Shown piece by piece: positions 1 through 64,000 of a DNA stretch of 64,000 nt. The position numbers and the translations under genes were made by a program. This DNA is from Lachnospiraceae bacterium (GTDB taxonomy: Bacteria > Bacillota > Clostridia > Lachnospirales > Lachnospiraceae), in contig JAUNAJ010000011.1 in NCBI GenBank assembly GCA_030527645.1, positions 17,821-81,820 on the forward strand, written 5' to 3'. Position 1 is the first letter of the stretch, and every line of letters begins with the position of its first letter. The notes beneath the pieces were generated by a model. That model worked only from the letters and a program-made list of their open reading frames with translations, was not told the origin of the DNA and did no database searches.

Positions 1-960
1 TCCGTCGGTACCCTGCAGATAGGTTTCCATAATGGCTTCGATACCGGTCTTACCGATGATCGACTCGCTGGAGTAATCATTTCTCTGGGTCTGGAGCTCC
101 TCCAGCTCCTCGGAGGAGGGCTTGCCGGTGTAGCCGATAATGGCTGCCATGGAATAGGGATTATCGTACACCCGGATCGAATCCTGCTCAATATCCACTC
201 CCTGGAAATCCAGAATATTCTCCTGGATCGCTGCCACTGTCGCATCGGATACATTGCTGGCAACCGTAACGGACAGGTATTTTCTGTAGCTGGTAAGGGA
301 CAGCTGATAGCGCACGATAATGATTTTCAGAGCATCGGATTTGGACAGATTCTGAGGAAGGCCATGGGATTCCAGTTCTTCTGCAGAATACGGTTTGTCC
401 TCGTTGACCAGTCCGAAGCGCTCCGCAGAGGACAGCTCCTCAATGATCTGATCCGGAGTAGCGGTCAGCTGAGCGTAGCTCATATCATCGATGGAACTGT
501 ATCCGTAGATATCTGCACGAAATCTCTTCAGCGAGGTGCCCTCGCTCAGGTCATACACATAATTTTCGTTTGCATCCAGATAAATATGGAAGTCGCTGTC
601 CATGGAGTCTCCGTTTGCTTCGATCAGCTTGATCAGCCGGTAGATCTCTCCGTTCAGAGACAGCTGCTTCTCTCTTGTTGTGCTATAGGTTCCGCTGTCC
701 TCAATGGTGACAGAATTTGCCAGTTCATTGTAAGCAAGCAGCACGCCGTTTTTGTCATAGATATTTCCCCTGGAGCTCTTCAGCTTCCGGGTTTTTGTGG
801 TCATGACTGTAAAGTTCTCAGCATAATCTGCTCCCTGCAGGATCTGCAGCTGAAAGCAGCGAAACAGAAGGATTCCTGTGAGCAGCCCGAAGAACATGGT
901 CAGAATGACCGTTCGATGGGAAAATGCCTTTTCGATTTTCTTTCTGATTTTTATAGCCAA
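1..960 (-). CDS. mrdA: Penicillin-binding protein 2 (elongation transpeptidase), N-terminal part, cut by window edge
   Basis: N-terminal 320 residues of a class B penicillin-binding protein, the cross-linking enzyme that works with MreBCD in side-wall growth. The gene runs off the left edge, so the SxxK/SxN/KTG transpeptidase motifs are not visible. Seen: a basic cytoplasmic tail, one membrane anchor at about residues 17-35, the RGNIYDKNG strand of the PBP dimerisation domain at 64-72, and the family signature GKTGIEAIMETYL at about 303-315. The chosen start is TTG at 960, preceded by GGAGGG; the next in-frame ATG would cut into the membrane anchor. It overlaps the end of mreD by 10 bases, which suggests translational coupling at the end of the mre operon. 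Confidence 0.93.
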   Translation of the reverse strand, partial: MAIKIRKKIEKAFSHRTVILTMFFGLLTGILLFRCFQLQILQGADYAENFTVMTTKTRKLKSSRGNIYDKNGVLLAYNELANSVTIEDSGTYSTTREKQLSLNGEIYRLIKLIEANGDSMDSDFHIYLDANENYVYDLSEGTSLKRFRADIYGYSSIDDMSYAQLTATPDQIIEELSSAERFGLVNEDKPYSAEELESHGLPQNLSKSDALKIIIVRYQLSLTSYRKYLSVTVASNVSDATVAAIQENILDFQGVDIEQDSIRVYDNPYSMAAIIGYTGKPSSEELEELQTQRNDYSSESIIGKTGIEAIMETYLQGTDG

Positions 961-1472
961 GGTGATTTCTGTCCCTCCAGTTCATTGTCATACAGCAGTT
1001 TGTCAATTCTATACAGCAGTCGGTATAACAACAGCGTCAGAACTACAGTATAGATACACTCCGGCAGAATGACCCTGAGCAGGTATTCCGAAAATGCAAA
1101 GCGCATGCGGATGGCAAACTGTGCGATATAAAAAAGAATACTGTAGATCAGGTCACTGACTGCCACAAGCAGCATGGGAACCTTGATCTCTTCATCGAAA
1201 AATACTTTATAGAAGTATCCGTTGCAGTATCCGATCAGCATATATACAAAGGCATTGAAGCCAAGGATCGGACCAAAGAAGGCGTCGATCAGCAGGCCGC
1301 AGAAAAATCCAAGCAGCATGCCGAACCGTTTTCCTCTCATAAATCCGAAGCACACGGTTACCATCAAAAGCACGTTCGGTGTAATATCCAGTAAAGTGAT
1401 GGCAGGGAAAACGGAGCTTTGCAGGAGAAATGCTGCCAGCACCACCAAAACGGTTACAAATGCGGTAAGCAT
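951..1472 (-). CDS. mreD: Rod shape-determining protein MreD
   Basis: Small integral membrane protein of the elongasome, 173 residues, the usual size for the family. The sequence is almost entirely hydrophobic, with about five to six predicted membrane segments and short basic loops; the GFMRGKRFGMLLGFFCGLL segment is typical of MreD. It lies directly after mreC (one base between the mreC stop and this ATG) and overlaps mrdA, so it is the third gene of a radC-mreB-mreC-mreD-mrdA run. Assignment rests on size, hydrophobicity and gene order as much as on residues, because MreD is poorly conserved. Confidence 0.9.
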   Translation of the reverse strand: MLTAFVTVLVVLAAFLLQSSVFPAITLLDITPNVLLMVTVCFGFMRGKRFGMLLGFFCGLLIDAFFGPILGFNAFVYMLIGYCNGYFYKVFFDEEIKVPMLLVAVSDLIYSILFYIAQFAIRMRFAFSEYLLRVILPECIYTVVLTLLLYRLLYRIDKLLYDNELEGQKSPWL

Positions 1473-1473
1473 A

Positions 1474-2331
1474 TCAGTCCTCTCCTCCTCCCGTTTCTTT
1501 CTGTGTTGTGATCACGAGAACCTCCTGAATATGTCGGAAATCCACCGCAGGAATAATGGTTCCTGTTTTCGTCAGATGGTTGGAATCCTCGGTCACCTCA
1601 TCGATGGTGCCGATCAGAATACCGGGAAGGTATTTGTCGGAAATATTTGAGGTGATGATCTTTTCACCGGATCTGATCTCATTTTCCGTATTCATCTGTG
1701 AAAAGGACAGCTTTCCATCGTCCTTCAATGTCAGGTCGCCGGAAACAATGCAGTTGTCTGCCGTGGACATGGTCATTCCGGAAACATTGCTGTTATCATC
1801 AATAACAGAACGAACGGAGGCCCAGTGTGAGCCTGCTTCAATCACGATACCTACCAGTCCGCCTGAGGTGATCACATTCATGTTCACATCCACGCCGTCC
1901 TCTGTTCCCCGGTTAATGATAAAGGAATCAAACCAGTTGCTTGGATCCTTGGAGATCACCTGCGCTGCTACCTTTGTGTATTCTGAATAATTCTGATCCA
2001 GGTCATAAAGCTCCCGAAGTCTCTCCAGCTCCTGCTCATCCTCTTCTTTCAGGGTTACCTGTTCCTTCAGTTCCTCGATCTGCTGCAGAAGCTCTTCATT
2101 CTCGGCAATCAGCTCTTCCTTGTTCCGGGCAGTTTCCCGTGTATCTGTCAGAATGGTGCCGAGGCGGTTGATTCCTGTCTGAAAGGGACGCAGAATGCTG
2201 CCGGCTCCGTTCTTGATGGGATCGAAGGTCACTCGTTCTGTCAGCGTCAGTACAATGGCAGCGATACAGAAAAAAGTAAGAACTGCCAGAAGCTGGTTGT
2301 TTTTCAGCCGAAATCGGTTTCTTTTTCTCAT
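1474..2331 (-). CDS. mreC: Rod shape-determining protein MreC
   Basis: Bitopic membrane protein that links cytoplasmic MreB to the extracytoplasmic cell-wall synthases. 285 residues: a basic N-terminus, one membrane span at about 13-33, a Glu/Leu-rich coiled coil at about 65-115, then the beta-rich MreC domain with SKDPSNWFDSFIINRGTEDG, a hallmark of the family. The ATG at 2331 has a GGAGG sequence about ten bases upstream. Its stop is followed after one base by the mreD start. Confidence 0.96.
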   Translation of the reverse strand: MRKRNRFRLKNNQLLAVLTFFCIAAIVLTLTERVTFDPIKNGAGSILRPFQTGINRLGTILTDTRETARNKEELIAENEELLQQIEELKEQVTLKEEDEQELERLRELYDLDQNYSEYTKVAAQVISKDPSNWFDSFIINRGTEDGVDVNMNVITSGGLVGIVIEAGSHWASVRSVIDDNSNVSGMTMSTADNCIVSGDLTLKDDGKLSFSQMNTENEIRSGEKIITSNISDKYLPGILIGTIDEVTEDSNHLTKTGTIIPAVDFRHIQEVLVITTQKETGGGED

Positions 2332-2349
2332 AATCCATCTGCCTCCGAA

Positions 2350-3360
2350 TCAGTAGTTTCGTTTTTTGGGGGTAAATGCCAGCTTGTGGAGAGACTCATG
2401 CGTCACCAGCTCCTTTAAACCGCTGATGGTGCACAGCTCATACAGACTGGACAGCTTCACCGGAAGATCCAGATAGTCCTTCAGGTACTGGTCCACGCCG
2501 GGTAGTCTGGTGCTTCCGCCGGTCAGGTAGATTCCCTCTTCTCTGATGGCGCGGTGCACCTGCGGGGGAGTTCTCTTCAGGAGACTCTCTATTTCTTCTG
2601 CAATGGTGTGCATCAGCTCCTGCATCGTCACGGTGATCGTATAAGAGGTAACTACTCCGTCTCTGGGCAGGCCTGTGGTTGCATCAATGCCCATCACCTT
2701 CATGAGATCTGTATTTTTCCCTGTAAAGTCTGCGAGTCGCTGCTTCAGCTCTCCGGCTGTTTTGTAGCTGATCTGGAAATTATGAAATCTCCGCACGGCT
2801 GCAACAATGGAAGCGTCAAACTGATTTCCTCCGATGGGGATCACCTTGCTGATGATCACTCGCTGATCGGCAATAACAGAAACCTCTGTGCTCTGGGCTC
2901 CCATATTGATGATCATGGATCCGTTCGTTTTACTCACGGGAATTCCCAGTGCCAGTGCATCGGCAATGGGCTTCTCCACCAGAAATACACGACAGCGTTT
3001 CAGACGCCCCCTGTGCGAGATGGTGTAATATGCTCGTTTTTCAATCTCAGTGGTATCCATGGGAACGGTAAAAAACAGCTTCGGACGATAGCCGAGATAG
3101 CATTTGTCCAGTACGTAATGCAGAAGCACCTCCACCAGTGATATATCACCGATCCGTCCGTTTGCCATTGGAGTATACACCTGAATATCCTGCGGCGTGC
3201 GCTCCCGCATCTCCTCGGCCGCATCCCCGGCTGCAAACACTGTTTCCTTTTTACGGATCGCAACTCTTGTTTTTTCGCTGGTTATGCTGCCTTTGGAGTG
3301 GTCATAGATTTTGATGGAATCCGTACCAAGATCGATTCCAAACATATTTGTAAATAACAT
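2350..3360 (-). CDS. mreB: Rod shape-determining protein MreB/Mbl family, divergent
   Basis: Actin-like ATPase that guides side-wall synthesis. 336 residues, the normal length. The phosphate-1 loop is present (GIDLGTDSIKIYD, residues 9-21) and the adenosine motif is clear (YLTGGSTRLPGVD). The phosphate-2 loop, normally DIGGGTTEV, reads NMGAQSTEV here, losing the acidic residue and two of the glycines, so nucleotide handling may differ from model MreB. Position directly ahead of mreC-mreD-mrdA supports the elongasome role. It could be one of several MreB paralogues in the genome. Confidence 0.9.
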   Translation of the reverse strand: MLFTNMFGIDLGTDSIKIYDHSKGSITSEKTRVAIRKKETVFAAGDAAEEMRERTPQDIQVYTPMANGRIGDISLVEVLLHYVLDKCYLGYRPKLFFTVPMDTTEIEKRAYYTISHRGRLKRCRVFLVEKPIADALALGIPVSKTNGSMIINMGAQSTEVSVIADQRVIISKVIPIGGNQFDASIVAAVRRFHNFQISYKTAGELKQRLADFTGKNTDLMKVMGIDATTGLPRDGVVTSYTITVTMQELMHTIAEEIESLLKRTPPQVHRAIREEGIYLTGGSTRLPGVDQYLKDYLDLPVKLSSLYELCTISGLKELVTHESLHKLAFTPKKRNY

Positions 3361-3442
3361 AAGGTCATTCCTTTGAATAATGATACTTCATTCTGCACAG
3401 AAGCAGTCAGGCTTCGCATGAAGGAGATGTAACCGTGAACGA

Positions 3443-4132
3443 TCATGCTCTTTCCTCGATGCTGTAATAGCAGCCGTCTCCGATGACGATATGGTCCAGA
3501 AGAGTGATCCCGAGAAGCTCGCCGGCCTCCCTGATCTTTTTCGTGATCGAAAGATCCTCCCTGCTGGGTGTAGGATCGCCGCTGGGATGATTGTGGACCA
3601 GGGCAATGGAAACTGCCCCCTGTGCCAGAGCCGTATGAAATATTTCTCTTGGCGACAGCAGGGAGGCATTGACCGTTCCCATGGAGATCATCCGTTCTCC
3701 GATGAATCCGTTTTTCGTGTCCAGCATAAGACACCAGACGCATTCCTTATCCTGCTGCCGGAGCCGCTCCATATAAAAGTCTGCGATATCGGCAGGGGAA
3801 AGAAATTTTCTGGTTTTGGGAGCCTGAGAGGCTGCCATTCGTCTGGAAAGCTCACCGATACAGAGCAGCCGGGCTGCTTTCTTTTCTCCGATTCCCGGAA
3901 GCTGTGTCAGTTCCCGAATCGTCATGCGGTACAGTCCGCAGAGACCACCCTTTTTTTCACAGGCCTGCAGGATCAGATCTGCTGTCTCCAGTGAATTCAG
4001 GCCTGCTGATCCGGTTTGAAGAATAGCTGCCAGAAGCTCTCTTCCTGTCAATGTCTCCGGACCGTACAGAATGCATTTGTCATAGGGACGCTGATCTGCA
4101 GGAAGCTCTTTTGTTGTTACATGCTTGATCAT
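3443..4132 (-). CDS. radC: RadC family JAB/MPN-type protein
   Basis: RadC-family protein of 229 residues. It carries a helix-hairpin-helix segment around ELTQLPGIGEKKAARLL (about 74-90) and a C-terminal JAMM/MPN+ metalloprotease-like domain with His180, His182 and Asp193 in HNHPSGDPTPSRED. The historical DNA-repair assignment is doubtful; the JAMM residues are intact, so a metal-dependent isopeptidase or nuclease activity is possible. It sits immediately upstream of mreB, a very common Firmicutes arrangement. A GGAG sequence lies five bases before the ATG. Confidence 0.93.
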   Translation of the reverse strand: MIKHVTTKELPADQRPYDKCILYGPETLTGRELLAAILQTGSAGLNSLETADLILQACEKKGGLCGLYRMTIRELTQLPGIGEKKAARLLCIGELSRRMAASQAPKTRKFLSPADIADFYMERLRQQDKECVWCLMLDTKNGFIGERMISMGTVNASLLSPREIFHTALAQGAVSIALVHNHPSGDPTPSREDLSITKKIREAGELLGITLLDHIVIGDGCYYSIEERA

Positions 4133-4253
4133 ACCTTCTCCGATCTACTCTCTTCCCGGAGAAATAAGGCCGGCATACTGCGGCTGGTACTCAGCTGCAG
4201 CAATGCCACTCTCTAGTATAGCATAGAATACAAGAGGATTACAGAGTCAGCAG

Positions 4254-4307
4254 GGGAGATTTTCCGTGAACAGCAATCACTTCCATACAGTTCACGGGGA
4301 ATCTCCC
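4254..4307. repeat. Intergenic dyad, GTTCACGGGGAAT-type hairpin
   Basis: Two 18-base arms (4254-4271 and 4290-4307) pair along their full length apart from two TT/CC positions that allow G-U pairs in RNA; the loop is 18 bases. Each arm holds the core CCGTGAAC/GTTCACGG that recurs in other intergenic gaps of this window. It lies between radC and the flavoprotein gene. There is no T-tract, so it is not a standard terminator. Confidence 0.7.
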
Positions 4308-4328
4308 ATCCATGCGCGGTTACCGAAA

Positions 4329-5963
4329 TCAGGAACGTCTGTAGCGGGCACCGATCCTCTCGGCTACCTTCAGTCCGTCCATGGCTGCAGAGGTGATTCC
4401 GCCTGCGTATCCGGCGCCTTCACCGCAGGGATAGATTCCCTTAATATTGCTTTCCAGCTCTTCATCCCGCGTGATGCGGACCGGTGAAGAGGTGCGGCTT
4501 TCCACGCCGCTGACAAGAGCGTCGTCCATGCCAAATCCTCTGATCTTTCTGTCGAATCCGGAGATCCCCTCCTTCAGGGACTCATACAGGAAATCCGGAA
4601 AGATCTCTGCTGTATTTGCATACGCAAAATTTCCGCAGATACAGGGTTCAAAGGATCCGGGACCGCCTTCTTTTTTTTCTTTGAAATTTCCGAAGGTCTG
4701 CACGGGAACCGAGCCCTGTCCGATTCGAAATGCCTGCTTTTCCAGATGCCGCTGGAAGGCAAGACCGCTGAGGGCATCGGAAAGTGGCTCCCCTTCAAAG
4801 GAGCCGGATGCACGGTAGGGAGCAAAATCATTGGGATCTACTGATACCACAATGGCACCGTTGGAGTTTCTGGAATCCCGACCGGAATAGCTCATGCCGT
4901 TCACGGCCAGCAGCCCCTCCTCAGAGGAAGCATTCACCACATAGCCTCCGGGACACATACAGAAGGAAAATACACCCCTTCCGTTCTCAAGTGTTCTGGC
5001 AAGCTTATAATTGGCTGCTCCCAGCTCTTCGGGAGCGTCGGGACCGTACTGACTTTCTGTGATCATTGGCTCCGGATGTTCGATGCGAACGCCGACTGCA
5101 AAGGATTTTGCCTGCATGGACAGCTGATGCTTCTCCAGCATGCGGAAGGTATCCCTGGCACTGTGACCGATTGCAAGCACCAGAGCCTGGCAGGGAATTT
5201 CCTCACCTGTCTGGGTAAGAACCGATTGAATCGTATCATTTTTGATTTTGAGATCCGTAACAGTGGTTCTGAACTTTACCGTTCCTCCCAGACGAATGAT
5301 ATCATTGCGGATGTTTTCAACGATCTTCACCAGCAGATCTGTACCCAGATGTGGTCTTCCGTTGTAGCGGATCTGTTCGGGTGCACCTGCCTGTACAAAA
5401 AGATCCAGCACCTGCTGATTCCTGTGATTCTTATCCTTCTCTCCCTTTACCCCTGTATTCAGTTTTCCGTCTGAGAAGGTGCCGGCACCTCCCTCGCCGA
5501 ACTGTACATTGCAGTCCGGATCCAGGACACCGGTCTTCCAGAAGAAATCAACGATTTCCTTTCGTTTTGACGCTGTTTCCCCGCGCTCCAGAAGAATCGG
5601 CCGGTAGCCCTGCTTTGCCAGCATCCAGGCACAGAACAGTCCTGCCGGACCGCTGCCGACAATGACCGGAGGGTGGAGAAGCTCCTCTGTACCCTGTTCA
5701 GGGAATACATAGGTTTGTTCTTTATAGGCGGAAATTCCGTTCTTTCCGCCGGTTTTGCGCAGCAGTTCAGTCTCATTATTCGCTGAGACTGCCACGGTAT
5801 ACACATATTTCAGTTCCTGTTTTTTTCGGGCATCCACAGACTTGCGAATGATCTGAAGTTCCCGGATCTGACCGGGAGCGATTCGCAGCAGCTTTCCGAT
5901 TTTTTTCTTCAGCTGCTCCTCTGTATGGCCAACAGGCATGGTGATCTGACTAAGCTGGATCAC
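4329..5963 (-). CDS. FAD-dependent dehydrogenase-like flavoprotein (COG2509 type)
   Basis: Predicted flavoprotein of 544 residues, resembling the uncharacterised NAD(P)/FAD-dependent oxidoreductases common in Clostridia. An N-terminal domain of about 95 residues precedes the Rossmann FAD site VIVGSGPAGLFCAW. Near the C-terminus GIYPCGEGAGYAGGITSAAMDG is the second FAD-contacting motif. A longer frame opens at 6005, but GTG at 5963 is preceded by AAGGAGG at seven bases spacing, so it is the chosen start. The substrate is unknown. It lies next to a second, unrelated flavoprotein gene; no pathway can be inferred. Confidence 0.85.
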   Translation of the reverse strand: MIQLSQITMPVGHTEEQLKKKIGKLLRIAPGQIRELQIIRKSVDARKKQELKYVYTVAVSANNETELLRKTGGKNGISAYKEQTYVFPEQGTEELLHPPVIVGSGPAGLFCAWMLAKQGYRPILLERGETASKRKEIVDFFWKTGVLDPDCNVQFGEGGAGTFSDGKLNTGVKGEKDKNHRNQQVLDLFVQAGAPEQIRYNGRPHLGTDLLVKIVENIRNDIIRLGGTVKFRTTVTDLKIKNDTIQSVLTQTGEEIPCQALVLAIGHSARDTFRMLEKHQLSMQAKSFAVGVRIEHPEPMITESQYGPDAPEELGAANYKLARTLENGRGVFSFCMCPGGYVVNASSEEGLLAVNGMSYSGRDSRNSNGAIVVSVDPNDFAPYRASGSFEGEPLSDALSGLAFQRHLEKQAFRIGQGSVPVQTFGNFKEKKEGGPGSFEPCICGNFAYANTAEIFPDFLYESLKEGISGFDRKIRGFGMDDALVSGVESRTSSPVRITRDEELESNIKGIYPCGEGAGYAGGITSAAMDGLKVAERIGARYRRS

Positions 5964-5987
5964 AATTGTTCCTCCTTGTTTCGGATC

Positions 5988-6052
5988 GGGGAACCTCCCC
6001 TGCATAAGTAGTAAGGCTGCATCGGCAGGTGAAGGAGAGGTTACCCGTGAAC
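5988..6052. repeat. Intergenic dyad, GTTCACGGG family, diverged copy
   Basis: Arms GGGGAACCTCCCC (5988-6000) and GGAGAGGTTACCC (6034-6046) pair at 11 of 13 positions, and the right arm continues into CGTGAAC, the core seen at 4254-4307. It fills most of the gap between the two flavoprotein genes. No T-tract follows, so it is recorded as a repeat rather than a terminator. Confidence 0.55.
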
Positions 6053-6059
6053 AGGTACA

Positions 6060-7430
6060 CTATTTATTAGATCCGTGTACGGCTGCAGCACGCCCTGCCG
6101 CCGCTCCGGTACTCCAGGCCCACTGGAGATTGTATCCTCCGCACCGGCCGTCCAGATCCGTGCATTCACCGGTAAAATAAAGACCTGAGATGTTCTTTGC
6201 TTCCAGTTCATGAGTAAGTTCTGTCAGGAGCACTCCGCCTGCACAGATCTGGGCCTGCCTGAGAGGCCCGGTGGAAGCGATTCGCACGTCACAGCAGGAA
6301 AGCCTGTCCAGCAGCTGCTCCAGAGTCATTTTCTTTCCGGAAAGAGCATCGATCAGTTTTTCCGGCAGCAGACCTGTCAGCAGCTGTTCCGGCGTTTTAC
6401 CCGGATTCTGCTCTGCGACCTTCGACAGTGAGGCTTCCAGAGGGATTCGCTTCTGTGCTTCCAGAGGAATCCGGTTCTGTGCAGACTCATCGAACGCAGA
6501 ATCAATCGATCCGGACGCACAGCCTGCTGACTCAGCTTCGGTCTGTGAAAACTCCGGAAGAAAATTGATGCGGACGGAGGGCTTCCTTCCCTGCTCCAGC
6601 AGTTCTCCTGCTTTTGAGGACAGCTGAAATACCGGAATACCGGATATTCCGTAATCGGTCAGCTGCAGCTCTCCTGTTTCGGTCTGAAGTACGGCTCCGT
6701 CGCAGATCAGGTCAAGAACAGCCTGCACCCGAACCCCTGCCCACTTTGCAAAATAGTGTTCCCGGGTGCATTTCAGAGAAACCAGGGACGGCCGAAACTC
6801 TTTTGTTTTGAGTCCAAAGGATTTTGCAAGTGTAAGGGCGTCGGAGGATACCCCTTCGATATTGGAGGCAGGCGTTCCGCAGGCCACGATCACGGCGTCG
6901 GCATCGTACTGCCAGCTCTTTGTAAAAACGGTGAACCGCTCTTCTGCCGGTCTCTGCTTTGCTGATGGTTCGTTCAGGAGCGGAACACCGGCTTCCTCCC
7001 TGATGTTTGCTTTGCGTGAAACGATTCCTCTATTAAGCCGGATCGCAGTTACTTCCTCCCTGGTTTTCAGCTTGCCCTTCAGTCTGGTAAATTCCAGCAG
7101 AAGAAGCTGGAGAACGGAGGCGGCAGAATCGGATCTGGGATAGATCCAGCCATCCCGCTCCTTTGTCCAGAGTCCCAGCTCATGGAAAAAATCCAGTGTA
7201 TCCTTCATGGAAAAGGAACTCAGAACGGACTGTACAAACTTCTGATCCCCATGATATGCGGACAGCTCCTGCTTCTGATTGGTCAGATTACAGCGTCCAT
7301 TGCCGGTCGCAAGGATCTTCTTCCCAGGTTTATCGCATTTTTCAAGGATGGTTACGGAGGCTCCGGCTCTGGCAGCCTGAATGCCTGCCATCAGACCGGA
7401 GGCACCCCCGCCGATGATTACAACTTTCAT
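6060..7430 (-). CDS. BaiN/HI0933-type NAD(P)/FAD-dependent oxidoreductase
   Basis: Flavoprotein of the HI0933/YhiN/BaiN family, 456 residues, somewhat longer than the usual 400-420. The FAD-binding motif GGGASGLMAG is at residues 7-16, followed by KKILATGNGRCNLTN, diagnostic of the family, and the C-terminal CTDLDGRCGGYNLQWAWSTG. The extra length comes from a low-complexity insertion at about residues 290-345 that contains a perfect-frame 24-base duplication (RIPLEAQK unit). BaiN itself acts in bile acid reduction, but most family members have no proven substrate, so no function beyond a flavin oxidoreductase is claimed. Confidence 0.88.
   Translation of the reverse strand: MKVVIIGGGASGLMAGIQAARAGASVTILEKCDKPGKKILATGNGRCNLTNQKQELSAYHGDQKFVQSVLSSFSMKDTLDFFHELGLWTKERDGWIYPRSDSAASVLQLLLLEFTRLKGKLKTREEVTAIRLNRGIVSRKANIREEAGVPLLNEPSAKQRPAEERFTVFTKSWQYDADAVIVACGTPASNIEGVSSDALTLAKSFGLKTKEFRPSLVSLKCTREHYFAKWAGVRVQAVLDLICDGAVLQTETGELQLTDYGISGIPVFQLSSKAGELLEQGRKPSVRINFLPEFSQTEAESAGCASGSIDSAFDESAQNRIPLEAQKRIPLEASLSKVAEQNPGKTPEQLLTGLLPEKLIDALSGKKMTLEQLLDRLSCCDVRIASTGPLRQAQICAGGVLLTELTHELEAKNISGLYFTGECTDLDGRCGGYNLQWAWSTGAAAGRAAAVHGSNK
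6433..6480. repeat. 24-base tandem duplication inside the BaiN-like gene
   Basis: Two adjacent 24-base copies (6433-6456 and 6457-6480) differing at three positions. They encode a repeated octapeptide within the gene's low-complexity insertion and keep the frame. Confidence 0.8.
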
Positions 7431-7460
7431 AGAATGAACCCTTTCCCTGCAGTATCGCGG

Positions 7461-8747
7461 TTATACGTTCACCAGTCCTGCATCCTTCATTTTCTGCAGG
7501 CTCATGAGGATTCCCAGCTTAGCATGCTGCCAGGTCAGTCCGCCCTGGAAATAGACGGCATAAGGCGGCTTGATAGGACCGTCTGCACTGAGCTCGATGG
7601 AGGAACCCTGTACAAAGGCACCTGCTGCCATGATGACGTCTGAATCATAGCCCGGCATTGCCCAGGGAACCGGTGTGACATAGCTGTCTACCGGAGCAGC
7701 GGCCTGGATGCCCTGACAGAAGGCGATCACGCCCTCCGCGCTTCCGAGGGTCACCGCCTGGATGATATCGTGACGGCTCTCCGTTCCGTTTGGAACAACG
7801 GAGAAGCCGAGCTTCTCATACACATTTGCCGCAAAGATCGCACCCTTTAACGCAGCGGCAGTTACGGTAGGCGCAAGGAAGAAGCCCTGATAGAAGGATT
7901 GGTTTACACCAATGGAGGCACCGACTTCCTTTCCCAGACCCGGGGTGGTGAGACGGAAGGCAGCATTTTCCACGTACTCTTTTCGTCCGCAGATATAGCC
8001 GCCGATGGGGGCCAGACCGCCGCCCGGGTTCTTGATCAGAGAGCCGACCATCAGATCTGCTCCAACCTGGGTGGGCTCCAGCTCTTCTACGAACTCTCCG
8101 TAGCAGTTGTCGACCATACAGATCACATCCGGCTTCACACTTTTACAGAAGGCGATCAGCTCGCCGATCTGCGCTACAGACAGGGTCGGTCTTGTCTGAT
8201 ATCCCTTGGAACGCTGGATGGTGATCAGCTTCGTACGCTCATTGATCGCGGCACGGATGCCCTCGTAATCAAAGGCTCCGCCTTCCAGCAGGTCCACCTG
8301 AGCGTAGGTGACACCGTACTCTGCAAGAGAGCCTCTGGACGGACGGATTCCGATGACCTCCTCCAGGGTGTCATAGGGTTTTCCCACCGGACTCAGCAGT
8401 TCGTCGCCGGGTCGGAGGTTGCCGGACAGGGCAACGCCAAGGGCGTGAGTGCCGCAGGCGATCTGCGGACGCACCAGAGCATCCTCTGCTCCGAAGCAGT
8501 CTGCATATACCCTCTCCAGGGTGTCGCGGCCGATGTCATCGTATCCGTAGCCGGAGGATGGATTCATGCAGGCTGCACTTACTTTATTCTTCTGCATGGC
8601 ATGCACGACCTTCAGCTGGTTGTACTCTGCAATGCGGTCAATTTCTTCAAATCTCGGTTTCAGGGACGCTGCGATCTCTTCGCCGAAGGTCAGTACCTCA
8701 GGGGAGATCCCCATAGCCCCGTACATTGAAACAAATGATGGTTCCAT
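7461..8747 (-). CDS. Methionine gamma-lyase / aluminium-resistance family PLP enzyme
   Basis: Fold-type I PLP-dependent protein of 428 residues, in the COG4100 family annotated as methionine gamma-lyase-like or aluminium resistance protein. Seen: the PLP-binding aspartate in MVDNCYGEFVE (Asp213), a likely Schiff-base lysine in SLIKNPGGGLAP (Lys239), and the N-terminal HAMQKNKVSAACMNPSSGYGY stretch typical of the family. In Clostridia this gene commonly lies beside miaA and mutL, as it does here. The real substrate (a sulfur amino acid or another cystathionine-like compound) is not shown by the sequence. Confidence 0.88.
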   Translation of the reverse strand: MEPSFVSMYGAMGISPEVLTFGEEIAASLKPRFEEIDRIAEYNQLKVVHAMQKNKVSAACMNPSSGYGYDDIGRDTLERVYADCFGAEDALVRPQIACGTHALGVALSGNLRPGDELLSPVGKPYDTLEEVIGIRPSRGSLAEYGVTYAQVDLLEGGAFDYEGIRAAINERTKLITIQRSKGYQTRPTLSVAQIGELIAFCKSVKPDVICMVDNCYGEFVEELEPTQVGADLMVGSLIKNPGGGLAPIGGYICGRKEYVENAAFRLTTPGLGKEVGASIGVNQSFYQGFFLAPTVTAAALKGAIFAANVYEKLGFSVVPNGTESRHDIIQAVTLGSAEGVIAFCQGIQAAAPVDSYVTPVPWAMPGYDSDVIMAAGAFVQGSSIELSADGPIKPPYAVYFQGGLTWQHAKLGILMSLQKMKDAGLVNV

Positions 8748-8896
8748 ATATACTTGCTGCTCCTAAATCTTTTCGTTTTATTTCTATTAATTTCTATTAG
8801 CTTCAGTTGATAATTCCGGTCGATCTTGAAAGACCTGACACATGATTCAGTCAAACTGCGTATAAGCACGACTACGCAAATCATAGATTTGCTGTT

Positions 8897-9844
8897 TCAT
8901 GTAAGCTTGCATTTATTTTTCCAGGTATCCAGCATAAATGCAAGGATTTTGTCCTCGTCGTATGCAAAGTCCTGTTTATTCACCCAGATCACATCCTTTT
9001 CGCGGCGGAACCAGGTGAGCTGACGCTTGGCATAGCGCCGGCTTTCCATTTTAATGGTTTCTATGCAGGCATCCAGAGGCATGTCTCCCCGCAGATAGGG
9101 GAACAGCTCCTTATATCCGATGCCCTTCATGGAAAGATAGGATTCATCCAGTCCCTGCTCCATCAGGCCGCGAACCTCTTCCACGAGACCTGCCTCGATC
9201 ATCAGATCTACGCGTTTGTTGATCCGTTCGTAGAGAAGGGACCGATCATCGTTCAGCACGAAATAGCAGCAGGTGTAGGGGGATTCCTTTTCTTTCTGCT
9301 CATGGTTGTGGTCTGAGATCGGCTTTCCCGTTTCCTCAAAGAATTCCAGTGCGCGGATCACCCGCTTGGTGTTGTTCGGATGGATCTCCTCTGCTGCCTT
9401 TGGATCCACCTGCCGAAGCCGATCGTGAAGGGCTGCAGGACCCTTCTGTGCGAATTCCTCCTGCAGTCTCCGTCGAATAAGGGATTCACCGCTGCTCTCA
9501 GAAAAATCCACATCCTTTAACAGGGCCTGGATGTAGAAGCCTGTTCCGCCTGTAATGATGGGCAGCTTTCCCTGTGCGTAGATTTCCTCCATGGCAGCCT
9601 TTGCCATGGACTGGAACCGGGCCACATCGAAGTCCTCTCTGGGATCCATGCAGTCGATGAGATAATGGGGAATCCCTTCCATCTCCTCCGGGGTCACCTT
9701 GGCGGAGCCGATATCCAGCTGCCGGTACACCTGCATACAGTCTGCCGAAACAATGGCTCCGTTCAGTGCCTTCGCCAGTTGTATGGATAACTTTGTTTTT
9801 CCCACGGCTGTAGGGCCTGTGAGAATGATACATGGTTTTTTCAT
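8897..9844 (-). CDS. miaA: tRNA dimethylallyltransferase
   Basis: Adds a dimethylallyl group to A37 of tRNAs reading UNN codons. 315 residues, normal length. The P-loop GPTAVGKTKLS is at 10-20, the substrate-binding DCMQVYRQLDIGSAK at about 35-49, and GGTGFYIQALL follows. miaB, which methylthiolates the same base, is encoded upstream in the same run, separated by mutS and mutL. No hfq is present next to it. The ribosome binding site is weak. Confidence 0.97.
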   Translation of the reverse strand: MKKPCIILTGPTAVGKTKLSIQLAKALNGAIVSADCMQVYRQLDIGSAKVTPEEMEGIPHYLIDCMDPREDFDVARFQSMAKAAMEEIYAQGKLPIITGGTGFYIQALLKDVDFSESSGESLIRRRLQEEFAQKGPAALHDRLRQVDPKAAEEIHPNNTKRVIRALEFFEETGKPISDHNHEQKEKESPYTCCYFVLNDDRSLLYERINKRVDLMIEAGLVEEVRGLMEQGLDESYLSMKGIGYKELFPYLRGDMPLDACIETIKMESRRYAKRQLTWFRREKDVIWVNKQDFAYDEDKILAFMLDTWKNKCKLT

Positions 9845-9908
9845 AGTATTGGTTATGTACGAAGTGCTTCAGGAGAATCTGATGGGCACTTCTGTGTATT
9901 CTGAATTA

Positions 9909-12068
9909 TTACAGTATCCGCTTGAACTTTCTTTCCAGCTCATATTTTGTCATAGAGACGATCGTCGGCCGTCCATGGGGACAGTTGTAGGGATTCTCGA
10001 GCGTCAGAAGCTCATCGATGAGAGCCTCTGCTTCCTTTGCGGACAGCCGGCTGTTTCCCTTTACCGCGGCCTTGCAGGACATGCTTGCCAGACGCTCCGC
10101 AATGGATTCCGGCTTTCGCTCTCCCAGCTGCTCCAGCTGATCCATGATCTCACGGAACAGCTGCTCCGGTGCGGTGCGATACAGCTCCGACGGAATGGCG
10201 CAGATCTTATATTCCTTGCCTCCGAAATGTTCCACCTCATAGCCCATGGATGTAAAGACATCCATATATCTTTCAAGCAAAGCTGCTTCCGCAGAGGAAA
10301 GGCTGATCACAGCCGGAGGACTGACATACTGGGATTGTACGGATCGTTCCTCGTAGGCTTTCACCATTCGCTCGTACAGCACCTTTTCATGGGCTGCGTG
10401 CTGGTCAATGATATAGAGAGAATTGTCAAACTCCACCAGCCAATAGGTATCAAACAGCTGACCGATGATCCTGTGGCGGACTCTGGCCTTTTCAGACAGC
10501 AGCACATCGTCGAACAGCTGCAGCTGCTCTCCTGACGGGGAGAGCGGAGACTGCACTGGATGGATCTGCGATGACTGATTCTGAGAAGATGGCTCCTGCG
10601 ATGACTGTATCTGTGAAGACTGTCCCTGCGATGATTGCACCTGTGAAGCCTGTATCTGCAAAGGCTGCTCCTGTGCATTCTCTCTCACAATTGCTGCAGG
10701 ATCCGGGGGGGCGGGGCTGTACGTCCGCTGAGCAGATGCATCAGCCTCTGTCCTGCTCGATGCTGCCGCGGCAGAACCTGATGAGCCTCCCATGATCGGG
10801 GTCATGGAGAGATCAAAGGTTTTACCGGTCACTCGCTCTGATACAGACTTGCCGGTTGATTGCTCTGACGCAGTAACTCCGGGCATCTCCAGAGATTTCC
10901 GTCTGCTTTCAAAGGGCTCCGGAGGAAGCGGCGGACGGGTTTTGGCAGCGGTAGTACCAATCCCATGTTTTGCATTGGGAGCGTTAACACCGCTTTTTGG
11001 AACGGCAGCACCGTCCCTCCGTTCCGTTTTCGAAAGTGGAATGGCGGGACCGTCCCCCAGTTCCACTTTCGGGATCCTTTCTTTCTGCATCAATGCATTC
11101 TTTATATCCAGGCAAAGCTGATGATAAAGCACCTCCTGGTCGGAGAAGCGAAGCTCCATCTTGGCTGGATGGACGTTTACATCGACCTTTTCTCCGTTGA
11201 TCTCCAGATATAACAGGGTAAAGGGATAGCGGTGCTGCATCATAAAGCCATGGTAGCCGTCCTCGATAGCTTTGGCCAGAAGCTTTGATTTTACATAGCG
11301 TCCGTTTACGAAGTAGTTTTCAAAGTTGCGGTTTCCTCTTGCAATCAGCGGCTTTCCGATGAAGCCCGTCACCTGCATGCTGTCGGAGGAGGAGGAAAAG
11401 GGGATCAGTTCTCTTGCGATGTCTCTTCCGTAGACCTGATAGATGATCTCCTGCAGATTTCCGTTCCCGCTGGTATAGAGCTTACTCTGACCGTTCAGGA
11501 TATATTTGAAGGAGATATCCGGATGAGACAGTGCCAGCTGCTCTACTACTGCTGTCACCTGATTGCCCTCTGCTGCATGGGATTTCAGAAATTTTGCCCT
11601 TGCAGGTACGTTGAAAAACAGATTCCGGATCAGAAAGGTGCTTCCGGAGGGGGCTCCCACCTCCTCGAATTCCTTCTCCTGTCCCCCTTCAATACAATAC
11701 CGGATGCCCGTCAGGGCCTCCGGTGTTTTTGTGATCAGCTCCACCTGTGATACGGCAGAAATGCTGGAAAGTGCCTCCCCTCTGAATCCGAGGGAGGCGA
11801 TCAGTGTCAGATCCTCCACCTTTCGTATTTTACTGGTGGCATGACGGAAAAATGCTTTTTTCACCTGATCTGCCGGAATGCCGCAGCCGTTGTCTGTGAT
11901 CCGGATCAGGCTGCAGCCGCCGTCCTTAATCTCCACGGTAATGGCGGTGGAATCCGCATCGATGGCATTCTCCACAAGCTCCTTTACAACGGAGGCTGGG
12001 CGTTCCACCACCTCACCGGCGGCGATCTTATCGATTGTTGTCGGATCAAGAACCTCGATTGTTCTCAT
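9909..12068 (-). CDS. mutL: DNA mismatch repair protein MutL with endonuclease domain
   Basis: MutL of 719 residues. The N-terminal GHKL ATPase is complete (VVKELVENAIDADST, DNGCGI, GFRGEALSSI). The C-terminal domain holds the endonuclease motif DQHAAHEKVLYE and the metal-site motif CPHGRPT, so this MutL nicks DNA itself, as in organisms lacking MutH. The linker is unusual: residues about 335-357 are encoded by two REP-like palindromes, and about 463-504 is a Gln/Ser repeat of SSQxQ units. A GAGGA ribosome binding site precedes the ATG. It follows mutS in the operon. Confidence 0.97.
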   Translation of the reverse strand: MRTIEVLDPTTIDKIAAGEVVERPASVVKELVENAIDADSTAITVEIKDGGCSLIRITDNGCGIPADQVKKAFFRHATSKIRKVEDLTLIASLGFRGEALSSISAVSQVELITKTPEALTGIRYCIEGGQEKEFEEVGAPSGSTFLIRNLFFNVPARAKFLKSHAAEGNQVTAVVEQLALSHPDISFKYILNGQSKLYTSGNGNLQEIIYQVYGRDIARELIPFSSSSDSMQVTGFIGKPLIARGNRNFENYFVNGRYVKSKLLAKAIEDGYHGFMMQHRYPFTLLYLEINGEKVDVNVHPAKMELRFSDQEVLYHQLCLDIKNALMQKERIPKVELGDGPAIPLSKTERRDGAAVPKSGVNAPNAKHGIGTTAAKTRPPLPPEPFESRRKSLEMPGVTASEQSTGKSVSERVTGKTFDLSMTPIMGGSSGSAAAASSRTEADASAQRTYSPAPPDPAAIVRENAQEQPLQIQASQVQSSQGQSSQIQSSQEPSSQNQSSQIHPVQSPLSPSGEQLQLFDDVLLSEKARVRHRIIGQLFDTYWLVEFDNSLYIIDQHAAHEKVLYERMVKAYEERSVQSQYVSPPAVISLSSAEAALLERYMDVFTSMGYEVEHFGGKEYKICAIPSELYRTAPEQLFREIMDQLEQLGERKPESIAERLASMSCKAAVKGNSRLSAKEAEALIDELLTLENPYNCPHGRPTIVSMTKYELERKFKRIL
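10556..10680. repeat. Short tandem repeats in the mutL linker
   Basis: Degenerate 15- to 30-base units built on TGYGATGACTG/TGTGAAGACTG, read on the minus strand as repeated SSQ-x-Q peptide units. They occupy the interdomain linker of MutL, a region under little structural constraint. Confidence 0.7.
10999..11066. repeat. Two REP-like palindrome units inside mutL
   Basis: Two direct units of the GGAAC-n-GGGACGGT-n-GTTCC hairpin (10999-11025 and 11036-11066 on this strand, in complement). Each can fold on its own. They are in frame and encode part of the MutL linker (LGDGP and RRDGAA stretches). The same palindrome occurs at four other sites in the window. Confidence 0.8.
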
Positions 12069-12163
12069 GTGTTTTCTTCCTCTATAGTCATGGTGCCGAC
12101 TCAGGTACCCGGATCAGGCTTATAAGGCCGGGGAGCGGGTTACAGTTTTGCATAGAATTTCTT

Positions 12164-14809
12164 TCAGCTGCCCCACCGGTTTTTCACCCGGTTCTGGAGC
12201 CGGTACAGCTCATTCATGGCATCGATGGGTGTCATATTGGGGATATCCAGTGTTTTCAGCTCCTCCAGAATATCGTCATCCTTCACCGTATCAAACAGAG
12301 ACATCTGGGAAAGGTCCACCTCATCGTAATGAGCCGGCTTTGCTTTCGGCTTCTTTACGCCTGCCAGATCATTGATGGCCGCCGTAATGTCTGCGTTGGA
12401 CAGCTCGTCCACCAGCTCCTTTGCTCTGCCGAGAACTGCCTCGGGCACACCGGCAAGACGGGCCACCTGGATTCCGTAGCTCTTGTCTGCACCGCCCTTT
12501 ACGATCTTGCGAAGGAAGACGATGGTGTCCCCCTTCTCCTTCACGGCAATGCAGTAGTTATGAACACCGGACAGCTTGCCCTCCAGCTCAGTTAATTCGT
12601 GGTAGTGGGTGGCAAAGAGGGTCTTCGCTCCCAGTACCTTTGTGTTGGCAATGTATTCGATCACAGCCCAGGCAATGGACAGTCCGTCGAAGGTACTGGT
12701 GCCCCGGCCGATCTCATCCAGGATCAGAAGGCTGTTGGAGGTTGCATTCCGGAGAATATTGGCCACCTCGGTCATCTCTACCATGAAGGTGCTCTGTCCG
12801 CTGGCCAGATCATCTGATGCTCCTACCCTGGTGAAGATACGGTCCACGATTCCTATATCAGCGGAGTCCGCCGGTACAAAGGAGCCGATCTGTGCCATCA
12901 GAACGATCAGCGCTGTCTGACGCATGTAGGTAGATTTTCCTGCCATGTTGGGTCCTGTGATCACAGCCACCCGGTTGGAGCTGTTGTCCAGCTGAGTGTC
13001 ATTGGAAATGAACATATCGTTGGGGATCATCTGCTCCACAACGGGATGTCTTCCCTCCTTGATCTTCAGACGTCCCCTGCTGTTCAGCTTCGGACGTACA
13101 TAGCGGTTCTTCATAGCTACCTGAGACAGGGAGGCAAACACATCCAGCGCTGCCACTGCCTTTGCGGTGCGCTGAATTCTGGTCACCTCGCCGGCCACCT
13201 TGTCACGGATCTGGGAAAACAGCTCATATTCCAGAGAGGAACCCTTGTCCTCTGCTCCGAGAATCGTCTCCTCCAGCTCCTTCAGCCGGATGGTGGTGTA
13301 CCGCTCTGCATTGGCAAGGGTCTGCTTTCTTGTATAGTACTCCGGCACCAGATCCTTAAAGGAATTGGTCACCTCCAGATAATAGCCGAACACCTTGTTG
13401 TACTTGATCTTCAGATTCCGGATGCCGGTCTTTTCTTTTTCTTCCTCTTCAAGAGCGCTGAGCCATTTTTTTCCGTCAGTCATGGCCGCACGATAGGTAT
13501 CCACCTGCTCATTCCAGCCGTCCCGGATAATTCCGCCGTCCTTCATGGCCAGAGGCGGATCATCGTTGATGGCCTCTGTGATCAGCTGACACAGGTCCTC
13601 CAGAGGATCCAGATCCTCCTGAATGCTCTGCAGAAGCGGAGCCTCGAAGGAGTTCAGCAGCTGCCGGATAAAGGGCAGCATCTCCAGAGAGGTACGGAAG
13701 GCCAGAAGATCCCTTGGATTGGCAGACTGGTAGGTGATCCTGCTGGCAAGACGCTCCAGATCATACACCGGCTGCAGATATTCCCGGATCTCATCCCGGA
13801 TCATGGGCTGGCTGTTCAGTGCCTCCACAGCTGTAAGGCGCTTTTCAATCTCCTCCTGATCGATGAGGGGCTGCTCCACGAAGGAGCGCAGCATTCTGGC
13901 GCCCATGGCGGTTTTGGTTTTGTCCAGCACCCACAGAAGGGAGCCTCTTTTCTGCTTCTCCCGCATGGTCTCCACCAGCTCCAGATTTCGCCTGGTGGAG
14001 CTGTCCAGCAGCATGAATGTATCAGAATGATAGGGCGTGATGTTGGTCATCTGCCCCATGTTTGATTTCTGCGTTTCATAGAGATAGGTAAACAAGGCAC
14101 CTGCCGCTATGGTGCCGCAGAGGAAGTCATCCAGCCCCAGCCCCTGCAGTCCCTTTGTATGAAAATGCTTCTCCAGCAGCTTCCGGCAGTTTGCCTCGTC
14201 AAAATACCAGTCATCCAGGGTGGATACCGAGATCCTGAGGCGCTCCTTCAGATCCTCCATATCCACTCCGCTGACCAGAAATGCCTGATTGCAGATGATC
14301 TCCGCCGGCATAAACTTGTTTACCTCGTCCAGAAGCTTCCGCTCCTTATCAACCTCGGTCACCAGGCACTGACCGGTGGTAATATCCGCCAGGGATATGC
14401 CGTAGTGATCCGCTGTGTAGACGATGCTCATGATATAGTTGTTTTTTGACTCATCCAGCTGCTTCGCATCCAGCACGGTTCCGGGCGTAACGATGCGGAT
14501 CACTTCACGCTTCACCATGCCCTTAGCCGTCTTCGGATCCTCCACCTGCTCGCAGATGGCCACCTTGTAGCCCTTCTCGATCAGCTTCTGGATATAGACC
14601 TCTGCAGCATGGTAGGGAATACCGCACATGGGCGCCCGCTCCTCCAGACCGCAGTCCTTGCCGGTCAGAGTCAGTTCCAGCTCCGAGGATACAGTTTTCG
14701 CATCCTCGAAAAACATTTCATAAAAATCACCGAGTCGGTAGAACAGGATACAGTCGCTGTATTCCTCTTTTGTTTTGCAGTAATGCTGCATCATCGGTGA
14801 AAGTGCCAT
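12164..14809 (-). CDS. mutS: DNA mismatch repair protein MutS
   Basis: Mismatch-recognition ATPase, 881 residues, full length. The N-terminal mismatch-binding domain has the FYRLGDFYEMFFEDA motif with the wedge Phe-x-Glu (FYEMF) at about residues 29-33. The Walker A motif GPNMAGKST starts near residue 618, followed by DEIGRGTSTFDG and THYHELTEL. The ABC-type dimer domain is complete to the C-terminus. It lies between miaB and mutL, all on one strand with short gaps. Confidence 0.98.
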   Translation of the reverse strand: MALSPMMQHYCKTKEEYSDCILFYRLGDFYEMFFEDAKTVSSELELTLTGKDCGLEERAPMCGIPYHAAEVYIQKLIEKGYKVAICEQVEDPKTAKGMVKREVIRIVTPGTVLDAKQLDESKNNYIMSIVYTADHYGISLADITTGQCLVTEVDKERKLLDEVNKFMPAEIICNQAFLVSGVDMEDLKERLRISVSTLDDWYFDEANCRKLLEKHFHTKGLQGLGLDDFLCGTIAAGALFTYLYETQKSNMGQMTNITPYHSDTFMLLDSSTRRNLELVETMREKQKRGSLLWVLDKTKTAMGARMLRSFVEQPLIDQEEIEKRLTAVEALNSQPMIRDEIREYLQPVYDLERLASRITYQSANPRDLLAFRTSLEMLPFIRQLLNSFEAPLLQSIQEDLDPLEDLCQLITEAINDDPPLAMKDGGIIRDGWNEQVDTYRAAMTDGKKWLSALEEEEKEKTGIRNLKIKYNKVFGYYLEVTNSFKDLVPEYYTRKQTLANAERYTTIRLKELEETILGAEDKGSSLEYELFSQIRDKVAGEVTRIQRTAKAVAALDVFASLSQVAMKNRYVRPKLNSRGRLKIKEGRHPVVEQMIPNDMFISNDTQLDNSSNRVAVITGPNMAGKSTYMRQTALIVLMAQIGSFVPADSADIGIVDRIFTRVGASDDLASGQSTFMVEMTEVANILRNATSNSLLILDEIGRGTSTFDGLSIAWAVIEYIANTKVLGAKTLFATHYHELTELEGKLSGVHNYCIAVKEKGDTIVFLRKIVKGGADKSYGIQVARLAGVPEAVLGRAKELVDELSNADITAAINDLAGVKKPKAKPAHYDEVDLSQMSLFDTVKDDDILEELKTLDIPNMTPIDAMNELYRLQNRVKNRWGS

Positions 14810-14843
14810 ATATGTTCTGTTCCTTATCTATTGATCTATTCTT

Positions 14844-16292
14844 TCAGTTCTCTGCAGGGCTTCCCAGATAATAGAATCCCTTACAGCAATCCAGCTTCAC
14901 CTGTACAAGGGTTCCGATCATGGACGCATCGCCGGGGAAATGTACAAGAATGTTGTTGTCCATTCGTCCGGTTACCAGACTTGCATCCTGCTCGTTGATA
15001 TTCTCAACCAGAACCTCCTTGATCTGTCCCTCAAACCGGGCACTTCTCTCCCTGGCCTTTTTCTGGACAAGAGCAAGCAGACGGTCGAAGCGGTCCTTGA
15101 TCACATCCTCCGGGATCTGATCCTCCATGGATGCCGCCGGAGTACCTGTCCGTTTGGAGTAAATAAAGGTAAATGCACTGTCATACCCCACCTGCTCCAC
15201 CACATCCATGGTCTCCAGGAAGTCTTCCTCTGTTTCTCCCGGGAAGCCCACAATAATATCCGTTGTCAGAGAGATGTCGGGCACGGCGGCACGGATCTTC
15301 TCTACCAGAGCCAGGTACTGCTCCTTGTCATAATGCCGGTTCATGATCTTCAGGATCCGGCTGCTTCCGGACTGTACAGGCAGGTGCAGGTGTCTGCAGA
15401 TTTTGGGATATTTCGCCATTACTTCGATCAGCTCATCGGATAGATCCTTCGGATGAGAGGTCATAAAGCGAACACGCTCCAGCCCAGGGATCTGAACGAT
15501 CTGCTCCAGCAGCTGCGCGAAGGTCATGGGAGTTTCCAGATTCTTGCCGTAGGAGTTTACATTCTGACCCAGCAGCATGACCTCAACCACGCCATCCTCC
15601 ACCAGATGTCGGATCTCGCTTAAGATTTCCTCCGGCTTTCTGCTTCTCTCCCGTCCTCGTACGTAGGGAACGATGCAATAGCTGCAGAAGTTGTTGCAGC
15701 CGAACATAATGTTGACGCCGGATTTGAAGCTGTACTTGCGGTCCACGGGAAGATTCTCAACGATCAGATCGGTGTTCTCCATCAGATCCACCACCATCTC
15801 CTCCTCGTTGAGAGCCCGGAACACAAGCTCTGCCAGCTTGTAGATGTTGTGGGTTCCGAAGATCAGATCCACATGTCTGTATTTTTTCCGGATGGTGTCC
15901 ACCACATGAGGCTCCTGCATCATGCAGCCGCAGAGGGCGATCATTGTCTCCGGATCCCTGCGTTTTTTGGATTTCAGGCTTCCAAGGCGGCCGTACACAC
16001 GCTCATTGGCATTTTCCCGGACCGTACAGGTATTGTAGATCAGGAAATCCGCATCCTCAGAATCCACACAGCTGTAGCCGATGGTTTCCAGGATTCCCTT
16101 CAGCTTTTCGGAATCCCGGGCGTTCATCTGGCAGCCAAAGGTCGTAACACAGCAGGTAAGGGGGCGTCCCAGCTTTTCAGACCGCTCCGCCACCAGCTGC
16201 TTTGCCAGTTCCATATAGTAATACTGTCTCGCAGGCTCCTCAGTGGGGATCTGCGGGACGCTGATTGTTTCGTTGTTCATGTTTGTATCCAT
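14844..16292 (-). CDS. miaB: tRNA-2-methylthio-N6-dimethylallyladenosine synthase
   Basis: Radical SAM methylthiotransferase that converts i6A37 to ms2i6A37 in tRNA. 482 residues. The N-terminal UPF0004 domain carries the auxiliary cluster cysteines (TFGCQMN, YNTCTVRENA, ALCGCM), the radical SAM cluster is CNNFCSYC at about 198-205, and a C-terminal TRAM domain follows (GQIKEVLVENINEQD onward). It is the first gene of the miaB-mutS-mutL-miaA run. An N-terminal extension of about 40 residues is common in Clostridia. Confidence 0.97.
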   Translation of the reverse strand: MDTNMNNETISVPQIPTEEPARQYYYMELAKQLVAERSEKLGRPLTCCVTTFGCQMNARDSEKLKGILETIGYSCVDSEDADFLIYNTCTVRENANERVYGRLGSLKSKKRRDPETMIALCGCMMQEPHVVDTIRKKYRHVDLIFGTHNIYKLAELVFRALNEEEMVVDLMENTDLIVENLPVDRKYSFKSGVNIMFGCNNFCSYCIVPYVRGRERSRKPEEILSEIRHLVEDGVVEVMLLGQNVNSYGKNLETPMTFAQLLEQIVQIPGLERVRFMTSHPKDLSDELIEVMAKYPKICRHLHLPVQSGSSRILKIMNRHYDKEQYLALVEKIRAAVPDISLTTDIIVGFPGETEEDFLETMDVVEQVGYDSAFTFIYSKRTGTPAASMEDQIPEDVIKDRFDRLLALVQKKARERSARFEGQIKEVLVENINEQDASLVTGRMDNNILVHFPGDASMIGTLVQVKLDCCKGFYYLGSPAEN

Positions 16293-16405
16293 TTCTAAGT
16301 TATTAGTATTCTGTTTCTGTCGAGCCTGCCAATGTGCATCATTCAGACAGGCAGTGATCAGCCAAAGCTCGACTCGATTACCGGTTTCATCGGATTTCGT
16401 CAGAA

Positions 16406-17650
16406 TTACGGGCGTACCTGTCCGTTTCCGTAAATAATATATTTGGTCGTAGTCAGTGCCTCCAGTCCCATGGGGCCTCTTGCGTGAAGCTTCTGGGTGC
16501 TGATGCCGATCTCGGCTCCGAAGCCGAACTCAAATCCGTCAGAAAAACGAGTAGAGGCATTGACGTAGACAGCCGCTGCGTCCACCTCTTCCAGGAATTT
16601 CTGGGAGTTGTTGTAGTCATTGGTGATAATGGCCTCTGAATGACCGGTATTGTATCGATTGATATGGGCAATGGCCTCATCCACACCGGAGACGGTTTTA
16701 ATGGCAACGATATAATCCAGATATTCTGTTGCCCAGTCCTCTTCCACAGCAGGAACTGCGCCCTCCATCAGAGGAAGCGCCGCCTCATCTGCACGCATTT
16801 CCACGGAATGCTCCTTCAGTCGCTTTGCCAGAACAGGCAGAAGGGCATCCTTCACCTTTTCATGCACCAGAATGGATTCGCAGGCGTTGCATACACCCAC
16901 CCGCTGGGTCTTCGCATTGATAATGATCTCTACTGCCATGTCCAGATCCGCTGATGCATCAACAAAGATATGGCAGTTGCCGGTTCCTGTCTCGATCACC
17001 GGCACGGTGCTGTTCTCCACCACGGCACGGATCAGACCGGCGCCGCCTCTGGGGATCAGACAGTCCACATAGCCCTTCATCTGCATGAACCGGGTGGTGG
17101 TTTCGCGGTCGGTGGCTGTGATCAGCTGAATGGCATCCTCTGTACAGCCCTGCTCCTTTAAGGTGCTGCGGATCACCTGAACGATCGCCATGGTGGACTG
17201 CAGCGCATCGGAGCCGCCCTTTAAGATCACGGCATTGGAGGTCTTAAAGCAAAGGGCAAATGCATCCGCAGTTACGTTTGGCCTTGCTTCGTAGATGATT
17301 CCCACAACGCCGAGAGGCACTCGTTTCTTGCCGATCAGCAGACCGTTGGGACGCTTGTTCATGCTGATGACCTCACCGATGGGATCAGCCAGAGCTGCTA
17401 CCTGACGGATTCCCTCTGCCATCCCGTCGATCCGCTCCTTCGTGAGCAGAAGGCGGTCAAGAAGACCGGCGGGCATTCCGTTGTTTCTTCCGTTCTCCAT
17501 ATCGATGGCATTTGCCTCGATGATGGTGTCCGCATGCTTCTGAAGATCTGCGGCACAGGCCAGCAGAATCCTGTTTTTATCATTGATGGAGAGCTTCTGC
17601 ATGAGGGGCTTGGCCGCCTGGGCTCTCCTTCCGATTTCCATTAAATCCAT
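16406..17650 (-). CDS. proA: Glutamate-5-semialdehyde dehydrogenase (gamma-glutamyl phosphate reductase)
   Basis: Second step of proline synthesis, reducing gamma-glutamyl phosphate with NADPH. 414 residues from ATG at 17650, which has GGAG six bases upstream; a TTG four codons earlier overlaps that ribosome binding site and was rejected. The catalytic cysteine is in [12 protein letters not shown] near residue 255, and [26 protein letters not shown] is the canonical C-terminal signature. Its partner proB lies about 1.1 kb upstream on the same strand, separated by the 5-FCL and DUF896 genes. Confidence 0.97.
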
Positions 17651-17706
17651 AGGTTTCTCCAATCTTATATTCCAGGTAACTATTAATAAACGATATGAAA
17701 TACGGT

Positions 17707-18279
17707 TTACTTCTGACGGTAAATCGTTTTCTCCGTGATCAGCATCTGCGGGAAGATGTCGGTGGGCTCGGCGGGAGCCTCCTCCACCAGCTGAAACTCG
17801 AATGCCACCGCACAGGTCACATGACCGGTGTGCTTCTCCAGATACCGGTCGTAAAATCCGCCGCCGTAGCCAACGCGATGCAGATTGCGGTCGAAGGCCA
17901 CTCCCGGCAGGATCATCAGCGCATCCTCACAGTTTGCTTCCTCTCCCCAGGCCGGCTCCGGAATATGGAAATATCCCTCCTCCAGCTGATCAAAGGTGGT
18001 GAGAATATAGTAGATCATGTCCTTCCCGTGCACCTTCGGAACAGCCACCTGCTTGCCGTCTGCCCAGGCACGCTCGCACAGGGAGCGGGTCATGACCTCC
18101 TTGTTGTAATCCATATAGGCATAGATACAGGAAGCCTCTTTGTACGCATCGGTGGCATAAAGCTGCTCCATAATAGCAGCACTGTCCTCTATCAGCTTCT
18201 GAGGATCTGCTTCCTTTCTCCTCTGGAATACAGTTTTGCGGATCTCCTTTTTCAGTGTCTGAATCTCAGATTTTTCCAT
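17707..18279 (-). CDS. 5-formyltetrahydrofolate cyclo-ligase
   Basis: ATP-dependent conversion of 5-formyl-THF to methenyl-THF, in one-carbon metabolism. 190 residues from ATG at 18279, chosen over a 44-codon-longer frame because GAAGGGAG lies just upstream and the added residues look non-coding. The substrate/ATP motif [24 protein letters not shown] is intact, as is the N-terminal [13 protein letters not shown]. It is embedded between proA and proB with a DUF896 gene; the reason for that linkage is unknown. Confidence 0.94.
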
Positions 18280-18420
18280 AGTTCGCTCCCTTCTGCCGTT
18301 ATCAATCTGCTGTCTGAATGCTGTACCATTCACCTCAGTGGCCGAGGACCCTGCCTCTGCAGCTGAGGAGTAATAAACAACAAAGATCCTCATTAGTCTG
18401 AGGAAACACAAAGACAGAGA

Positions 18421-18645
18421 TCAGCTGGTGATCTTCTTAGAGGTTTTATTGGCATATTTCTCACCGAGATTGGTGATGGAGCCGTCCGCCTCCTTGATAT
18501 CGATATTGTCCAGCTGTGCCTTCAGATTGCCTCTGACTGCATCCAGGTATTCCTGGCGCAGGATCTGCTGCTCCACCTTCTCCTCGGGAGTCAGCCCTAC
18601 TGTTTTTGATTTCTTGTATAATTCATTGATCCTTGGAATGTTCAT
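18421..18645 (-). CDS. DUF896 (YnzC-like) small protein
   Basis: Small protein of 74 residues of the DUF896/YnzC family, which in Bacillus is linked to the SOS operon. Seen: IPRINELYKKSK and GLTPEEKVEQQILRQEYLDA, the two-helix core of the family. ATG at 18645 is preferred over the ATG at 18666 because GGAG precedes it at good spacing. Function unknown. Confidence 0.9.
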   Translation of the reverse strand: MNIPRINELYKKSKTVGLTPEEKVEQQILRQEYLDAVRGNLKAQLDNIDIKEADGSITNLGEKYANKTSKKITS

Positions 18646-18724
18646 ATGTATCTCCTGTTTGATCATTCATTGTTTTATTGTTTATCAGTGTCAAATTACT
18701 ATGCATTCGTAAACCACATGCTCG

Positions 18725-19609
18725 CTACTTGTTGTACATGATCTGCAGATATCCGATGACAAAGTAGTCATCCTTCTTATTCTGCAGGAACAGCGTTCCC
18801 AGTGATTCACCGGCCATGATCCTGTGAATGTTATGGAAATCACAGCCGTTGGCGATGATCATATCGGCTCCGGATGCGGATGCAATGGTTGCAGCAGAAA
18901 GCTTGGTAGCCATGCCGCCTGTTCCGAAATCCGTGGAGCTTCCCTTACCCATGGCAAGCAGCTCATCATCCAGCTTCTCCACAGTATCAATGAACCGGGC
19001 ATCCGGATTTTTTCTGGGATCATCGGTATACATTCCGTCAATATCCGACATCAAAAGGAGCAGGTCTGCATCCACCAGCGATGCCACTACTGCAGACAAG
19101 GTATCGTTATCACCGAATACTGACAGGGAATACAGCTCATGAAGAGCGATGGTGTCATTCTCGTTGACAATGGGGATCACCCCCATGTGCAGCAGCTCAT
19201 TGAAGGTATTCTTTGCATTTTCCCGGCTGTGGTTGTCCAGCATGCTGCTCTTGGTCAGCAGCACCTGACTGCAGATCTGGTTATACTCCGAAAAGAGCTT
19301 CTGGTAGATCATCATCAGTCTGGCCTGACCAACAGAGGCGCAGGCCTGCTTCACAGAGATCTTCGTGGGACGTTCATCCAGTCCCAGTGTTTCTCTTCCG
19401 GCAGCCACAGCTCCTGAGGATACCAGAATGATATCCTTTCCCTGATTCCGAAGGTCTGTGAGCTCCCGTACAAGGACCTCCATCTTGATCAGATCCAGCC
19501 GTCCTGTCTCCGGATGCGTCAGGGAGGAGGAACCGATTTTGATCACGATTCGTTTTTTATCTTTTAATGTTTCTCTTACAGTCATTTTATAAATGCCGCA
19601 GACCGGCAT
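18725..19609 (-). CDS. proB: Glutamate 5-kinase
   Basis: First step of proline synthesis, phosphorylating the gamma-carboxylate of glutamate. 294 residues (or 286 from the second ATG at 19585; neither has a good ribosome binding site). The amino acid kinase fold is complete: VIKIGSSSL near the N-terminus, LVSSGAVAAG, NENDTI and GTGGMATKLSAA. The C-terminal PUA domain of the E. coli enzyme is absent, as in many Firmicutes. It starts 18 bases after the ybeY stop. Confidence 0.96.
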   Translation of the reverse strand: MPVCGIYKMTVRETLKDKKRIVIKIGSSSLTHPETGRLDLIKMEVLVRELTDLRNQGKDIILVSSGAVAAGRETLGLDERPTKISVKQACASVGQARLMMIYQKLFSEYNQICSQVLLTKSSMLDNHSRENAKNTFNELLHMGVIPIVNENDTIALHELYSLSVFGDNDTLSAVVASLVDADLLLLMSDIDGMYTDDPRKNPDARFIDTVEKLDDELLAMGKGSSTDFGTGGMATKLSAATIASASGADMIIANGCDFHNIHRIMAGESLGTLFLQNKKDDYFVIGYLQIMYNK

Positions 19610-19627
19610 CCTTTCGTTTATTTTTTT

Positions 19628-20125
19628 CTACCGTGTAATTCCGAGAGCAGTCAGCGCCGCCTCCTGCTTCGCCTCCATGACAGCGGCTTCCTCCGGCTCC
19701 ATATGATCGTAGCCCAGCAGATGCAGCATGCTGTGGGCGATCAGGAAAGAGATCTCTCTTCTAAGATCATGGCCGTATTCCGCAGCCTGCTCCTTTGCCC
19801 GTTCGACAGAGATCACAATGTCGCCTAGCATCAGTTCTCCCGTCTCGGGGTTAAAGCCCTCCGCATCCTCTGCTTCAAGAGGCGCATAATCTGCCGGAGC
19901 AGCAAAATCGATCATCGGGAAGGAAAGCACGTCCGTGGGACGGTCGATCTGACGAAATTCTTTATTCAGGCGATGGATCTCTTCATTATCTACAAAGGTC
20001 AGGGATACCTCGCTTTCGTAAGGGCAGCCTTCGTCATCCAGCACCCGGTTGATCACTTCCTCTGCGGTCTTTTCACAGTCAAAATCAAAAGGGATCGTCT
20101 GTTCATTCTCAAAAATAATGGTCAT
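19628..20125 (-). CDS. ybeY: Endoribonuclease YbeY
   Basis: Zinc-dependent endoribonuclease for 16S rRNA 3' maturation and ribosome quality control, 165 residues. The three-histidine metal site HSMLHLLGYDH is at about 130-140. The ATG shares one base with the phoH stop (TGATG), so translation is coupled, the widespread phoH-ybeY arrangement. Confidence 0.97.
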   Translation of the reverse strand: MTIIFENEQTIPFDFDCEKTAEEVINRVLDDEGCPYESEVSLTFVDNEEIHRLNKEFRQIDRPTDVLSFPMIDFAAPADYAPLEAEDAEGFNPETGELMLGDIVISVERAKEQAAEYGHDLRREISFLIAHSMLHLLGYDHMEPEEAAVMEAKQEAALTALGITR

Positions 20126-21270
20126 CAGCTGTCCTTTCCCCAGCGCGTGGAACGATCGGATCCGCTTCCTGTGCGGGTCTCCTCCCGTTTCCCGTGCCGG
20201 CTCTGATTGTCACGTCTGCTGTCCCGGGTCTCAGAAGATTCCCGGCTTTCTCTTCTTCCGCTACGGACATCATGATTTCCTCTGCGGTTCTCCGGGCGTC
20301 TTGCCTCCTCTTTGTTTTCGTATCGCTCATAGGCCTCCACGATCCTCTGAACCAGCGGATGACGAACCACATCCCGGCTGGTGAGCTGACAGATCGCGAT
20401 TCCCTCCACTTTTTTCAGGATCCGCATGGCAACATCCAGACCGGACTGGATGCCGGGAGCAAGATCCTTCTGGGACGCATCGCCGGTGACCACAACCTTG
20501 GAGCCAAAGCCGATTCGTGTCAGAAACATCTTCATCTGGGCAGGTGTGGTATTCTGTGCCTCATCCAGAATGATGTAGGCATTGTCCAGCGTACGGCCTC
20601 GCATATAGGCGAGCGGCGCTACCTCAATGAGACCCTTCTCCATGTTTTTCTGGAATGCATCCGCCCCCATGATCTGATACAGGGCGTCGTACAGCGGCCG
20701 AAGATAGGGATCTACCTTGCTCTGAAGATCACCGGGGAGGAATCCCAGCTTCTCTCCCGCTTCGATGGCGGGACGTGTCAGGATAATGCGGCTGACCTCA
20801 TCATTCCGGAATGCGGTGATGGCCATGGCCATGGCAAGGTAGGTCTTGCCTGTTCCCGCAGGTCCCACACCGAAGGTGATCATGTTGTTCCGGATCGCAT
20901 CAATGTAATCCTTTTGTCCCAGTGTTTTGGGTTTGACCGGGCGGCCGTTGATGGTGTGACAGATCAGATCCGAATCCAGCTGCACCAGCGTCTGGTCTCC
21001 TTCTTTTATATCCATTGCTATCAGATAATTGACATTCTGCTCCGTAATGGTATTGCCTCGTCTGGAGAGCTCCACCAGCTCACGGATGGACGCGGCTGCC
21101 TTTTTTACATTGTGCTCCGCTCCCAGGATCCGAAAGGATCCGTCTCTGGATACGGTGGTAACGTGATAGGTTTTTTCTATTTTCTTTATAAACTGGTCAA
21201 ACTGACCAAATACGTTTTTCTCATGCTCTGCCGGTATCACCAGCTGCTCTTCAACAATGCCCATTGGCAT
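20125..21270 (-). CDS. PhoH family ATPase with charged C-terminal tail
   Basis: PhoH-like (YbeZ) P-loop ATPase, thought to partner YbeY in RNA metabolism. 381 residues: an N-terminal KH-like segment, Walker A GPAGTGKT near 133-140, Walker B YIILDEAQNTT and TGDASQKDL. The conserved family ends near residue 322 (VQRIVEAYERYE); the last 60 residues are an extended Arg/Ser/Asp/Gly-rich tail, predicted disordered and not part of the family. The last base of the stop codon is the first base of ybeY. Confidence 0.95.
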   Translation of the reverse strand: MPMGIVEEQLVIPAEHEKNVFGQFDQFIKKIEKTYHVTTVSRDGSFRILGAEHNVKKAAASIRELVELSRRGNTITEQNVNYLIAMDIKEGDQTLVQLDSDLICHTINGRPVKPKTLGQKDYIDAIRNNMITFGVGPAGTGKTYLAMAMAITAFRNDEVSRIILTRPAIEAGEKLGFLPGDLQSKVDPYLRPLYDALYQIMGADAFQKNMEKGLIEVAPLAYMRGRTLDNAYIILDEAQNTTPAQMKMFLTRIGFGSKVVVTGDASQKDLAPGIQSGLDVAMRILKKVEGIAICQLTSRDVVRHPLVQRIVEAYERYENKEEARRPENRRGNHDVRSGRRESRESSETRDSRRDNQSRHGKREETRTGSGSDRSTRWGKDS

Positions 21271-21373
21271 AGTGCTCTATTCCTCCTTGCTGCTCTATTC
21301 ATATCGGTCGAAGGGACTGCTGCATCTGTCATACTGAGGATAACTAAGACGTTTTGAGTCATACTCAGGTCAA

Positions 21374-21925
21374 TTACTGTCTGTATAAAATCAATGAATA
21401 CCAGAGCAGCAGATTTTCTCCCATGTAAAAATCCATGCTGCAGTATTCTGCCAGATCCGCAGCCACGATCCCGTAGCTTTCAATACAGGGGTACATCCTC
21501 TGGGGATGACGGCATTTTTCCTTAGGAAAGCCGCATTTGGCACAGAGGCTGCAGGCACCGCTGGACAGTGTGTATGTCAGCAGACCATTGTCCTTCATGT
21601 GTTTTTCAAAGATTCTGGTCATTCGCTCATGGGTTTCCCGGGATTCGACCTGAACCAGTGGATCTGTTCGGTCCTTCACTTCGGTTACGGATGAAAAAAA
21701 CAGAACATCCGTATAGGCCATGCAGCGGTCCTTCAGCTGGCTGATCTTGCCGATAGCCGGAGGACAGGACCAGGAAGTGCCGTAGCGCTTGCATTCTTTC
21801 TTGCAGTAGAAGCGCGTGTCTTCATCAAAATTGATGTCCTCCGGTTTTGCGAAGGCATACTGGTATATCGGAAATTGTGTGATAAATTCTTCTATTTCAG
21901 CGTGGGTCATAACGTCCACCTCCAT
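21374..21925 (-). CDS. DUF2284 metal-binding protein
   Basis: 183-residue protein with many cysteines in the DUF2284 pattern: CKKECKRYGTSWSCPPAIG, then CSLCAKCGFPKEKCRHPQRMYPC. The eight or more cysteines suggest an iron-sulfur or zinc site. The function is unknown; members occur in anaerobes and methanogens. It stands alone between phoH and rlmH. Confidence 0.87.
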   Translation of the reverse strand: MEVDVMTHAEIEEFITQFPIYQYAFAKPEDINFDEDTRFYCKKECKRYGTSWSCPPAIGKISQLKDRCMAYTDVLFFSSVTEVKDRTDPLVQVESRETHERMTRIFEKHMKDNGLLTYTLSSGACSLCAKCGFPKEKCRHPQRMYPCIESYGIVAADLAEYCSMDFYMGENLLLWYSLILYRQ

Positions 21926-22004
21926 GCTTATTTAGAAAAGGTCATACTATGACAGTTCATTATAGCACGCAAGTCTCGTTCTTTCCACAACCTTTTTCTG
22001 AATG

Positions 22005-22034
22005 AAAGAAAAAGCACTCTTTCGAGTGCTTTTA
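22005..22034 (-). terminator. Rho-independent terminator after rlmH
   Basis: Read on the minus strand: stem AGCACTC/GAGTGCT with a GAAA-like tetraloop, followed by TTTTTCTTTC. It begins about 25 bases past the rlmH stop. Confidence 0.88.
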
Positions 22035-22059
22035 TATGAAACCTCTGAACTTTTATCTT

Positions 22060-22539
22060 CTATTTATGATAAGGCTCGTTTTTTATGATCCGATAGCTTC
22101 TGTAGAGCTGCTCCAGGAAGATCACCCGCATGAGCTGGTGTGGAAAGGTCATCCTGGAAAAGCTCACCTTCAGATCTGCTCTCTTCCGCACTTCTTCAGA
22201 AAGACCCAGAGATCCTCCAATGATAAAATCGATTGTGCTGACGCCGCGAATGCCGAGATCATCGATTTTTTTCGCAAATTCCTCTGAGGTGTACATGGTT
22301 CCCTGCAGATCCAGAGCAATGACATAGTCCGAATCAGAAATAAATCCCAGGATCCGATCCCCTTCTTTCTTTTTGATCTGGTCTTCCAGAGCCGGGCTTG
22401 CGTTATCCGGAGTTTTTTCATCCGCTGCCTCCAGGATCTCCAGTTTACAATATCTGGACAGGCGCTTGCTGTATTCTGCGATGGCGTCCCGGAGATACTT
22501 TTCTTTGATTTTTCCTACTGTTAATAAGCGAATCTTCAT
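22060..22539 (-). CDS. rlmH: 23S rRNA (pseudouridine1915-N3)-methyltransferase RlmH
   Basis: SPOUT-class methyltransferase of the ribosome, 159 residues, exactly the family length from ATG at 22539. The ATG at 22551 was rejected because AAGGA touches it without spacing. Seen: IRLLTVGKIKEKYL at the N-terminus, the trefoil-knot FIIGGSLGLSEEV and MTFPHQLMRVIFLEQLYRSYRI at the C-terminus. A single-gene unit, with its own terminator. Confidence 0.97.
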   Translation of the reverse strand: MKIRLLTVGKIKEKYLRDAIAEYSKRLSRYCKLEILEAADEKTPDNASPALEDQIKKKEGDRILGFISDSDYVIALDLQGTMYTSEEFAKKIDDLGIRGVSTIDFIIGGSLGLSEEVRKRADLKVSFSRMTFPHQLMRVIFLEQLYRSYRIIKNEPYHK

Positions 22540-22639
22540 GTGTTTATCCATTCCTTATCGAATCTGCTGGTTGGTGAAACAGCAAATGCTGCTTCCGGGC
22601 ATATGGGATGCTGCGTGATCACCTCATGAAACATGATAT

Positions 22640-22684
22640 AAAACGAAACCGCACTCCAAATCTACTACAGATCCAGAGTGCGGA
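22640..22684 (-). terminator. Rho-independent terminator after nfnAB
   Basis: Minus-strand hairpin with outer stem CCGCACTC/GAGTGCGG and an inner ATCT/AGAT pairing, followed by TTTCGTTTTAT. It lies about 80 bases past the nfnB stop. Confidence 0.85.
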
Positions 22685-22765
22685 ACGATTCGTTTAAATG
22701 TTATCGATCTGATCAGCCGTAACCCTCAACAGGATCCTTCAGCCGATTGAAATGATCAGTACCAA

Positions 22766-24157
22766 TTATTTTTTGCTCAGGAACTCATGGATTCCCTTGG
22801 CAGCTGCTTTTCCTGCTCCCATCGCAAGGATTACGGTTGCAGCACCTGTTACAGCATCACCACCGGCGAATACTGCCTCTTTGGAGGTCTGTCCGTTATC
22901 CTCATTTGCTACGATACATTTTCTCTTGTTTGTATCCAGACCGATGGTTGTTGAGGAGATCAGCGGGTTCGGAGAGGTTCCCAGGGACATGATCACGGTG
23001 TCTACCTCGATCTCGAAATCAGAGCCTTCGATCACTACAGGGCGTCTTCTTCCGGATGCATCGGGCTCACCCAGCTCCATGCGAACACAGCGGATGCCTT
23101 TTACCCAGCCGTTCTCATCCACCAGAACCTCAGTGGGGTTGGTCAGGAGATCAAAGATGATTCCCTCTTCCTTCGCATGATGTACCTCTTCCTTACGTGC
23201 AGGAAGCTCTTCCTCGGAACGACGATAGATAACGTGAACCTCAGCACCGAGACGGAGGGCAGTTCTTGCAGCATCCATTGCTACGTTTCCGCCGCCTACT
23301 ACTGCAACCTTTTTGCCCTTTGCGATCGGAGTATCGTAGTCCTCACGGAAGGCCTTCATCAGGTTGTTTCTTGTCAGGTACTCGTTGGCAGAGAATACGC
23401 CGTTGGCATTCTCACCCGGAATGTTCATGAACATCGGAAGTCCGGCACCGGAGCCGATGAAGACTGCCTCAAAGCCTTCCTCATCCAGCAGCTCGTCGAT
23501 GGTTACGGATTTGCCGATGATTACGTTTGTCTCGATCTTAACACCCAGAGACTGTACGTTCTCGATCTCTTTGGCAACGACTGCATCCTTCGGAAGACGG
23601 AACTCAGGGATTCCGTAGGAAAGAACGCCGCCTGCCTTATGCAGAGCCTCGAAAATCGTTACGTCATAGCCAAGCTTAGCCAGATCACCCGCACAGGTCA
23701 GTCCTGCAGGGCCGGATCCGATCACGGCTACCTTCTTGCCGTTCTTGCTGTCTGCAGGGATCGGTTTGATGCCGTTCTCTCTTGCCCAGTCAGCAACGAA
23801 ACGCTCCAGCTTACCGATGGAGATCGGCTCGCCCTTGACACCGCGGATACAGCGGCCCTCACACTGGCTCTCCTGTGGACATACACGTCCGCAGATTGCA
23901 GGAAGTGCAGAGGACTGTCCGATCACCTGATAGGCTTCTTCGAATTTTCCTTCTTTTACATTGCCGATGAAATCAGGGATATTGATGCTTACGGGACATC
24001 CCTCGATACATTTTGCATTCTTGCAGTGGATGCAGCGCTCTGCCTCGGCAACAGCCTCTTCCTGATTATAACCGTAGCAAACCTCTTCAAAGTTAGTGGC
24101 ACGAACCTTCGGATCCTGCTCTCTTACCGGAATTTTATGTAATACGTCTTTAGCCAT
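22766..24157 (-). CDS. nfnB: NfnB, large subunit of NADH-dependent reduced ferredoxin:NADP+ oxidoreductase
   Basis: Large subunit of the electron-bifurcating transhydrogenase (also annotated GltA/SudA). 463 residues. The N-terminal [4Fe-4S] cysteines are Cys42, 45, 50 and 54 (CIHCKNAKCIEGC), and a second set is CGRVCPQESQCEGRC near 89-103. Two nucleotide sites follow: VIGSGPAGLTCAGDLAKLG (FAD) and VVGGGNVAMDAARTALRLG (NADPH). The ATG overlaps the nfnA stop by one base (TAATG). It could work as a glutamate synthase small subunit, but the nfnA neighbour favours Nfn. Confidence 0.94.
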   Translation of the reverse strand: MAKDVLHKIPVREQDPKVRATNFEEVCYGYNQEEAVAEAERCIHCKNAKCIEGCPVSINIPDFIGNVKEGKFEEAYQVIGQSSALPAICGRVCPQESQCEGRCIRGVKGEPISIGKLERFVADWARENGIKPIPADSKNGKKVAVIGSGPAGLTCAGDLAKLGYDVTIFEALHKAGGVLSYGIPEFRLPKDAVVAKEIENVQSLGVKIETNVIIGKSVTIDELLDEEGFEAVFIGSGAGLPMFMNIPGENANGVFSANEYLTRNNLMKAFREDYDTPIAKGKKVAVVGGGNVAMDAARTALRLGAEVHVIYRRSEEELPARKEEVHHAKEEGIIFDLLTNPTEVLVDENGWVKGIRCVRMELGEPDASGRRRPVVIEGSDFEIEVDTVIMSLGTSPNPLISSTTIGLDTNKRKCIVANEDNGQTSKEAVFAGGDAVTGAATVILAMGAGKAAAKGIHEFLSKK

Positions 24158-25041
24158 TATTTGTCACCTCCGCACTGTCCGCATCCGCCGTGGTGTGTAT
24201 CGCCTTCCTGCTGCTTCAGGAGTGCGCGGCCCTCTTCGGTCTTATACATGGTCTGTCTCTTCATTGCCTGATCGAAATCAACCAGATGTCCGTCGAACTC
24301 AGGTCCGTCTACGCAGGCAAATTTCACTTCATCACCAACGGTAAGACGGCAGGCACCGCACATACCGGTTCCGTCTACCATGATGGGGTTCATGCTGACG
24401 ATGGTGGGGAGTCCCAGCTCCTTGGTCAGCTTGCAAACGAATTTCATCATGATCATCGGTCCGATCGCAACGCAGATATCATACTGATGTCCCTCGTCGA
24501 TCAGATCCTGGATACACTTTGTAACCATACCTTCGCGTCCGTAGGAACCATCATCTGTTGTAACAAAGAGATTGCACACCTCTTTGAATTCATCCTCGAG
24601 AATAACAAGGTCTTTATTCTTTGCACCAATGATCGCATCAGCAGTTACGCCGTGCTCCTTCAGCCATTTTACCTGGGGATAAACCGGAGCTGTTCCTACA
24701 CCGCCGGCTACAAACAGGATCTTCTTCTGTTTCAGAGACTCGATATCCTCCTCGCAGAACTCAGACGGTCTTCCAAGCGGTCCTACGAAATCGGCAAAGG
24801 AATCGCCGGTTTTCAGCTCGGCAAATGCATGAGTAGATGCGCCGATAGGCTGGAATACGATGGTGATGGTTCCCTTCTCTCTGTCATAATCACAGATTGT
24901 AAGCGGGATACGCTCACCTTCCTCATCAAGCTTCACGATGATGAACTGTCCCGGCAGGCAATGTTTTGCTACACGTGGTGCTTCGATCACCATTCTGTAG
25001 ATATTTGCCGCCAGCTTGTCGGCATGTAAAATCTTATACAT
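24157..25041 (-). CDS. nfnA: NfnA, small subunit of NADH-dependent reduced ferredoxin:NADP+ oxidoreductase
   Basis: FAD/[2Fe-2S] subunit of NfnAB, 294 residues, related to dihydroorotate dehydrogenase electron-transfer subunits. Seen: the ferredoxin-reductase flavin motif with PLTICDYDREKGTI, the NAD site LFVAGGVGTAPVYPQ, and the C-terminal cluster MCGACRLTVGDEVKFAC. The last 20 residues add a His/Gly/Cys-rich end (THHGGCGQCGG) absent from many homologues. GGAGGAG precedes the ATG. NfnAB balances NADH, NADPH and ferredoxin pools in anaerobes. Confidence 0.94.
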   Translation of the reverse strand: MYKILHADKLAANIYRMVIEAPRVAKHCLPGQFIIVKLDEEGERIPLTICDYDREKGTITIVFQPIGASTHAFAELKTGDSFADFVGPLGRPSEFCEEDIESLKQKKILFVAGGVGTAPVYPQVKWLKEHGVTADAIIGAKNKDLVILEDEFKEVCNLFVTTDDGSYGREGMVTKCIQDLIDEGHQYDICVAIGPMIMMKFVCKLTKELGLPTIVSMNPIMVDGTGMCGACRLTVGDEVKFACVDGPEFDGHLVDFDQAMKRQTMYKTEEGRALLKQQEGDTHHGGCGQCGGDK

Positions 25042-25400
25042 GTGTCTCCTCCTTACTTATGTAGATTTTCTGCACAACATTCTGCAGAAAGCACAAGGTT
25101 GCAATAGTTCAGTGAGCGGATCATGCTCAACCGGAATTCAGTGTTTCCGTTCACATGAAACGGTACTGCTATATCCTTCCATCGTCTATGCAGCCGGATG
25201 CATCTGCAGAAAAGCTAAGACATTTCTGCACAGAACCACAGAAATGCTTTCTATACTATTTTACACAAAAATTTACATTTTTCCAATACTTTTTACAGAA
25301 AATTGCATAAATAAAAGTACAAAAGATTACTGTTCACGGGATGAAGGACAGTAGAATACAGACTCGTCATGCTTACGTACACAAATTATGAGAAACACGC
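25042..25400. other. Intergenic region between nfnA and the zinc-ribbon gene
   Basis: No gene is visible in these 359 bases. The region holds the nfnA promoter candidate at 25258-25286, a CATTTCTG/CAGAAATG inverted repeat at about 25220-25245 in the leader, and one GTTCACGGG core at 25333-25341. Confidence 0.6.
25258..25286 (-). promoter_or_regulatory. Probable nfnAB promoter
   Basis: Minus strand: TTGGAA (25286-25281), 17-base spacer, TAAAAT (25263-25258), in an AT-rich block about 215 bases ahead of the nfnA start. The long leader could carry regulation, but no known riboswitch was recognised. Confidence 0.55.
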
Positions 25401-26882
25401 TTAATAGAACGAGAGGACGGTGGTGCCGTTCCACTTTTCAGTGGAACGGTACCACCGTCCCCTCGTTCCACAGTATTCAGTCACAGTCGAATCAGGTTCC
25501 ACCGGAGTCGGATCGTGATCCACCGGGGTGGGATCAGTATCTACCGGTTCCGGGGTTTCTACCGGAGTCGGATCGGGATCCACAGAAGGTGTATCCCCGC
25601 CGCCTGTATTTCCTCCGTCACTCGGAGTCACTGCTCCTCCTCCGTTGTTGTCATCATAGGTTGGAGCTACGTAATTCGATCCGTCGGAATAGGTGGCGCT
25701 ATAATTTCCGTCCGCATCCTGTACCACACTGATGGATTCCTGCGCAGAGGAAGCTGTCAGAGAATAAGTAATAGATGTTGGAGTACTTACTACACCGGAA
25801 TCCCTATCCACGAGAACCGCATAGAAGGTGTGATTTCCCTCCAGCATATCCACCGGACCGGTATATCGTGCACTTTCGGAGGTCGGCATCGTATCGAAGG
25901 AGTACAGTGCATAGGTACCTCTCGGAACGATGACAGTGAATGCGTGGGTCTTGCCGTCATCCAGGGTGAATGCAGTTGCTCTCGGATAAACTACCGGTGC
26001 ATCCACGGAGTCTGCCTCGATCACATACACAGCCTCTACGATATTGCTGGGAACGTTTTTCTCATTATAGGCAACGGCTCGAACGGTTATGGTTCCTCCG
26101 GTCAGTCCGATGGCCGAATCATAACGAAGACTCAGCAGGGTCGGGTCGGTGCCGTCCAGTGTATAGAAAACAGCATTGCCGTTTTCATCAGTAATCTCAA
26201 GATTCTGAGCATCCTCATAGGTACCTGCCTCCAGAGACAGAACCGGGACGTCTGTGATATATTCTGCAAACTTTTCAAGAATACTCTCAGATGTACATTC
26301 ATTCATCAGTGTACGGATGCTTGCTCCATCGCCCAGAGCCTCATACATTCCGATCAGCTTCCGATAGGCGCTTTCACTGTCAGGATCGTTATGGATTGCT
26401 TCCCGGTAAACGGAAGCAGCCATATCGGTTTTTCCCTGTGCGGCATAAATATCAGCCAGAAGGATCGTACCTGCAAGGTTGTCCGGATCCTTTTCCAGAG
26501 CCACGGTGATCAGCTCCAGGGAGGAGTCATATTCCCCGTTATTATAGGCATCCACGGCTTTTGTATAATTGCTGTTAAATGCACTTTTCTTTGATGTATT
26601 CAAGAGGAAGGAAATACCGAAAAATGCCACGATGATCACAGCGGCTGCACCCACACTGATCAGAATGGTATTTCTTTTCTTAAGAGCTTTGTTTCTTTCC
26701 TCTTCCTCCAGCTCCATCAGAGCAATCCTCTCCCGCTCCTTTTCCTCAAGAAGCTTTCTCTGCTCATTGATGCTGGATTCTACCGTTTCAAAAACCGGAA
26801 CCAGATGGATCTCCTCGCCGCAGCGGGGACAGAATAATTCGTCATCCGGAAGCTGTGCTCCGCAGTTTGAGCATTTTTTCAT
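25401..26882 (-). CDS. Zinc-ribbon / TPR / chitobiase-C-like membrane protein
   Basis: 493 residues. An N-terminal zinc ribbon ([19 protein letters not shown], residues 4-22) is followed by a charged helix, a membrane span at about 70-90, TPR-like repeats at about 100-200, and two CHB_HEX_C-like beta domains (about 215-385; YTLDGTDPT marks the first). A Pro/Asp/Thr-rich stalk leads to the end. The last 23 residues are encoded by a REP-like palindrome and are probably not ancestral. The ATG overlaps the ftsK stop by four bases (ATGA). Function unknown; probably a surface or envelope sensor or scaffold. Confidence 0.85.
25407..25468. repeat. REP-like inverted pair forming the 3' end of the zinc-ribbon gene
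   Basis: Arms 25407-25434 and 25441-25468 pair at 26 of 28 positions with a six-base loop. Each arm is one GGAACG-n-GGGGACGG-n-CCGTTCC unit. The whole element lies inside the coding frame and ends four bases before the stop codon. It may also act as a transcription terminator. Confidence 0.88.
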
Positions 26883-29857
26883 AATCGGCCTTCCTCCAAA
26901 TAATTTTCAAATTGTTCTTTTGATAACAGTACCTTCCGGGGCTTTGTGCCTTCCTCGGCACCGACTACGCCCGCGTCACACAGCTGATCCATGATCCTTG
27001 CTGCACGGTTGAATCCAATCTTAAACTGCCTCTGCAGCATTCCGATGGATGCTTTTTCTTTATCAACGATCAGCTTAGCTGCATCAATAAACAGCTCATC
27101 CTGATCGGAGCCTCCCCCTGCCTTTGCAGTACCGCCTGAGGAGGAACTGTTGATCTTCGCCTCAATAGAAGCGTCGTAGGTAACTTCACCATGCTGTTCG
27201 GTCAGATATTTTACTACGCTGGCGATCTCTTCATCAGAGATATAGCCGCCCTGCACACGGGCCGGCTGTGTATAGCCGGATGGATAAAACAGCATGTCGC
27301 CGTGTCCCAGAAGCTTCTCTGCTCCGTTCATATCCAGAATTGTTCTGGAATCCACGCCGGAGGCAACGGAAAGTGCAATACGCGAGGGCATGTTTGCCTT
27401 GATCAGTCCTGTTACTACGTTCACAGACGGTCTCTGCGTTGCAATGATCAGATGAATGCCTGCCGCACGGGCAAGCTGTGCCAGACGGCAGATGGCGTCC
27501 TCTACTTCACCGGGAGCGACCATCATAAGATCCGCAAGCTCATCCACCACAATAACGATCTGGGGCATTTTCTTCGGTTTCTGCTCTTCCGGAACATCCG
27601 TAAGAGAATCCACTTTGGCATTATAGCCGGCAACATCCCGGACCCCGTATTCTGCAAATTTGTTGTAACGATCTGACATCTCGGCAACTGCCCAGTTCAG
27701 GGCACCTGCAGCCTTCTTCGGATCTGTTACGACCGGAATACTCAGGTGCGGGATTCCGTTATAAACAGACAGCTCCACTACCTTAGGATCGATCATCAGA
27801 AGCTTTACCTCATCGGGAGATGCCTTGTAAAGGATACTCATGATCAATGTATTAATGCAGACAGACTTACCGGAGCCGGTGGCACCTGCGATCAGCAGAT
27901 GAGGCATCCGGGCAATATCCGTTACCACTGTTTTTCCCGCAATATCCTTTCCTACAGCAAAGGCAATGCGGGACGGATGGTTCACAAACTCCGGACTCTC
28001 CAGAAGATCTCGAAGAAGTACAGGAGCGGTATTTTTATTCGGAACCTCAATACCCACGGCAGCCTTGCCCGGGATCGGGGCCTCAATTCGTATATTGGAA
28101 GCAGCCAGATTCAGCTTGATGTCATCAGCCAGATTTACGATCTTGCTGACCTTCACACCCTGCTCCGGCTTCACCTCATAGCGTGTAACAGAGGGGCCGC
28201 AGCTGACATCCACCACATGTGCGTTGACTCCGAAATCCTGCAGGACCTTCTCCAGATTTCCTGCAGTTTCCTTCAGATATTTGGTAGAATCCCCTCTTGG
28301 AATTCCTGTTCCTTTTTTGAGAATCTCCAGAGGCGGCAGCTGATAGGGAATAGCCTTGATCTGCTCTTCCTTTTCCTGCATCTCCTCACTGATGCTCTCC
28401 ACGCCCTCTGCGATCTCAGCTGCAGAGGATCGGGGATTTTTCTTCCGCTGTCTTCCTGTATCTTCATTCGCAGAAGCCGTTTCTTCGACATGATCTGCAG
28501 TTGCCTCCATTGCCGCAGCACCTTCGCTGCCGTTTATTGTTAATGCTTCGAGGCTGCCGGTTCCGGAAGAGTCAGCGGTATCCATTCTGCTGCTGAATAT
28601 CCCTTTGCTCTTCTTTCTTTTATTCTTTTCTGCAGCTGAATTCTGTGCAGCCTCCTCTGCAGGGTCAAACAGGTCGTAGAGATCCTGGGAATCCATTTCA
28701 AGAGTATCATTATTTTTATGAGACTGCTCTTCCTTTTCTCTTCGATCCAGCGAATACAGAAAACTGTCGCTGAAGGACTGCTGCTCGCCAATCGTATAAC
28801 CAAAATCAGAGGTCTGCTCTCTTCGCTGGCGGTCTGTTCGAGAGGAATACCGTGAATTTCGTGCAGAACCTCGCAAAGACAGGATCTCCTCGTCCTCAAG
28901 ATCCGGATCGTCTTCTATATCCTCCTCATCATCGTATCCATCGTACTCGTCAAACTCCTCCTCATCATACGGAAGAAAGTCTTTACGGCGAAGGGAACGT
29001 TCTCTCATTGCCTGCAGACGTTCTCTTGCGAGAATTCCCCGCTCGGCAGCATTACTGATCAAAGGACGCTGTGTTGCAAAGCAGAGCGTAATGATCATTC
29101 CGAATACTGAGATCACATAACAGCCGTATTTTCCAAAGGCCTTTCCAATGAGGAATACAACAATTCCGCCAAACAATCCGCCGCCGCTCCTGTCAAAGGA
29201 GCTGCTGCTGTAATAACTCTTCAGAGAATCCGATGAGCTGTATCCCTTTGTCAGCATGTGGATGAATGCACAGACAAACATAAAGAACAGGATATAGCAT
29301 AAAAATTTTCCGCCCCTCCTTGCGTGTCCTCTGTTCGCAATGAAAAATGCAGTCAGAAGGAACAGGATCACCGGAAATACATACGCCATCAGACCGAACA
29401 GTCCGAAAAAGAAGGATGCAAAAAGCTTTCCGGCCGCTCCTCCGATCCCGAAATTGCTCATTACAAGCAGCACACTGAACAGCAAAGCTGCCGTCATGAT
29501 AATATCTGTCTGTACCTTTGGATTCATCGGCTCCTGCACCGCAGTGCTTTTCCGCCCGGAGGAGGCAGCGTTCGTCTTCCTTCGGGTTGATGCTGCAGTA
29601 CCTGCAGATTTTCTCCCTGTGCCTTTTCCTGCTGACGCTCTTCTCCCGCTTCCGGATGCTGTTCCTGAATAGGAACGGGTTGATGAATGTTTTGCAGATG
29701 CACTTTTCGTGCTGCCGGAACGGCTCCCGGAGGAAACTGTTTTACGCTTCCTCTGTGCAGAAGATGCCGCGGCTTTTTTTGTAGTTTTTGGTTTGCTTTT
29801 CTGAGTTGGTTTTCTGGAAGCATTTCTTACAGAAGAAGATGTTCCTTTATGTGCCAT
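26879..29857 (-). CDS. ftsK: DNA translocase FtsK/SpoIIIE
   Basis: 992 residues. A Lys/Ser/Thr-rich N-terminus precedes four membrane spans (about 115-260), then an acidic, low-complexity linker (about 300-520). The motor domain has Walker [10 protein letters not shown] near 657 and Walker [15 protein letters not shown]. The C-terminal gamma winged helix ([23 protein letters not shown]) reads KOPS-like sequences. It pumps chromosomal DNA at division or sporulation. The N-terminal 110 residues are unusually repetitive and basic. Its stop overlaps the next gene's start. Confidence 0.97.
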
Positions 29858-29936
29858 TCTAATCTCTCCTTCATCCGTTATAACGGATTAAATCTCCCTG
29901 CATTCGGATTCCGCCTGCCGGATTGCAGTGCGGGCT

Positions 29937-30806
29937 TTATGCCAGATACAGGATGACGGACAGGATGCCCATACATATGCTGTAGCCGGCGAACAGTCTG
30001 CAGGAACGAATGGTGATATGTTTTCTGACAGTTCCGATGAGAAGAAGTACAATAACAGCTGATACCGCCATTCCTGCTAAACAGGGCAGTAATTGAAAAC
30101 TTCCTCCCTCTGCAGTCACAGAACCTGCTTCAAACACAGATCCTCCGAGCAGTACAGGAATCGTCATGATATAAGCATATTTAATAATGAATTTTCGGGT
30201 CAGTCCGCAAAGATATCCTGCTGCGATACCCATGCCAAGCATGGAAATGCCGGGAACTGCAGAAAAACCCACAAACAGTCCTATCACCAATGCATCCGAA
30301 ATCTTTGTATCCTTTGGTCCCTTCAGAGAACTGGGCGTAAAGGAACAGACGATCAGAAGCAGTGCAGTAAACAGAAAGCCCATGCCGTTCAGCAGAAGAC
30401 TTCCAGACAAGGCGTTGCACATCGGCCGCAGGATCAATGCAGTTACGAACGCCGTTCCTAAAGAAACAAGCATCAGAACTGTAAATTTTGAATAATTGGA
30501 ATTGATTACTTTTTTATACCGAACATTCTCCGGATCATGAAAGGTCTTTCTCCATTCCACCGCATTCTCCAGCAGCTGGCGAAAAATTCCGAAAAAAGCA
30601 AAAAGCATGCGGATAATGTCATTTTTAAACGCATAAAACACACCCAGAACTGTTCCCAGGTGCAGAAAAATGAGAATCATATATGAAACGCTGTCCTGGA
30701 TCCCCAGTATCCTGCTCAGCAGATTCAGATGTCCCGAACTGCTTACAGGCACAATACCTGTGATACCCTGTACCAGACCCAGCAAAATAGCCTGCCATAC
30801 AGCCAT
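29937..30806 (-). CDS. uppP: Undecaprenyl-diphosphatase UppP (BacA)
   Basis: Membrane phosphatase that recycles undecaprenyl diphosphate for peptidoglycan synthesis; gives bacitracin tolerance. 289 residues with about eight membrane segments. The catalytic motif region GIVPVSSSGHLNLLSRILG is at 17-35, and the second motif GFSAVPGISMLGMGIAAG includes the PGxSR-like site as PGISM. The Met in place of the usual Arg in that motif deserves a check, though variants occur in Clostridia. Confidence 0.9.
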   Translation of the reverse strand: MAVWQAILLGLVQGITGIVPVSSSGHLNLLSRILGIQDSVSYMILIFLHLGTVLGVFYAFKNDIIRMLFAFFGIFRQLLENAVEWRKTFHDPENVRYKKVINSNYSKFTVLMLVSLGTAFVTALILRPMCNALSGSLLLNGMGFLFTALLLIVCSFTPSSLKGPKDTKISDALVIGLFVGFSAVPGISMLGMGIAAGYLCGLTRKFIIKYAYIMTIPVLLGGSVFEAGSVTAEGGSFQLLPCLAGMAVSAVIVLLLIGTVRKHITIRSCRLFAGYSICMGILSVILYLA

Positions 30807-30937
30807 GCTGTGTTACCCCTTAAAATTAAAAAAATATTACTCAATTTGTTATTCTAGCATAACGATAGAGAAAAAACAACGACCTCTCGATGGAAAAAAA
30901 GAAAGGATTTCCCCTGGACAGTAACGTGACAGAATCC

Positions 30938-30969
30938 AAAAAGGAACAGTGCTGCAGCAGCACTGTTCC
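30938..30969 (-). terminator. Rho-independent terminator after the YebC-family gene
   Basis: Perfect 12-bp stem GGAACAGTGCTG with a three-base loop, followed on the minus strand by TTTTTGG. It starts 22 bases past the stop codon. Confidence 0.9.
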
Positions 30970-30990
30970 CATAGAATGCATGAGTGGATA

Positions 30991-31719
30991 TTATTCGTCA
31001 AGATTGGTGTAAACGTTCTGAACATCATCAGATTCATCCAGAAGATCCAGTGTTCTCTGCAGATTCTTCATGGCTGTCTCATCGGTGAGCTCTACGTAGG
31101 TCTGCGGAATCATTGTAACGTCAGCCTCTGCCATTGGAATTCCCTCTTTTTCCAATGCCTCGCGTACAGCGGAGAAATCATCCGGATCGGTGACGATCTC
31201 AAAGCAGTCCTCCTCCTCAGAGAAATCCTCTGCTCCTGCGTCCAGAGCGATCATCATCAGATCGTCTGCTTCCATCTCGCACTCTTCTTTATCAACAATG
31301 ATCTGTCCCTTTTTGTCGAACATAAAGGATACACAGCCGGGAGTACCGACATTGCCCTGTCCCTTTGTAAATGCACTACGCACATCGGCAGCGGTTCTGT
31401 TTTTGTTGTCTGTAAGAGTCTCGACAATAATTGCGATACCATTCGGGCCATAGCCTTCATAGGTGATTCTCTCATAGTTATCGGCATTGGCATCGCCTGC
31501 AGCCTTTTTGATACCTCGCTCAATGGTGTCATTGGGCATGTTGTTTGCTTTTGCCTTTGCGATCACATCGCGAAGCTTGCTGTTATTATTCGGATCCGGA
31601 CCGCCTTCTTTTACTGCGATCACGATCTCTCGGCCGATGATGGTAAAGATTTTACCCTTTTTGGCATCATTTTTCTCTTTTTTATGTTTGATATTGGCAA
31701 ATTTTGAATGTCCTGACAT
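30991..31719 (-). CDS. YebC/PmpR/TACO1-family protein
   Basis: 242 residues, full length. The N-terminal signature [22 protein letters not shown] is diagnostic (here shown only in part: [15 protein letters not shown]). Further conserved blocks are [14 protein letters not shown] and [14 protein letters not shown]. The family was named as transcriptional regulators; recent work on family members also points to a translation role at proline stretches. GGAAGGA precedes the ATG. A single-gene unit with its own terminator. Confidence 0.95.
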
Positions 31720-31850
31720 ACTGTATGTCCTTCCTTCCGTTAATATTAGATTACAGCATTTCTTCTATACTAAGTCAGTTACTGTAAATAAACTATGGCT
31801 TAAACATCAAAAATATAGCATTCTTTCCCGAGTTCGTCAAGACTAGGAAA

Positions 31851-31877
31851 GGTTCCTCGCTTCCGAAGCCCGTGAAC
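31851..31877. repeat. GTTCACGGG-family dyad copy
   Basis: GGTTCC (31851-31856) and CCCGTGAAC (31869-31877) around a short CTTCGGAAG hairpin. Lies in the gap between the YebC-family gene and nnr. Confidence 0.45.
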
Positions 31878-31888
31878 TGAATTTTTTT

Positions 31889-33406
31889 TCATATGATTTC
31901 CGGAATCTCCCTCAGCAGATCTCCTGCAATGGCACCTCTTCTGGATCTGGATTCCGCTGCCCGCTCACCAGACAGGGCATGAACCAGAACGGCAAGTGCG
32001 GGAGCCTCGGGAAGCTGCGCAGCCTGCGTAAACAGACATCCCATGATCCCGGCCAGCACATCCCCGCTTCCTGCTGTTGCCAGTGCACTGTTTCCTCGTG
32101 TATTTAAGAAGCAGCTTCCGTCCGGCAGTGCAATGATGGTTCTGGCATCCTTCAGAACAAGAACGACCTGATTCTGTACAGCATAGGCAGATGCCGGCTG
32201 AACCGGATCCTCCTTTAAATCAGTGATACTGTGTATACACAGACGGCTCATCTCACCCATATGCGGGGTAAACACAGCCGGAAACCGGATCTGCTTCATT
32301 AGTGTTGGACTTTCTGACAGAAGATTCAATGCGTCGGCATCAAAAACCACAGGTTTTTTGCCGTTTCTTCTGTTCCAGTCCAGCACTACCATCAGAATGT
32401 CCATAGCAGTGCTTCCGGTTCCCAGGCCGGGCCCGATGACAATGCCGTCTGCCCAGCACAGATCATCCAGAAGACGCAGTCCGTCAGTCATGGGATTCCA
32501 ATCATCCTCACGGTAGGTTGAGATCAGTGCTTCGGGAAGCCGGGAAGCCAGCGGTCCCCGATTCGTTTCCTCTGTATAGACCTTGACCATGCCTGCTCCC
32601 GCACGCATGGCAGCTTCGGCACAGAGAGCAGCTGCACCAAACATCTGCTTCGAGCCTCCGATCACAAGAATCTTTCCGAAGCTTCCCTTATTACCGGATT
32701 CATCCCTGACGGGAAGCAGGGACAGATCTGCTTCCTCACATTCCAGAAGCAGTGATCCCTCCTGCAGCTCTGTCCGGATCGGAATACCGATCTCCTTCAC
32801 CCGGACCTCACCTGCATAAGCGGCACCGGGATACAGCAGCAGACCTCTCTTTGCGGCAGCAAATGTCACCGTAAGATCTGCCTGAACGGCACAGCCCATC
32901 ACCTCTCCTGTATCTGTATGAATGCCCGAGGGGATATCCACAGCAATGGTCGGTGCTTTCGCTTCATTCATGAGGCGGATCGCATCCGCATAGACTCCCT
33001 GTACTTCCCTTGTAAGACCGATTCCGAACAGCGCATCGATCAGAAGAGTTGCATGGGAAACAGAGGACCTGGACAGCTCTGTTTCCATAGGGATTCCCCT
33101 GTTCCTTGCAGCCACGATCTGCTGCACCATAGCCTCCGAGTATTTCTGTGCCGGGCCGACCAGTACCAAAGTCGCGTCATAGCCGTAGTCCTTCAGGATT
33201 CTTCCGATTGCCGCACCATCTCCTGCATTATTTCCTGTTCCGCAGAATATGACGACTCGTTTCAGATCAAACTCCTGTTTTCTGTGCATCAGCTCATGCA
33301 CCACGGATAAAGCGGCACGCTCCATCAATACAAGAGACGGCACCCCCTGCAGGATGGCCCGCTGATCTGCTGCCTTCATCTGCGCAGCTGTAAGTATAGT
33401 TTTCAT
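31889..33406 (-). CDS. nnr: Bifunctional NAD(P)H-hydrate epimerase / ADP-dependent dehydratase
   Basis: Repairs damaged NAD(P)H hydrates. 505 residues with both domains: the N-terminal YjeF epimerase (GTGNNAGDGAAIGRIL near 56-71) and the C-terminal ribokinase-like dehydratase with LVIGGSKQMFGAAALCAEAA-type start and the ATP/ADP site NTRGNSALATAGSGDVLAGI. Fits the redox-cofactor theme of the neighbouring rex and gldA genes, although a shared transcript is not shown. The gap to the next gene holds the rex terminator. Confidence 0.96.
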   Translation of the reverse strand: MKTILTAAQMKAADQRAILQGVPSLVLMERAALSVVHELMHRKQEFDLKRVVIFCGTGNNAGDGAAIGRILKDYGYDATLVLVGPAQKYSEAMVQQIVAARNRGIPMETELSRSSVSHATLLIDALFGIGLTREVQGVYADAIRLMNEAKAPTIAVDIPSGIHTDTGEVMGCAVQADLTVTFAAAKRGLLLYPGAAYAGEVRVKEIGIPIRTELQEGSLLLECEEADLSLLPVRDESGNKGSFGKILVIGGSKQMFGAAALCAEAAMRAGAGMVKVYTEETNRGPLASRLPEALISTYREDDWNPMTDGLRLLDDLCWADGIVIGPGLGTGSTAMDILMVVLDWNRRNGKKPVVFDADALNLLSESPTLMKQIRFPAVFTPHMGEMSRLCIHSITDLKEDPVQPASAYAVQNQVVLVLKDARTIIALPDGSCFLNTRGNSALATAGSGDVLAGIMGCLFTQAAQLPEAPALAVLVHALSGERAAESRSRRGAIAGDLLREIPEII

Positions 33407-33460
33407 CGTTCCCTCCCTTAAGTATCAGGAATATTTTCTGACAGAGATAATCTATTGCAA

Positions 33461-33547
33461 AGAAAAAGAAAACCTGCCGGAGCTGTTTGGCTCGAATGGC
33501 TTCCGGTTATCCGGCCGCTCGACAGGATACAGCTTTTGGCAGGTTTT
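33461..33547 (-). terminator. Rho-independent terminator after rex
   Basis: Long minus-strand hairpin: outer arms AAAACCTGCC (33547-33538) and GGCAGGTTTT (33478-33469), inner AGCTGT/ACAGCT pairing, then TCTTTTTCTTT. It starts about ten bases past the rex stop. Confidence 0.88.
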
Positions 33548-33557
33548 CTATTCTAAA

Positions 33558-34193
33558 TTAAATGTGCTTCTGTTCCAGATTATAGGACAGCTGCATCAGG
33601 CTCTCAGACAGATGTACATTTTCAACGACCACCCCATCCGGAAGATGAAGATCCAGGTCTGTATGAGCAAAATTCCAGATTCCCTTGATGCCGTTGTCTG
33701 CAAGAACATTTGCCATCTCGGCAGCATACTGCTTCGGCAGAGTCAGTGCCGCAACATCTACTGCATGATTTTTCAGAAACTCAGGAAGCTCCTCGGTCAT
33801 ATATACGGGAATTCCCCGGATGACCGATCCCTGGAATTTCGGATTGTTATCAAACATTGCGATCGTCTTGAAACCGTTTTTGTCAAAATTATAATTCGCA
33901 AGAGCCTGACCAAGATTACCGGCACCGATGATGATCATATAGTGCATACGATCCAGACCAAGGATCTTGCCGATCTCTTCATAAAGATTTTTTACATTAT
34001 AGCCATAGCCCTGCTGGCCAAAGCCGCCGAAATTATTGAGATCCTGCCGGATCTGTGATGCTGTAACCTGCATCTGCTCACTGAGATCACCTGAGGAGAT
34101 CCGCTCTACTCCCTGATTCATCAGGTCACCCAGATACCGATAGTATCGCGGCAGACGACGTATTACTGCTTTAGAAATTTCTTTTCCGCTCAT
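33558..34193 (-). CDS. rex: Redox-sensing transcriptional repressor Rex
   Basis: NADH/NAD+-sensing repressor, 211 residues. An N-terminal winged helix (ISKAVIRRLPRYYRYLGDL, then SQIRQDLNNFGGFG) precedes a Rossmann domain with the NAD site IIGAGNLGQALANYNF. It is the second gene after gldA, 19 bases apart, and a Rex operator lies in their shared promoter, so autoregulation is likely. Confidence 0.97.
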   Translation of the reverse strand: MSGKEISKAVIRRLPRYYRYLGDLMNQGVERISSGDLSEQMQVTASQIRQDLNNFGGFGQQGYGYNVKNLYEEIGKILGLDRMHYMIIIGAGNLGQALANYNFDKNGFKTIAMFDNNPKFQGSVIRGIPVYMTEELPEFLKNHAVDVAALTLPKQYAAEMANVLADNGIKGIWNFAHTDLDLHLPDGVVVENVHLSESLMQLSYNLEQKHI

Positions 34194-34212
34194 TTTCTAA
34201 TGCCTCACTATT

Positions 34213-35292
34213 TTATTTATTTAACTCGTCAACCTTCAGAATCGCAGCTGTCACATCCTCCTCGGAAACCGGGAATGGCATGTTTTTGGTGGACTGAGTT
34301 TTGACACAGGCCGCAGCAGCCACTGCCCTGATCTCATCCTCTATTACCTCTGTAATACCGAGATCAGCAAGCTTTACAGGCAGTCCTACTTCTCTGAAGA
34401 AGGCAGTCACCTTCTCAAATTCCTCCATGGAGTTTTCAAGCACCAGCTGGCAAAGGGTTCCGTATGCAACCTTTTCACCATGGAGTGCTCCGTGGGCCTG
34501 AGGAACCTGAGCAAATCCATCGTTGATCGCATGGGCAGCCGCCAGTCCGCAGGACTCAAAGCCTACTCCGGACAGGAGGATGTCGGCCTCTGCCACCGCC
34601 TCCACTGCCGGGGAATTCGTCTGATTCTTCACATCCTGATAGGCCTGTACGCCGCTTTCCATCAGAATATCGTAGGAAAGGGCTGCCATTGCATAAGCAG
34701 TTCTGGGCATTACACCGCGGCAGAAATTTCGTGCTCCGGAAGCCTTGCAGGCTCTTGCCTCGAAATAGGTTGCCATGGCATCACCCATTCCGGCAACAAA
34801 CAGACGTACCGGTGAGGCAGCAATGATATCGGTATCTACAATAACAATGTCAGGATTGCGCTTTCCGTATACAACCTTGCAAACAACGCCCTGGTCGTTG
34901 TAGCATACAGAAAGTCCGCTGCAGGGAGCATCGTTGGATGCAATTGTTGGACAGATGATCACAGGAACATCCATATAGGTTGCCACTGCCTTGCCTGTAT
35001 CAATGGCTTTTCCGCCTCCCACTGCAACCACTGCATCGCAGCCGGCTTCTTTTCCGATCTCCGTAACACGGTTGATCTCCTCTAACGAGCACTCTCCGTT
35101 GAAAATCTCAAATCTGCAGGTATAGCCGGCATCCGTCAGAGATGCTGTCAGCAGCTCACCCAGCTCCTCGTGATTTCTTTTACTGAGAAGCACCAGAAAG
35201 TTTGTGCCCATCTTCTTCACATGTGTACCGAGATTTTTCAGTTCTCCTGCACCCTGAATATATTTTCCGGGGGTTTTCATAATATTCGCCAT
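34213..35292 (-). CDS. gldA: Glycerol dehydrogenase
   Basis: Iron/zinc-type NAD-dependent glycerol dehydrogenase (group III), 359 residues. The NAD site VAVGGGKAIDTGKAVA and metal ligands are present (Asp in SNDAPCSGLSVCY; His in AAHAINDGFAQV and HGALHGEKVAYG). AAGGAG precedes the ATG. Cotranscription with rex and the operator upstream fit control by NADH level. The substrate may be glycerol, dihydroxyacetone or another small polyol. Confidence 0.95.
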   Translation of the reverse strand: MANIMKTPGKYIQGAGELKNLGTHVKKMGTNFLVLLSKRNHEELGELLTASLTDAGYTCRFEIFNGECSLEEINRVTEIGKEAGCDAVVAVGGGKAIDTGKAVATYMDVPVIICPTIASNDAPCSGLSVCYNDQGVVCKVVYGKRNPDIVIVDTDIIAASPVRLFVAGMGDAMATYFEARACKASGARNFCRGVMPRTAYAMAALSYDILMESGVQAYQDVKNQTNSPAVEAVAEADILLSGVGFESCGLAAAHAINDGFAQVPQAHGALHGEKVAYGTLCQLVLENSMEEFEKVTAFFREVGLPVKLADLGITEVIEDEIRAVAAAACVKTQSTKNMPFPVSEEDVTAAILKVDELNK

Positions 35293-35381
35293 ATTCTTAA
35301 TCTCCTTCGTTTAATTAGCAGCAATTCAGACCCATAGGAAATCTTCGTAAAATGGTGTCGAACGCCTGAACCTGTCACGCA

Positions 35382-35399
35382 TTGTGAAATAATTCCCAA
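35382..35399. promoter_or_regulatory. Rex operator upstream of gldA-rex
   Basis: TTGTGAAATAATTCCCAA matches the Rex consensus TTGTGAA-N4-TTCACAA at 13 of 14 defined positions. It starts nine bases after the -10 box, covering roughly the transcription start, which fits repression. Confidence 0.82.
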
Positions 35400-35407
35400 T
35401 CAAATAC

Positions 35408-35436
35408 AGTATACCTGATTGATAATAAAAAAACAA
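35408..35436 (-). promoter_or_regulatory. gldA-rex promoter
   Basis: Minus strand: TTGTTT (35436-35431), 17-base spacer, TATACT (35413-35408). Followed directly by the Rex operator. Confidence 0.72.
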
Positions 35437-35484
35437 GAATTTTCCTCACAAGATTGACAAAATTTTGCGAAATAATACATACAA

Positions 35485-35524
35485 CAAAACAGGCATAGAA
35501 ATCCAAAACAGAATTCTATGCCTG
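35485..35524 (-). terminator. Rho-independent terminator after the CPBP protease gene
   Basis: Minus-strand stem CAGGCATAGAA/TTCTATGCCTG followed by TTTTGTTG. It lies just past the stop at 35531, next to a short GTTCACG core. Confidence 0.85.
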
Positions 35525-35530
35525 CACAGT

Positions 35531-36610
35531 TCACGAGATCATATAGAGTCCGATTCCCGCTGTTATAAAACCGGCCAGCAGGAAGCAGCCCATGGGAACA
35601 AGCAGGATCACCTTCGCATGGGTCCGTTCCGCCGGGCTTTCAGGGATCAGCCGGTGTCTTCTCGGTGCTGTGTCACGCAGGAGAAGATGATTTCCCAGAT
35701 ACATCAGCGGCGGGATCAGGAGACCGTAGATGATGGTCAGGATCCCTGCCTGATAAAACAGAGAGGACATTCCCAGTACAGTCGGATCTGACACAGATGT
35801 GCCCGCAAGGGTCTGCAGCCATCCGACTATTGCTGATCCGAAGGGAACAGCGGATCCTGAACCTGCAGAGAAGCAGGGAATTATAGAAGCTCCCGGCACC
35901 ACTGCTGTACCGTACAGAATACGCAGCAGCAGGATCTGACTTGCATTATGGATAAAATGCAGCAAGCTGGAGTAGACCATATTGCCGGTCTGAAAAAGGA
36001 TCCAGCTCATCACTCCGCCAAGGATCCCGGTATAGAAAAACTTGGAGGGATCCATGTGGAAAAGTCCGAAAAACAATCCCATAACAATTGCCATTGGCCA
36101 TGGACTGCGGATCCGTTCCTTTAAACCGTACTGGATCACGCCTCGGTGCATGGCTTCCTCACAGATTGGCGGAAGTACTGCCACGATCAGAAACAGAAGG
36201 AACCAGTTCATGCCGGAGCCCATCAGAACCTCTGAATCGCTGCTGGGCTGATAATCGGGATAATACGCAAGAAGAAGTGCCTGCCCGACCATGATAAACA
36301 GGTAGGAACCGGCCCAGAGAAGAACAGTGCCCAGAACAGCGGACCATACCGGTTTTTTAATGGGAAAAACATCCTTCAGTCGCTGATGCTTCCTCTTAAC
36401 ATAAAGTACAGACAGGACCAGGAATCCCAACTCTGTTATCGCCACGCCCCACATGCCGAAGGTCAGCTGGATCACTGCTCCCACTGTTGAAAAAAGCAGC
36501 ATCAATCCAATAAAGAAACCAATCACTGCTTTTATATCGATCGGTTTCCTCTGCTTCTCCTTTTTAGGCATTCCGGCTGGGACGCTGTTTTTTATCTCTT
36601 CATAGGTCAT
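35531..36610 (-). CDS. CPBP family intramembrane glutamic endopeptidase
   Basis: Integral membrane protease of the CPBP/Abi (Rce1-like) family, 359 residues, about eight membrane spans. The catalytic motifs are present: EEAMHRG (Glu151, Glu152, Arg156), FFGLFH at about 182-187 and HFIHNAS near 217. Bacterial members act in immunity to self-made peptides, signal-peptide handling or anti-sigma cleavage; nothing here identifies the substrate. GGAGG precedes the ATG. It lies downstream of the RNase E/G gene with an 85-base gap. Confidence 0.92.
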   Translation of the reverse strand: MTYEEIKNSVPAGMPKKEKQRKPIDIKAVIGFFIGLMLLFSTVGAVIQLTFGMWGVAITELGFLVLSVLYVKRKHQRLKDVFPIKKPVWSAVLGTVLLWAGSYLFIMVGQALLLAYYPDYQPSSDSEVLMGSGMNWFLLFLIVAVLPPICEEAMHRGVIQYGLKERIRSPWPMAIVMGLFFGLFHMDPSKFFYTGILGGVMSWILFQTGNMVYSSLLHFIHNASQILLLRILYGTAVVPGASIIPCFSAGSGSAVPFGSAIVGWLQTLAGTSVSDPTVLGMSSLFYQAGILTIIYGLLIPPLMYLGNHLLLRDTAPRRHRLIPESPAERTHAKVILLVPMGCFLLAGFITAGIGLYMIS

Positions 36611-36695
36611 ATGCAGTCAACCTCCTGTTCACAGGTTCCGTTTCATTACCAGCCGTTACCGGTCCTGTTGCTTTATATTCCATCACAGAATACGA

Positions 36696-37901
36696 TCACT
36701 CATCCTTCTGCTCTACTGCTTCCAGCTGTTCTCTGAAGGATTTCATTTCCTTCTGTCTTGTCATCTCTACGATCTGAAGTGCTGTAAGATCTACCACCCT
36801 TGTTTTCACCGGATCATCGAAAACAAGCTTCTGGAGCTCATCCATCAGCTGCTTCTGAAGAGCTGCATCCTTCATATTGATAAAATCCACCAGAATGATT
36901 CCGCTCAGCTGACGGAGTCTGATCTGGGCGGCAATCTCAGCAGCAGCTTCCCGATTGATCATCAGGATCGTTTCTTCTTTATTCTTTTTTCCCGAGTACT
37001 TTCCTGTATTGACATCGATCACCACGCAGGCCTCAGTCTCCTGGATCACAATAAATCCTCCGGACTTGAGCCAGATCTGCTTGTGCTGGAGCTTGTCCAT
37101 CAGCGCGGAAATGCTGTGAAGCTTGTACAGCGGAAGCAGCTTATCCTCATAGAAGACAACCTGCAGCTGCTCCTCCAGCTGATTGTCTTTTCTGTACTGC
37201 ATCAGCTCATCGTATACTCCGAAGCAGTCTGTTACCACGGACAGGCCGTCTGCAAAGTACTGCTTCACCTCCCGCATCCATGGACCGCTGGTCTGATACA
37301 GGCAGGTGTAGATCGTCCTTCCGGTGCCGTACCGAAGGATATATTCCATCTTCTCCTTCATCATGGAAAATTCAAGGGCAAGCTCCTCTTCACCGGCATC
37401 CTTTGCACTGGTACGGACAATCAGTCCATACTCGCCGGAAAGAGAGGGCAGAATGGAGCGGATCCTTTTAATCTGGTCGGGCTTCAGCTTACGGGAAAAA
37501 TTTACAGTCTTCCTTCCGCTGGTAAGTACAAAATAGCGCCCATTGAGATTCAGATTCGTTGTCAGACCGGCCTGCTTCATCTTCAGGGCATCCCGGGATA
37601 CCTGGACCAGAAGCTCATCGCCTACGCGGGGAAGCTTTGTCTGGCCTCCGGTTTTCCAGATGGCGGTCCGGCACTCCGATAAAGGAAGATAGCCTCTCAG
37701 CTTCTCTCCGATCCGTACAAACACCGCTCCGATATTCTGCTGAATCGTCTCAATTTTACCTACATAGATATTTCCGAGGATGGAATTGCCTTCTGCACTG
37801 CTGAAAAAGCATTCCACCGCATGCTCGTCCTGTGAAAGAACTGTGGCAATGCCGTCCAAATTTTTCCAGGGGGCAGCTGCCACCACTAAACGTTTGCTCA
37901 A
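36696..37901 (-). CDS. Ribonuclease E/G family protein
   Basis: Endoribonuclease of the RNase G type, 401 residues, without an RNase E-like C-terminal scaffold. An S1 RNA-binding domain spans about 38-120 (GNIYVGKIETIQQNIGAVFV, RGYLPLSE). The catalytic region has VVIDVNTGKYSGKKN and IILVDFINM with the two metal-binding aspartates. The ATG overlaps the preceding gene's stop by four bases. This cluster with the two radical SAM-associated genes is standard in Clostridia, but the usual following rplU-rpmA genes are absent here. Confidence 0.95.
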   Translation of the reverse strand: MSKRLVVAAAPWKNLDGIATVLSQDEHAVECFFSSAEGNSILGNIYVGKIETIQQNIGAVFVRIGEKLRGYLPLSECRTAIWKTGGQTKLPRVGDELLVQVSRDALKMKQAGLTTNLNLNGRYFVLTSGRKTVNFSRKLKPDQIKRIRSILPSLSGEYGLIVRTSAKDAGEEELALEFSMMKEKMEYILRYGTGRTIYTCLYQTSGPWMREVKQYFADGLSVVTDCFGVYDELMQYRKDNQLEEQLQVVFYEDKLLPLYKLHSISALMDKLQHKQIWLKSGGFIVIQETEACVVIDVNTGKYSGKKNKEETILMINREAAAEIAAQIRLRQLSGIILVDFINMKDAALQKQLMDELQKLVFDDPVKTRVVDLTALQIVEMTRQKEMKSFREQLEAVEQKDE

Positions 37902-38650
37902 ACTATTTCCTCCCCGAGGTTACCGAGTGAAACAAGCTTTCTCTCAGTCTCTGTGCCGGCATTTGCATAAATATCCTCTCGATGGATCCGCATGGTGCCA
38001 TCCGGGATCTGCAGTCCGGCATAATCAGCAAATGCCTTCACCACCAGATCCGGCTTCAGATTGCTGACGCTTCCCTGTGAAACACACATCCGAAACACCG
38101 GGATGCCATTCACATCCGTTTCACAGGAGAAGGAGTAGATCCAGGGTCGAATGTTGACCAGACCCTCGCTTCTTTTTGTTTTTCTCCAGACATGTACCTC
38201 CTCCTGTGCAAGGAATGCTTCCTGCTTCTGCTCCATTCCTTCCAGGGATGCTTTGCATGCAGCAGCTTCTGCCGCAGCAATCTCGGAGAGATCCAGAGTG
38301 ACCGAGTAATCCGCCGCGGCAACAAGAGTCATTCCCTTGGAATGCTTGTCCTCGCCGATCTTCCGGATTCCAACCACCGACATCCCCTCGTGCATCTGCG
38401 CATTCATCCGCTCCATCAGTTCACGTCCGGATGGAGCGCTCTGAAGATCCAGATCGAAATATTCGCCGCTGCTGGTGGTGCCCACACCCAGTGGAGCCGC
38501 AAAGGACATGATCATATGGGGACTGAAACCGCCCGAAAAGGATACATCCACATCCGCACGGCGCAGCACCTTCTGGAAATAACGCATGACATCCAGGTGT
38601 CCGATGTATTTCATATTGCCTGTTTTGGTAAATTTCACACGCACTCGCAT
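37898..38650 (-). CDS. TIGR03936 / DUF2344 radical SAM-associated protein
   Basis: 250-residue protein of the DUF2344 family that always accompanies the TIGR03960 radical SAM protein. Seen: RVKFTKTGNMKYIGHLDVMRYFQKVLRRA at the N-terminus and the SGGFSPHMIMSFAAPLGVG block. The start follows the upstream stop at once, with GAGGAGGTG spanning it, so translation is coupled. The function is unknown; a role in RNA modification is suspected from the RNase E/G linkage. Confidence 0.93.
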   Translation of the reverse strand: MRVRVKFTKTGNMKYIGHLDVMRYFQKVLRRADVDVSFSGGFSPHMIMSFAAPLGVGTTSSGEYFDLDLQSAPSGRELMERMNAQMHEGMSVVGIRKIGEDKHSKGMTLVAAADYSVTLDLSEIAAAEAAACKASLEGMEQKQEAFLAQEEVHVWRKTKRSEGLVNIRPWIYSFSCETDVNGIPVFRMCVSQGSVSNLKPDLVVKAFADYAGLQIPDGTMRIHREDIYANAGTETERKLVSLGNLGEEIV

Positions 38651-38652
38651 AC

Positions 38653-40617
38653 TTACACCTCCTCAGCGGAACGAATGGACGGTGCTTCCGTTCCGCCGGA
38701 ACAGCGGGACCGTCCCCCCGTTCCATTTACTTCATATCTGGAAATATCCACACCGGTTTTTTCTTCAAAACATACACCGGCGCCGAATTTTCTTGCGCCG
38801 CAGGCAGAGCATTTCTGCCGGCAGTTTGGCGTTACCATTGCCTTCTGAGCTGCTTCCCATTCCCTCTTCAGGAATTCCTTTGTTACACCAACGGAAATAA
38901 AATCCCAGGGAAGGATCTCGTCCGTGGAACGGATTCTGGTTGTATAGAAGAACGGATCCACACCCGTTTCCGCAAATGCCTCCTGCCAACGCTCATTCAC
39001 AAAGGACTCTGACCAGGCATCAAAAATGGCTCCCTTTCTGTACGCAGCCTCGATCGCCGCTGCTACTCTTCTGTCTCCTCTGGCAAGCACGCCCTCCAGA
39101 ACGGAAACATCGGCTTCATGATAGGTGAAGCGAATGCTTTTCTGATTGGTCTGATTACGAACCTCATTCTTTACCGTCCGTGCCTTGGAAATAAATGTCT
39201 CTACCGTGTCCTGGGGTGCCCACTGGAAGGGTGTAAAAGGCTTCGGCACAAAGAAGGAGGCACTGGCAGTGATGGCCACCTTGCCGTTTCTCTTCTCCTT
39301 CGGGATCTCATAATACTGATCCGCCACCTTCTGGCATAGCCAGGCAATGCCTTTGTAGTCCTCCTGGGTCTCCCCGGGGAGACCCAGCATAAAGTACAGC
39401 TTGACCTTATTCCATCCGCCTTCGAATGCCTTGCCTGCACCGGACAGGATATCCTCCTCTGTCAGCCCTTTATTGATGACGTTCCGCATCCGCTGGGACC
39501 CCGCCTCCGGAGCAAAGGTCAGGCTGCTTTTCTTTACATCCTGTACCTTGGACATGACATCCAGAGAAAACTGATCGATCCTCAGAGACGGCAGGGAAAT
39601 GTTGATTCCCTTCTGCGGACAGAATTCCGTCAGGAAATTCAGCAGCTTGGGAAGCTGAGTATAGTCACTGGAGCTTAAGGAGCTGAGAGAAATTTCCTCA
39701 TACCCGGTGGCACGCAGCATCGCCTCTGCCTGCTGCTTCATCTTCTCAACGCTCTTTTCACGAAGCGGACGATAGACCATTCCTGCCTGACAGAAACGGC
39801 AGCCGCGGATACAGCCTCTCATGATCTCCAGAACAACACGATCCTGCGTTGCCTTTGCAAAGGGCACCACCGGCCTGTCCGGATAGGGAGCCTCATTAAA
39901 ATCCAGCACCAGCTGCTTTTCTACAACGGCAGGCACATCCTCAAACTTTGGCTGGAATGCTGCGATCGTACCATCCTCTCTGTAGGTCACCTCATAGAGT
40001 GACGGTACATAGATCCCCGGCATATGAGAGGCAGCTCTGAGAAATGCAGAACGATCGCCTCCCGCCTGTTTAGTTTCCTTATACAGATCAAAGAGCCTGT
40101 CGTAAACAACCTCACCCTCACCGATGTAAAACAGATCAAAGAACTCCGCAATAGGCTCGGGATTGTAGGCACAGGGACCGCCTCCGATCACAATGGGATC
40201 CTCTTCCTTCCTGTCTGTGCTGTGCAGGGGAATATCGGACAGATCCAGTACCTGAAGAATATTGGTATAGGCCATCTCATACTGGAGGGTGAAGCCAAGA
40301 AAATCAAAGCTTTTCACAGGATCCTGTGACTCCAGCGCGAACAGAGGGATCTGTTTTTCTCTGAGCACCCGATCCATATCCATCCAGGGAGAATAGACTC
40401 TTTCGCACCAGACATCCGTCCTTTTATTAAACATATCGTAGAGGATCTGAATGCCGAGATGTGACATTCCGATCTCATACACATCCGGAAAGCAGAAGGC
40501 GAATCGTATATCCACCTCCTCCGGATTCTTCACTACTGCATTGACCTCTCCGCCGATGTAGCGCTCCGGCTTTTCGATCTGCATTAATATCTCGTTGGTT
40601 AAAGCTAATTTCGCCAT
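38653..40617 (-). CDS. TIGR03960 B12-binding radical SAM protein
   Basis: 654 residues. An N-terminal cobalamin-binding-like domain precedes the radical SAM cluster motif CIRGCRFCQ (about 265-273), followed by the YgiQ/HemN-like core and a C-terminal zinc-type motif CRQKCSACGARKFGAGVC. The substrate is unknown. The last 20 or so residues after ISRYEVNG are encoded by REP-like palindromes, so the frame has been extended while keeping the start signal of the next gene. AGGAAGGA precedes the ATG. Confidence 0.94.
   Translation of the reverse strand: MAKLALTNEILMQIEKPERYIGGEVNAVVKNPEEVDIRFAFCFPDVYEIGMSHLGIQILYDMFNKRTDVWCERVYSPWMDMDRVLREKQIPLFALESQDPVKSFDFLGFTLQYEMAYTNILQVLDLSDIPLHSTDRKEEDPIVIGGGPCAYNPEPIAEFFDLFYIGEGEVVYDRLFDLYKETKQAGGDRSAFLRAASHMPGIYVPSLYEVTYREDGTIAAFQPKFEDVPAVVEKQLVLDFNEAPYPDRPVVPFAKATQDRVVLEIMRGCIRGCRFCQAGMVYRPLREKSVEKMKQQAEAMLRATGYEEISLSSLSSSDYTQLPKLLNFLTEFCPQKGINISLPSLRIDQFSLDVMSKVQDVKKSSLTFAPEAGSQRMRNVINKGLTEEDILSGAGKAFEGGWNKVKLYFMLGLPGETQEDYKGIAWLCQKVADQYYEIPKEKRNGKVAITASASFFVPKPFTPFQWAPQDTVETFISKARTVKNEVRNQTNQKSIRFTYHEADVSVLEGVLARGDRRVAAAIEAAYRKGAIFDAWSESFVNERWQEAFAETGVDPFFYTTRIRSTDEILPWDFISVGVTKEFLKREWEAAQKAMVTPNCRQKCSACGARKFGAGVCFEEKTGVDISRYEVNGTGGRSRCSGGTEAPSIRSAEEV
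38668..38724. repeat. REP-like inverted pair forming the 3' end of the TIGR03960 gene
   Basis: Two head-to-head units, 38668-38694 and 38698-38724, each bounded by GGAAC and GTTCC and holding GGACGGT. They lie in frame within the last codons of the gene, directly ahead of the ribosome binding site of the next gene. Confidence 0.85.
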
Positions 40618-40684
40618 GTATATTCCTTCCTGTATAGGGTATATTCCATGAAATTATAATATAATGCCTCGAAACATTCAATAA

Positions 40685-40712
40685 GAAAAAGACGGTTCGT
40701 GCGAACCGCCTT
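40685..40712 (-). terminator. Rho-independent terminator after the lysozyme-type gene
   Basis: Minus-strand stem GGCGGTTCG/CGAACCGTC followed by TTTTTC, about 70 bases past the stop at 40783. Confidence 0.85.
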
Positions 40713-40782
40713 TATACTTAGAAAATATAAGTTTATACTATTGAGAACAGAGCCTGCACCTGTTTTCATCATTTGCACTGTT

Positions 40783-42792
40783 TCATGAATGGAACATTGC
40801 ATAGTACTCAGCTGCATAGGCCTGTCTGGATGGGATCGTATATTCATAACCATATCCGTTGGTTCCGCCCAGAGGGTTTCCCATGCCTACATAATAGAAC
40901 CAGTCAGCTGCTGCCTGATCAACGGAGGCTGAGCTGATCCAGAACAGCTTCTCGCCGTAGATCTGAGCAACTGCATCCAGCTGTCCTCTTAAGTCACTTA
41001 AGGATCGTCCTTTGGCAATGGTGTTTGCCCAAAGTACTGCCTTGGCAGATCTGCTGGTGAAGCCGATCAGACCATAGCCCCACTGGGATCCGTTGCCGGA
41101 TGTAGGGAATGTATATTTATCATCCATAAACTGACTGTAGGTGTAAACACCGGTGTCACAGGCAGCAGTAAACTGCTCATCCGTACAGTTCATCAATGCA
41201 TTGACCCAGTTTTCCAGATTGCCGGGCTTGAAACCGCACTCAGCTTTAATATTGCCCATTGCACCTGCAGCTGCAGTTTCACTGAGACCGATATTTTTTG
41301 TAAGATAATTCCAGCACTGCTCTTCAATGGTAGCACCGATCAGCACATTCTCATCCTGGGCTTCTTCGGACTCTGCTTCTGCCTCTTCCACCTGATTTTC
41401 GTAGTTCGGACGCCGCATGGAAACGATCAGAACATCGTGAATGCTCTTCTCCGTTACTCCCTGCTCTTCCTCTGTGCAGATCAGAACCGTATCCGCTCCG
41501 GTATAGAGGCAGATTTCGTTGGGGTCAAGAATGAAGAGGTCACCTGCCTGTGCATTTGCCAGGTCCGTTACAGCTTCACCAAAGGACTGGTAGGCAGCAC
41601 CCTCTGCATCTGCAGTCTCCTCCTGTGCAGCTTCAGACACTGCAGCAGAACCGGAAGTCTCTTCGGTAAGAGCAGCAGCTGTCGCAGTTTCACCCGTATC
41701 CGCAGAAGCAGCTGTCGTTACGGAAACTGCTTCCTTAACCTGCTGAAGGGATTGTTCAATTGCGGTATTTTCTTCTTCGCTGATGAGATCAAAGAAATCA
41801 TAGACAGCATGCACAAAACCGTTGTTGTCTATTCCCGTTGTCCAGGAGGTTCCGTCCGTGCGATATACAGAATCAAGATGCTCCTTTGCATAGCGGATCA
41901 CCTTGTCACCTGCCTGCTCCTGAAACTGATAGACGGTGACCTGATAATCATCGGCTGCCCGGTTATCCTTTAATTTTACAAGAGCCTTTGCTGCGGGAGC
42001 TTCTGTCAGATCCCTGCCTTCGGCAAGGGTCTCTGCCTTTGGCCCATAGATCACAGAGCTGCGCAGTACATAGCCGCGGACATTCATGGATTCCACATAG
42101 AGATAGCTGCCCTTTACCTTCAATACATGGAGAAGTCCATTGGCAGCAATGGTGCCTACCTCACGGGCTTCTGTGCTTCCCTCTTCGTAGATCTTCGTAT
42201 CATCTGCTTTTGCAAATGCTATAGAACCGTCGATTTTTCTGTAATCTCTGCGAACAGCGGAACTCAGTGTTTCATCCGATTCATCCTCCTCCAGAATGAC
42301 TGCTGAGGAGGCAATAATACCATCGGGAGATACCCAGGAAAGATCCGGCGCAGCAACGCCCGGCCTGCCGGTGGTCTGCTGCGGAGCCTGACTCTCATTA
42401 GCTGCCTGATTGGCAGCATCATTGATCTCCGGATCCTCAGGAGCAGCCGTTCCTCCGGAATTGTCGGAATTAGATGGAATTGGATCCGTACCCGTCTCCG
42501 TACCGGAATTCCCATTCTCATTATTTGTTTCTGTACCGGGCACAGAAGGAGTTGTATTCTCCGGATCGGTGTTCTCACCGATTTCCTCTGCAGACCCGTT
42601 CTGATTCGGATCTTCCACCGGTGTGTCACCGGATTCTGTGCTCTCGCCTGCGCCTTCTCCGGACACTTCAGCTTCCTCAGCAGCGGATGAGGAACTGACT
42701 GTTCCGTCAGCAGGATCAGCAAAGGCTGTCAGTGCAGAACCTGCTGTCAGGCTGGATATAAGAAGTAATGCTGCCAGTTTCTTTCGTTTCAT
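40783..42792 (-). CDS. Secreted phage-tail-lysozyme-type protein with a degenerate NlpC/P60-like domain
   Basis: 669 residues. A signal peptide (about 1-25, cut near AFA-DP) precedes a Glu/Ser/Thr/Pro-rich region to about 145. An SH3b-like domain spans about 190-250. Residues about 296-460 follow the NlpC/P60 pattern, but the catalytic DCSGFV reads DNNGFV (Cys to Asn323) and the His position of HVGIY reads EICLY, so it looks inactive; a 70-residue low-complexity insertion splits it. The C-terminal 488-669 is a phage tail lysozyme domain (AAAGAMGNIKAECGFKPGN). Probably acts on the cell wall outside the membrane. Confidence 0.85.
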   Translation of the reverse strand: MKRKKLAALLLISSLTAGSALTAFADPADGTVSSSSAAEEAEVSGEGAGESTESGDTPVEDPNQNGSAEEIGENTDPENTTPSVPGTETNNENGNSGTETGTDPIPSNSDNSGGTAAPEDPEINDAANQAANESQAPQQTTGRPGVAAPDLSWVSPDGIIASSAVILEEDESDETLSSAVRRDYRKIDGSIAFAKADDTKIYEEGSTEAREVGTIAANGLLHVLKVKGSYLYVESMNVRGYVLRSSVIYGPKAETLAEGRDLTEAPAAKALVKLKDNRAADDYQVTVYQFQEQAGDKVIRYAKEHLDSVYRTDGTSWTTGIDNNGFVHAVYDFFDLISEEENTAIEQSLQQVKEAVSVTTAASADTGETATAAALTEETSGSAAVSEAAQEETADAEGAAYQSFGEAVTDLANAQAGDLFILDPNEICLYTGADTVLICTEEEQGVTEKSIHDVLIVSMRRPNYENQVEEAEAESEEAQDENVLIGATIEEQCWNYLTKNIGLSETAAAGAMGNIKAECGFKPGNLENWVNALMNCTDEQFTAACDTGVYTYSQFMDDKYTFPTSGNGSQWGYGLIGFTSRSAKAVLWANTIAKGRSLSDLRGQLDAVAQIYGEKLFWISSASVDQAAADWFYYVGMGNPLGGTNGYGYEYTIPSRQAYAAEYYAMFHS

Positions 42793-42854
42793 ATTGAGTC
42801 TCTTTCCTTATTTGATTTTTCCAAATAATTTCACAAAAATAAACAATTTCTCTT

Positions 42855-42883
42855 ATTATAGCAGACTTTTATTCTTTTTTAAA
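42855..42883 (-). promoter_or_regulatory. Promoter of the secreted lysozyme-type gene
   Basis: Minus strand: TTTAAA (42883-42878), 17-base spacer, perfect TATAAT (42860-42855), about 60 bases ahead of the start codon. Confidence 0.7.
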
Positions 42884-43014
42884 GTATGGATTTATATTCG
42901 AATTAGAAAAAACTAACTTCCATTGGTCAATGTACCTCTGAAAATGACGGATCACGTGCCGCCAGCATGCAAGTCGAACTTGTGAGCTTGAATCCCAGAG
43001 TACCATGATGATAC

Positions 43015-43080
43015 AAAAACCGGACAGGAATGATCGATCGGTTTCCTGTCCGGTTTTCCTGACCTGAATTTCGTCAGGTC
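43015..43080 (-). terminator. Terminator region after carB (two hairpins)
   Basis: Minus strand: first GACCTGAC/GTCAGGTC, then ACCGGACAGGAA/TTCCTGTCCGGT followed by TTTTTGT. The second is a clear rho-independent terminator about 70 bases past carB. Confidence 0.88.
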
Positions 43081-43124
43081 GAGCTTATACTGTTTAGATT
43101 ATTTGTACCTGTGAACAAAAACGA

Positions 43125-46100
43125 TTATTTATCTGTAATCTCGCTGTGCAGCTGCTGCAGGGATTTTACCTGGCCGTTGCCATGCTGTCTTACATAGTTG
43201 ATTCCCTTTGCTGCCGCCAGGCCTGCTGCCATGGTGGTCATGTAAGGAATTTTGTATTTAATAGCAGATTTTCTCAGGTAGGAGTCATCCATCTTGGATT
43301 CTTTTCCGGATGGTGAGTTGATGATCATTGTCAGCTCGCCGTTTGCCATTGCGTCCTGAATATTCGGACGTCCCTCCTGACGCTTCTTAATGGTCTCACA
43401 CTCAATTCCGTTTGCTCTGAGGGTTGCTGCTGTACCGGAGGTTGCAACGATAGAGAAGCCTGCCTCTACAAAGATCTTCGCTACATCCACTGCTTCCTCA
43501 TGGTCTCTGGAATTCACAGAGATCAGAACCTTTCCTCCCAGAGGCAGCTTGGACTGGATCGCCTCCTGTGCCTTGAAGAATGCCTCTCCGTAGTAGGTGG
43601 AAAGTCCGAGAACCTCACCGGTGGAGCGCATCTCCGGTCCGAGAACCGGGTCAACCTCCTGGAACATATTGAACGGGAAGGCAGCCTCTTTTACGCCGTA
43701 GTAAGGAATATTTTTCTCCTTCAGAGCGGGAACCGGAGACTCTTTTCCGGTCAGCTCTGCAGTAATGATCTCCGTTGCCAGCGGCACCATACGGATGTTG
43801 CAGACCTTGGAAACCAGCGGAACGGTACGGGATGCACGCGGATTGGCCTCCAGTACATAGACTGTATCATTCTCAATGGCATACTGCATGTTCATCAGTC
43901 CGCGAACGCCCATCTCCTCTGCGATCTTTCTTGTGTATTCCTTGATCAGGGCAACATTTTTCTCAGAGATATGCACGGAGGGAAGGATGCAGGCGGAATC
44001 ACCGGAGTGCACACCGGCCAGCTCGATATGCTCCATAACAGCCGGAACAAATGCATGCTTTCCGTCAGAGATCGCGTCGGACTCGCACTCGGTTGCGTGG
44101 TTCAGGAAACGGTCGATGAGGATCGGACGATCCGGTGTCACGCCTACCGCAGCAAGCATATAGCCTTTCATCGCCTCGTCGTCGTATACGACCTCCATTC
44201 CGCGGCCTCCCAGTACGTAGGAAGGACGAACCATGACAGGATAACCGATCTTGTTGGCAATCTCGATCGCCTCATCAACGGTGGTCGCCATACCTGCCTC
44301 AGGCATCGGAATGCCCAGCTTGTCCATCATGGCACGGAACAGGTCACGATCCTCTGCAAGGTCAATGACCTCAGGAGAGGTTCCCAGAATGTTCACGCCG
44401 TATTTCTTCAGATCTGCCGCCAGATTCAGAGGAGTCTGTCCGCCGAACTGTGCAATCACGCCCAGCGGTTTTTCTTTATGGTAAATGCTGAGAACATCCT
44501 CAAGAGTCAGCGGCTCGAAGTACAGCTTGTCGGAGGTATCGTAGTCGGTAGATACAGTCTCCGGGTTGCAGTTTACGATAATGGTCTCAAAGCCCATTTT
44601 CTTCAGAGCCAGGGACGCATGAACGCAGCAGTAGTCAAACTCGATACCCTGTCCGATCCTGTTTGGACCGCCGCCCAGGATCATGATCTTCTTGTTATCG
44701 GAAACCGGATTACTGTCGGTTCCGTTGTAGGTTGAGTAGTAATATGCACTGTCCTTGGTACCGGATACATGCACGCCTTCCCATACCTCTTCTACTCCCA
44801 GTGCAATTCGTTTATTTCTGATCTCTTCTTCAGAAATCTCCAGCAGCTGGCTCAAATACTTATCAGAGAAGCCGTCCTTCTTTGCCTGGATCAGTGTTTC
44901 ATCAGAGGGAAGGCTGCCCTTGCTCTCCAGGATCTTATCCTCCAGCTGTGTCAGCTCACGCATCTGCTGAACGAAGTAAGCTTTTACTGCGGTTGCAGCA
45001 AAGATCTCCTCGTCAGTGGCTCCCTTTCTGATTGCCTCATACATCATGAAGTAGCGCTCAGAGGAAGGAGTGTTCAGCTTCGCAAGCAGCTCCTCTTTTG
45101 TCATTTCTCCAAAGTTCTTTGCATGACCGAGACCGTAGCGGCCGTTCTCCAGAGAGCGGATGGCTTTCTGGAAAGCTTCCTTGAAGTTCTTTCCGATACT
45201 CATGACCTCACCAACGGCTCTCATCTGAGTACCCAGCTTATCCTCAACGCCTTTGAACTTCTCAAATGCCCATCTTGCAAACTTGATTACAACATAGTCG
45301 CCGTCCGGAACATATTTGTCCAGAGTACCGTATTTGCCGCACTCGATGTCCTTCAGAGTAAGACCGCAGGCCAGCATTGCAGAAACCAGAGCGATCGGGA
45401 AGCCGGTTGCCTTGGAGGCCAGTGCAGAGGAACGGGAAGTACGGGGATTGATCTCGATAACAATGATACGATCGGATACAGGATCGTGAGCAAACTGAAC
45501 ATTGGTTCCGCCGATGACCTGTACCTTGTCAACGATCTTATAGGCCTGCTCCTGCAGACGATCCTGGCACTCCTTGGAAATGGTGAGCATTGGTGCTGAA
45601 CAGAAGGAATCTCCTGTATGCACGCCCAGAGGATCAATGTTCTCGATGAAGCAGACAGAGATCATGTTGCCTTCACAGTCGCGAACAACCTCTACCTCCA
45701 GCTCTTCCCAGCCGAGAATAGACTCCTCAACCAGAACCTGTCCTACCAGAGAAGCCTGCAGACCTCTGGCCATAACCACCTTCAGCTCGTCCTTATTGTA
45801 AACAAGACCGCCGCCGGCACCGCCCATGGTGTAGGCAGGACGAAGAACAACCGGATAGCCCAGCTTATCAGCGATCGCAAGACCGTCCTCTACAGAATAA
45901 GCAACCTCAGAGCGTGCCATCTCGATTCCCAGCTCGTCCATGGTTTTCTTAAACTCAATACGGTCCTCTCCGCGCTCGATGGCATCCACCTGCACACCGA
46001 TGACCTGTACATTGTATTTATCTAATACGCCTTCCTTATAAAGCTCAGAACAAAGGTTCAGTCCGCTCTGACCTCCAAGATTCGGAAGAACTGCATCCGG

Positions 46101-46346
46101 GCGCTCCTTTGCAATGATCTCCTCCAGACGGTTTACGTTCAGGGGCTCAATGTAGGTAACGTCAGCGATCTCCGGATCAGTCATGATGGTAGCAGGGTTA
46201 GAGTTCACCAGGACAATCTCATATCCCAGATTTCTCAATGCCTTGCAGGCCTGTGTTCCTGAGTAGTCAAACTCGCAGGCCTGTCCAATGACGATCGGAC
46301 CGGATCCAATGATCAGAACCTTGTTGATATCTGTTCTCTTCGGCAT
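43125..46346 (-). CDS. carB: Carbamoyl phosphate synthase large subunit
   Basis: 1073 residues, full length, with both ATP-grasp halves (GQACEFDYSGTQACKALR first, GQGIEFDYCCVHASLALK second) and the C-terminal MGS-like regulatory domain (VLISVNSRDHEEAVDVAK). Makes carbamoyl phosphate for pyrimidine and arginine synthesis. The small subunit gene carA is not adjacent: a small-ORF unit lies upstream instead. AAGGAGG precedes the ATG; promoter at 46512-46541. Confidence 0.98.
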   Translation of the reverse strand: MPKRTDINKVLIIGSGPIVIGQACEFDYSGTQACKALRNLGYEIVLVNSNPATIMTDPEIADVTYIEPLNVNRLEEIIAKERPDAVLPNLGGQSGLNLCSELYKEGVLDKYNVQVIGVQVDAIERGEDRIEFKKTMDELGIEMARSEVAYSVEDGLAIADKLGYPVVLRPAYTMGGAGGGLVYNKDELKVVMARGLQASLVGQVLVEESILGWEELEVEVVRDCEGNMISVCFIENIDPLGVHTGDSFCSAPMLTISKECQDRLQEQAYKIVDKVQVIGGTNVQFAHDPVSDRIIVIEINPRTSRSSALASKATGFPIALVSAMLACGLTLKDIECGKYGTLDKYVPDGDYVVIKFARWAFEKFKGVEDKLGTQMRAVGEVMSIGKNFKEAFQKAIRSLENGRYGLGHAKNFGEMTKEELLAKLNTPSSERYFMMYEAIRKGATDEEIFAATAVKAYFVQQMRELTQLEDKILESKGSLPSDETLIQAKKDGFSDKYLSQLLEISEEEIRNKRIALGVEEVWEGVHVSGTKDSAYYYSTYNGTDSNPVSDNKKIMILGGGPNRIGQGIEFDYCCVHASLALKKMGFETIIVNCNPETVSTDYDTSDKLYFEPLTLEDVLSIYHKEKPLGVIAQFGGQTPLNLAADLKKYGVNILGTSPEVIDLAEDRDLFRAMMDKLGIPMPEAGMATTVDEAIEIANKIGYPVMVRPSYVLGGRGMEVVYDDEAMKGYMLAAVGVTPDRPILIDRFLNHATECESDAISDGKHAFVPAVMEHIELAGVHSGDSACILPSVHISEKNVALIKEYTRKIAEEMGVRGLMNMQYAIENDTVYVLEANPRASRTVPLVSKVCNIRMVPLATEIITAELTGKESPVPALKEKNIPYYGVKEAAFPFNMFQEVDPVLGPEMRSTGEVLGLSTYYGEAFFKAQEAIQSKLPLGGKVLISVNSRDHEEAVDVAKIFVEAGFSIVATSGTAATLRANGIECETIKKRQEGRPNIQDAMANGELTMIINSPSGKESKMDDSYLRKSAIKYKIPYMTTMAAGLAAAKGINYVRQHGNGQVKSLQQLHSEITDK

Positions 46347-46422
46347 AAAATATAGTACCTCCTTAGAATGAAATACATCTGCTGTTACTGATTCTACATC
46401 TCTTCTTAACTGTTGGTATTGC

Positions 46423-46439
46423 GTTCACAGGGAACCTGC
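46423..46439. repeat. GTTCACGGG-family core in the carB leader
   Basis: GTTCACAGGGAACCTGC, matching the copy at 51125-51141 except at a few positions. Located in the carB 5' leader. Confidence 0.5.
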
Positions 46440-46511
46440 AAGCCGCCTGCAGAAGCGTCCAGGGTGAATCATAAAAACCCCCCGGCAATGTACAGTAACC
46501 TACCAGTTATC

Positions 46512-46541
46512 ATTATACAAAATAAACCAGTTCCTGTACAA
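46512..46541 (-). promoter_or_regulatory. carB promoter
   Basis: Minus strand: TTGTAC (46541-46536), 18-base spacer, perfect TATAAT (46517-46512). The resulting leader is about 160 bases. No PyrR site or T-box was recognised. Confidence 0.72.
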
Positions 46542-46578
46542 GTCATATTGGAAAGAAACCTTGCGTTGTAATCCTCGG

Positions 46579-46605
46579 GTTTTCATGCAGTTACTGCATG
46601 AAAAC
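46579..46605. repeat. Perfect 12-bp hairpin upstream of the carB promoter
   Basis: GTTTTCATGCAG, TTA loop, CTGCATGAAAAC. Followed at 46613-46630 by another GTTCACGGG-family core. No T-tract; could be an operator or a remnant element. Confidence 0.75.
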
Positions 46606-46671
46606 ACCTCGCGGAACATTACCCGTGAACGGTAGCCGGCAGTCTTCATAATGACTCGTTGTTTGCGCAAA

Positions 46672-46700
46672 TAAAAAGGTTCGTGTAAAAAACACGAACC
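46672..46700 (-). terminator. Rho-independent terminator of the small-ORF unit
   Basis: Minus strand: GGTTCGTGT/ACACGAACC stem with a short T-rich loop, followed by TTTTTAT. It begins six bases after the small ORF's stop codon. Confidence 0.92.
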
Positions 46701-46706
46701 CAATTA

Positions 46707-46850
46707 TTATTCATCCAATATAAAAGAAACAGTTTTTTCAGCGATGTTAGATGTAAAGAAATCAAAGGAACCAAAAAAAGAAGCGTCAATCATGTGACAC
46801 ATCAGATCAGTCATCTGTTTTGCAGCATTGCTTATAACAGGTTTCTGCAT
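46707..46850 (-). CDS. 47-residue small protein of unknown function
   Basis: Too short for usual gene finding, but the signals are strong: promoter TTGACA-17-TTTAAT at 46915-46887, GGAGG nine bases before the ATG, and a terminator directly after the stop. The peptide begins MQKPVISNAAKQMTDLM, has one Cys (residue 18), an aromatic patch FFGSFDFF (25-32) and ends SFILDE; there is no Arg and no clear signal peptide or membrane span. I do not recognise the family. It could be a small regulatory or secreted peptide. It is not a carB leader peptide, since terminator and separate carB promoter lie between them. Confidence 0.7.
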   Translation of the reverse strand: MQKPVISNAAKQMTDLMCHMIDASFFGSFDFFTSNIAEKTVSFILDE

Positions 46851-47165
46851 TGGTTGATTCCTCCGTTCCAAAATTCTCAATTGTTAATTAAACAATATCC
46901 GGAGGAATTTGTCAATAGTGTTTGAGGTAAAATGCCGCATACAGTCTCTACATGCCAGCATGACGAGCCAGCATGCGTATCTCCTGCTGCCCCGTGAGCA
47001 GTAATAATCGCAGCAGCAATCTTGTTTTTACTCCGGAGCCTTGACTTTGTAACAATTCAGTCTTACTGTAATATGTAGGACAATTTCGCTATTTGTTGTT
47101 TTTGTTTTATACAAAAATACTTGTTGTAACGGAATTGTCACTATTGTTTAAAGGAAGGTGAAACT
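46851..47165. other. Divergent intergenic region between the small ORF and the Bsp-repeat gene
   Basis: These 315 bases hold the small ORF's promoter and the upstream region of the plus-strand gene at 47166. A possible plus-strand promoter is TTGTAA-16-TAATAT at about 47048-47075, but several AT-rich alternatives exist. No riboswitch was recognised. Confidence 0.5.
46880..46915 (-). promoter_or_regulatory. Promoter of the small ORF, with a dyad over the -10
   Basis: Minus strand: TTGACA (46915-46910), 17-base spacer, TTTAAT (46892-46887). The -10 lies inside ATTGTT-TAATT-AACAAT (46896-46880), an inverted repeat that could be an operator. Half-sites resemble Rex boxes, but the spacing is three bases too short. 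Confidence 0.75.
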
Positions 47166-49517
47166 ATGAAAAAAAGACCTTCTCCTTTTCCGCCACAGAA
47201 AGGACAAAGGGGAAATCCATCGGCAAAGACAGCTGCAATCGCACTGTCCCTGATGCTTGCAGCATCTTCTGCAGCCGTCTATGCCGAGGAAACGGAGCCT
47301 GCGGATGCAGCTTACCGGTCACTGACTGTTTCTTCTGCTGAGGAATTTGCGCCGGACTCTGTATCCGGTGATTCAGCTGCTGCGACGGAGGATTTTTCGC
47401 AGGAAGGCACATCCGATCAGATCCTGCCGACGGACACGGGATCAGAGGATGACGGTTCAGAATCTGATCAGACCTCCGTTGAGCACACTGATTCAGAGGA
47501 CCTGTTGGAGGACAGTCATTCGGATGAGACCGAAGAGATCCATTCTCCTGAGACCGTTGCAGAACATGCTGACACCGATTCAGAGAATGAACCTCAGGAA
47601 ATTACCGAAGAAACAGCAGAGGAAACAATTTCCATATCTGTTGAAGACGGAAAAAGGATTCTTACTGTTCGGCCAGAAAGCAGCTACAGAACCGTTCGAT
47701 ATGCAGTCTGGAGCAAAACCAACGGTCAGGATGATATCATCTGGCATCGTCTGAAAAAGAATGAAGAAGGAAACTGGACCGGAGCAGTCGATCTTTCCTC
47801 ACTCAAGCACAGCGGAGATGCATATATCCATATTTATGCGGACGAAAAAACCTTCATCGGAGACCAGGTGATCACGGTCGATGAAGAGGAGCTGTCCGTA
47901 AACAGGATTACCATTTCCGGCACCGGCGGAACTCGTACGGTAAATGTCAGGACAACAGAGGAACTTGCAGATCTGAGAGCGGCAGTCTGGAGTGCAAAGG
48001 GTGGTCAGGATGATATCAAATGGTACTCTCTTCGTAAGGAAGGCGAAAACTGGATCGGATTTATTGATTTTAAAAATCTGAAGCATGCCGGTACCTGCTA
48101 CGTACATTTCTATACAGGAAAGAATACCTTTGTCGGTTCAGAAACCTTTACTGCCTCTGAAGATGAGCTCCCGCAGGACCAGTTCTCCGTTACAGGAAAC
48201 GGAAACACCAGAAGTGCACAGGCGGTCATCAACAGCTCCGCAGGGTCAGTAAGAGTTGCTATCTGGAGCAAGACAAAGGTTCAGGACGATCTGAAATGGT
48301 ATACATTGAAAAAACAGAGCGACGGAAGCTGGTCCGGTACGGTGAATTGCAGAATGATCAAACATTCCGGCAGCTGCTATGCACATTTTTATGCGGATAA
48401 GAATACTTTGATCGGAACTGCATCGTTTACTGTTTCAGATGATGATATCAACGGAAATCAGGTATCTGTTACCGGCAGCGGAACCTCAAGAAAGGCAGTA
48501 GCTGAAATGGGGGAATCCGTTTCAGGAATATCTGTTGCAGTGTGGAGTGCATCGGGTGGACAGGATGATCTCAAATGGTACACTCTGAAAAAGGGATCCG
48601 ACAATACCTGGACTGCATCGATCGATATTGCAATGCTCGCACATTCCGGAACCTGCTTTGCACACTTCTACGCAGCAGGAAATAGATTTATCGGAGACGC
48701 AGTTTTTTCGGTAACGGCGGATCAGATTGCTAAAAAATCTATTTCTGTAACGGATCAGAATCTGACGAAAAAAGTCACGGTAACGTCACCCGGCAGATCC
48801 GATGTGACAATTGCCGTTTGGAGCGCAACCGGCGGCCAGGATGATATTAGCTGGTACACACTCAGAGCAGTGAACTCCGGTACCTGGAGTATCAGTGTAC
48901 CGCTCTACCGTTTAAAACACAGCGGTACTGTACACATCCATGCGTACGCTAACGGAAATTCTCAGTTCCTTGGAGGCATTACCACAACAGTCTCTGCTTC
49001 TCAGATCTCCTCTTCCGCATCCATATCAGGATCCGGATCCAACATTGATTTTATTCAATGGGCAATGAACATAGCAGCCAATGATTCGATCGGTTACGGG
49101 CATACCTATCCAAAAACGATCAGCTGTGCAGGTCTTGTCGGTCTGGGACTGACCTACTGTGGTTACGGTGACTTTATCAAGAATGATCCCCTTGGCTGGG
49201 GCTATATTGATCTCGGAGCAGAATATGAAAATGAGCTGATCAACGGAGTGGGCTGCTCCGTTCGTTCAGGAGCCTGGACTGCTTCACGCGTCAATGAGCT
49301 GAAGCCCGGCGACATTCTGTACTATTATCACAATATAAACAGCAATCATGTAGCAATCTACATCGGAAACGGAATGACCGTGGAAGCCAGAGGTCCTTAC
49401 GGGGTAAATGATTACGACTCCAGCGGTGCGGAGGTTGCAGTTTACCACTGGACGGATGCATTGGTATACCAGAAGGTATTCCGGATTCCTGAGTCTAAGC
49501 TTCATTATACTTCCTGA
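47166..49517 (+). CDS. Secreted protein with five Bsp-like repeats and a C-terminal NlpC/P60-type domain
   Basis: 783 residues. A signal peptide ends near AVYA-EE (residue 41). An acidic Ser/Thr/Glu/Asp-rich linker runs to about 150. Five repeats of about 88 residues follow (about 155-625), each with AVWS-x-GQDDIxWYxL and LKHSGxxxxHxYA, matching GBS Bsp-like repeats. The C-terminal domain has Cys654 (SCAGLV) and His728 (NHVAIYIGNG), the NlpC/P60-type pair, so it is probably an active wall hydrolase or amidase. GGAAGG precedes the ATG. A 29-bp REP-like hairpin follows. Confidence 0.88.
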   Translation: MKKRPSPFPPQKGQRGNPSAKTAAIALSLMLAASSAAVYAEETEPADAAYRSLTVSSAEEFAPDSVSGDSAAATEDFSQEGTSDQILPTDTGSEDDGSESDQTSVEHTDSEDLLEDSHSDETEEIHSPETVAEHADTDSENEPQEITEETAEETISISVEDGKRILTVRPESSYRTVRYAVWSKTNGQDDIIWHRLKKNEEGNWTGAVDLSSLKHSGDAYIHIYADEKTFIGDQVITVDEEELSVNRITISGTGGTRTVNVRTTEELADLRAAVWSAKGGQDDIKWYSLRKEGENWIGFIDFKNLKHAGTCYVHFYTGKNTFVGSETFTASEDELPQDQFSVTGNGNTRSAQAVINSSAGSVRVAIWSKTKVQDDLKWYTLKKQSDGSWSGTVNCRMIKHSGSCYAHFYADKNTLIGTASFTVSDDDINGNQVSVTGSGTSRKAVAEMGESVSGISVAVWSASGGQDDLKWYTLKKGSDNTWTASIDIAMLAHSGTCFAHFYAAGNRFIGDAVFSVTADQIAKKSISVTDQNLTKKVTVTSPGRSDVTIAVWSATGGQDDISWYTLRAVNSGTWSISVPLYRLKHSGTVHIHAYANGNSQFLGGITTTVSASQISSSASISGSGSNIDFIQWAMNIAANDSIGYGHTYPKTISCAGLVGLGLTYCGYGDFIKNDPLGWGYIDLGAEYENELINGVGCSVRSGAWTASRVNELKPGDILYYYHNINSNHVAIYIGNGMTVEARGPYGVNDYDSSGAEVAVYHWTDALVYQKVFRIPESKLHYTS

Positions 49518-49520
49518 AGC

Positions 49521-49582
49521 TGAAACAGGGGACGCACCTCCCGTTCCGCTTTTGCGGAACGGGAGGTGCGTCCCCTGTTTCA
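49521..49582. repeat. REP-like perfect palindrome, likely bidirectional terminator
   Basis: Perfect 29-bp stem (49521-49549 with 49554-49582) and TTTT loop, between two convergent genes. The core GGGGACGCACCTCCCGTTCC resembles the other GGGGACGG elements. It may terminate transcription from both sides. Confidence 0.88.
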
Positions 49583-49586
49583 ATAA

Positions 49587-51035
49587 TCAGAAAATTTCCA
49601 CTCCGTATACATCCTTCAGTTCCTGCACCTTCGCAAAGTACACTTCATTCTTTCTCTGCTCTGCCATCTGCTGAATGATCTGGTTCTTCACCTCTTCGAA
49701 GGGCTGCTCTCCTGCCTCCTTCTTATCCTCGACCTTGATCAGGTGATAGCCGAACTGGGTCTGTACCGGTTCTGTTACCTGTCCGATCTCAGCTGCAAAT
49801 GCTGCCTCGTCAAACTCCTGTACCATCTGGCCGTGTCCGAAGTAGCCAAGGCTTCCGCCGTCTGCCTTGGACGGACAGGTGGAATGCTCTTTTGCTGCGT
49901 CTTCAAAGCTGATCTCACCGGAAAGGATTTTCTCACGGATCTCGTCAGCCTTCTCCCGGGAATCAACCAGGATATGTCTTGCATGTACCTGCTCGGGAGT
50001 TCTGAACTGAGAAACAGCAACATCATAGTATTTCTTCGCTTCTTCATCAGAGATCTCAATGCTGTCGAACAGCTCCTGGATCATCTGCTGTGCCAGCATC
50101 TGCTCCTCGTAGTCACGTACGGATGCAAAGAAATCAGCCTCCTGATCCTTGCCCTTTTCTCTTGCAGAGCGGGTCAGAACCATATAGGCAAGCTTCTGCT
50201 CACGGACAGCATTTCTTCCCTCCTCTGTCTGCAGGTAGGACTGGTGCTGTGCTGGATACTGGTCGATCAGACGGTCAACAGCAGACTCATCTACCTGAAT
50301 GTCGTCATATTTTCCCTTCAGAACCTCGATCCTGGTTACCAGAACATCGTTCTGCTTCTGCTGAGTCAGCTGAGCGCGGATCTGATCTGTGACCTCCTCA
50401 AAGGGAGCAATGGATGCAAGCTTTTTATCGATCACCTTGATCAGATGATAGCCAAACTGTGTCTGTACAGGCTCTGTTACCTGATTCAGCTCAGCCGCAA
50501 ATGCTGCCTCATCGAATTCAGGAACCATCATGCCCCGTCCGAAGAAGCCGAGTTCCCCTCCCTGAGGCGCGGAAGGGCAGGTGGAATGCGCAATAGCAGC
50601 ATCCTCGAAGGAAATTTCCCCGGCAAGGATCTGTTCACGAATCTTCCGGATCTCCTCAAGAGATTCCATCAGAATATGTCTTGCATTGATCTGCTCCTCT
50701 GTCTTGAAATTCTCTTTTCCTTCCTCATAAAACTTCCGGATCTCATCGTCTGTAACACTGACGGAAGCAAATGCTTCATTGATCTCTCCCTGGGAAAGCA
50801 GCTGCTCTTCAAAATCAGCCTTCATGCTCTCCTGCTCCGGTGTCAGGGCACCACCCTTTTTCTTCATCGCAAGTGCCATAACACAGTTGGCGATCTTCTG
50901 ATTCAGAATCCTCTCCCGTCCGTCCGGATTGTCCAGCTGAGCCCTTTGCTCCTCCGGAAAGGATACGATCACGCGGTCAATATCATTAGTGGTGATCTGA
51001 GTGTCACCGATTTTTGCAAGAATTTTGTTTTCCAT
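49587..51035 (-). CDS. Tandemly duplicated parvulin-type peptidyl-prolyl isomerase
   Basis: 482 residues in two homologous halves (about 1-245 and 246-482). Each half has an N-terminal helical SurA/PrsA-like segment and a parvulin domain: ARHILMES...STCPSAPQGGELGFFGRG and ARHILVDS...STCPSKADGGSLGYFGHG. Both keep the active-site Cys, Phe and His. There is no signal peptide or lipobox, so it is likely cytoplasmic, unlike PrsA. The promoter is TTGACA-18-TTAATA at 51104-51075, with AAGGAG before the ATG. Confidence 0.93.
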   Translation of the reverse strand: MENKILAKIGDTQITTNDIDRVIVSFPEEQRAQLDNPDGRERILNQKIANCVMALAMKKKGGALTPEQESMKADFEEQLLSQGEINEAFASVSVTDDEIRKFYEEGKENFKTEEQINARHILMESLEEIRKIREQILAGEISFEDAAIAHSTCPSAPQGGELGFFGRGMMVPEFDEAAFAAELNQVTEPVQTQFGYHLIKVIDKKLASIAPFEEVTDQIRAQLTQQKQNDVLVTRIEVLKGKYDDIQVDESAVDRLIDQYPAQHQSYLQTEEGRNAVREQKLAYMVLTRSAREKGKDQEADFFASVRDYEEQMLAQQMIQELFDSIEISDEEAKKYYDVAVSQFRTPEQVHARHILVDSREKADEIREKILSGEISFEDAAKEHSTCPSKADGGSLGYFGHGQMVQEFDEAAFAAEIGQVTEPVQTQFGYHLIKVEDKKEAGEQPFEEVKNQIIQQMAEQRKNEVYFAKVQELKDVYGVEIF

Positions 51036-51074
51036 TGAATATTCTCCTTATCATATTTTTCAAACATACCCTTC

Positions 51075-51104
51075 TATTAAGCCAGAAATCTGACTATCTG
51101 TCAA
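51075..51104 (-). promoter_or_regulatory. Promoter of the parvulin gene
   Basis: Minus strand: perfect TTGACA (51104-51099), 17-18 base spacer, TTAATA or CTTAAT as -10. Confidence 0.65.
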
Positions 51105-51118
51105 TCGGCGTTGTTGCA

Positions 51119-51141
51119 GTTCACGTTCACGGGGAACCACC
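51119..51141. repeat. GTTCACGGGGAACC-family core, with GTTCAC doubled
   Basis: GTTCAC followed directly by GTTCACGGGGAACCACC, between two divergent promoters. The best single match to the family core elsewhere in the window. Confidence 0.55.
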
Positions 51142-51189
51142 TGCTGATTTTCTTTATTTTCTGCATCTGTATTTATCACTGTTATCCTA

Positions 51190-51218
51190 TTGACATACTA
51201 GGAATATAGTGCTACAAT
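51190..51218 (+). promoter_or_regulatory. Promoter of the amidotransferase / glutamate-cysteine ligase operon
   Basis: TTGACA (51190-51195), 17-base spacer, TACAAT (51213-51218). Leader of about 85 bases to the ATG at 51310, which is preceded by GGGGGAG. Confidence 0.85.
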
Positions 51219-51309
51219 CTTCTAAATTTTAGATGGTAATAAAAAGATGTGTGCTTAATAAATAGTGATCCATTCAAAATAATGATAGAAATATATTGGG
51301 GGAGACATC

Positions 51310-52092
51310 ATGTGTGAATTATTTGCGCTGGATACAAAATATCCTGTCAATGCAACAGAATATCTGAGAGATTTTTTCTCTCATTCTACGGAAAATCCCC
51401 ACGGCTGGGGACTGGCACAGCCATCGGAGCAGGGGTGTATTCTTGAAAAGGAGCCGATGATGGCAGCAAAAAGCCAGTATCTGAAAGCACGGCTCTCAGG
51501 TGAATTCCGCTCTTCGCTTCTTATGGCACACATTCGCTATGCTACTATCGGAAGTGAGGAATACAATAATTGCCATCCATTTACGGGAACCGACAACACC
51601 GGAAGGCAGTGGACGCTAATGCACAACGGAACCATCTTCCATTATTCTGCGCTGAACAGGTTTCTTCATACCCAGCAGGGACGTACGGATTCGGAACGCA
51701 TTTTTCTGCATTTGCTGGATCAGCTGAATCAATCGAACCGCAGAAAAAGGAAACTGTCCAGAGAGGAACGCTTCGAGGTGGTGGATTCTGTTGTTCGCAA
51801 AATGGCAAAGGGAAACAAGCTGAACCTTGTGATCTACGATGGCGAGATCCTCTATGTGCATACGAACGAAAAACACACTCTTTTTACTCTGGAAACGGAT
51901 GAGGGCAGACTCTTTGCAACAAAGCCTCTTCTGCATTCCACAGTCGAATCCAAATGGAAGCCTGTACCGCTCATGCAGGTGCTGGCATATAACAATGGAC
52001 GACTGATCAGAGAGGGACAGCGCCATTCACATGATTATGTATACGATCCAAAGCATTATGAGGAATTGTATCTCGCATACTCAGAACTGTGA
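51310..52092 (+). CDS. Class II glutamine amidotransferase (YafJ/EgtC/Dug3-like)
   Basis: N-terminal-nucleophile amidotransferase domain alone, 260 residues, no synthase domain attached. After Met removal the catalytic Cys2 would be the N-terminus (MCELFAL, as in E. coli YafJ). The Gln site residues are in MAHIRYATIG (Arg75) and LMHNGTIF; NPHGWGLA is also conserved. Stand-alone members include EgtC and yeast Dug3, which cleave gamma-glutamyl bonds. The two genes downstream make gamma-glutamyl bonds, so a gamma-glutamyl hydrolase role is a reasonable inference. Confidence 0.88.
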   Translation: MCELFALDTKYPVNATEYLRDFFSHSTENPHGWGLAQPSEQGCILEKEPMMAAKSQYLKARLSGEFRSSLLMAHIRYATIGSEEYNNCHPFTGTDNTGRQWTLMHNGTIFHYSALNRFLHTQQGRTDSERIFLHLLDQLNQSNRRKRKLSREERFEVVDSVVRKMAKGNKLNLVIYDGEILYVHTNEKHTLFTLETDEGRLFATKPLLHSTVESKWKPVPLMQVLAYNNGRLIREGQRHSHDYVYDPKHYEELYLAYSEL

Positions 52093-52235
52093 AGAGGTGA
52101 TCATTCGATCTGACCGGCAGGCCCGGCTGCGGAAGTGCAGGCTTCCGGATATGTTAATGCCGAACGAAAGGGAAGAAAGAATGGTCCAATGAAAAGTTTC
52201 ATTAAGAAGTAATTCTATTTACCGGAGAACAAACA

Positions 52236-53630
52236 ATGATTGATATACTAACTGTCAGACAGGCTCTGATACATAAATACATAGAACCAACAAAAAAGAC
52301 CCGCAGCAATTTTATCGGTGTCGAGATCGAACTGCCCATTGTCAACCTTGATCGGAAAGCGGTTGATTTCGAACAGATTCAGCGGATTACTGCTGAATTT
52401 ATGGACTATTTTCAATTTGCAGCCATGGGCAGGGATGATACTGGATTCGTTTATGCGGCACAGAACGAGGAAACGGGTGACATTCTCTCCTACGACTGCT
52501 CTTATAATAACATTGAGTTCTCCTTCGGTAAGGAAAAGGATCTGAATCGGATCCAGGACCGGTTTTCTGCCTACTACAGATTTATGGAGAATAAATTTTC
52601 AGAAATTCATTATGTAATGACAGGCATGGGGGTGAATCCATACCGAGCCTATAACAATAATGTTCCCATTGAGAACGGAAGGTACCGTATGCTGTTCCAT
52701 CATCTGGGAACCTATGAAGCCTACCGCAATCTGCCCATGTATTTTCACAGCTATCCCACATACGGGACCTTCTCCAGCGCTTCACAGGTGCAGCTGGATG
52801 TTTCATATGAAAAACTGATTCAGACTATTCAAACATTTAACAAACTGGAGCCAATCACCGGACTTCTTTTTTCTAATTCCGTATTTCCCGAGGAATCCGA
52901 GGAGCTTCTCTGTGTCAGAGATCTGTTCTGGGAAAACAGTACCCATGGCATCAATCCACACAATATCGGAATGTTTGACTGTCAGCTTGAAACCATTGAT
53001 GATCTGCTCGCATACATTGAATCCTGCAGCATGTACTGCGTGGAGCGAGGGGATAAATACATTAACTTTTCACCAATCCCTGTGGCTGATTATTTTTCTG
53101 CCGACGAGATCAAAGGTGAGTATTACCAGGACGGATGTTACCATACGATCGCCTTTCAGCCGGATCTGTCGGATCTGGCATACCTGCGAACCTTCAAGTT
53201 TGAGGATCTTACCTTCCGGGGTACCATTGAGCACAGGAGCTGCTGCACACAGCCGATTTCTGATGTGATGACCGTTGCTGCGTACCACCTTGGACTCAAT
53301 ATGGAATTAGAAGCTCTCACACAGCTTCTTGACACTGATTCGGTTCTGTATCATCATGGATACACCGCTTCCGAGCTGCGAAAACTGCTGATCCGTAGAA
53401 ATCTGCCTGCATTCATTGATGAAGATCAGCTCTATAAGCTCACCGAACAGGTTCTTGCCCTGGCGGAGTCCGGGCTGAAAAAACGGGGACTCAATGAGGA
53501 ACAGTTTCTTGCTCCGCTCTTTCAGAGAGCTGCTGATCGATCCAATCCCGCAAAGCATGCTTTAAGCAGACTGAATGCAGGTGACTCGATTGAATCAGTA
53601 ATTACGGAGTATTCGAAATTAATGGTATAG
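52236..53630 (+). CDS. Glutamate-cysteine ligase family 2 (GCS2/EgtA-like)
   Basis: 464-residue ATP-dependent carboxylate-amine ligase of the GCS2 family (plant, EgtA and YbdK type). Seen: FIGVEIELPIVNL at 26-38, ATP/Glu-site-like YDCSYNNIEFSFG, and FRGTIEHRSCCTQPISD near the C-terminal third. Its partner acceptor (Cys or another amine) cannot be read from sequence. GGAG precedes the ATG at eight bases. No terminator in the 143-base gap from the amidotransferase, and the next gene begins five bases after its stop. Confidence 0.85.
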   Translation: MIDILTVRQALIHKYIEPTKKTRSNFIGVEIELPIVNLDRKAVDFEQIQRITAEFMDYFQFAAMGRDDTGFVYAAQNEETGDILSYDCSYNNIEFSFGKEKDLNRIQDRFSAYYRFMENKFSEIHYVMTGMGVNPYRAYNNNVPIENGRYRMLFHHLGTYEAYRNLPMYFHSYPTYGTFSSASQVQLDVSYEKLIQTIQTFNKLEPITGLLFSNSVFPEESEELLCVRDLFWENSTHGINPHNIGMFDCQLETIDDLLAYIESCSMYCVERGDKYINFSPIPVADYFSADEIKGEYYQDGCYHTIAFQPDLSDLAYLRTFKFEDLTFRGTIEHRSCCTQPISDVMTVAAYHLGLNMELEALTQLLDTDSVLYHHGYTASELRKLLIRRNLPAFIDEDQLYKLTEQVLALAESGLKKRGLNEEQFLAPLFQRAADRSNPAKHALSRLNAGDSIESVITEYSKLMV

Positions 53631-53635
53631 AAAAT

Positions 53636-54964
53636 ATGAAATTTACGAAAAAACAAATATTCAGATTCGCGGAACACGGCGAATTCGGTCTGGAAAAGGA
53701 ATCCCTTCGTATTACAAAGGATGGATTTATAGCCGAGACAGATCACCCATTTCCCGGAGATCCCAAAAGAGACAGGGACTTCTTCGAGGGACAATTGGAA
53801 ATGATCACAGGTGTGAGCAATTCTGTAGAGGAATTGTTTCACGATCTGACTAAGCTTCATAATGAAACTACTGCTGCGCTGGAGCATTCCCGGTTCCCCG
53901 GATCTACGGCTGCTCATGTTCGCTCCGGCACTGCAGAATCTGTCCGTCAGGCTGCCGATGAGCATCATTCACCGGAATATCTCTGGCCCTTTTCCAATCC
54001 TCCTTATATAGATGATCTGGACAGCATCCGGATCGCAGCATTCACAGGAAAGGATGCCTGGAAAACAGAATACCGAAAACATCTGGAACAGGTCTACGGG
54101 AAGAAACGAATGCTCTTTTCAGGTATTCACATGAACTTCTCCTTCTCATCTGCATATCTTGAAGAGTACGGTTCTTGTTCTGTTTCAGAATTCCAAAATG
54201 CATTATATCTGGATCTGACGAAGAAGATCCTGAAATACAGCTGGCTGATCGTCTATCTCACAGCAGCAAGCCCTCTTTTGGACGGCTCTTATGTAGATCG
54301 CGACGATCTGGGAAAGGATATAGTTACCGACTATGCTTCCATTCGAACCGGCCAGTATGGCTATTGGAATCATTTCACACCGGTACTGGATTTTTCATCC
54401 GTGGAGGCTTATGCTGACAGCATTGAATCCTATGTGGAAAACGGCATGCTGATGGCATCCTCAGAGCTGTATTACCCCGTACGGTTAAAGCCAAGAGGCG
54501 CCAATTCCACGGAGCATCTGAAAGAAGCAGGGGCAAATCACATTGAGCTTCGCATGCTGGATCTGAATCCGCTGTCTCCCGTTGGCATTGATCAAAGAGA
54601 TGTTTCCTTTATCTATCTTCTGCTGCTGTATCTGATGTCCGAGGAGAGTCCTGTTATGAATGAACAGGAACAGTTAACTGCTCTTGCGAATCTGAAACAT
54701 GCTGCGAAATTGGAGGCAAACAGCAAGTCTGTCATTGAGGCTGCGGAAGAGATTCTAAACAGGATGAAGGAGTTCTTTATTCATAGTGAATGTTCGGACT
54801 CGGAAACACCGAATATTCTTCGTCATGCATCGGAAATCCTGGATTATCAGCTTCAAAAGGTGATTGATCCGGAACAGCGGTATGCAAAACAGATCGTGCG
54901 GCAATTCGGAGAAGGATATGTAGAGAAGGGATTGAAACTGATCGGAATTAGAAGTAATGGATAG
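53636..54964 (+). CDS. gshA: Glutamate-cysteine ligase, GshA/GshF N-terminal type
   Basis: 442-residue gamma-glutamylcysteine synthetase of the gamma-proteobacterial/GshF type: GEFGLEKESLRI at 16-27, DFFEGQLEMITGV, MLFSGIHMNFSFS and HIELRMLDLNPLSP. It lacks the ATP-grasp glutathione synthetase half found in GshF, so gamma-Glu-Cys rather than glutathione may be the product unless a separate synthetase exists. Not homologous in detail to the preceding GCS2 gene. The short spacing and weak ribosome binding site suggest coupled translation. Confidence 0.92.
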   Translation: MKFTKKQIFRFAEHGEFGLEKESLRITKDGFIAETDHPFPGDPKRDRDFFEGQLEMITGVSNSVEELFHDLTKLHNETTAALEHSRFPGSTAAHVRSGTAESVRQAADEHHSPEYLWPFSNPPYIDDLDSIRIAAFTGKDAWKTEYRKHLEQVYGKKRMLFSGIHMNFSFSSAYLEEYGSCSVSEFQNALYLDLTKKILKYSWLIVYLTAASPLLDGSYVDRDDLGKDIVTDYASIRTGQYGYWNHFTPVLDFSSVEAYADSIESYVENGMLMASSELYYPVRLKPRGANSTEHLKEAGANHIELRMLDLNPLSPVGIDQRDVSFIYLLLLYLMSEESPVMNEQEQLTALANLKHAAKLEANSKSVIEAAEEILNRMKEFFIHSECSDSETPNILRHASEILDYQLQKVIDPEQRYAKQIVRQFGEGYVEKGLKLIGIRSNG

Positions 54965-54970
54965 AGAAAG

Positions 54971-55005
54971 AGCGTGGAAATCTGCTGTGATTTCCACGCT
55001 TTTAT
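54971..55005 (+). terminator. Rho-independent terminator after gshA
   Basis: Stem AGCGTGGAAATC/GATTTCCACGCT followed by TTTTAT, ten bases past the gshA stop. Confidence 0.9.
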
Positions 55006-55006
55006 A

Positions 55007-55047
55007 AAGGAGGCATTCCGTTGACTCTGTCACCGGAATGCCTCCTT
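55007..55047 (-). terminator. Hairpin after the first cytidylate-kinase-like gene
   Basis: 14-bp perfect stem AAGGAGGCATTCCG with a 13-base loop, between convergent genes. The T-tract on the minus strand is weak (TTTATAAAAG). Confidence 0.7.
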
Positions 55048-55072
55048 CGTATAATCAGTATTCAAAAATTAA

Positions 55073-55672
55073 TTATCTATCCATCTTACGAGCGGTCTCG
55101 ACGATAATATCTGCACAGAACTCTTCACCAAGTGTACTGCTGTTCAGTACAAGATCATAATTCTCTGCCGCTCCCCACTCTCTTTCCGTGTTAAAGCTGT
55201 AGTAAGAAGCACGTCTGGTATCCTGTCTTTTTAAGAGCTTTTCAATGGGAGTTCTTGTCTCAGGATATTTCTCATGAATATTTTTTACTCTCGTGTCCAT
55301 ATCAGCGTGAATAAATACATTCAGAGATTCAATACTTTCCTCGTTCAGTATTGCATCCGCACATCGTCCGATTATAACACAGGGACCTTTTTTAGCCTCC
55401 TCCAGAATAATCTTCCGCTGGATATGATACATATCACTCTGATCATCCTCAAGATCCAAACCATTATAATATTTGGAATTTGTAAAGAGATCATACTGCA
55501 TCAGGAACTGACCCTTGCGTTCTGACTCATATGGTGAAACTCCGGAATTATCCTTATCATCATCAATTACAAACTTATCAATGATCGGAATATTTAACTC
55601 TTTGGCAACCAGTTCACCGATCTTGTGGCCGTTGCTTCCTGCTTCTCTACTGATTGTTATTACCGGCAGCAT
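55073..55672 (-). CDS. Cytidylate kinase-like family protein (paralogue 1)
   Basis: 199 residues from ATG at 55672, chosen because AGGAGGG lies just upstream; the open frame extends 57 codons further but that part carries promoter signals. Cytidylate-kinase-like fold: ITISREAGSNGHKIGELVAKEL (modified P-loop region), KGPCVIIGRCAD, and an Arg-rich lid with KLLKRQDTRRASYY. Family members are widespread in Clostridia with no proven substrate. Promoter with a Rex-like box over the -10. Confidence 0.88.
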   Translation of the reverse strand: MLPVITISREAGSNGHKIGELVAKELNIPIIDKFVIDDDKDNSGVSPYESERKGQFLMQYDLFTNSKYYNGLDLEDDQSDMYHIQRKIILEEAKKGPCVIIGRCADAILNEESIESLNVFIHADMDTRVKNIHEKYPETRTPIEKLLKRQDTRRASYYSFNTEREWGAAENYDLVLNSSTLGEEFCADIIVETARKMDR

Positions 55673-55806
55673 CTTACACCCTCCTAATACTAAACCTGCA
55701 CCTTCTGTCATCGTACACGGGAAATCTTCCCGTTCGCATACAGAATTTGTTACAGAATTTCTAAGCCCATTACTGTTGAAAACTGAAATGAAACAGAAAT
55801 TCTTAC

Positions 55807-55843
55807 TTGTTAACATTCTAACATAGTGATTAGTAAGATGCAA
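55807..55843 (-). promoter_or_regulatory. Promoter of kinase-like gene 1 with Rex-like operator over the -10
   Basis: Minus strand: TTGCAT (55843-55838), 17-base spacer, TAGAAT (55820-55815). The box ATGTTAGAATGTTAACAA (55824-55807) matches TTGTTAA-N4-TTAACAA at 12 of 14 defined positions and covers the -10. The leader to the ATG is about 135 bases. Confidence 0.7.
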
Positions 55844-55878
55844 GACTACGCACCTGTATCCTTATGTCTTGCTATCAG

Positions 55879-56391
55879 TTAAGCGGCGATCTTCTCTGCC
55901 ATCTTCTTTGCAGCTGCTTCGATCAGGTCTGCACATAACTCAGATCCAAATGCACCAATGTTCAGTGCAAGATCATATTTTCCGGAGTTATTCTTCTCTT
56001 TCTCGTTGAGACTTTCATTATTAGAATAAACAAAAATATCTAATGCAGGAATGCCTTCCTCAGCCATGATGTCTCGGGCACATTTTCCTACAACGATGCA
56101 TGGACCTTTTTTCACTTCATCCATAACGATCAGATGGCGGATATGATCCAGGTCACTCTGTCCGGATCCTAAAATCATTCCATTGTAGAAATTGGTTTTT
56201 GTGAACACATCATACTGCGTCTGGAACTCCCCAGATTTTTTAGAATTAAAAGAAGTAAGTCCGTTATGTTCACGAATTTCGTCAACCAGGAACTTATCAA
56301 CTACAGGCATCTCCAGCTTCTGAGCAACTAATTCAACAATCTTGTCAACGTTGATTCCTTTTTCTTTTGCGATCGTAATAATTGGCATCAT
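55879..56391 (-). CDS. Cytidylate kinase-like family protein, eroded (paralogue 2)
   Basis: 170 residues, about 30 shorter than its neighbour. The two align along most of their length (IITIAKEKG, KGPCIVVGKCARDIM, GSELCADLIEAAAKKM), but this one has lost the GSNG phosphate-loop equivalent (reads GINV) and the Arg-rich lid. It is therefore unlikely to be a kinase and may bind ligand or its paralogue. AAGGAGG precedes the ATG, so it appears expressed rather than dead. Confidence 0.85.
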   Translation of the reverse strand: MMPIITIAKEKGINVDKIVELVAQKLEMPVVDKFLVDEIREHNGLTSFNSKKSGEFQTQYDVFTKTNFYNGMILGSGQSDLDHIRHLIVMDEVKKGPCIVVGKCARDIMAEEGIPALDIFVYSNNESLNEKEKNNSGKYDLALNIGAFGSELCADLIEAAAKKMAEKIAA

Positions 56392-56509
56392 GGTACATCC
56401 TCCTTAATTCCTTACATTTCATTCAGAAATCAATCGTTCCGCTCGATGTGAATCGAATTATCCCTGAAATGAAGATTTATAGTATTGTGTGAAAGTAAAT
56501 ATGTTTTAT

Positions 56510-56546
56510 TTGTTAAGATATTAACATAACAAACAATAAAATGCAA
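56510..56546 (-). promoter_or_regulatory. Promoter of kinase-like gene 2 with Rex-like operator over the -10
   Basis: Minus strand: TTGCAT (56546-56541), 17-base spacer, TAATAT (56523-56518). The box ATGTTAATATCTTAACAA (56527-56510) matches TTGTTAA-N4-TTAACAA at 13 of 14 defined positions. Layout is identical to the promoter of paralogue 1. Confidence 0.75.
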
Positions 56547-56683
56547 GTATCTTTTGATAAACAATTATCAATATTTTAGATGTACTGCTATCGATTTTTT
56601 TGATGGCACCTGTTACAGATTATCATCTGCGGTGTTACTTTTAAGGTCGACCTCAGAAGCACCGGTATTCCTTCTATTTCCGG

Positions 56684-56862
56684 TTTCCTGTGCCCGGAGT
56701 TCTACCACGCGGCACAGATATTCCTGCTTTCTTCGGTTTCCTGTGCCCGAAGCACTTCCACGCGGCACAGCTATTCCTGCTTTCTCTGCTTTCCTGTGCA
56801 CGAAGCTCTACCACGCGGCACAGCTTTTCCTTCTTTCTCCGGTTTCCTGTGCCCAGAATCTC
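56684..56862. repeat. 53-base tandem repeat (3.4 copies)
   Basis: Units 56684-56736, 56737-56789, 56790-56842 and a partial 56843-56862, about 85-90 percent alike. Each unit can form a CTGTGCC/GGCACAG hairpin with a 16-base loop. No spacers, so not a CRISPR array. Confidence 0.92.
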
Positions 56863-56904
56863 TTGCAAACTGTATTTTAGATTCTTCGCAGCTGATAATG
56901 GTGT

Positions 56905-56957
56905 ATTTACGGTGTTTTGGCTGATTTACGGTGTTGTATATAACAATTTATGGTGCT
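56905..56957 (+). promoter_or_regulatory. Three iterated ATTTACGGTGTT motifs
   Basis: Copies at 56905-56916, 56924-56935 and 56946-56957 (last with two changes), spaced 19 and 22 bases. They overlap a possible promoter TTGGCT-16-TATAAC and lie upstream of the HTH-Uma2 gene, so they may be binding sites for its own HTH domain. Confidence 0.45.
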
Positions 56958-57128
56958 ATGCTACAGTTACAGATATATTTGAGTTCACCGAAAAAAAATA
57001 ACGAGTTCATTATCTACAATTAGAATTTTCCCCTCAACAATAAAGAGCTCATTATCTATTAATCAAAAGTTCTCCGTGAACAGTCGTGTTCGAAATCGAA
57101 TGCTCCAAATCAAAGGAGGAAAAAATCC

Positions 57129-58028
57129 ATGACAATTGATGAAATGCGTCGAATCAAAAAGGAAAAGGGCTACTCCTACCAGATGTTATCCGATCTGTCC
57201 GGAGTGCCGGTTGGCACCATGCAGAAAATCTTCAGGGGTGAAACAGAAAGTCCCCGATACGAAACCTTACATGCACTTGAGAAAGCGCTGTCGGGCAATG
57301 TGAATCAGCAAAGCCCTAACGCAGTATATGAAAGCAGCTCCGACTATGATACAGCAGATTGCGGGAACTTCGGAAACTCTCCCAGTAACGTCTCTGAAGT
57401 TCGAGGGAACTCTCCCAGTAACATCTCTGAAGTTCGTGAAAGTGCTCCGCACTATTGTGAAACTCTTCCTAAAAAACAGCAGGGTGAATATACGATGGAT
57501 GATTTCTATGCACTGCCGGAGGATCAGCGCTGGGAATTGATCGATGGATATCTGTTTGAAATGAATTCCCCCACAAGTTATCACCAGTTGATTGCCGGTG
57601 AAGTGTACAGGCAGATTGCAAACTTTATTATTCATCATGACGGAGACTGCACCCCCTTCATCTATCCTATGGATGTGCAGCTGGACAGAGATAACAGAAC
57701 CATGGTGGAGCCGGATGTGATCATAATGTGTGATCCGGATCAGATCACCGCCAGAAATCTGGTTGGCGCTCCCGATTTTGTTTTGGAGGTACTCTCTCCC
57801 AGTACAAGAAAACGTGATCTGAAAATCAAGCTTTCGAAGTATGAGCAAGCCGGTGTGCGGGAATACTGGGTCGTGGATCCTTATCAGCGGGTAGTGCTCT
57901 TCTATTTCTTTGAGAGCAGCGAATATATGACGATCTACCCCATCGATGCTGAGATTCCGGTAAATATCTATGAAGGTGAATTGAAGATCAGTTTGACAAG
58001 AGTATTGAAATGGCTCCCGGAAAAATAA
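57129..58028 (+). CDS. XRE-type HTH fused to a Uma2-family (PD-(D/E)XK) domain
   Basis: 299 residues. Residues 1-55 form a helix-turn-helix (GYSYQMLSDLSGVPVGTMQKI). A Ser/Asn-rich linker (60-115) has an 11-residue tandem duplication. Residues 118-296 are a Uma2/DUF820 domain with the nuclease-like set Asp196 (VEPDVII), Glu220 (VLEVLSPS) and Lys232/234 (KIKLSKYEQAGVREYWVVDP). Uma2 proteins are usually stand-alone and their role is unclear; the fusion suggests DNA targeting or autoregulation. AAAGGAGG precedes the ATG. A REP-like hairpin follows. Confidence 0.88.
   Translation: MTIDEMRRIKKEKGYSYQMLSDLSGVPVGTMQKIFRGETESPRYETLHALEKALSGNVNQQSPNAVYESSSDYDTADCGNFGNSPSNVSEVRGNSPSNISEVRESAPHYCETLPKKQQGEYTMDDFYALPEDQRWELIDGYLFEMNSPTSYHQLIAGEVYRQIANFIIHHDGDCTPFIYPMDVQLDRDNRTMVEPDVIIMCDPDQITARNLVGAPDFVLEVLSPSTRKRDLKIKLSKYEQAGVREYWVVDPYQRVVLFYFFESSEYMTIYPIDAEIPVNIYEGELKISLTRVLKWLPEK
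57375..57436. repeat. 33-base tandem duplication in the HTH-Uma2 linker
   Basis: Copy one 57375-57407, copy two 57408-57436 (partial), one mismatch. Keeps the reading frame. Confidence 0.85.
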
Positions 58029-58030
58029 AG

Positions 58031-58093
58031 GTGGAACGCGGGGACGGAGGCAGGGTTCCGTTTTGGTAGCCTGCCTCCGTCCCCGCGTTCTAC
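58031..58093. repeat. REP-like palindrome between HTH-Uma2 and FHA genes
   Basis: Arms 58031-58054 and 58070-58093 pair at 23 of 24 positions; core GGAACGCGGGGACGG. Located between convergent genes, it could terminate both. Confidence 0.87.
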
Positions 58094-58557
58094 TAAAAGC
58101 TCAAACGAAGTTTTATTCCGCCTACTCTTATCACGTCTCCGCAGTTGAGAAAGGCGGCATGTTCAATTCTCTTTTCATTTACATAGGTATGATTTCTTGA
58201 CTTCATGTCCTGAATACACAGTCTGTTCTGCACATAATAGAGCATGCAATGCTTTCGTGAGATTTTACTGTCACCGGACAGAACAAGCAGATTTTTATCC
58301 CGGTCTGAGCCATCCCTTCCGATGGTCAGCTGTCTGTTAAATGTTCTGTAATAGCGTTCGCCGCTGACCAGATTATCAATCACCACTGTTCGTGGAATAT
58401 TTCCCCCCTCAGTCATGCAGATGGTCTCATCAATGGGTGAAAGCGGAAAATATCCTTTATTGTCCTGCACCATGGCCTGCTGCCGGACATCCACTCCATT
58501 CCTGATCACTACATGATTCTTTTGTCCCGTTTGCTGTTTTCTTTTCTTAAACCACAT
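58093..58557 (-). CDS. FHA-domain protein
   Basis: 154 residues: a basic N-terminus then a forkhead-associated phosphothreonine-binding domain (about 65-152) with LTIGRDGSDRDKNLLV, SKISRKHCMLYY and SRNHTYVNEKRI, containing the phosphate-contacting Arg, Ser and Asn. Last gene of the type VII secretion run. FHA domains are recurrent in these systems (for example in EssC), so a regulatory or assembly role is inferred. Confidence 0.9.
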   Translation of the reverse strand: MWFKKRKQQTGQKNHVVIRNGVDVRQQAMVQDNKGYFPLSPIDETICMTEGGNIPRTVVIDNLVSGERYYRTFNRQLTIGRDGSDRDKNLLVLSGDSKISRKHCMLYYVQNRLCIQDMKSRNHTYVNEKRIEHAAFLNCGDVIRVGGIKLRLSF

Positions 58558-58576
58558 GTTCAGTCTGTTGGCTCCT

Positions 58577-58792
58577 TTACGATTTACACAGATCTTTCGC
58601 CTGCTCCAGTAATTCCAGGCTGTGTTTCAGCTGTTCACTCGCCGCTACAGCTGCGATTCTGAATTGCCTGCCGGCGTCATCGCTCCATACTTCCTGCAGC
58701 TTCTCGATCGTTTCCTCATATGGTTGGATCACATTCGCTTTCATGAAGGAAATCTGCTCCTCAAGGCTGTTTACAAGATTCTGATTGTCCAT
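58577..58792 (-). CDS. Small WXG100-like protein
   Basis: 71 residues, predicted two-helix hairpin with the turn motif WSDDAG in the WXG position. Shorter than the usual 100 residues. Probably part of the ESX-like secretion locus as a secreted or chaperone-like partner. AAGGA lies upstream of the ATG. Confidence 0.75.
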   Translation of the reverse strand: MDNQNLVNSLEEQISFMKANVIQPYEETIEKLQEVWSDDAGRQFRIAAVAASEQLKHSLELLEQAKDLCKS

Positions 58793-58850
58793 CCGTATTA
58801 CTTATTCCTTTCTTCTGATCGTCCATCGTATCACTATTTCTTTCCTATCA

Positions 58851-58989
58851 GAACGCATCAGATCATCGTACTCATTGAGTTGACTTATCCACTGCTTCGA
58901 ATTCATCGAAAAGCTTTAGAACGGTATCAGATTGTCGTATTTTCATCGAGTTGACTCATCCACTGCTTCGAATTCATCGAAAAGCTTTA
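58851..58989. repeat. About 70-base tandem duplication of a gene's 3' end
   Basis: Two copies (58851-58918 and 58919-58989) each begin GAACGNNATCAGAT and share ACTGCTTCGAATTCATCGAAAAGCTTTA. A third start lies at 58990, which is the 3' end of the next gene (encoding DEYDDLMPF). So the gene end and its downstream flank have been duplicated. Confidence 0.82.
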
Positions 58990-59343
58990 GAACGGCATCA
59001 GATCATCGTATTCATCGAGCCCGGTAATCTTACTGATCCCGAATTCTGTAGCAGGATATACGATTGTATCAAGATTGTACCGGTCCGTAATCCTTTTCTC
59101 TGTATCTGTATATGCAGAATACACTTCCTCCAGGGCAGATGCCATGGAAAAGAGAATACGAATATTCTCTTCCACGGACGTTCTTCCAAGAGCAAGTGTT
59201 TGCTGCACTGCTTCTTTATTCTGAGCAGGAGAAATCTGCTTCTCCAGCTCAGCAAGTCTTTCTTCGATTCGTCTCAGACCATTGATCTGTTCCTTCAGAT
59301 TTTCAATGGTTTCCCTGATCTGCCTGATATGTATTCGAGTCAT
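58987..59343 (-). CDS. Coiled-coil protein of the type VII locus
   Basis: 118 residues, mostly helical; residues 5-45 form a heptad-like Leu/Ile/Glu/Arg coiled coil. No family recognised. The ATG overlaps the preceding gene's stop by four bases, so the two are coupled. It may be an effector chaperone or immunity component for the peptidase-domain protein upstream. Its C-terminus lies in a DNA tandem repeat. Confidence 0.72.
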   Translation of the reverse strand: MTRIHIRQIRETIENLKEQINGLRRIEERLAELEKQISPAQNKEAVQQTLALGRTSVEENIRILFSMASALEEVYSAYTDTEKRITDRYNLDTIVYPATEFGISKITGLDEYDDLMPF

Positions 59344-59975
59344 GTGATCATAAACCTCACCGGTACTCCAAGGGCTTCTTCACAAAGCGGTTCCAGCTGC
59401 TCTTTTAAGGAATATACGATATTTAATCTCTTATTTTCTGCATCCCAGTCTCTGATATTACCTGCATCATCGTAATCCGGTACCGTAGCAATGCAGAATA
59501 CTACAGCATTGCTCGGAACGATCCCCTCTCCGTGAATGGAGGGAAACAGCTCTGTCTCGGCACACAGGGCAGGATCTGCAAATGATAAAACCTTCCTCCA
59601 GGTATGTGAAACAAGCTCTGCTGCCTGTTCGAGAGCCTCCCTGAGCTCTGCAGGGTATTCTTCCGGGCTGTCCGGATCGCTCTCCCTATGCAATGCAAGC
59701 AGATCATAGCATTTTTCAAGAAGCCGGAGCTGCTGCTCATCCAGCTGCTCCAGATGAACATCATTCCTGTTGTATATATATTTCAGAAACATATAATCAT
59801 GTTTCCGATAATAGTCCCAATTATTTTCACTGCAGGGAAGAAAGGGAGTCGTGTATTCCTCCATCCTCCGGTCAATACGGTCCAGCTGCGTGCTATCGAG
59901 CAAATACTGATGTGCCAGAAACCGATACAGATCGGCTGTTCCGTAGATTTCCGCGGATCTGTTTACTACATTCAT
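59340..59975 (-). CDS. Hypothetical acidic protein of the type VII locus
   Basis: 211 residues, acidic, predicted mainly helical with a beta-rich C-terminal part (VVFCIATVPDYDD, GVPVRFMIT). No signal peptide or membrane span. No family recognised. It directly follows the candidate effector gene, the usual place for a cytoplasmic immunity or chaperone gene. GAGGTGA precedes the ATG. Confidence 0.72.
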   Translation of the reverse strand: MNVVNRSAEIYGTADLYRFLAHQYLLDSTQLDRIDRRMEEYTTPFLPCSENNWDYYRKHDYMFLKYIYNRNDVHLEQLDEQQLRLLEKCYDLLALHRESDPDSPEEYPAELREALEQAAELVSHTWRKVLSFADPALCAETELFPSIHGEGIVPSNAVVFCIATVPDYDDAGNIRDWDAENKRLNIVYSLKEQLEPLCEEALGVPVRFMIT

Positions 59976-60057
59976 ACTGTCACCTCGCCTATTATTATGT
60001 TATACAACAACTGCTTTAAGAATACCAGCATCTAATAACTTGATTACAGCCGCTTCA

Positions 60058-61209
60058 TTATTTCTGTTTATACTGGTAATAGGAAAATCCACAATTACCT
60101 TCTGATGGATCAATATAATATGTTTTACCCCAGGAGGATACGATAAATCTTCCATCGGTTGTCACTCCGGTAATTGTCATTGCGTGCCCAACACCTTTCA
60201 AAGATTGGTATGCAGTTCCATCAGCATTTCTTATTGTTCCCTCTGAATAATGGAGAATCACATATCCATTTTCAGCATATTTTGAAAAATTCTTCGGCGT
60301 AATATTCTCAAATGATGTATGCACATATGCATCATGATCCGACAGATATTTTTCCAGACGGTAATGCTGTTCTTCCCAATCTGCGCCTGGGTCATCTGAT
60401 ATATCATAGTAATCGAACCCGTTTTCATTCATATAATGATTATCTGTCTGGCAATAGAAATCCACCAGTAATTCATTGAAATTCAGATCTCCGTCCCTGT
60501 ACATTGGTATTCCGAAGGTCTGTTCAAATTCAGATTCCCTTCCCTGATAGGCGGCAAAGATCGTGTTGACGGATGCTACATAGGAGCATCCTTCCGAATT
60601 CAGAACCTTCAAAAATTTTGCAATTTCCCAGTCTGACATGTTCCGATAATACTTTCGTACAATCGCATAAACGGATTTCTTAGCGGCACCTCGTAATTTC
60701 TGCGGAGCACCCTGATTGCCTCCGAAACTGCCATCCTCATCAAACACTACCGAATCAACACTATATCGCGGTCTGCTGTTTTCTATATTTTCCTGTTTCT
60801 TTTTCTTATCATATTGTGTATACGCATACAGTGAAGCAAGCAGTCCGGCAGCAATTATACCTGTTGTAACCGGCCCTATTGTATCGGAGTTTCCTCCATT
60901 GCCTGCATTACCGGAGTGATTCATAGAATATCCCTGCCCCAGCGTCGTCTCTGTATTCCCATACAATACTGCAATATCCTCCAGTACCTGAGCCATCGTT
61001 CCCGTCGTTCCGGCACATCGTTCCATTCTGCCGGTAATCCTGCCGAGGCTGATATTGATCTGGGGTGCGCTGCTGTGGATGTGTCTCAGCTCTTTCATTG
61101 CTGCCCGTACAGCAGCGTTAACAGAATGGAGTTCTCTGCTGTAATTACGGAGTTCTCTGCTGTCTGTCCTTAATGTGCCGGTATTAACCTGAAACGCAAC
61201 CTCTCCCAT
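60058..61209 (-). CDS. Candidate type VII effector with papain/C39-like peptidase domain
   Basis: 383 residues. Residues 1-92 form a WXG/LXG-like helical hairpin, 93-110 a Gly/Asn-rich linker, 111-131 a membrane span followed by KKKK, and about 175-383 a cysteine-peptidase-like domain. Candidate residues: Cys208 in EGCSYVASVN, His342 in GVGHAMTITGV, and SSWG at 358-361, the typical papain/C39 order. Target unknown. GGAGGGGG precedes the ATG. The two small genes downstream could protect the producer. Confidence 0.78.
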   Translation of the reverse strand: MGEVAFQVNTGTLRTDSRELRNYSRELHSVNAAVRAAMKELRHIHSSAPQINISLGRITGRMERCAGTTGTMAQVLEDIAVLYGNTETTLGQGYSMNHSGNAGNGGNSDTIGPVTTGIIAAGLLASLYAYTQYDKKKKQENIENSRPRYSVDSVVFDEDGSFGGNQGAPQKLRGAAKKSVYAIVRKYYRNMSDWEIAKFLKVLNSEGCSYVASVNTIFAAYQGRESEFEQTFGIPMYRDGDLNFNELLVDFYCQTDNHYMNENGFDYYDISDDPGADWEEQHYRLEKYLSDHDAYVHTSFENITPKNFSKYAENGYVILHYSEGTIRNADGTAYQSLKGVGHAMTITGVTTDGRFIVSSWGKTYYIDPSEGNCGFSYYQYKQK

Positions 61210-61248
61210 TTTTCCCCCTCCATTCTTTTCGGTTCAGTTTCTTTATCT

Positions 61249-61572
61249 TTATGAATATTTTCGTGCAAATCCAAGAGCTCTGGCTCTCATTTCCGCCCTG
61301 TAGGTACGCTCAGCGGTTGACTGCAGAACGGAAGCTGTTCTCCGAAGATCCTTCGCCATGCGAAGAATGTCCTCCTTCACAATATTTTCTTTTCTAAGGT
61401 ATGCCGAAGCACCTTCCCCCTTCCAGTCTGCGGAAAGCCTTCCGATCGAGTCCTCCATCTGTCCTCTGGCAAGACGTTCCAGCCGATCGGCATGCTCTGC
61501 GAGCTCCCGGGAAATTTTTCCTGCTCTTCTGTAATCCAGTTCTACATAGTCCGTGCGAAAAGCAAATCTCAT
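61249..61572 (-). CDS. WXG100-type protein 1 (WKG)
   Basis: 107 residues, helix-turn-helix hairpin of the ESAT-6/WXG100 superfamily with turn SADWKGEGASAYL near residue 50. The C-terminus is basic (RARALGFARKYS). Secreted dimer-forming substrate or effector partner of the type VII system. Closest WXG gene to the candidate effector. Confidence 0.82.
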   Translation of the reverse strand: MRFAFRTDYVELDYRRAGKISRELAEHADRLERLARGQMEDSIGRLSADWKGEGASAYLRKENIVKEDILRMAKDLRRTASVLQSTAERTYRAEMRARALGFARKYS

Positions 61573-61606
61573 ACGAACCTCACCTCTTTCATCTGTTCTG
61601 CCTGTT

Positions 61607-61924
61607 TCAGAAGATCACATCCTCCGGCAGTCCGGAGGCCATCTCCTGTGTGCTTCCTTCTGCCTCTTCATATCCTGCAGCCATCAGCTTCAGATCCGCT
61701 GCATGCTCTGCAAGTCTGTTCAGAATATCATCCACAGTGCCCTTCATATCATTGTATGCTTCTCTGTGCGCATCACCTGCATCTCCGATCCAGTATCCGG
61801 TGGATCCGGTTACAGCAGTTTCAATTACACTGAATCGGTTTTTCAGGTCGGTAACTGTTTTCTGTACCTCATCCGCCCCTGTGTACAAGGCCTGGGACGA
61901 TGCTTTTATACGAATCTCATCCAT
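61607..61924 (-). CDS. WXG100-type protein 2 (WIG)
   Basis: 105 residues. Two helices around the turn TGYWIGDAGDAHREAY near residue 46. The GGGGGAA ribosome binding site is strong. The C-terminus has YEEAEGSTQEMASGLPEDVIF, compatible with the YxxxD/E-type secretion signal. Confidence 0.82.
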   Translation of the reverse strand: MDEIRIKASSQALYTGADEVQKTVTDLKNRFSVIETAVTGSTGYWIGDAGDAHREAYNDMKGTVDDILNRLAEHAADLKLMAAGYEEAEGSTQEMASGLPEDVIF

Positions 61925-61940
61925 ACTTCAATTCCCCCTG

Positions 61941-62243
61941 TCAGACCCGGATCGATGAAATTGCCTGCAATACGGAACTTTCACATTTTTTATATTCCTT
62001 GCCGGCGTATTCCATCGCTGCAATATATTCCTCCAGCTGCTTCTGAAATTCCAGAATATAGTTATAGTCTGCCTGAAACTGCCGTAAGAATACATCGTGA
62101 GAGGGACCCTCCCACATGGAACCGAGCTGTTCCATCTGCTCCCTGAGCTGATTCACTCCGGCTCTGATCTGATCCAGTTCGGATTCGATTGTGTTTCGAT
62201 CTCTGTTCAGAGCATCGGTACTGATTTCTATATACTCTGCCAT
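61941..62243 (-). CDS. WXG100-type protein 3 (WEG)
   Basis: 100 residues, typical length. Turn LGSMWEGPSHDVFLRQF near 41-57. Ends YKKCESSVLQAISSIRV. AAGGA precedes the ATG. The third of five consecutive WXG genes. Confidence 0.85.
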   Translation of the reverse strand: MAEYIEISTDALNRDRNTIESELDQIRAGVNQLREQMEQLGSMWEGPSHDVFLRQFQADYNYILEFQKQLEEYIAAMEYAGKEYKKCESSVLQAISSIRV

Positions 62244-62406
62244 ATCTGTTCCTTTCTTTGCAGCCTCACGGACCGCATATCTCCGATTTCATTAAAGCGG
62301 ATAGTTGCATGCTGCTTTGCCGCAGGCTCATGAACGTAGGCTGCTTCGCAATCTTTGCGCTGCCCGAAGAGATGCGACCGTAAGGGCTGCCCGGATACCG
62401 ATTCTG

Positions 62407-62721
62407 TTATACGATCACATCGGACGCAAGTGCGTTTGCTTCCTCTGCATTCGCGTTATCTGCCTCGGTATAAAGCTGAGCCATCTCCTGCAGATCCGTG
62501 CTATGCTCCTGGATCATACGGATCATGCGCTGCATATCATCATCTAAACCGCGGAATCTTGTAATGTATGCAGTCGATGCTTCGCCCTCCCAGCTGGAGG
62601 CCAGTGCTGCGACTGTGCTGACCATCTCAGAGGTCAGATTGGAAACTGCGGTTCCGTGATTGGAAAGCTCTGTTGCTGTGCTTGTTAATAACTGCGGGGA
62701 TACTTTAATAATTCCTTCCAT
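62407..62721 (-). CDS. WXG100-type protein 4 (WEG)
   Basis: 104 residues. Turn LASSWEGEASTAYITRF at about 41-57. The C-terminus YTEADNANAEEANALASD includes a YxxxD-like signal (YTEAD). AAGGAG precedes the ATG. Separated from WXG protein 3 by 163 bases in which no gene was seen. Confidence 0.86.
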   Translation of the reverse strand: MEGIIKVSPQLLTSTATELSNHGTAVSNLTSEMVSTVAALASSWEGEASTAYITRFRGLDDDMQRMIRMIQEHSTDLQEMAQLYTEADNANAEEANALASDVIV

Positions 62722-62850
62722 ACCTATTCTCCTTTATCCATGTTGAATCCTGTAGTTCTCTGCTCAGGCTGACCTGCAGGTCAGCCGCCTGTTCATCTCA
62801 GTCAGAGAGGCTGCTGCCTCTATCGCCGGTGCATACGGTCTGAATGTTCC

Positions 62851-63156
62851 TTATGCTGAGTAGGTTCTCTCTGAAGCAATCTCTACATTTCGTGCCTCTG
62901 CCTGTGCGTATCTTGCTGCGATTGCCTCCAGACGCTCTGCGTAGGACTCGATGATGCTGTAGAAATTGTCCATCTGACCCTTGTCACTTTGAAATGCTGT
63001 GTGGAATGCATTCTTTGCTTCACCTTCCCACATGGAATTAAGATTTCCCTCTACGGATTCCATCTCACTGACCTGGCTCTTGAACTGTGCATTCAGCTCC
63101 CGAAGGGAAGTCACCTTTGTTGTTAACTCACTGATTGAAACTCTGAAATCTGACAT
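62851..63156 (-). CDS. WXG100-type protein 5 (WEG)
   Basis: 101 residues. Turn LNSMWEGEAKNAFHTAF near 41-57 and C-terminus YAQAEARNVEIASERTYSA with YAQAE in the YxxxD/E position. A strong GGAGG precedes the ATG. The best match to canonical EsxA in the set. A terminator lies upstream, so it may start a separate transcript. Confidence 0.88.
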   Translation of the reverse strand: MSDFRVSISELTTKVTSLRELNAQFKSQVSEMESVEGNLNSMWEGEAKNAFHTAFQSDKGQMDNFYSIIESYAERLEAIAARYAQAEARNVEIASERTYSA

Positions 63157-63232
63157 GTTATTACCTCCTGTCTGTTTGTTTTTTTCTTGGAGTTATCTTG
63201 TACTGTCATCATAGCAGAGAATCAAAAAAAAG

Positions 63233-63282
63233 GTCGTTTATCCGATAAACGGCACATTTTTCGGATAAATGACCTTTTTTCT
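63233..63282 (-). terminator. Terminator after the YukD-like gene
   Basis: Minus strand: stem AGGTCATTTATCCG/CGGATAAACGACCT with one mismatch, followed by eight T. It separates the YukD part from the WXG genes. Confidence 0.87.
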
Positions 63283-63284
63283 GT

Positions 63285-63530
63285 CTACACAAGCAGCAGA
63301 GAGTCTCCTGTACGAAGCCCGTTTGCTGCAGAGGATCTGCCATCGTCAAGAAGTCTCCCGTCCCGGCTCCAGAGAAGCAGGCGGTTCTGATCCCCCTGAA
63401 GAGCGAACTGCTCCTTTCTGCAGATCAGATCAACAAGCTCCTGCTTCACTTCCCTGAGCGGAAGGGCTTCATCGATTTGAAAATCATATTTTTTTCCGAT
63501 CATCGGAACTTCAATTTCAATAATGATCAT
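63285..63530 (-). CDS. YukD/EsaB-like ubiquitin-fold protein
   Basis: 81 residues from ATG at 63530, with GGAG upstream; a longer frame was rejected. Ubiquitin-like fold pattern: IIIEIEVPMIGKKYDFQID, then LLWSRDGRLLDDGRSSAANGLRTGDSLLLV at the end. YukD/EsaB is a conserved cytosolic component of Firmicutes type VII systems. It overlaps the upstream gene by 14 bases. Confidence 0.83.
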   Translation of the reverse strand: MIIIEIEVPMIGKKYDFQIDEALPLREVKQELVDLICRKEQFALQGDQNRLLLWSRDGRLLDDGRSSAANGLRTGDSLLLV

Positions 63531-63939
63531 TGCTCCACTCCATTCTCCAGTCTTCAAAACCATTGCTGTCAAACAGTGTCAGCTTCAAGGTGCTTCTCCT
63601 TCGCAGAAAGGACTCACTGATCACGTATTCGTCTCCTCTTGCATAAATAAAGAACGCAGGACCCTCCTCTCCCCTGGGCTGCCAGATATCGGTCCACTCA
63701 GGAGCAACCATGATAGCAAGAATTGCCTGCAGATCCCTGCGGATCAGGAAGCGATCCTCCATTGCTGTAATAAAGCCTTCATCAGCCAGATGCTTCATAG
63801 CGTATATGACATCTTCCTCACAATAGGTCTTTTCAGACATATAGATTCCGTCCAGCTCTCTGACTCCCATGCTGTGAAGGAGTATCTTCAATTCATCGAA
63901 GGACAGTATGACAGTCTTCTCGATCAGATCAGTTTCCAT
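63517..63939 (-). CDS. Hypothetical protein of the type VII locus
   Basis: 140 residues. N-terminal helical part with a winged-helix-like pattern (EEDVIYAMKHLADEGFITAMEDRFLIRRDL), C-terminal beta-rich part (ESFLRRRSTLKLTLFDSNG). No family recognised; analogous in position to EspG/PE-chaperone-like genes, but that is only context. GGGAGGAAG precedes the ATG, which overlaps the upstream frame. Confidence 0.75.
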   Translation of the reverse strand: METDLIEKTVILSFDELKILLHSMGVRELDGIYMSEKTYCEEDVIYAMKHLADEGFITAMEDRFLIRRDLQAILAIMVAPEWTDIWQPRGEEGPAFFIYARGDEYVISESFLRRRSTLKLTLFDSNGFEDWRMEWSNDHY

Positions 63940-64000
63940 TGCCTTCCTCCCATATAAATCTTAGTTTTTCTCTTGTTAACTCGCTTTTTCTTACATTTCC
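63929..64000 (-). CDS. C-terminal end of an upstream gene, cut by window edge
   Basis: An open frame of 23 codons enters from the right edge and ends at TGA (63931-63929), reading KSELTREKLRFIWEEG near its end. It overlaps the next start by 11 bases, as other genes in this operon do. Too short to identify; it could be the end of another secretion component. Confidence 0.45.
   Translation of the reverse strand, partial: GNVRKSELTREKLRFIWEEGNGN

What the first reader, a model, noticed from the sequence alone, without database searches (positions are those of the whole stretch)
51310..54964. Operon with one gamma-glutamyl-bond breaker and two unrelated gamma-glutamyl-bond makers
A stand-alone class II amidotransferase (YafJ/EgtC/Dug3 type, Cys2 present) is followed by a GCS2/EgtA-like ligase and, five bases later, by a GshA/GshF-type ligase without a glutathione synthetase half. 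All sit behind one strong promoter and before one strong terminator. EgtA and EgtC use exactly this add-then-remove gamma-glutamyl logic in ergothioneine synthesis, and Dug3 removes it from glutathione. No other ergothioneine gene is here. I infer a gamma-glutamyl-protected thiol or amine pathway, or a gamma-Glu-Cys cycle, in an anaerobe.
Basis: partly seen in the sequence, partly recalled or inferred. Interest (0 to 1): 0.72.

Follow-up and report, generated by a model that had tools for sequence, protein, structure and literature searches.

The report
Three-gene gamma-glutamyl-cysteine cycle of anaerobes
Three neighbouring genes, found together in many gut and rumen bacteria and in some of them fused in pairs into single proteins, likely make and take apart a gamma-glutamyl form of cysteine, which would give bacteria that appear to lack glutathione their own way to store and protect sulfur.

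Summary
They form a conserved module: all three occur in 64 of 80 related loci (55 of 60 with at least 2.5 kb before O2), usually as O3-O1-O2; the window's order is rarer. Of 84 protein-database hits, 57 are natural fusions: O3::O2 (28), O2::O3 (16), O1::O2 (13), with five changes of arrangement on my tree. In 393 genomes of the class, all 9 with strong O2 have O1 and a GshA-type ligase; in six others O1 sits beside an EgtA/plant-type ligase. Cysteine-synthesis-type genes lie in 23 of 80 loci, against 1 of 21 distant-GCS2 loci. Searches of the window's genome found no glutathione synthetase and no EgtD. Best reading: a gamma-Glu-Cys synthesis-and-release cycle (O3 makes it, O1 hydrolyses it), with O2 adding a second, unknown gamma-glutamyl step. 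Substrates and product are untested.

The parts
51190..51218 (+). promoter-like site TTGACA-17-TACAAT with TG before the second hexamer
   Evidence: 11 of 12 consensus matches; a consensus match only
51310..52092 (+). O1: stand-alone class II (Ntn) amidohydrolase/amidotransferase, 260 aa; Cys2, Arg76, Asn106, Gly107, Asp127
52236..53630 (+). O2: divergent plant-type glutamate-cysteine-ligase-fold ligase, 464 aa; acceptor unknown
53636..54964 (+). O3: GshA/GshF-type glutamate-cysteine ligase without the glutathione synthetase half, 442 aa
   Evidence: PF04262 201 bits; 3ln7 GshAB 2.3e-71 with the family profile; E22, H165, N167, E304, R306 in 62 of 62 rows
54971..55000 (.). 12-pair hairpin between O3 and the convergent gene; possible terminator, listed by the scan on the minus strand only

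Best explanation
The operon encodes an Ntn-type amidohydrolase and two ligases of the glutamate-cysteine-ligase superfamily, which likely work together as a gamma-glutamyl-cysteine cycle: cysteine would be capped with a gamma-glutamyl group by ATP-driven ligation and released again by the amidohydrolase. Inferred steps: O3 joins Glu and Cys to gamma-Glu-Cys; O1 uses Cys2 to cleave the gamma-glutamyl bond (of gamma-Glu-Cys or of O2's product), giving back Glu and Cys; O2 performs a second, different gamma-glutamyl ligation, most likely on gamma-Glu-Cys or a cysteine derivative. Shown here: the three genes form a conserved module, their catalytic-type residues are intact, they fuse in pairs in nature, and O1 also stands next to other glutamate-cysteine-type ligases. 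Without a detectable glutathione synthetase, the cycle would buffer or protect cysteine in a fermentative anaerobe.
For: (1) Conserved set: all three genes in 64 of 80 loci, 55 of 60 with at least 2.5 kb before O2. (2) Fusions: of 84 database hits to the O2 part of a fusion, 28 are O3::O2, 16 O2::O3, 13 O1::O2 and 27 O2 alone, some being fragments. A tree of 57 O2 domains, 20 from fusions, needs five changes between separate and fused forms, and so do 200 of 200 bootstrap trees. (3) Co-occurrence in 393 class genomes: the 9 genomes with strong O2 all have strong O1 (20 of 393 do) and a GshA-type ligase (37 of 393 do) (3e-13 and 2e-10 if genomes were independent, which they are not). (4) O1 beside other ligases: in six genomes without strong O2 it lies next to an EgtA/plant-type ligase on the same strand, and L157 has O3-O1 without O2; 19 of the 20 O1 genomes hold one of the ligase types searched. 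(5) Cysteine context: a cysteine synthase, PF01053-type PLP enzyme or serine acetyltransferase relative in 23 of 80 loci (mean 9.9 kb) against 1 of 21 distant-GCS2 loci (mean 11.8 kb); an Rrf2 regulator directly upstream in 11 of 80. (6) No GshB and no GshF synthetase half found in the window's genome. (7) The class II GATase Dug3, with Dug2, degrades gamma-Glu-Met and glutathione in yeast (PMC7617739: abstract and passages seen).
Against: No substrate was tested. Most glutamate-cysteine-type ligases of the class stand without O1: 24 of 37 genomes with a GshA-type ligase and all 37 genomes with a weaker match to the EgtA/plant-type profile lack strong O1. The profile of that ligase was built from five of the six O1 neighbours, so their strong scores are partly by construction. 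O3 has Met159 in 62 of 62 rows where three solved ligases (3ln7, 3ln6, E. coli 1v4g) have Gln, so its acceptor pocket may differ (role of this residue recalled, not tested). O2's acceptor is unknown, and a second active ligase fused to O3 is more than a simple cycle needs. G007 has O1-O2 without any GshA-type match; G074 and G165 also lack one. G060 has O1 with none of the ligases searched; G198, G488 and G499 have O3 without strong O1; O2 stands without O1 nearby in L016, L040 and G538. The window's own neighbours (peptidyl-prolyl isomerase, cytidylate-kinase-like genes) say nothing about cysteine. Fusion of a class II amidotransferase domain to a synthetase also fits ammonia delivery.
Confidence: 0.5

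Rival explanations
1. Glutamine-dependent amidation: O1 is a glutaminase whose ammonia is passed to O2, and O2 amidates a carboxylate of gamma-Glu-Cys made by O3, giving a gamma-Glu-Cys amide or a similar product.
Against: O1 also stands next to an EgtA/plant-type ligase without O2 (6 genomes) and next to O3 without O2 (L157), where no ammonia acceptor is evident. Best fold matches of O1 are the hydrolase EgtC and 1te5, though PurF is only 1.4 Z behind. O2's closest fold is glutamate-cysteine ligase, which takes an amino acid, not ammonia.
Confidence: 0.17
2. Two-step pathway to an undescribed thiol: O3 makes gamma-Glu-Cys and O2 adds another residue (for example a second gamma-Glu), so that the pair replaces a GshF-like enzyme; O1 recycles the product.
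For: O2 and O3 are fused in both orders (28 and 16 proteins, two changes each on the tree), as the two ligase steps of glutathione synthesis are fused in GshF. 15 of 18 O2 genomes have a GshA-type ligase. O2 has diverged from plant-type ligases. Synthesis and hydrolysis domains are joined in trypanothione synthetase-amidase (PMC2784880, abstract in the search listing), as in O1::O2.
Against: No product is known. G007 has O1-O2 without a detectable GshA-type ligase. The two-gene ligase-O1 form does without O2.
Confidence: 0.23
3. A hidden ergothioneine-like pathway: gamma-Glu-Cys is only a sulfur donor or a protecting group for chemistry done by genes elsewhere, and O1 removes the gamma-glutamyl group at the end, as EgtC does.
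Against: No EgtD in 18 of 18 genomes (control without a genome over the cut-off). No fourth gene in more than 18 of 80 loci. O2 has no EgtA match and O1 is far below the EgtC cut-off. Two ligases are one more than this needs.
Confidence: 0.1

Closest known systems
EgtA and EgtC of ergothioneine synthesis
   Same: a glutamate-cysteine ligase and a class II Ntn hydrolase that add and remove a gamma-glutamyl group; O1 has the EgtC fold
   Different: below the EgtC cut-off and without an EgtA match; no EgtD found; two ligases instead of one
GshF (bifunctional glutathione synthetase) and GshA
   Same: O3 is homologous to the ligase half; O3::O2 fusions have a ligase-plus-ligase layout like GshF
   Different: the second half is a plant-type ligase fold, not an ATP-grasp glutathione synthetase; no GshB or GshF synthetase half found in the window's genome
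Yeast DUG pathway (Dug2-Dug3)
   Same: a class II amidotransferase protein used to break gamma-glutamyl bonds of sulfur peptides (PMC7617739, abstract and passages)
   Different: here the gene lies with ligases that likely make the bond; a Dug2 partner was not looked for
Trypanothione and glutathionylspermidine synthetase-amidases
   Same: opposing ligase and amidase domains on one chain, as in O1::O2 (abstract of PMC2784880 in the listing)
   Different: unrelated enzyme families (their CHAP amidase and ATP-grasp-like synthetase are recalled), and the substrates differ
Plant glutamate-cysteine ligase (2gwc) and GCS2 family
   Different: 18-19% identity; the window's O2 is not detected by PF04107; three Cys invariant in 80 of 80 rows

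Membership tests
Ergothioneine EgtC (TIGR03442) | score over the equivalog cut-off | tested here: not met
   O1 56.9 bits against 218.65
Ergothioneine EgtA (TIGR03444) | match of O2 to the EgtA model | tested here: not met
   no EgtA match listed for O2 at E up to 1
Ergothioneine pathway | EgtD methyltransferase in the genome | tested here: inconclusive
   TIGR03438 found in 0 of 18 genomes, the window's own included, but no control genome was over the cut-off
Glutathione synthesis | glutathione synthetase (GshB or GshF second half) in the window's genome | tested here: not met
   PF02955: none in G000 while the E. coli control rings. NF002688: none over the cut-off; in G000 only O3 and a weak ATP-grasp stretch on contig C12, which is a D-alanine--D-alanine ligase. 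Genome 97.8% complete
GshA/GshF-type glutamate-cysteine ligase (O3) | PF04262 and conserved catalytic-type residues | tested here: met
   200.9 bits against 27; E22, H165, N167, E304, R306 in 62 of 62 rows; residue roles recalled
GshA/GshF-type glutamate-cysteine ligase (O3) | makes gamma-Glu-Cys | not testable with these tools
   needs an enzyme assay; Met159 differs from the Gln of three solved ligases
Plant-type glutamate-cysteine ligase / GCS2 (O2) | fold | tested here: met
Plant-type glutamate-cysteine ligase / GCS2 (O2) | family score over the cut-off | tested here: not met
   no PF04107 match; TIGR01436 50.2 bits against 463
Class II (Ntn) glutamine amidotransferase/hydrolase (O1) | N-terminal Cys after Met and gamma-glutamyl pocket residues | tested here: met
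   C2, R76, G107, D127 in 76 of 76 and N106 in 75 of 76 rows; assignment of pocket roles recalled
Ammonia-delivering glutamine amidotransferase | glutaminase coupled to a synthetase through an ammonia channel | not testable with these tools
   O1::O2 fusions exist; a channel cannot be seen in single-chain models
Yeast Dug2-Dug3 complex | Dug2 partner | not tested
   not searched

The most novel reading that the evidence does not exclude
O3 and O2 are the two ligase steps of an undescribed low-molecular-weight thiol (for example gamma-Glu-gamma-Glu-Cys or another gamma-Glu-Cys conjugate) that takes the place of glutathione in many gut and rumen anaerobes, and O1 is its dedicated amidase: a complete three-enzyme thiol system whose parts have fused in three arrangements.
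Probability: 0.3. Interest if true: 0.82.

Novelty: new variant of a known kind. Interest (0 to 1): 0.6.

Why it matters
Which small thiol fermentative gut and rumen Clostridia use in place of glutathione is, to my knowledge (recalled), unsettled. A three-gene module that recurs across several families, fuses in three arrangements, often sits with cysteine-synthesis-type genes and occurs where no glutathione synthetase was found makes the question testable with three recombinant proteins and a named strain (Eubacterium oxidoreducens DSM 3217 carries the three genes, L044). It would also give functions to widespread genes now named only 'glutamylcysteine synthetase' and 'class II glutamine amidotransferase' (names), and would show add-and-remove gamma-glutamyl logic outside ergothioneine synthesis.

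Tried and rejected
Glutathione pathway: rejected for the window's genome; four other O2 genomes (G007, G165, G422, G369) do have PF02955 matches above its cut-off, which may be other ATP-grasp ligases and were not followed up. Ergothioneine: not supported. Universal fourth gene: none; the commonest neighbour cluster is in 18 of 80 loci. A 206-aa C39-like protein next to O1/O2 in L031, L036 and L093, with an M20 peptidase in two of them, looked like a Dug-type partner; a case-control search found it in 2 of 18 O2 genomes and 7 of 60 others (one of the 7 a broken copy), so it is not linked in general. Distant GCS2 relatives (21 of the 30 class genomes that match the O2 profile at E up to 0.001; L136-L156) have no O1 or O3 within the stretches fetched and served as a control. 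Glutaredoxin (PF00462) is in 16 of 18 O2 genomes but also in 13 of 14 control genomes, so it tells nothing. RNA families: none in the window at gathering thresholds. A GTG-start frame of 31 codons between O1 and O2 was read by eye; its conservation was not tested. Literature: ten searches showed no paper on this gene set in their listings; the library lacks most subscription journals, so this is no proof that none is in print.

Limits: the 80 loci are the best of 355 relatives, mostly metagenome assemblies, many cut by contig ends. Co-occurrence probabilities ignore shared ancestry. 'Strong' means the gap in the E-value lists: O2 up to 2.6e-155 (9 of 30 matches; next 5.7e-72), O1 up to 1.3e-83 (20 of 130; next 3.2e-11), EgtA/plant-type ligase up to 1.3e-181 (6 of 43; next 6.1e-84). 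In one search, 4 O1, 5 O2 and 5 O3 rows (fragments or a fusion) were dropped before counting, and loci L001-L006 were left out as duplicates. In the tree 20 of 59 fusion rows were used (59 counts my own translations P0121 and P0122, which duplicate P0123 and P0182). Counts of changes on a tree cannot tell gain from loss. Most neighbour names were given by eye; those checked by family search are.
Full report

The module is conserved. A scan of genome contigs with an O2 alignment gave 355 relatives, of which the best 80 were fetched. All three genes were detected in 64 of 80, O1 without O3 in 11, neither in 5, and O3 without O1 in none; of the 60 loci with at least 2.5 kb before O2, 55 have all three. 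Many of the gaps lie at contig ends. Order among the 64 is O3-O1-O2 in 62 and O1-O2-O3 in 2, so the window has a minority order. Other genomes show O2-O3-O1 (L092, L130, L131) and O1 followed by a ligase-ligase fusion (L091, L133). A conserved set in changing order speaks for a joint function, not only for inherited neighbourhood.

Fusions. L091 encodes O3::O2 and L133 encodes O2::O3 in single open frames. A protein search with the O2 part of the first fusion, at fusion length, gave 84 hits. By profile they are 28 O3::O2, 16 O2::O3, 13 O1::O2 (711-739 aa, names including Erysipelotrichaceae and Oscillospiraceae) and 27 O2 alone; some of the ligase-ligase fusions are fragments. On a maximum-likelihood tree of 57 O2 domains (37 separate, 20 from fusions) the forms need five changes: two for O3::O2, two for O2::O3, one for O1::O2, and five again in 200 of 200 bootstrap trees. 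If separate genes are the older state, the parts of this module have been joined five times in this sample.

Co-occurrence. In 393 genomes of the class, searched with each profile, 30 match O2 at E up to 0.001, 9 of them strongly (the other 21 are the distant GCS2 group); 130 match O1, 20 strongly; 38 match O3, 37 of them well, of which 12 are of the O3 kind and the rest other GshA or GshF ligases. All 9 strong-O2 genomes have strong O1 and a GshA-type ligase. A different ligase, matching PF04107 and TIGR01436 (E 1e-38 to 2e-43 in the five tested) and more weakly the EgtA model, sits next to O1 on the same strand in six genomes without strong O2 (L159, L160, L163-L166, the L163 copy broken by stops). 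A profile built from five of these found 43 of 393 genomes, these six far above the rest; the other 37 have no strong O1. Of the 20 O1 genomes, 9 have O2, 6 this ligase, 2 O3 only (adjacent in L157, on another contig in G200), 2 a GshF-length ligase (G523, G564) and 1 none of these (G060). Conversely 24 of the 37 GshA-type genomes have no strong O1, as would be expected of glutathione makers, and three O3-kind genomes (G198, G488, G499) lack it too. So O1 hardly occurs without such a ligase, while such ligases often occur without O1. Across the 18 O2 genomes (9 from the class sample, 9 more from the family sample, where 10 of 200 had O2, the window's own among them), all have O1 and 15 of 18 have a GshA-type ligase match; G007, G074 and G165 lack one, G165's locus ending at its contig end.

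Cysteine context. Recurrent neighbours in the 80 loci are cysteine synthase, PF01053-type PLP enzymes, serine acetyltransferase relatives, Rrf2 regulators (the two tested have CymR and IscR as best named relatives, both below cut-off), ThiF-like proteins and ABC transporters. At one BLAST threshold, CysK, the PLP enzyme or the acetyltransferase is present in 23 of 80 loci, in 4 of 7 O1-plus-ligase loci (L157, L159, L160, L163-L166) and in 1 of 21 distant-GCS2 loci. An Rrf2 gene lies directly upstream on the same strand in 11 of 80. In L164 a run on one strand holds a cystathionine-lyase/synthase-type enzyme, a cysteine-synthase-like gene (just below cut-off), a MetN-like ATPase, a MetI permease (over cut-off), the ligase and O1. 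The window itself has no such neighbour.

What is missing. In the window's genome (97.8% complete) no GshB was found while the E. coli control rang, and no GshF synthetase half; the one weak ATP-grasp stretch is a D-alanine--D-alanine ligase. EgtD was found in none of 18 O2 genomes, but that control set had no genome over the cut-off.

Active sites. C2, R76, G107 and D127 of O1 are in 76 of 76 rows and N106 in 75; E30, E32, E94, Q184, Q186, E332 and R334 of O2 in 80 of 80; E22, H165, N167, E304 and R306 of O3 in 62 of 62 (residue roles recalled). Both ligases therefore look active. Two departures matter. O3 has Met159 in 62 of 62 where E. coli GshA and two GshF ligase halves have Gln, and O2 has three Cys invariant in 80 of 80 (C88, C268, C337) and a fourth, C226, in 79. 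They leave room for unusual acceptors.

Mechanism. The simplest reading that fits all forms (ligase+O1, O3+O1, trio, fusions) is a gamma-Glu-Cys cycle: a glutamate-cysteine ligase caps cysteine, and O1 takes the cap off. Class II amidotransferase proteins are known to do the second step: yeast Dug2-Dug3 acts on gamma-Glu-Met and glutathione (PMC7617739, abstract and passages seen), and EgtC acts in ergothioneine synthesis (recalled, and PDB titles). O2 is then an extra ligation; its fusion to O3 in both orders suggests that it follows or precedes O3 on the same molecule. The fusion of O1 to O2 resembles trypanothione synthetase-amidase (abstract of PMC2784880 in the listing), but it equally resembles glutamine-dependent synthetases, which is the main rival on O1's role. 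Shown: conservation, fusions, co-occurrence, predicted fold, intact residues, context. Inferred: every reaction.

Verdict. Each enzyme type is known; the combination of two unlike ligases with an amidohydrolase, fused in three arrangements and tied to cysteine genes, I did not find described in ten searches of an incomplete library (listings only, except passages of PMC7617739 and the abstract of PMC6154287).

Noticed in passing
L065:7346-11692; partly similar runs in L020 and L022: Next to the trio lie NadA, a serine-acetyltransferase-like protein, a HydE-type radical SAM protein (567 bits, cut-off 255), a RDAC-family 77-aa protein, a 71-aa Cys-rich protein without any family match, a ThiS-like protein (below cut-off) and a ThiF-family protein in one run: a possible sulfur-assimilation or thiol operon with unassigned small proteins.
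   Followed up: partly
L031:2665-4425, L093:9753-11501, L036:7407-8027: A conserved 206-aa C39-like protein (66% identity to the first row), in two of three loci beside an M20 peptidase, sits with O1/O2. It is not linked to O2 across genomes (2 of 18 against 7 of 60).
   Followed up: yes
window 52097-52192: The gap between O1 and O2 holds a GTG-start frame of 31 codons and a 7-codon ATG frame overlapping its stop; conservation unknown.
   Followed up: no
window 55073-56391 (-): Two tandem cytidylate-kinase-like (PF13189) genes, the second shorter and weaker, convergent with the operon.
   Followed up: no
window 47166-49517: A large, likely secreted protein with five GBS_Bsp-like repeats and a C-terminal NlpC/P60 domain.
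   Followed up: no
window 57129-58028: An HTH_3 domain fused to a Uma2 putative-nuclease domain, with a short repeated stretch between them.
   Followed up: no
window 49587-51035 (-): A peptidyl-prolyl isomerase gene with two rotamase domains, next to and divergent from the operon.
   Followed up: no
L136-L156: A distant GCS2 group of about 400-500 aa in several other families of the class, without O1 or O3 nearby; function unassigned.
   Followed up: partly
G296:C20:52776-53903: A match to the EgtA/plant-type ligase profile lies inside an 886-aa open frame, so another fusion partner may exist.
   Followed up: no
G103:C23 (L174), G559:C4 (L172): A second GshA-type (O3-like) gene away from the trio in trio genomes, so O3 may be duplicated in some species.
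   Followed up: no
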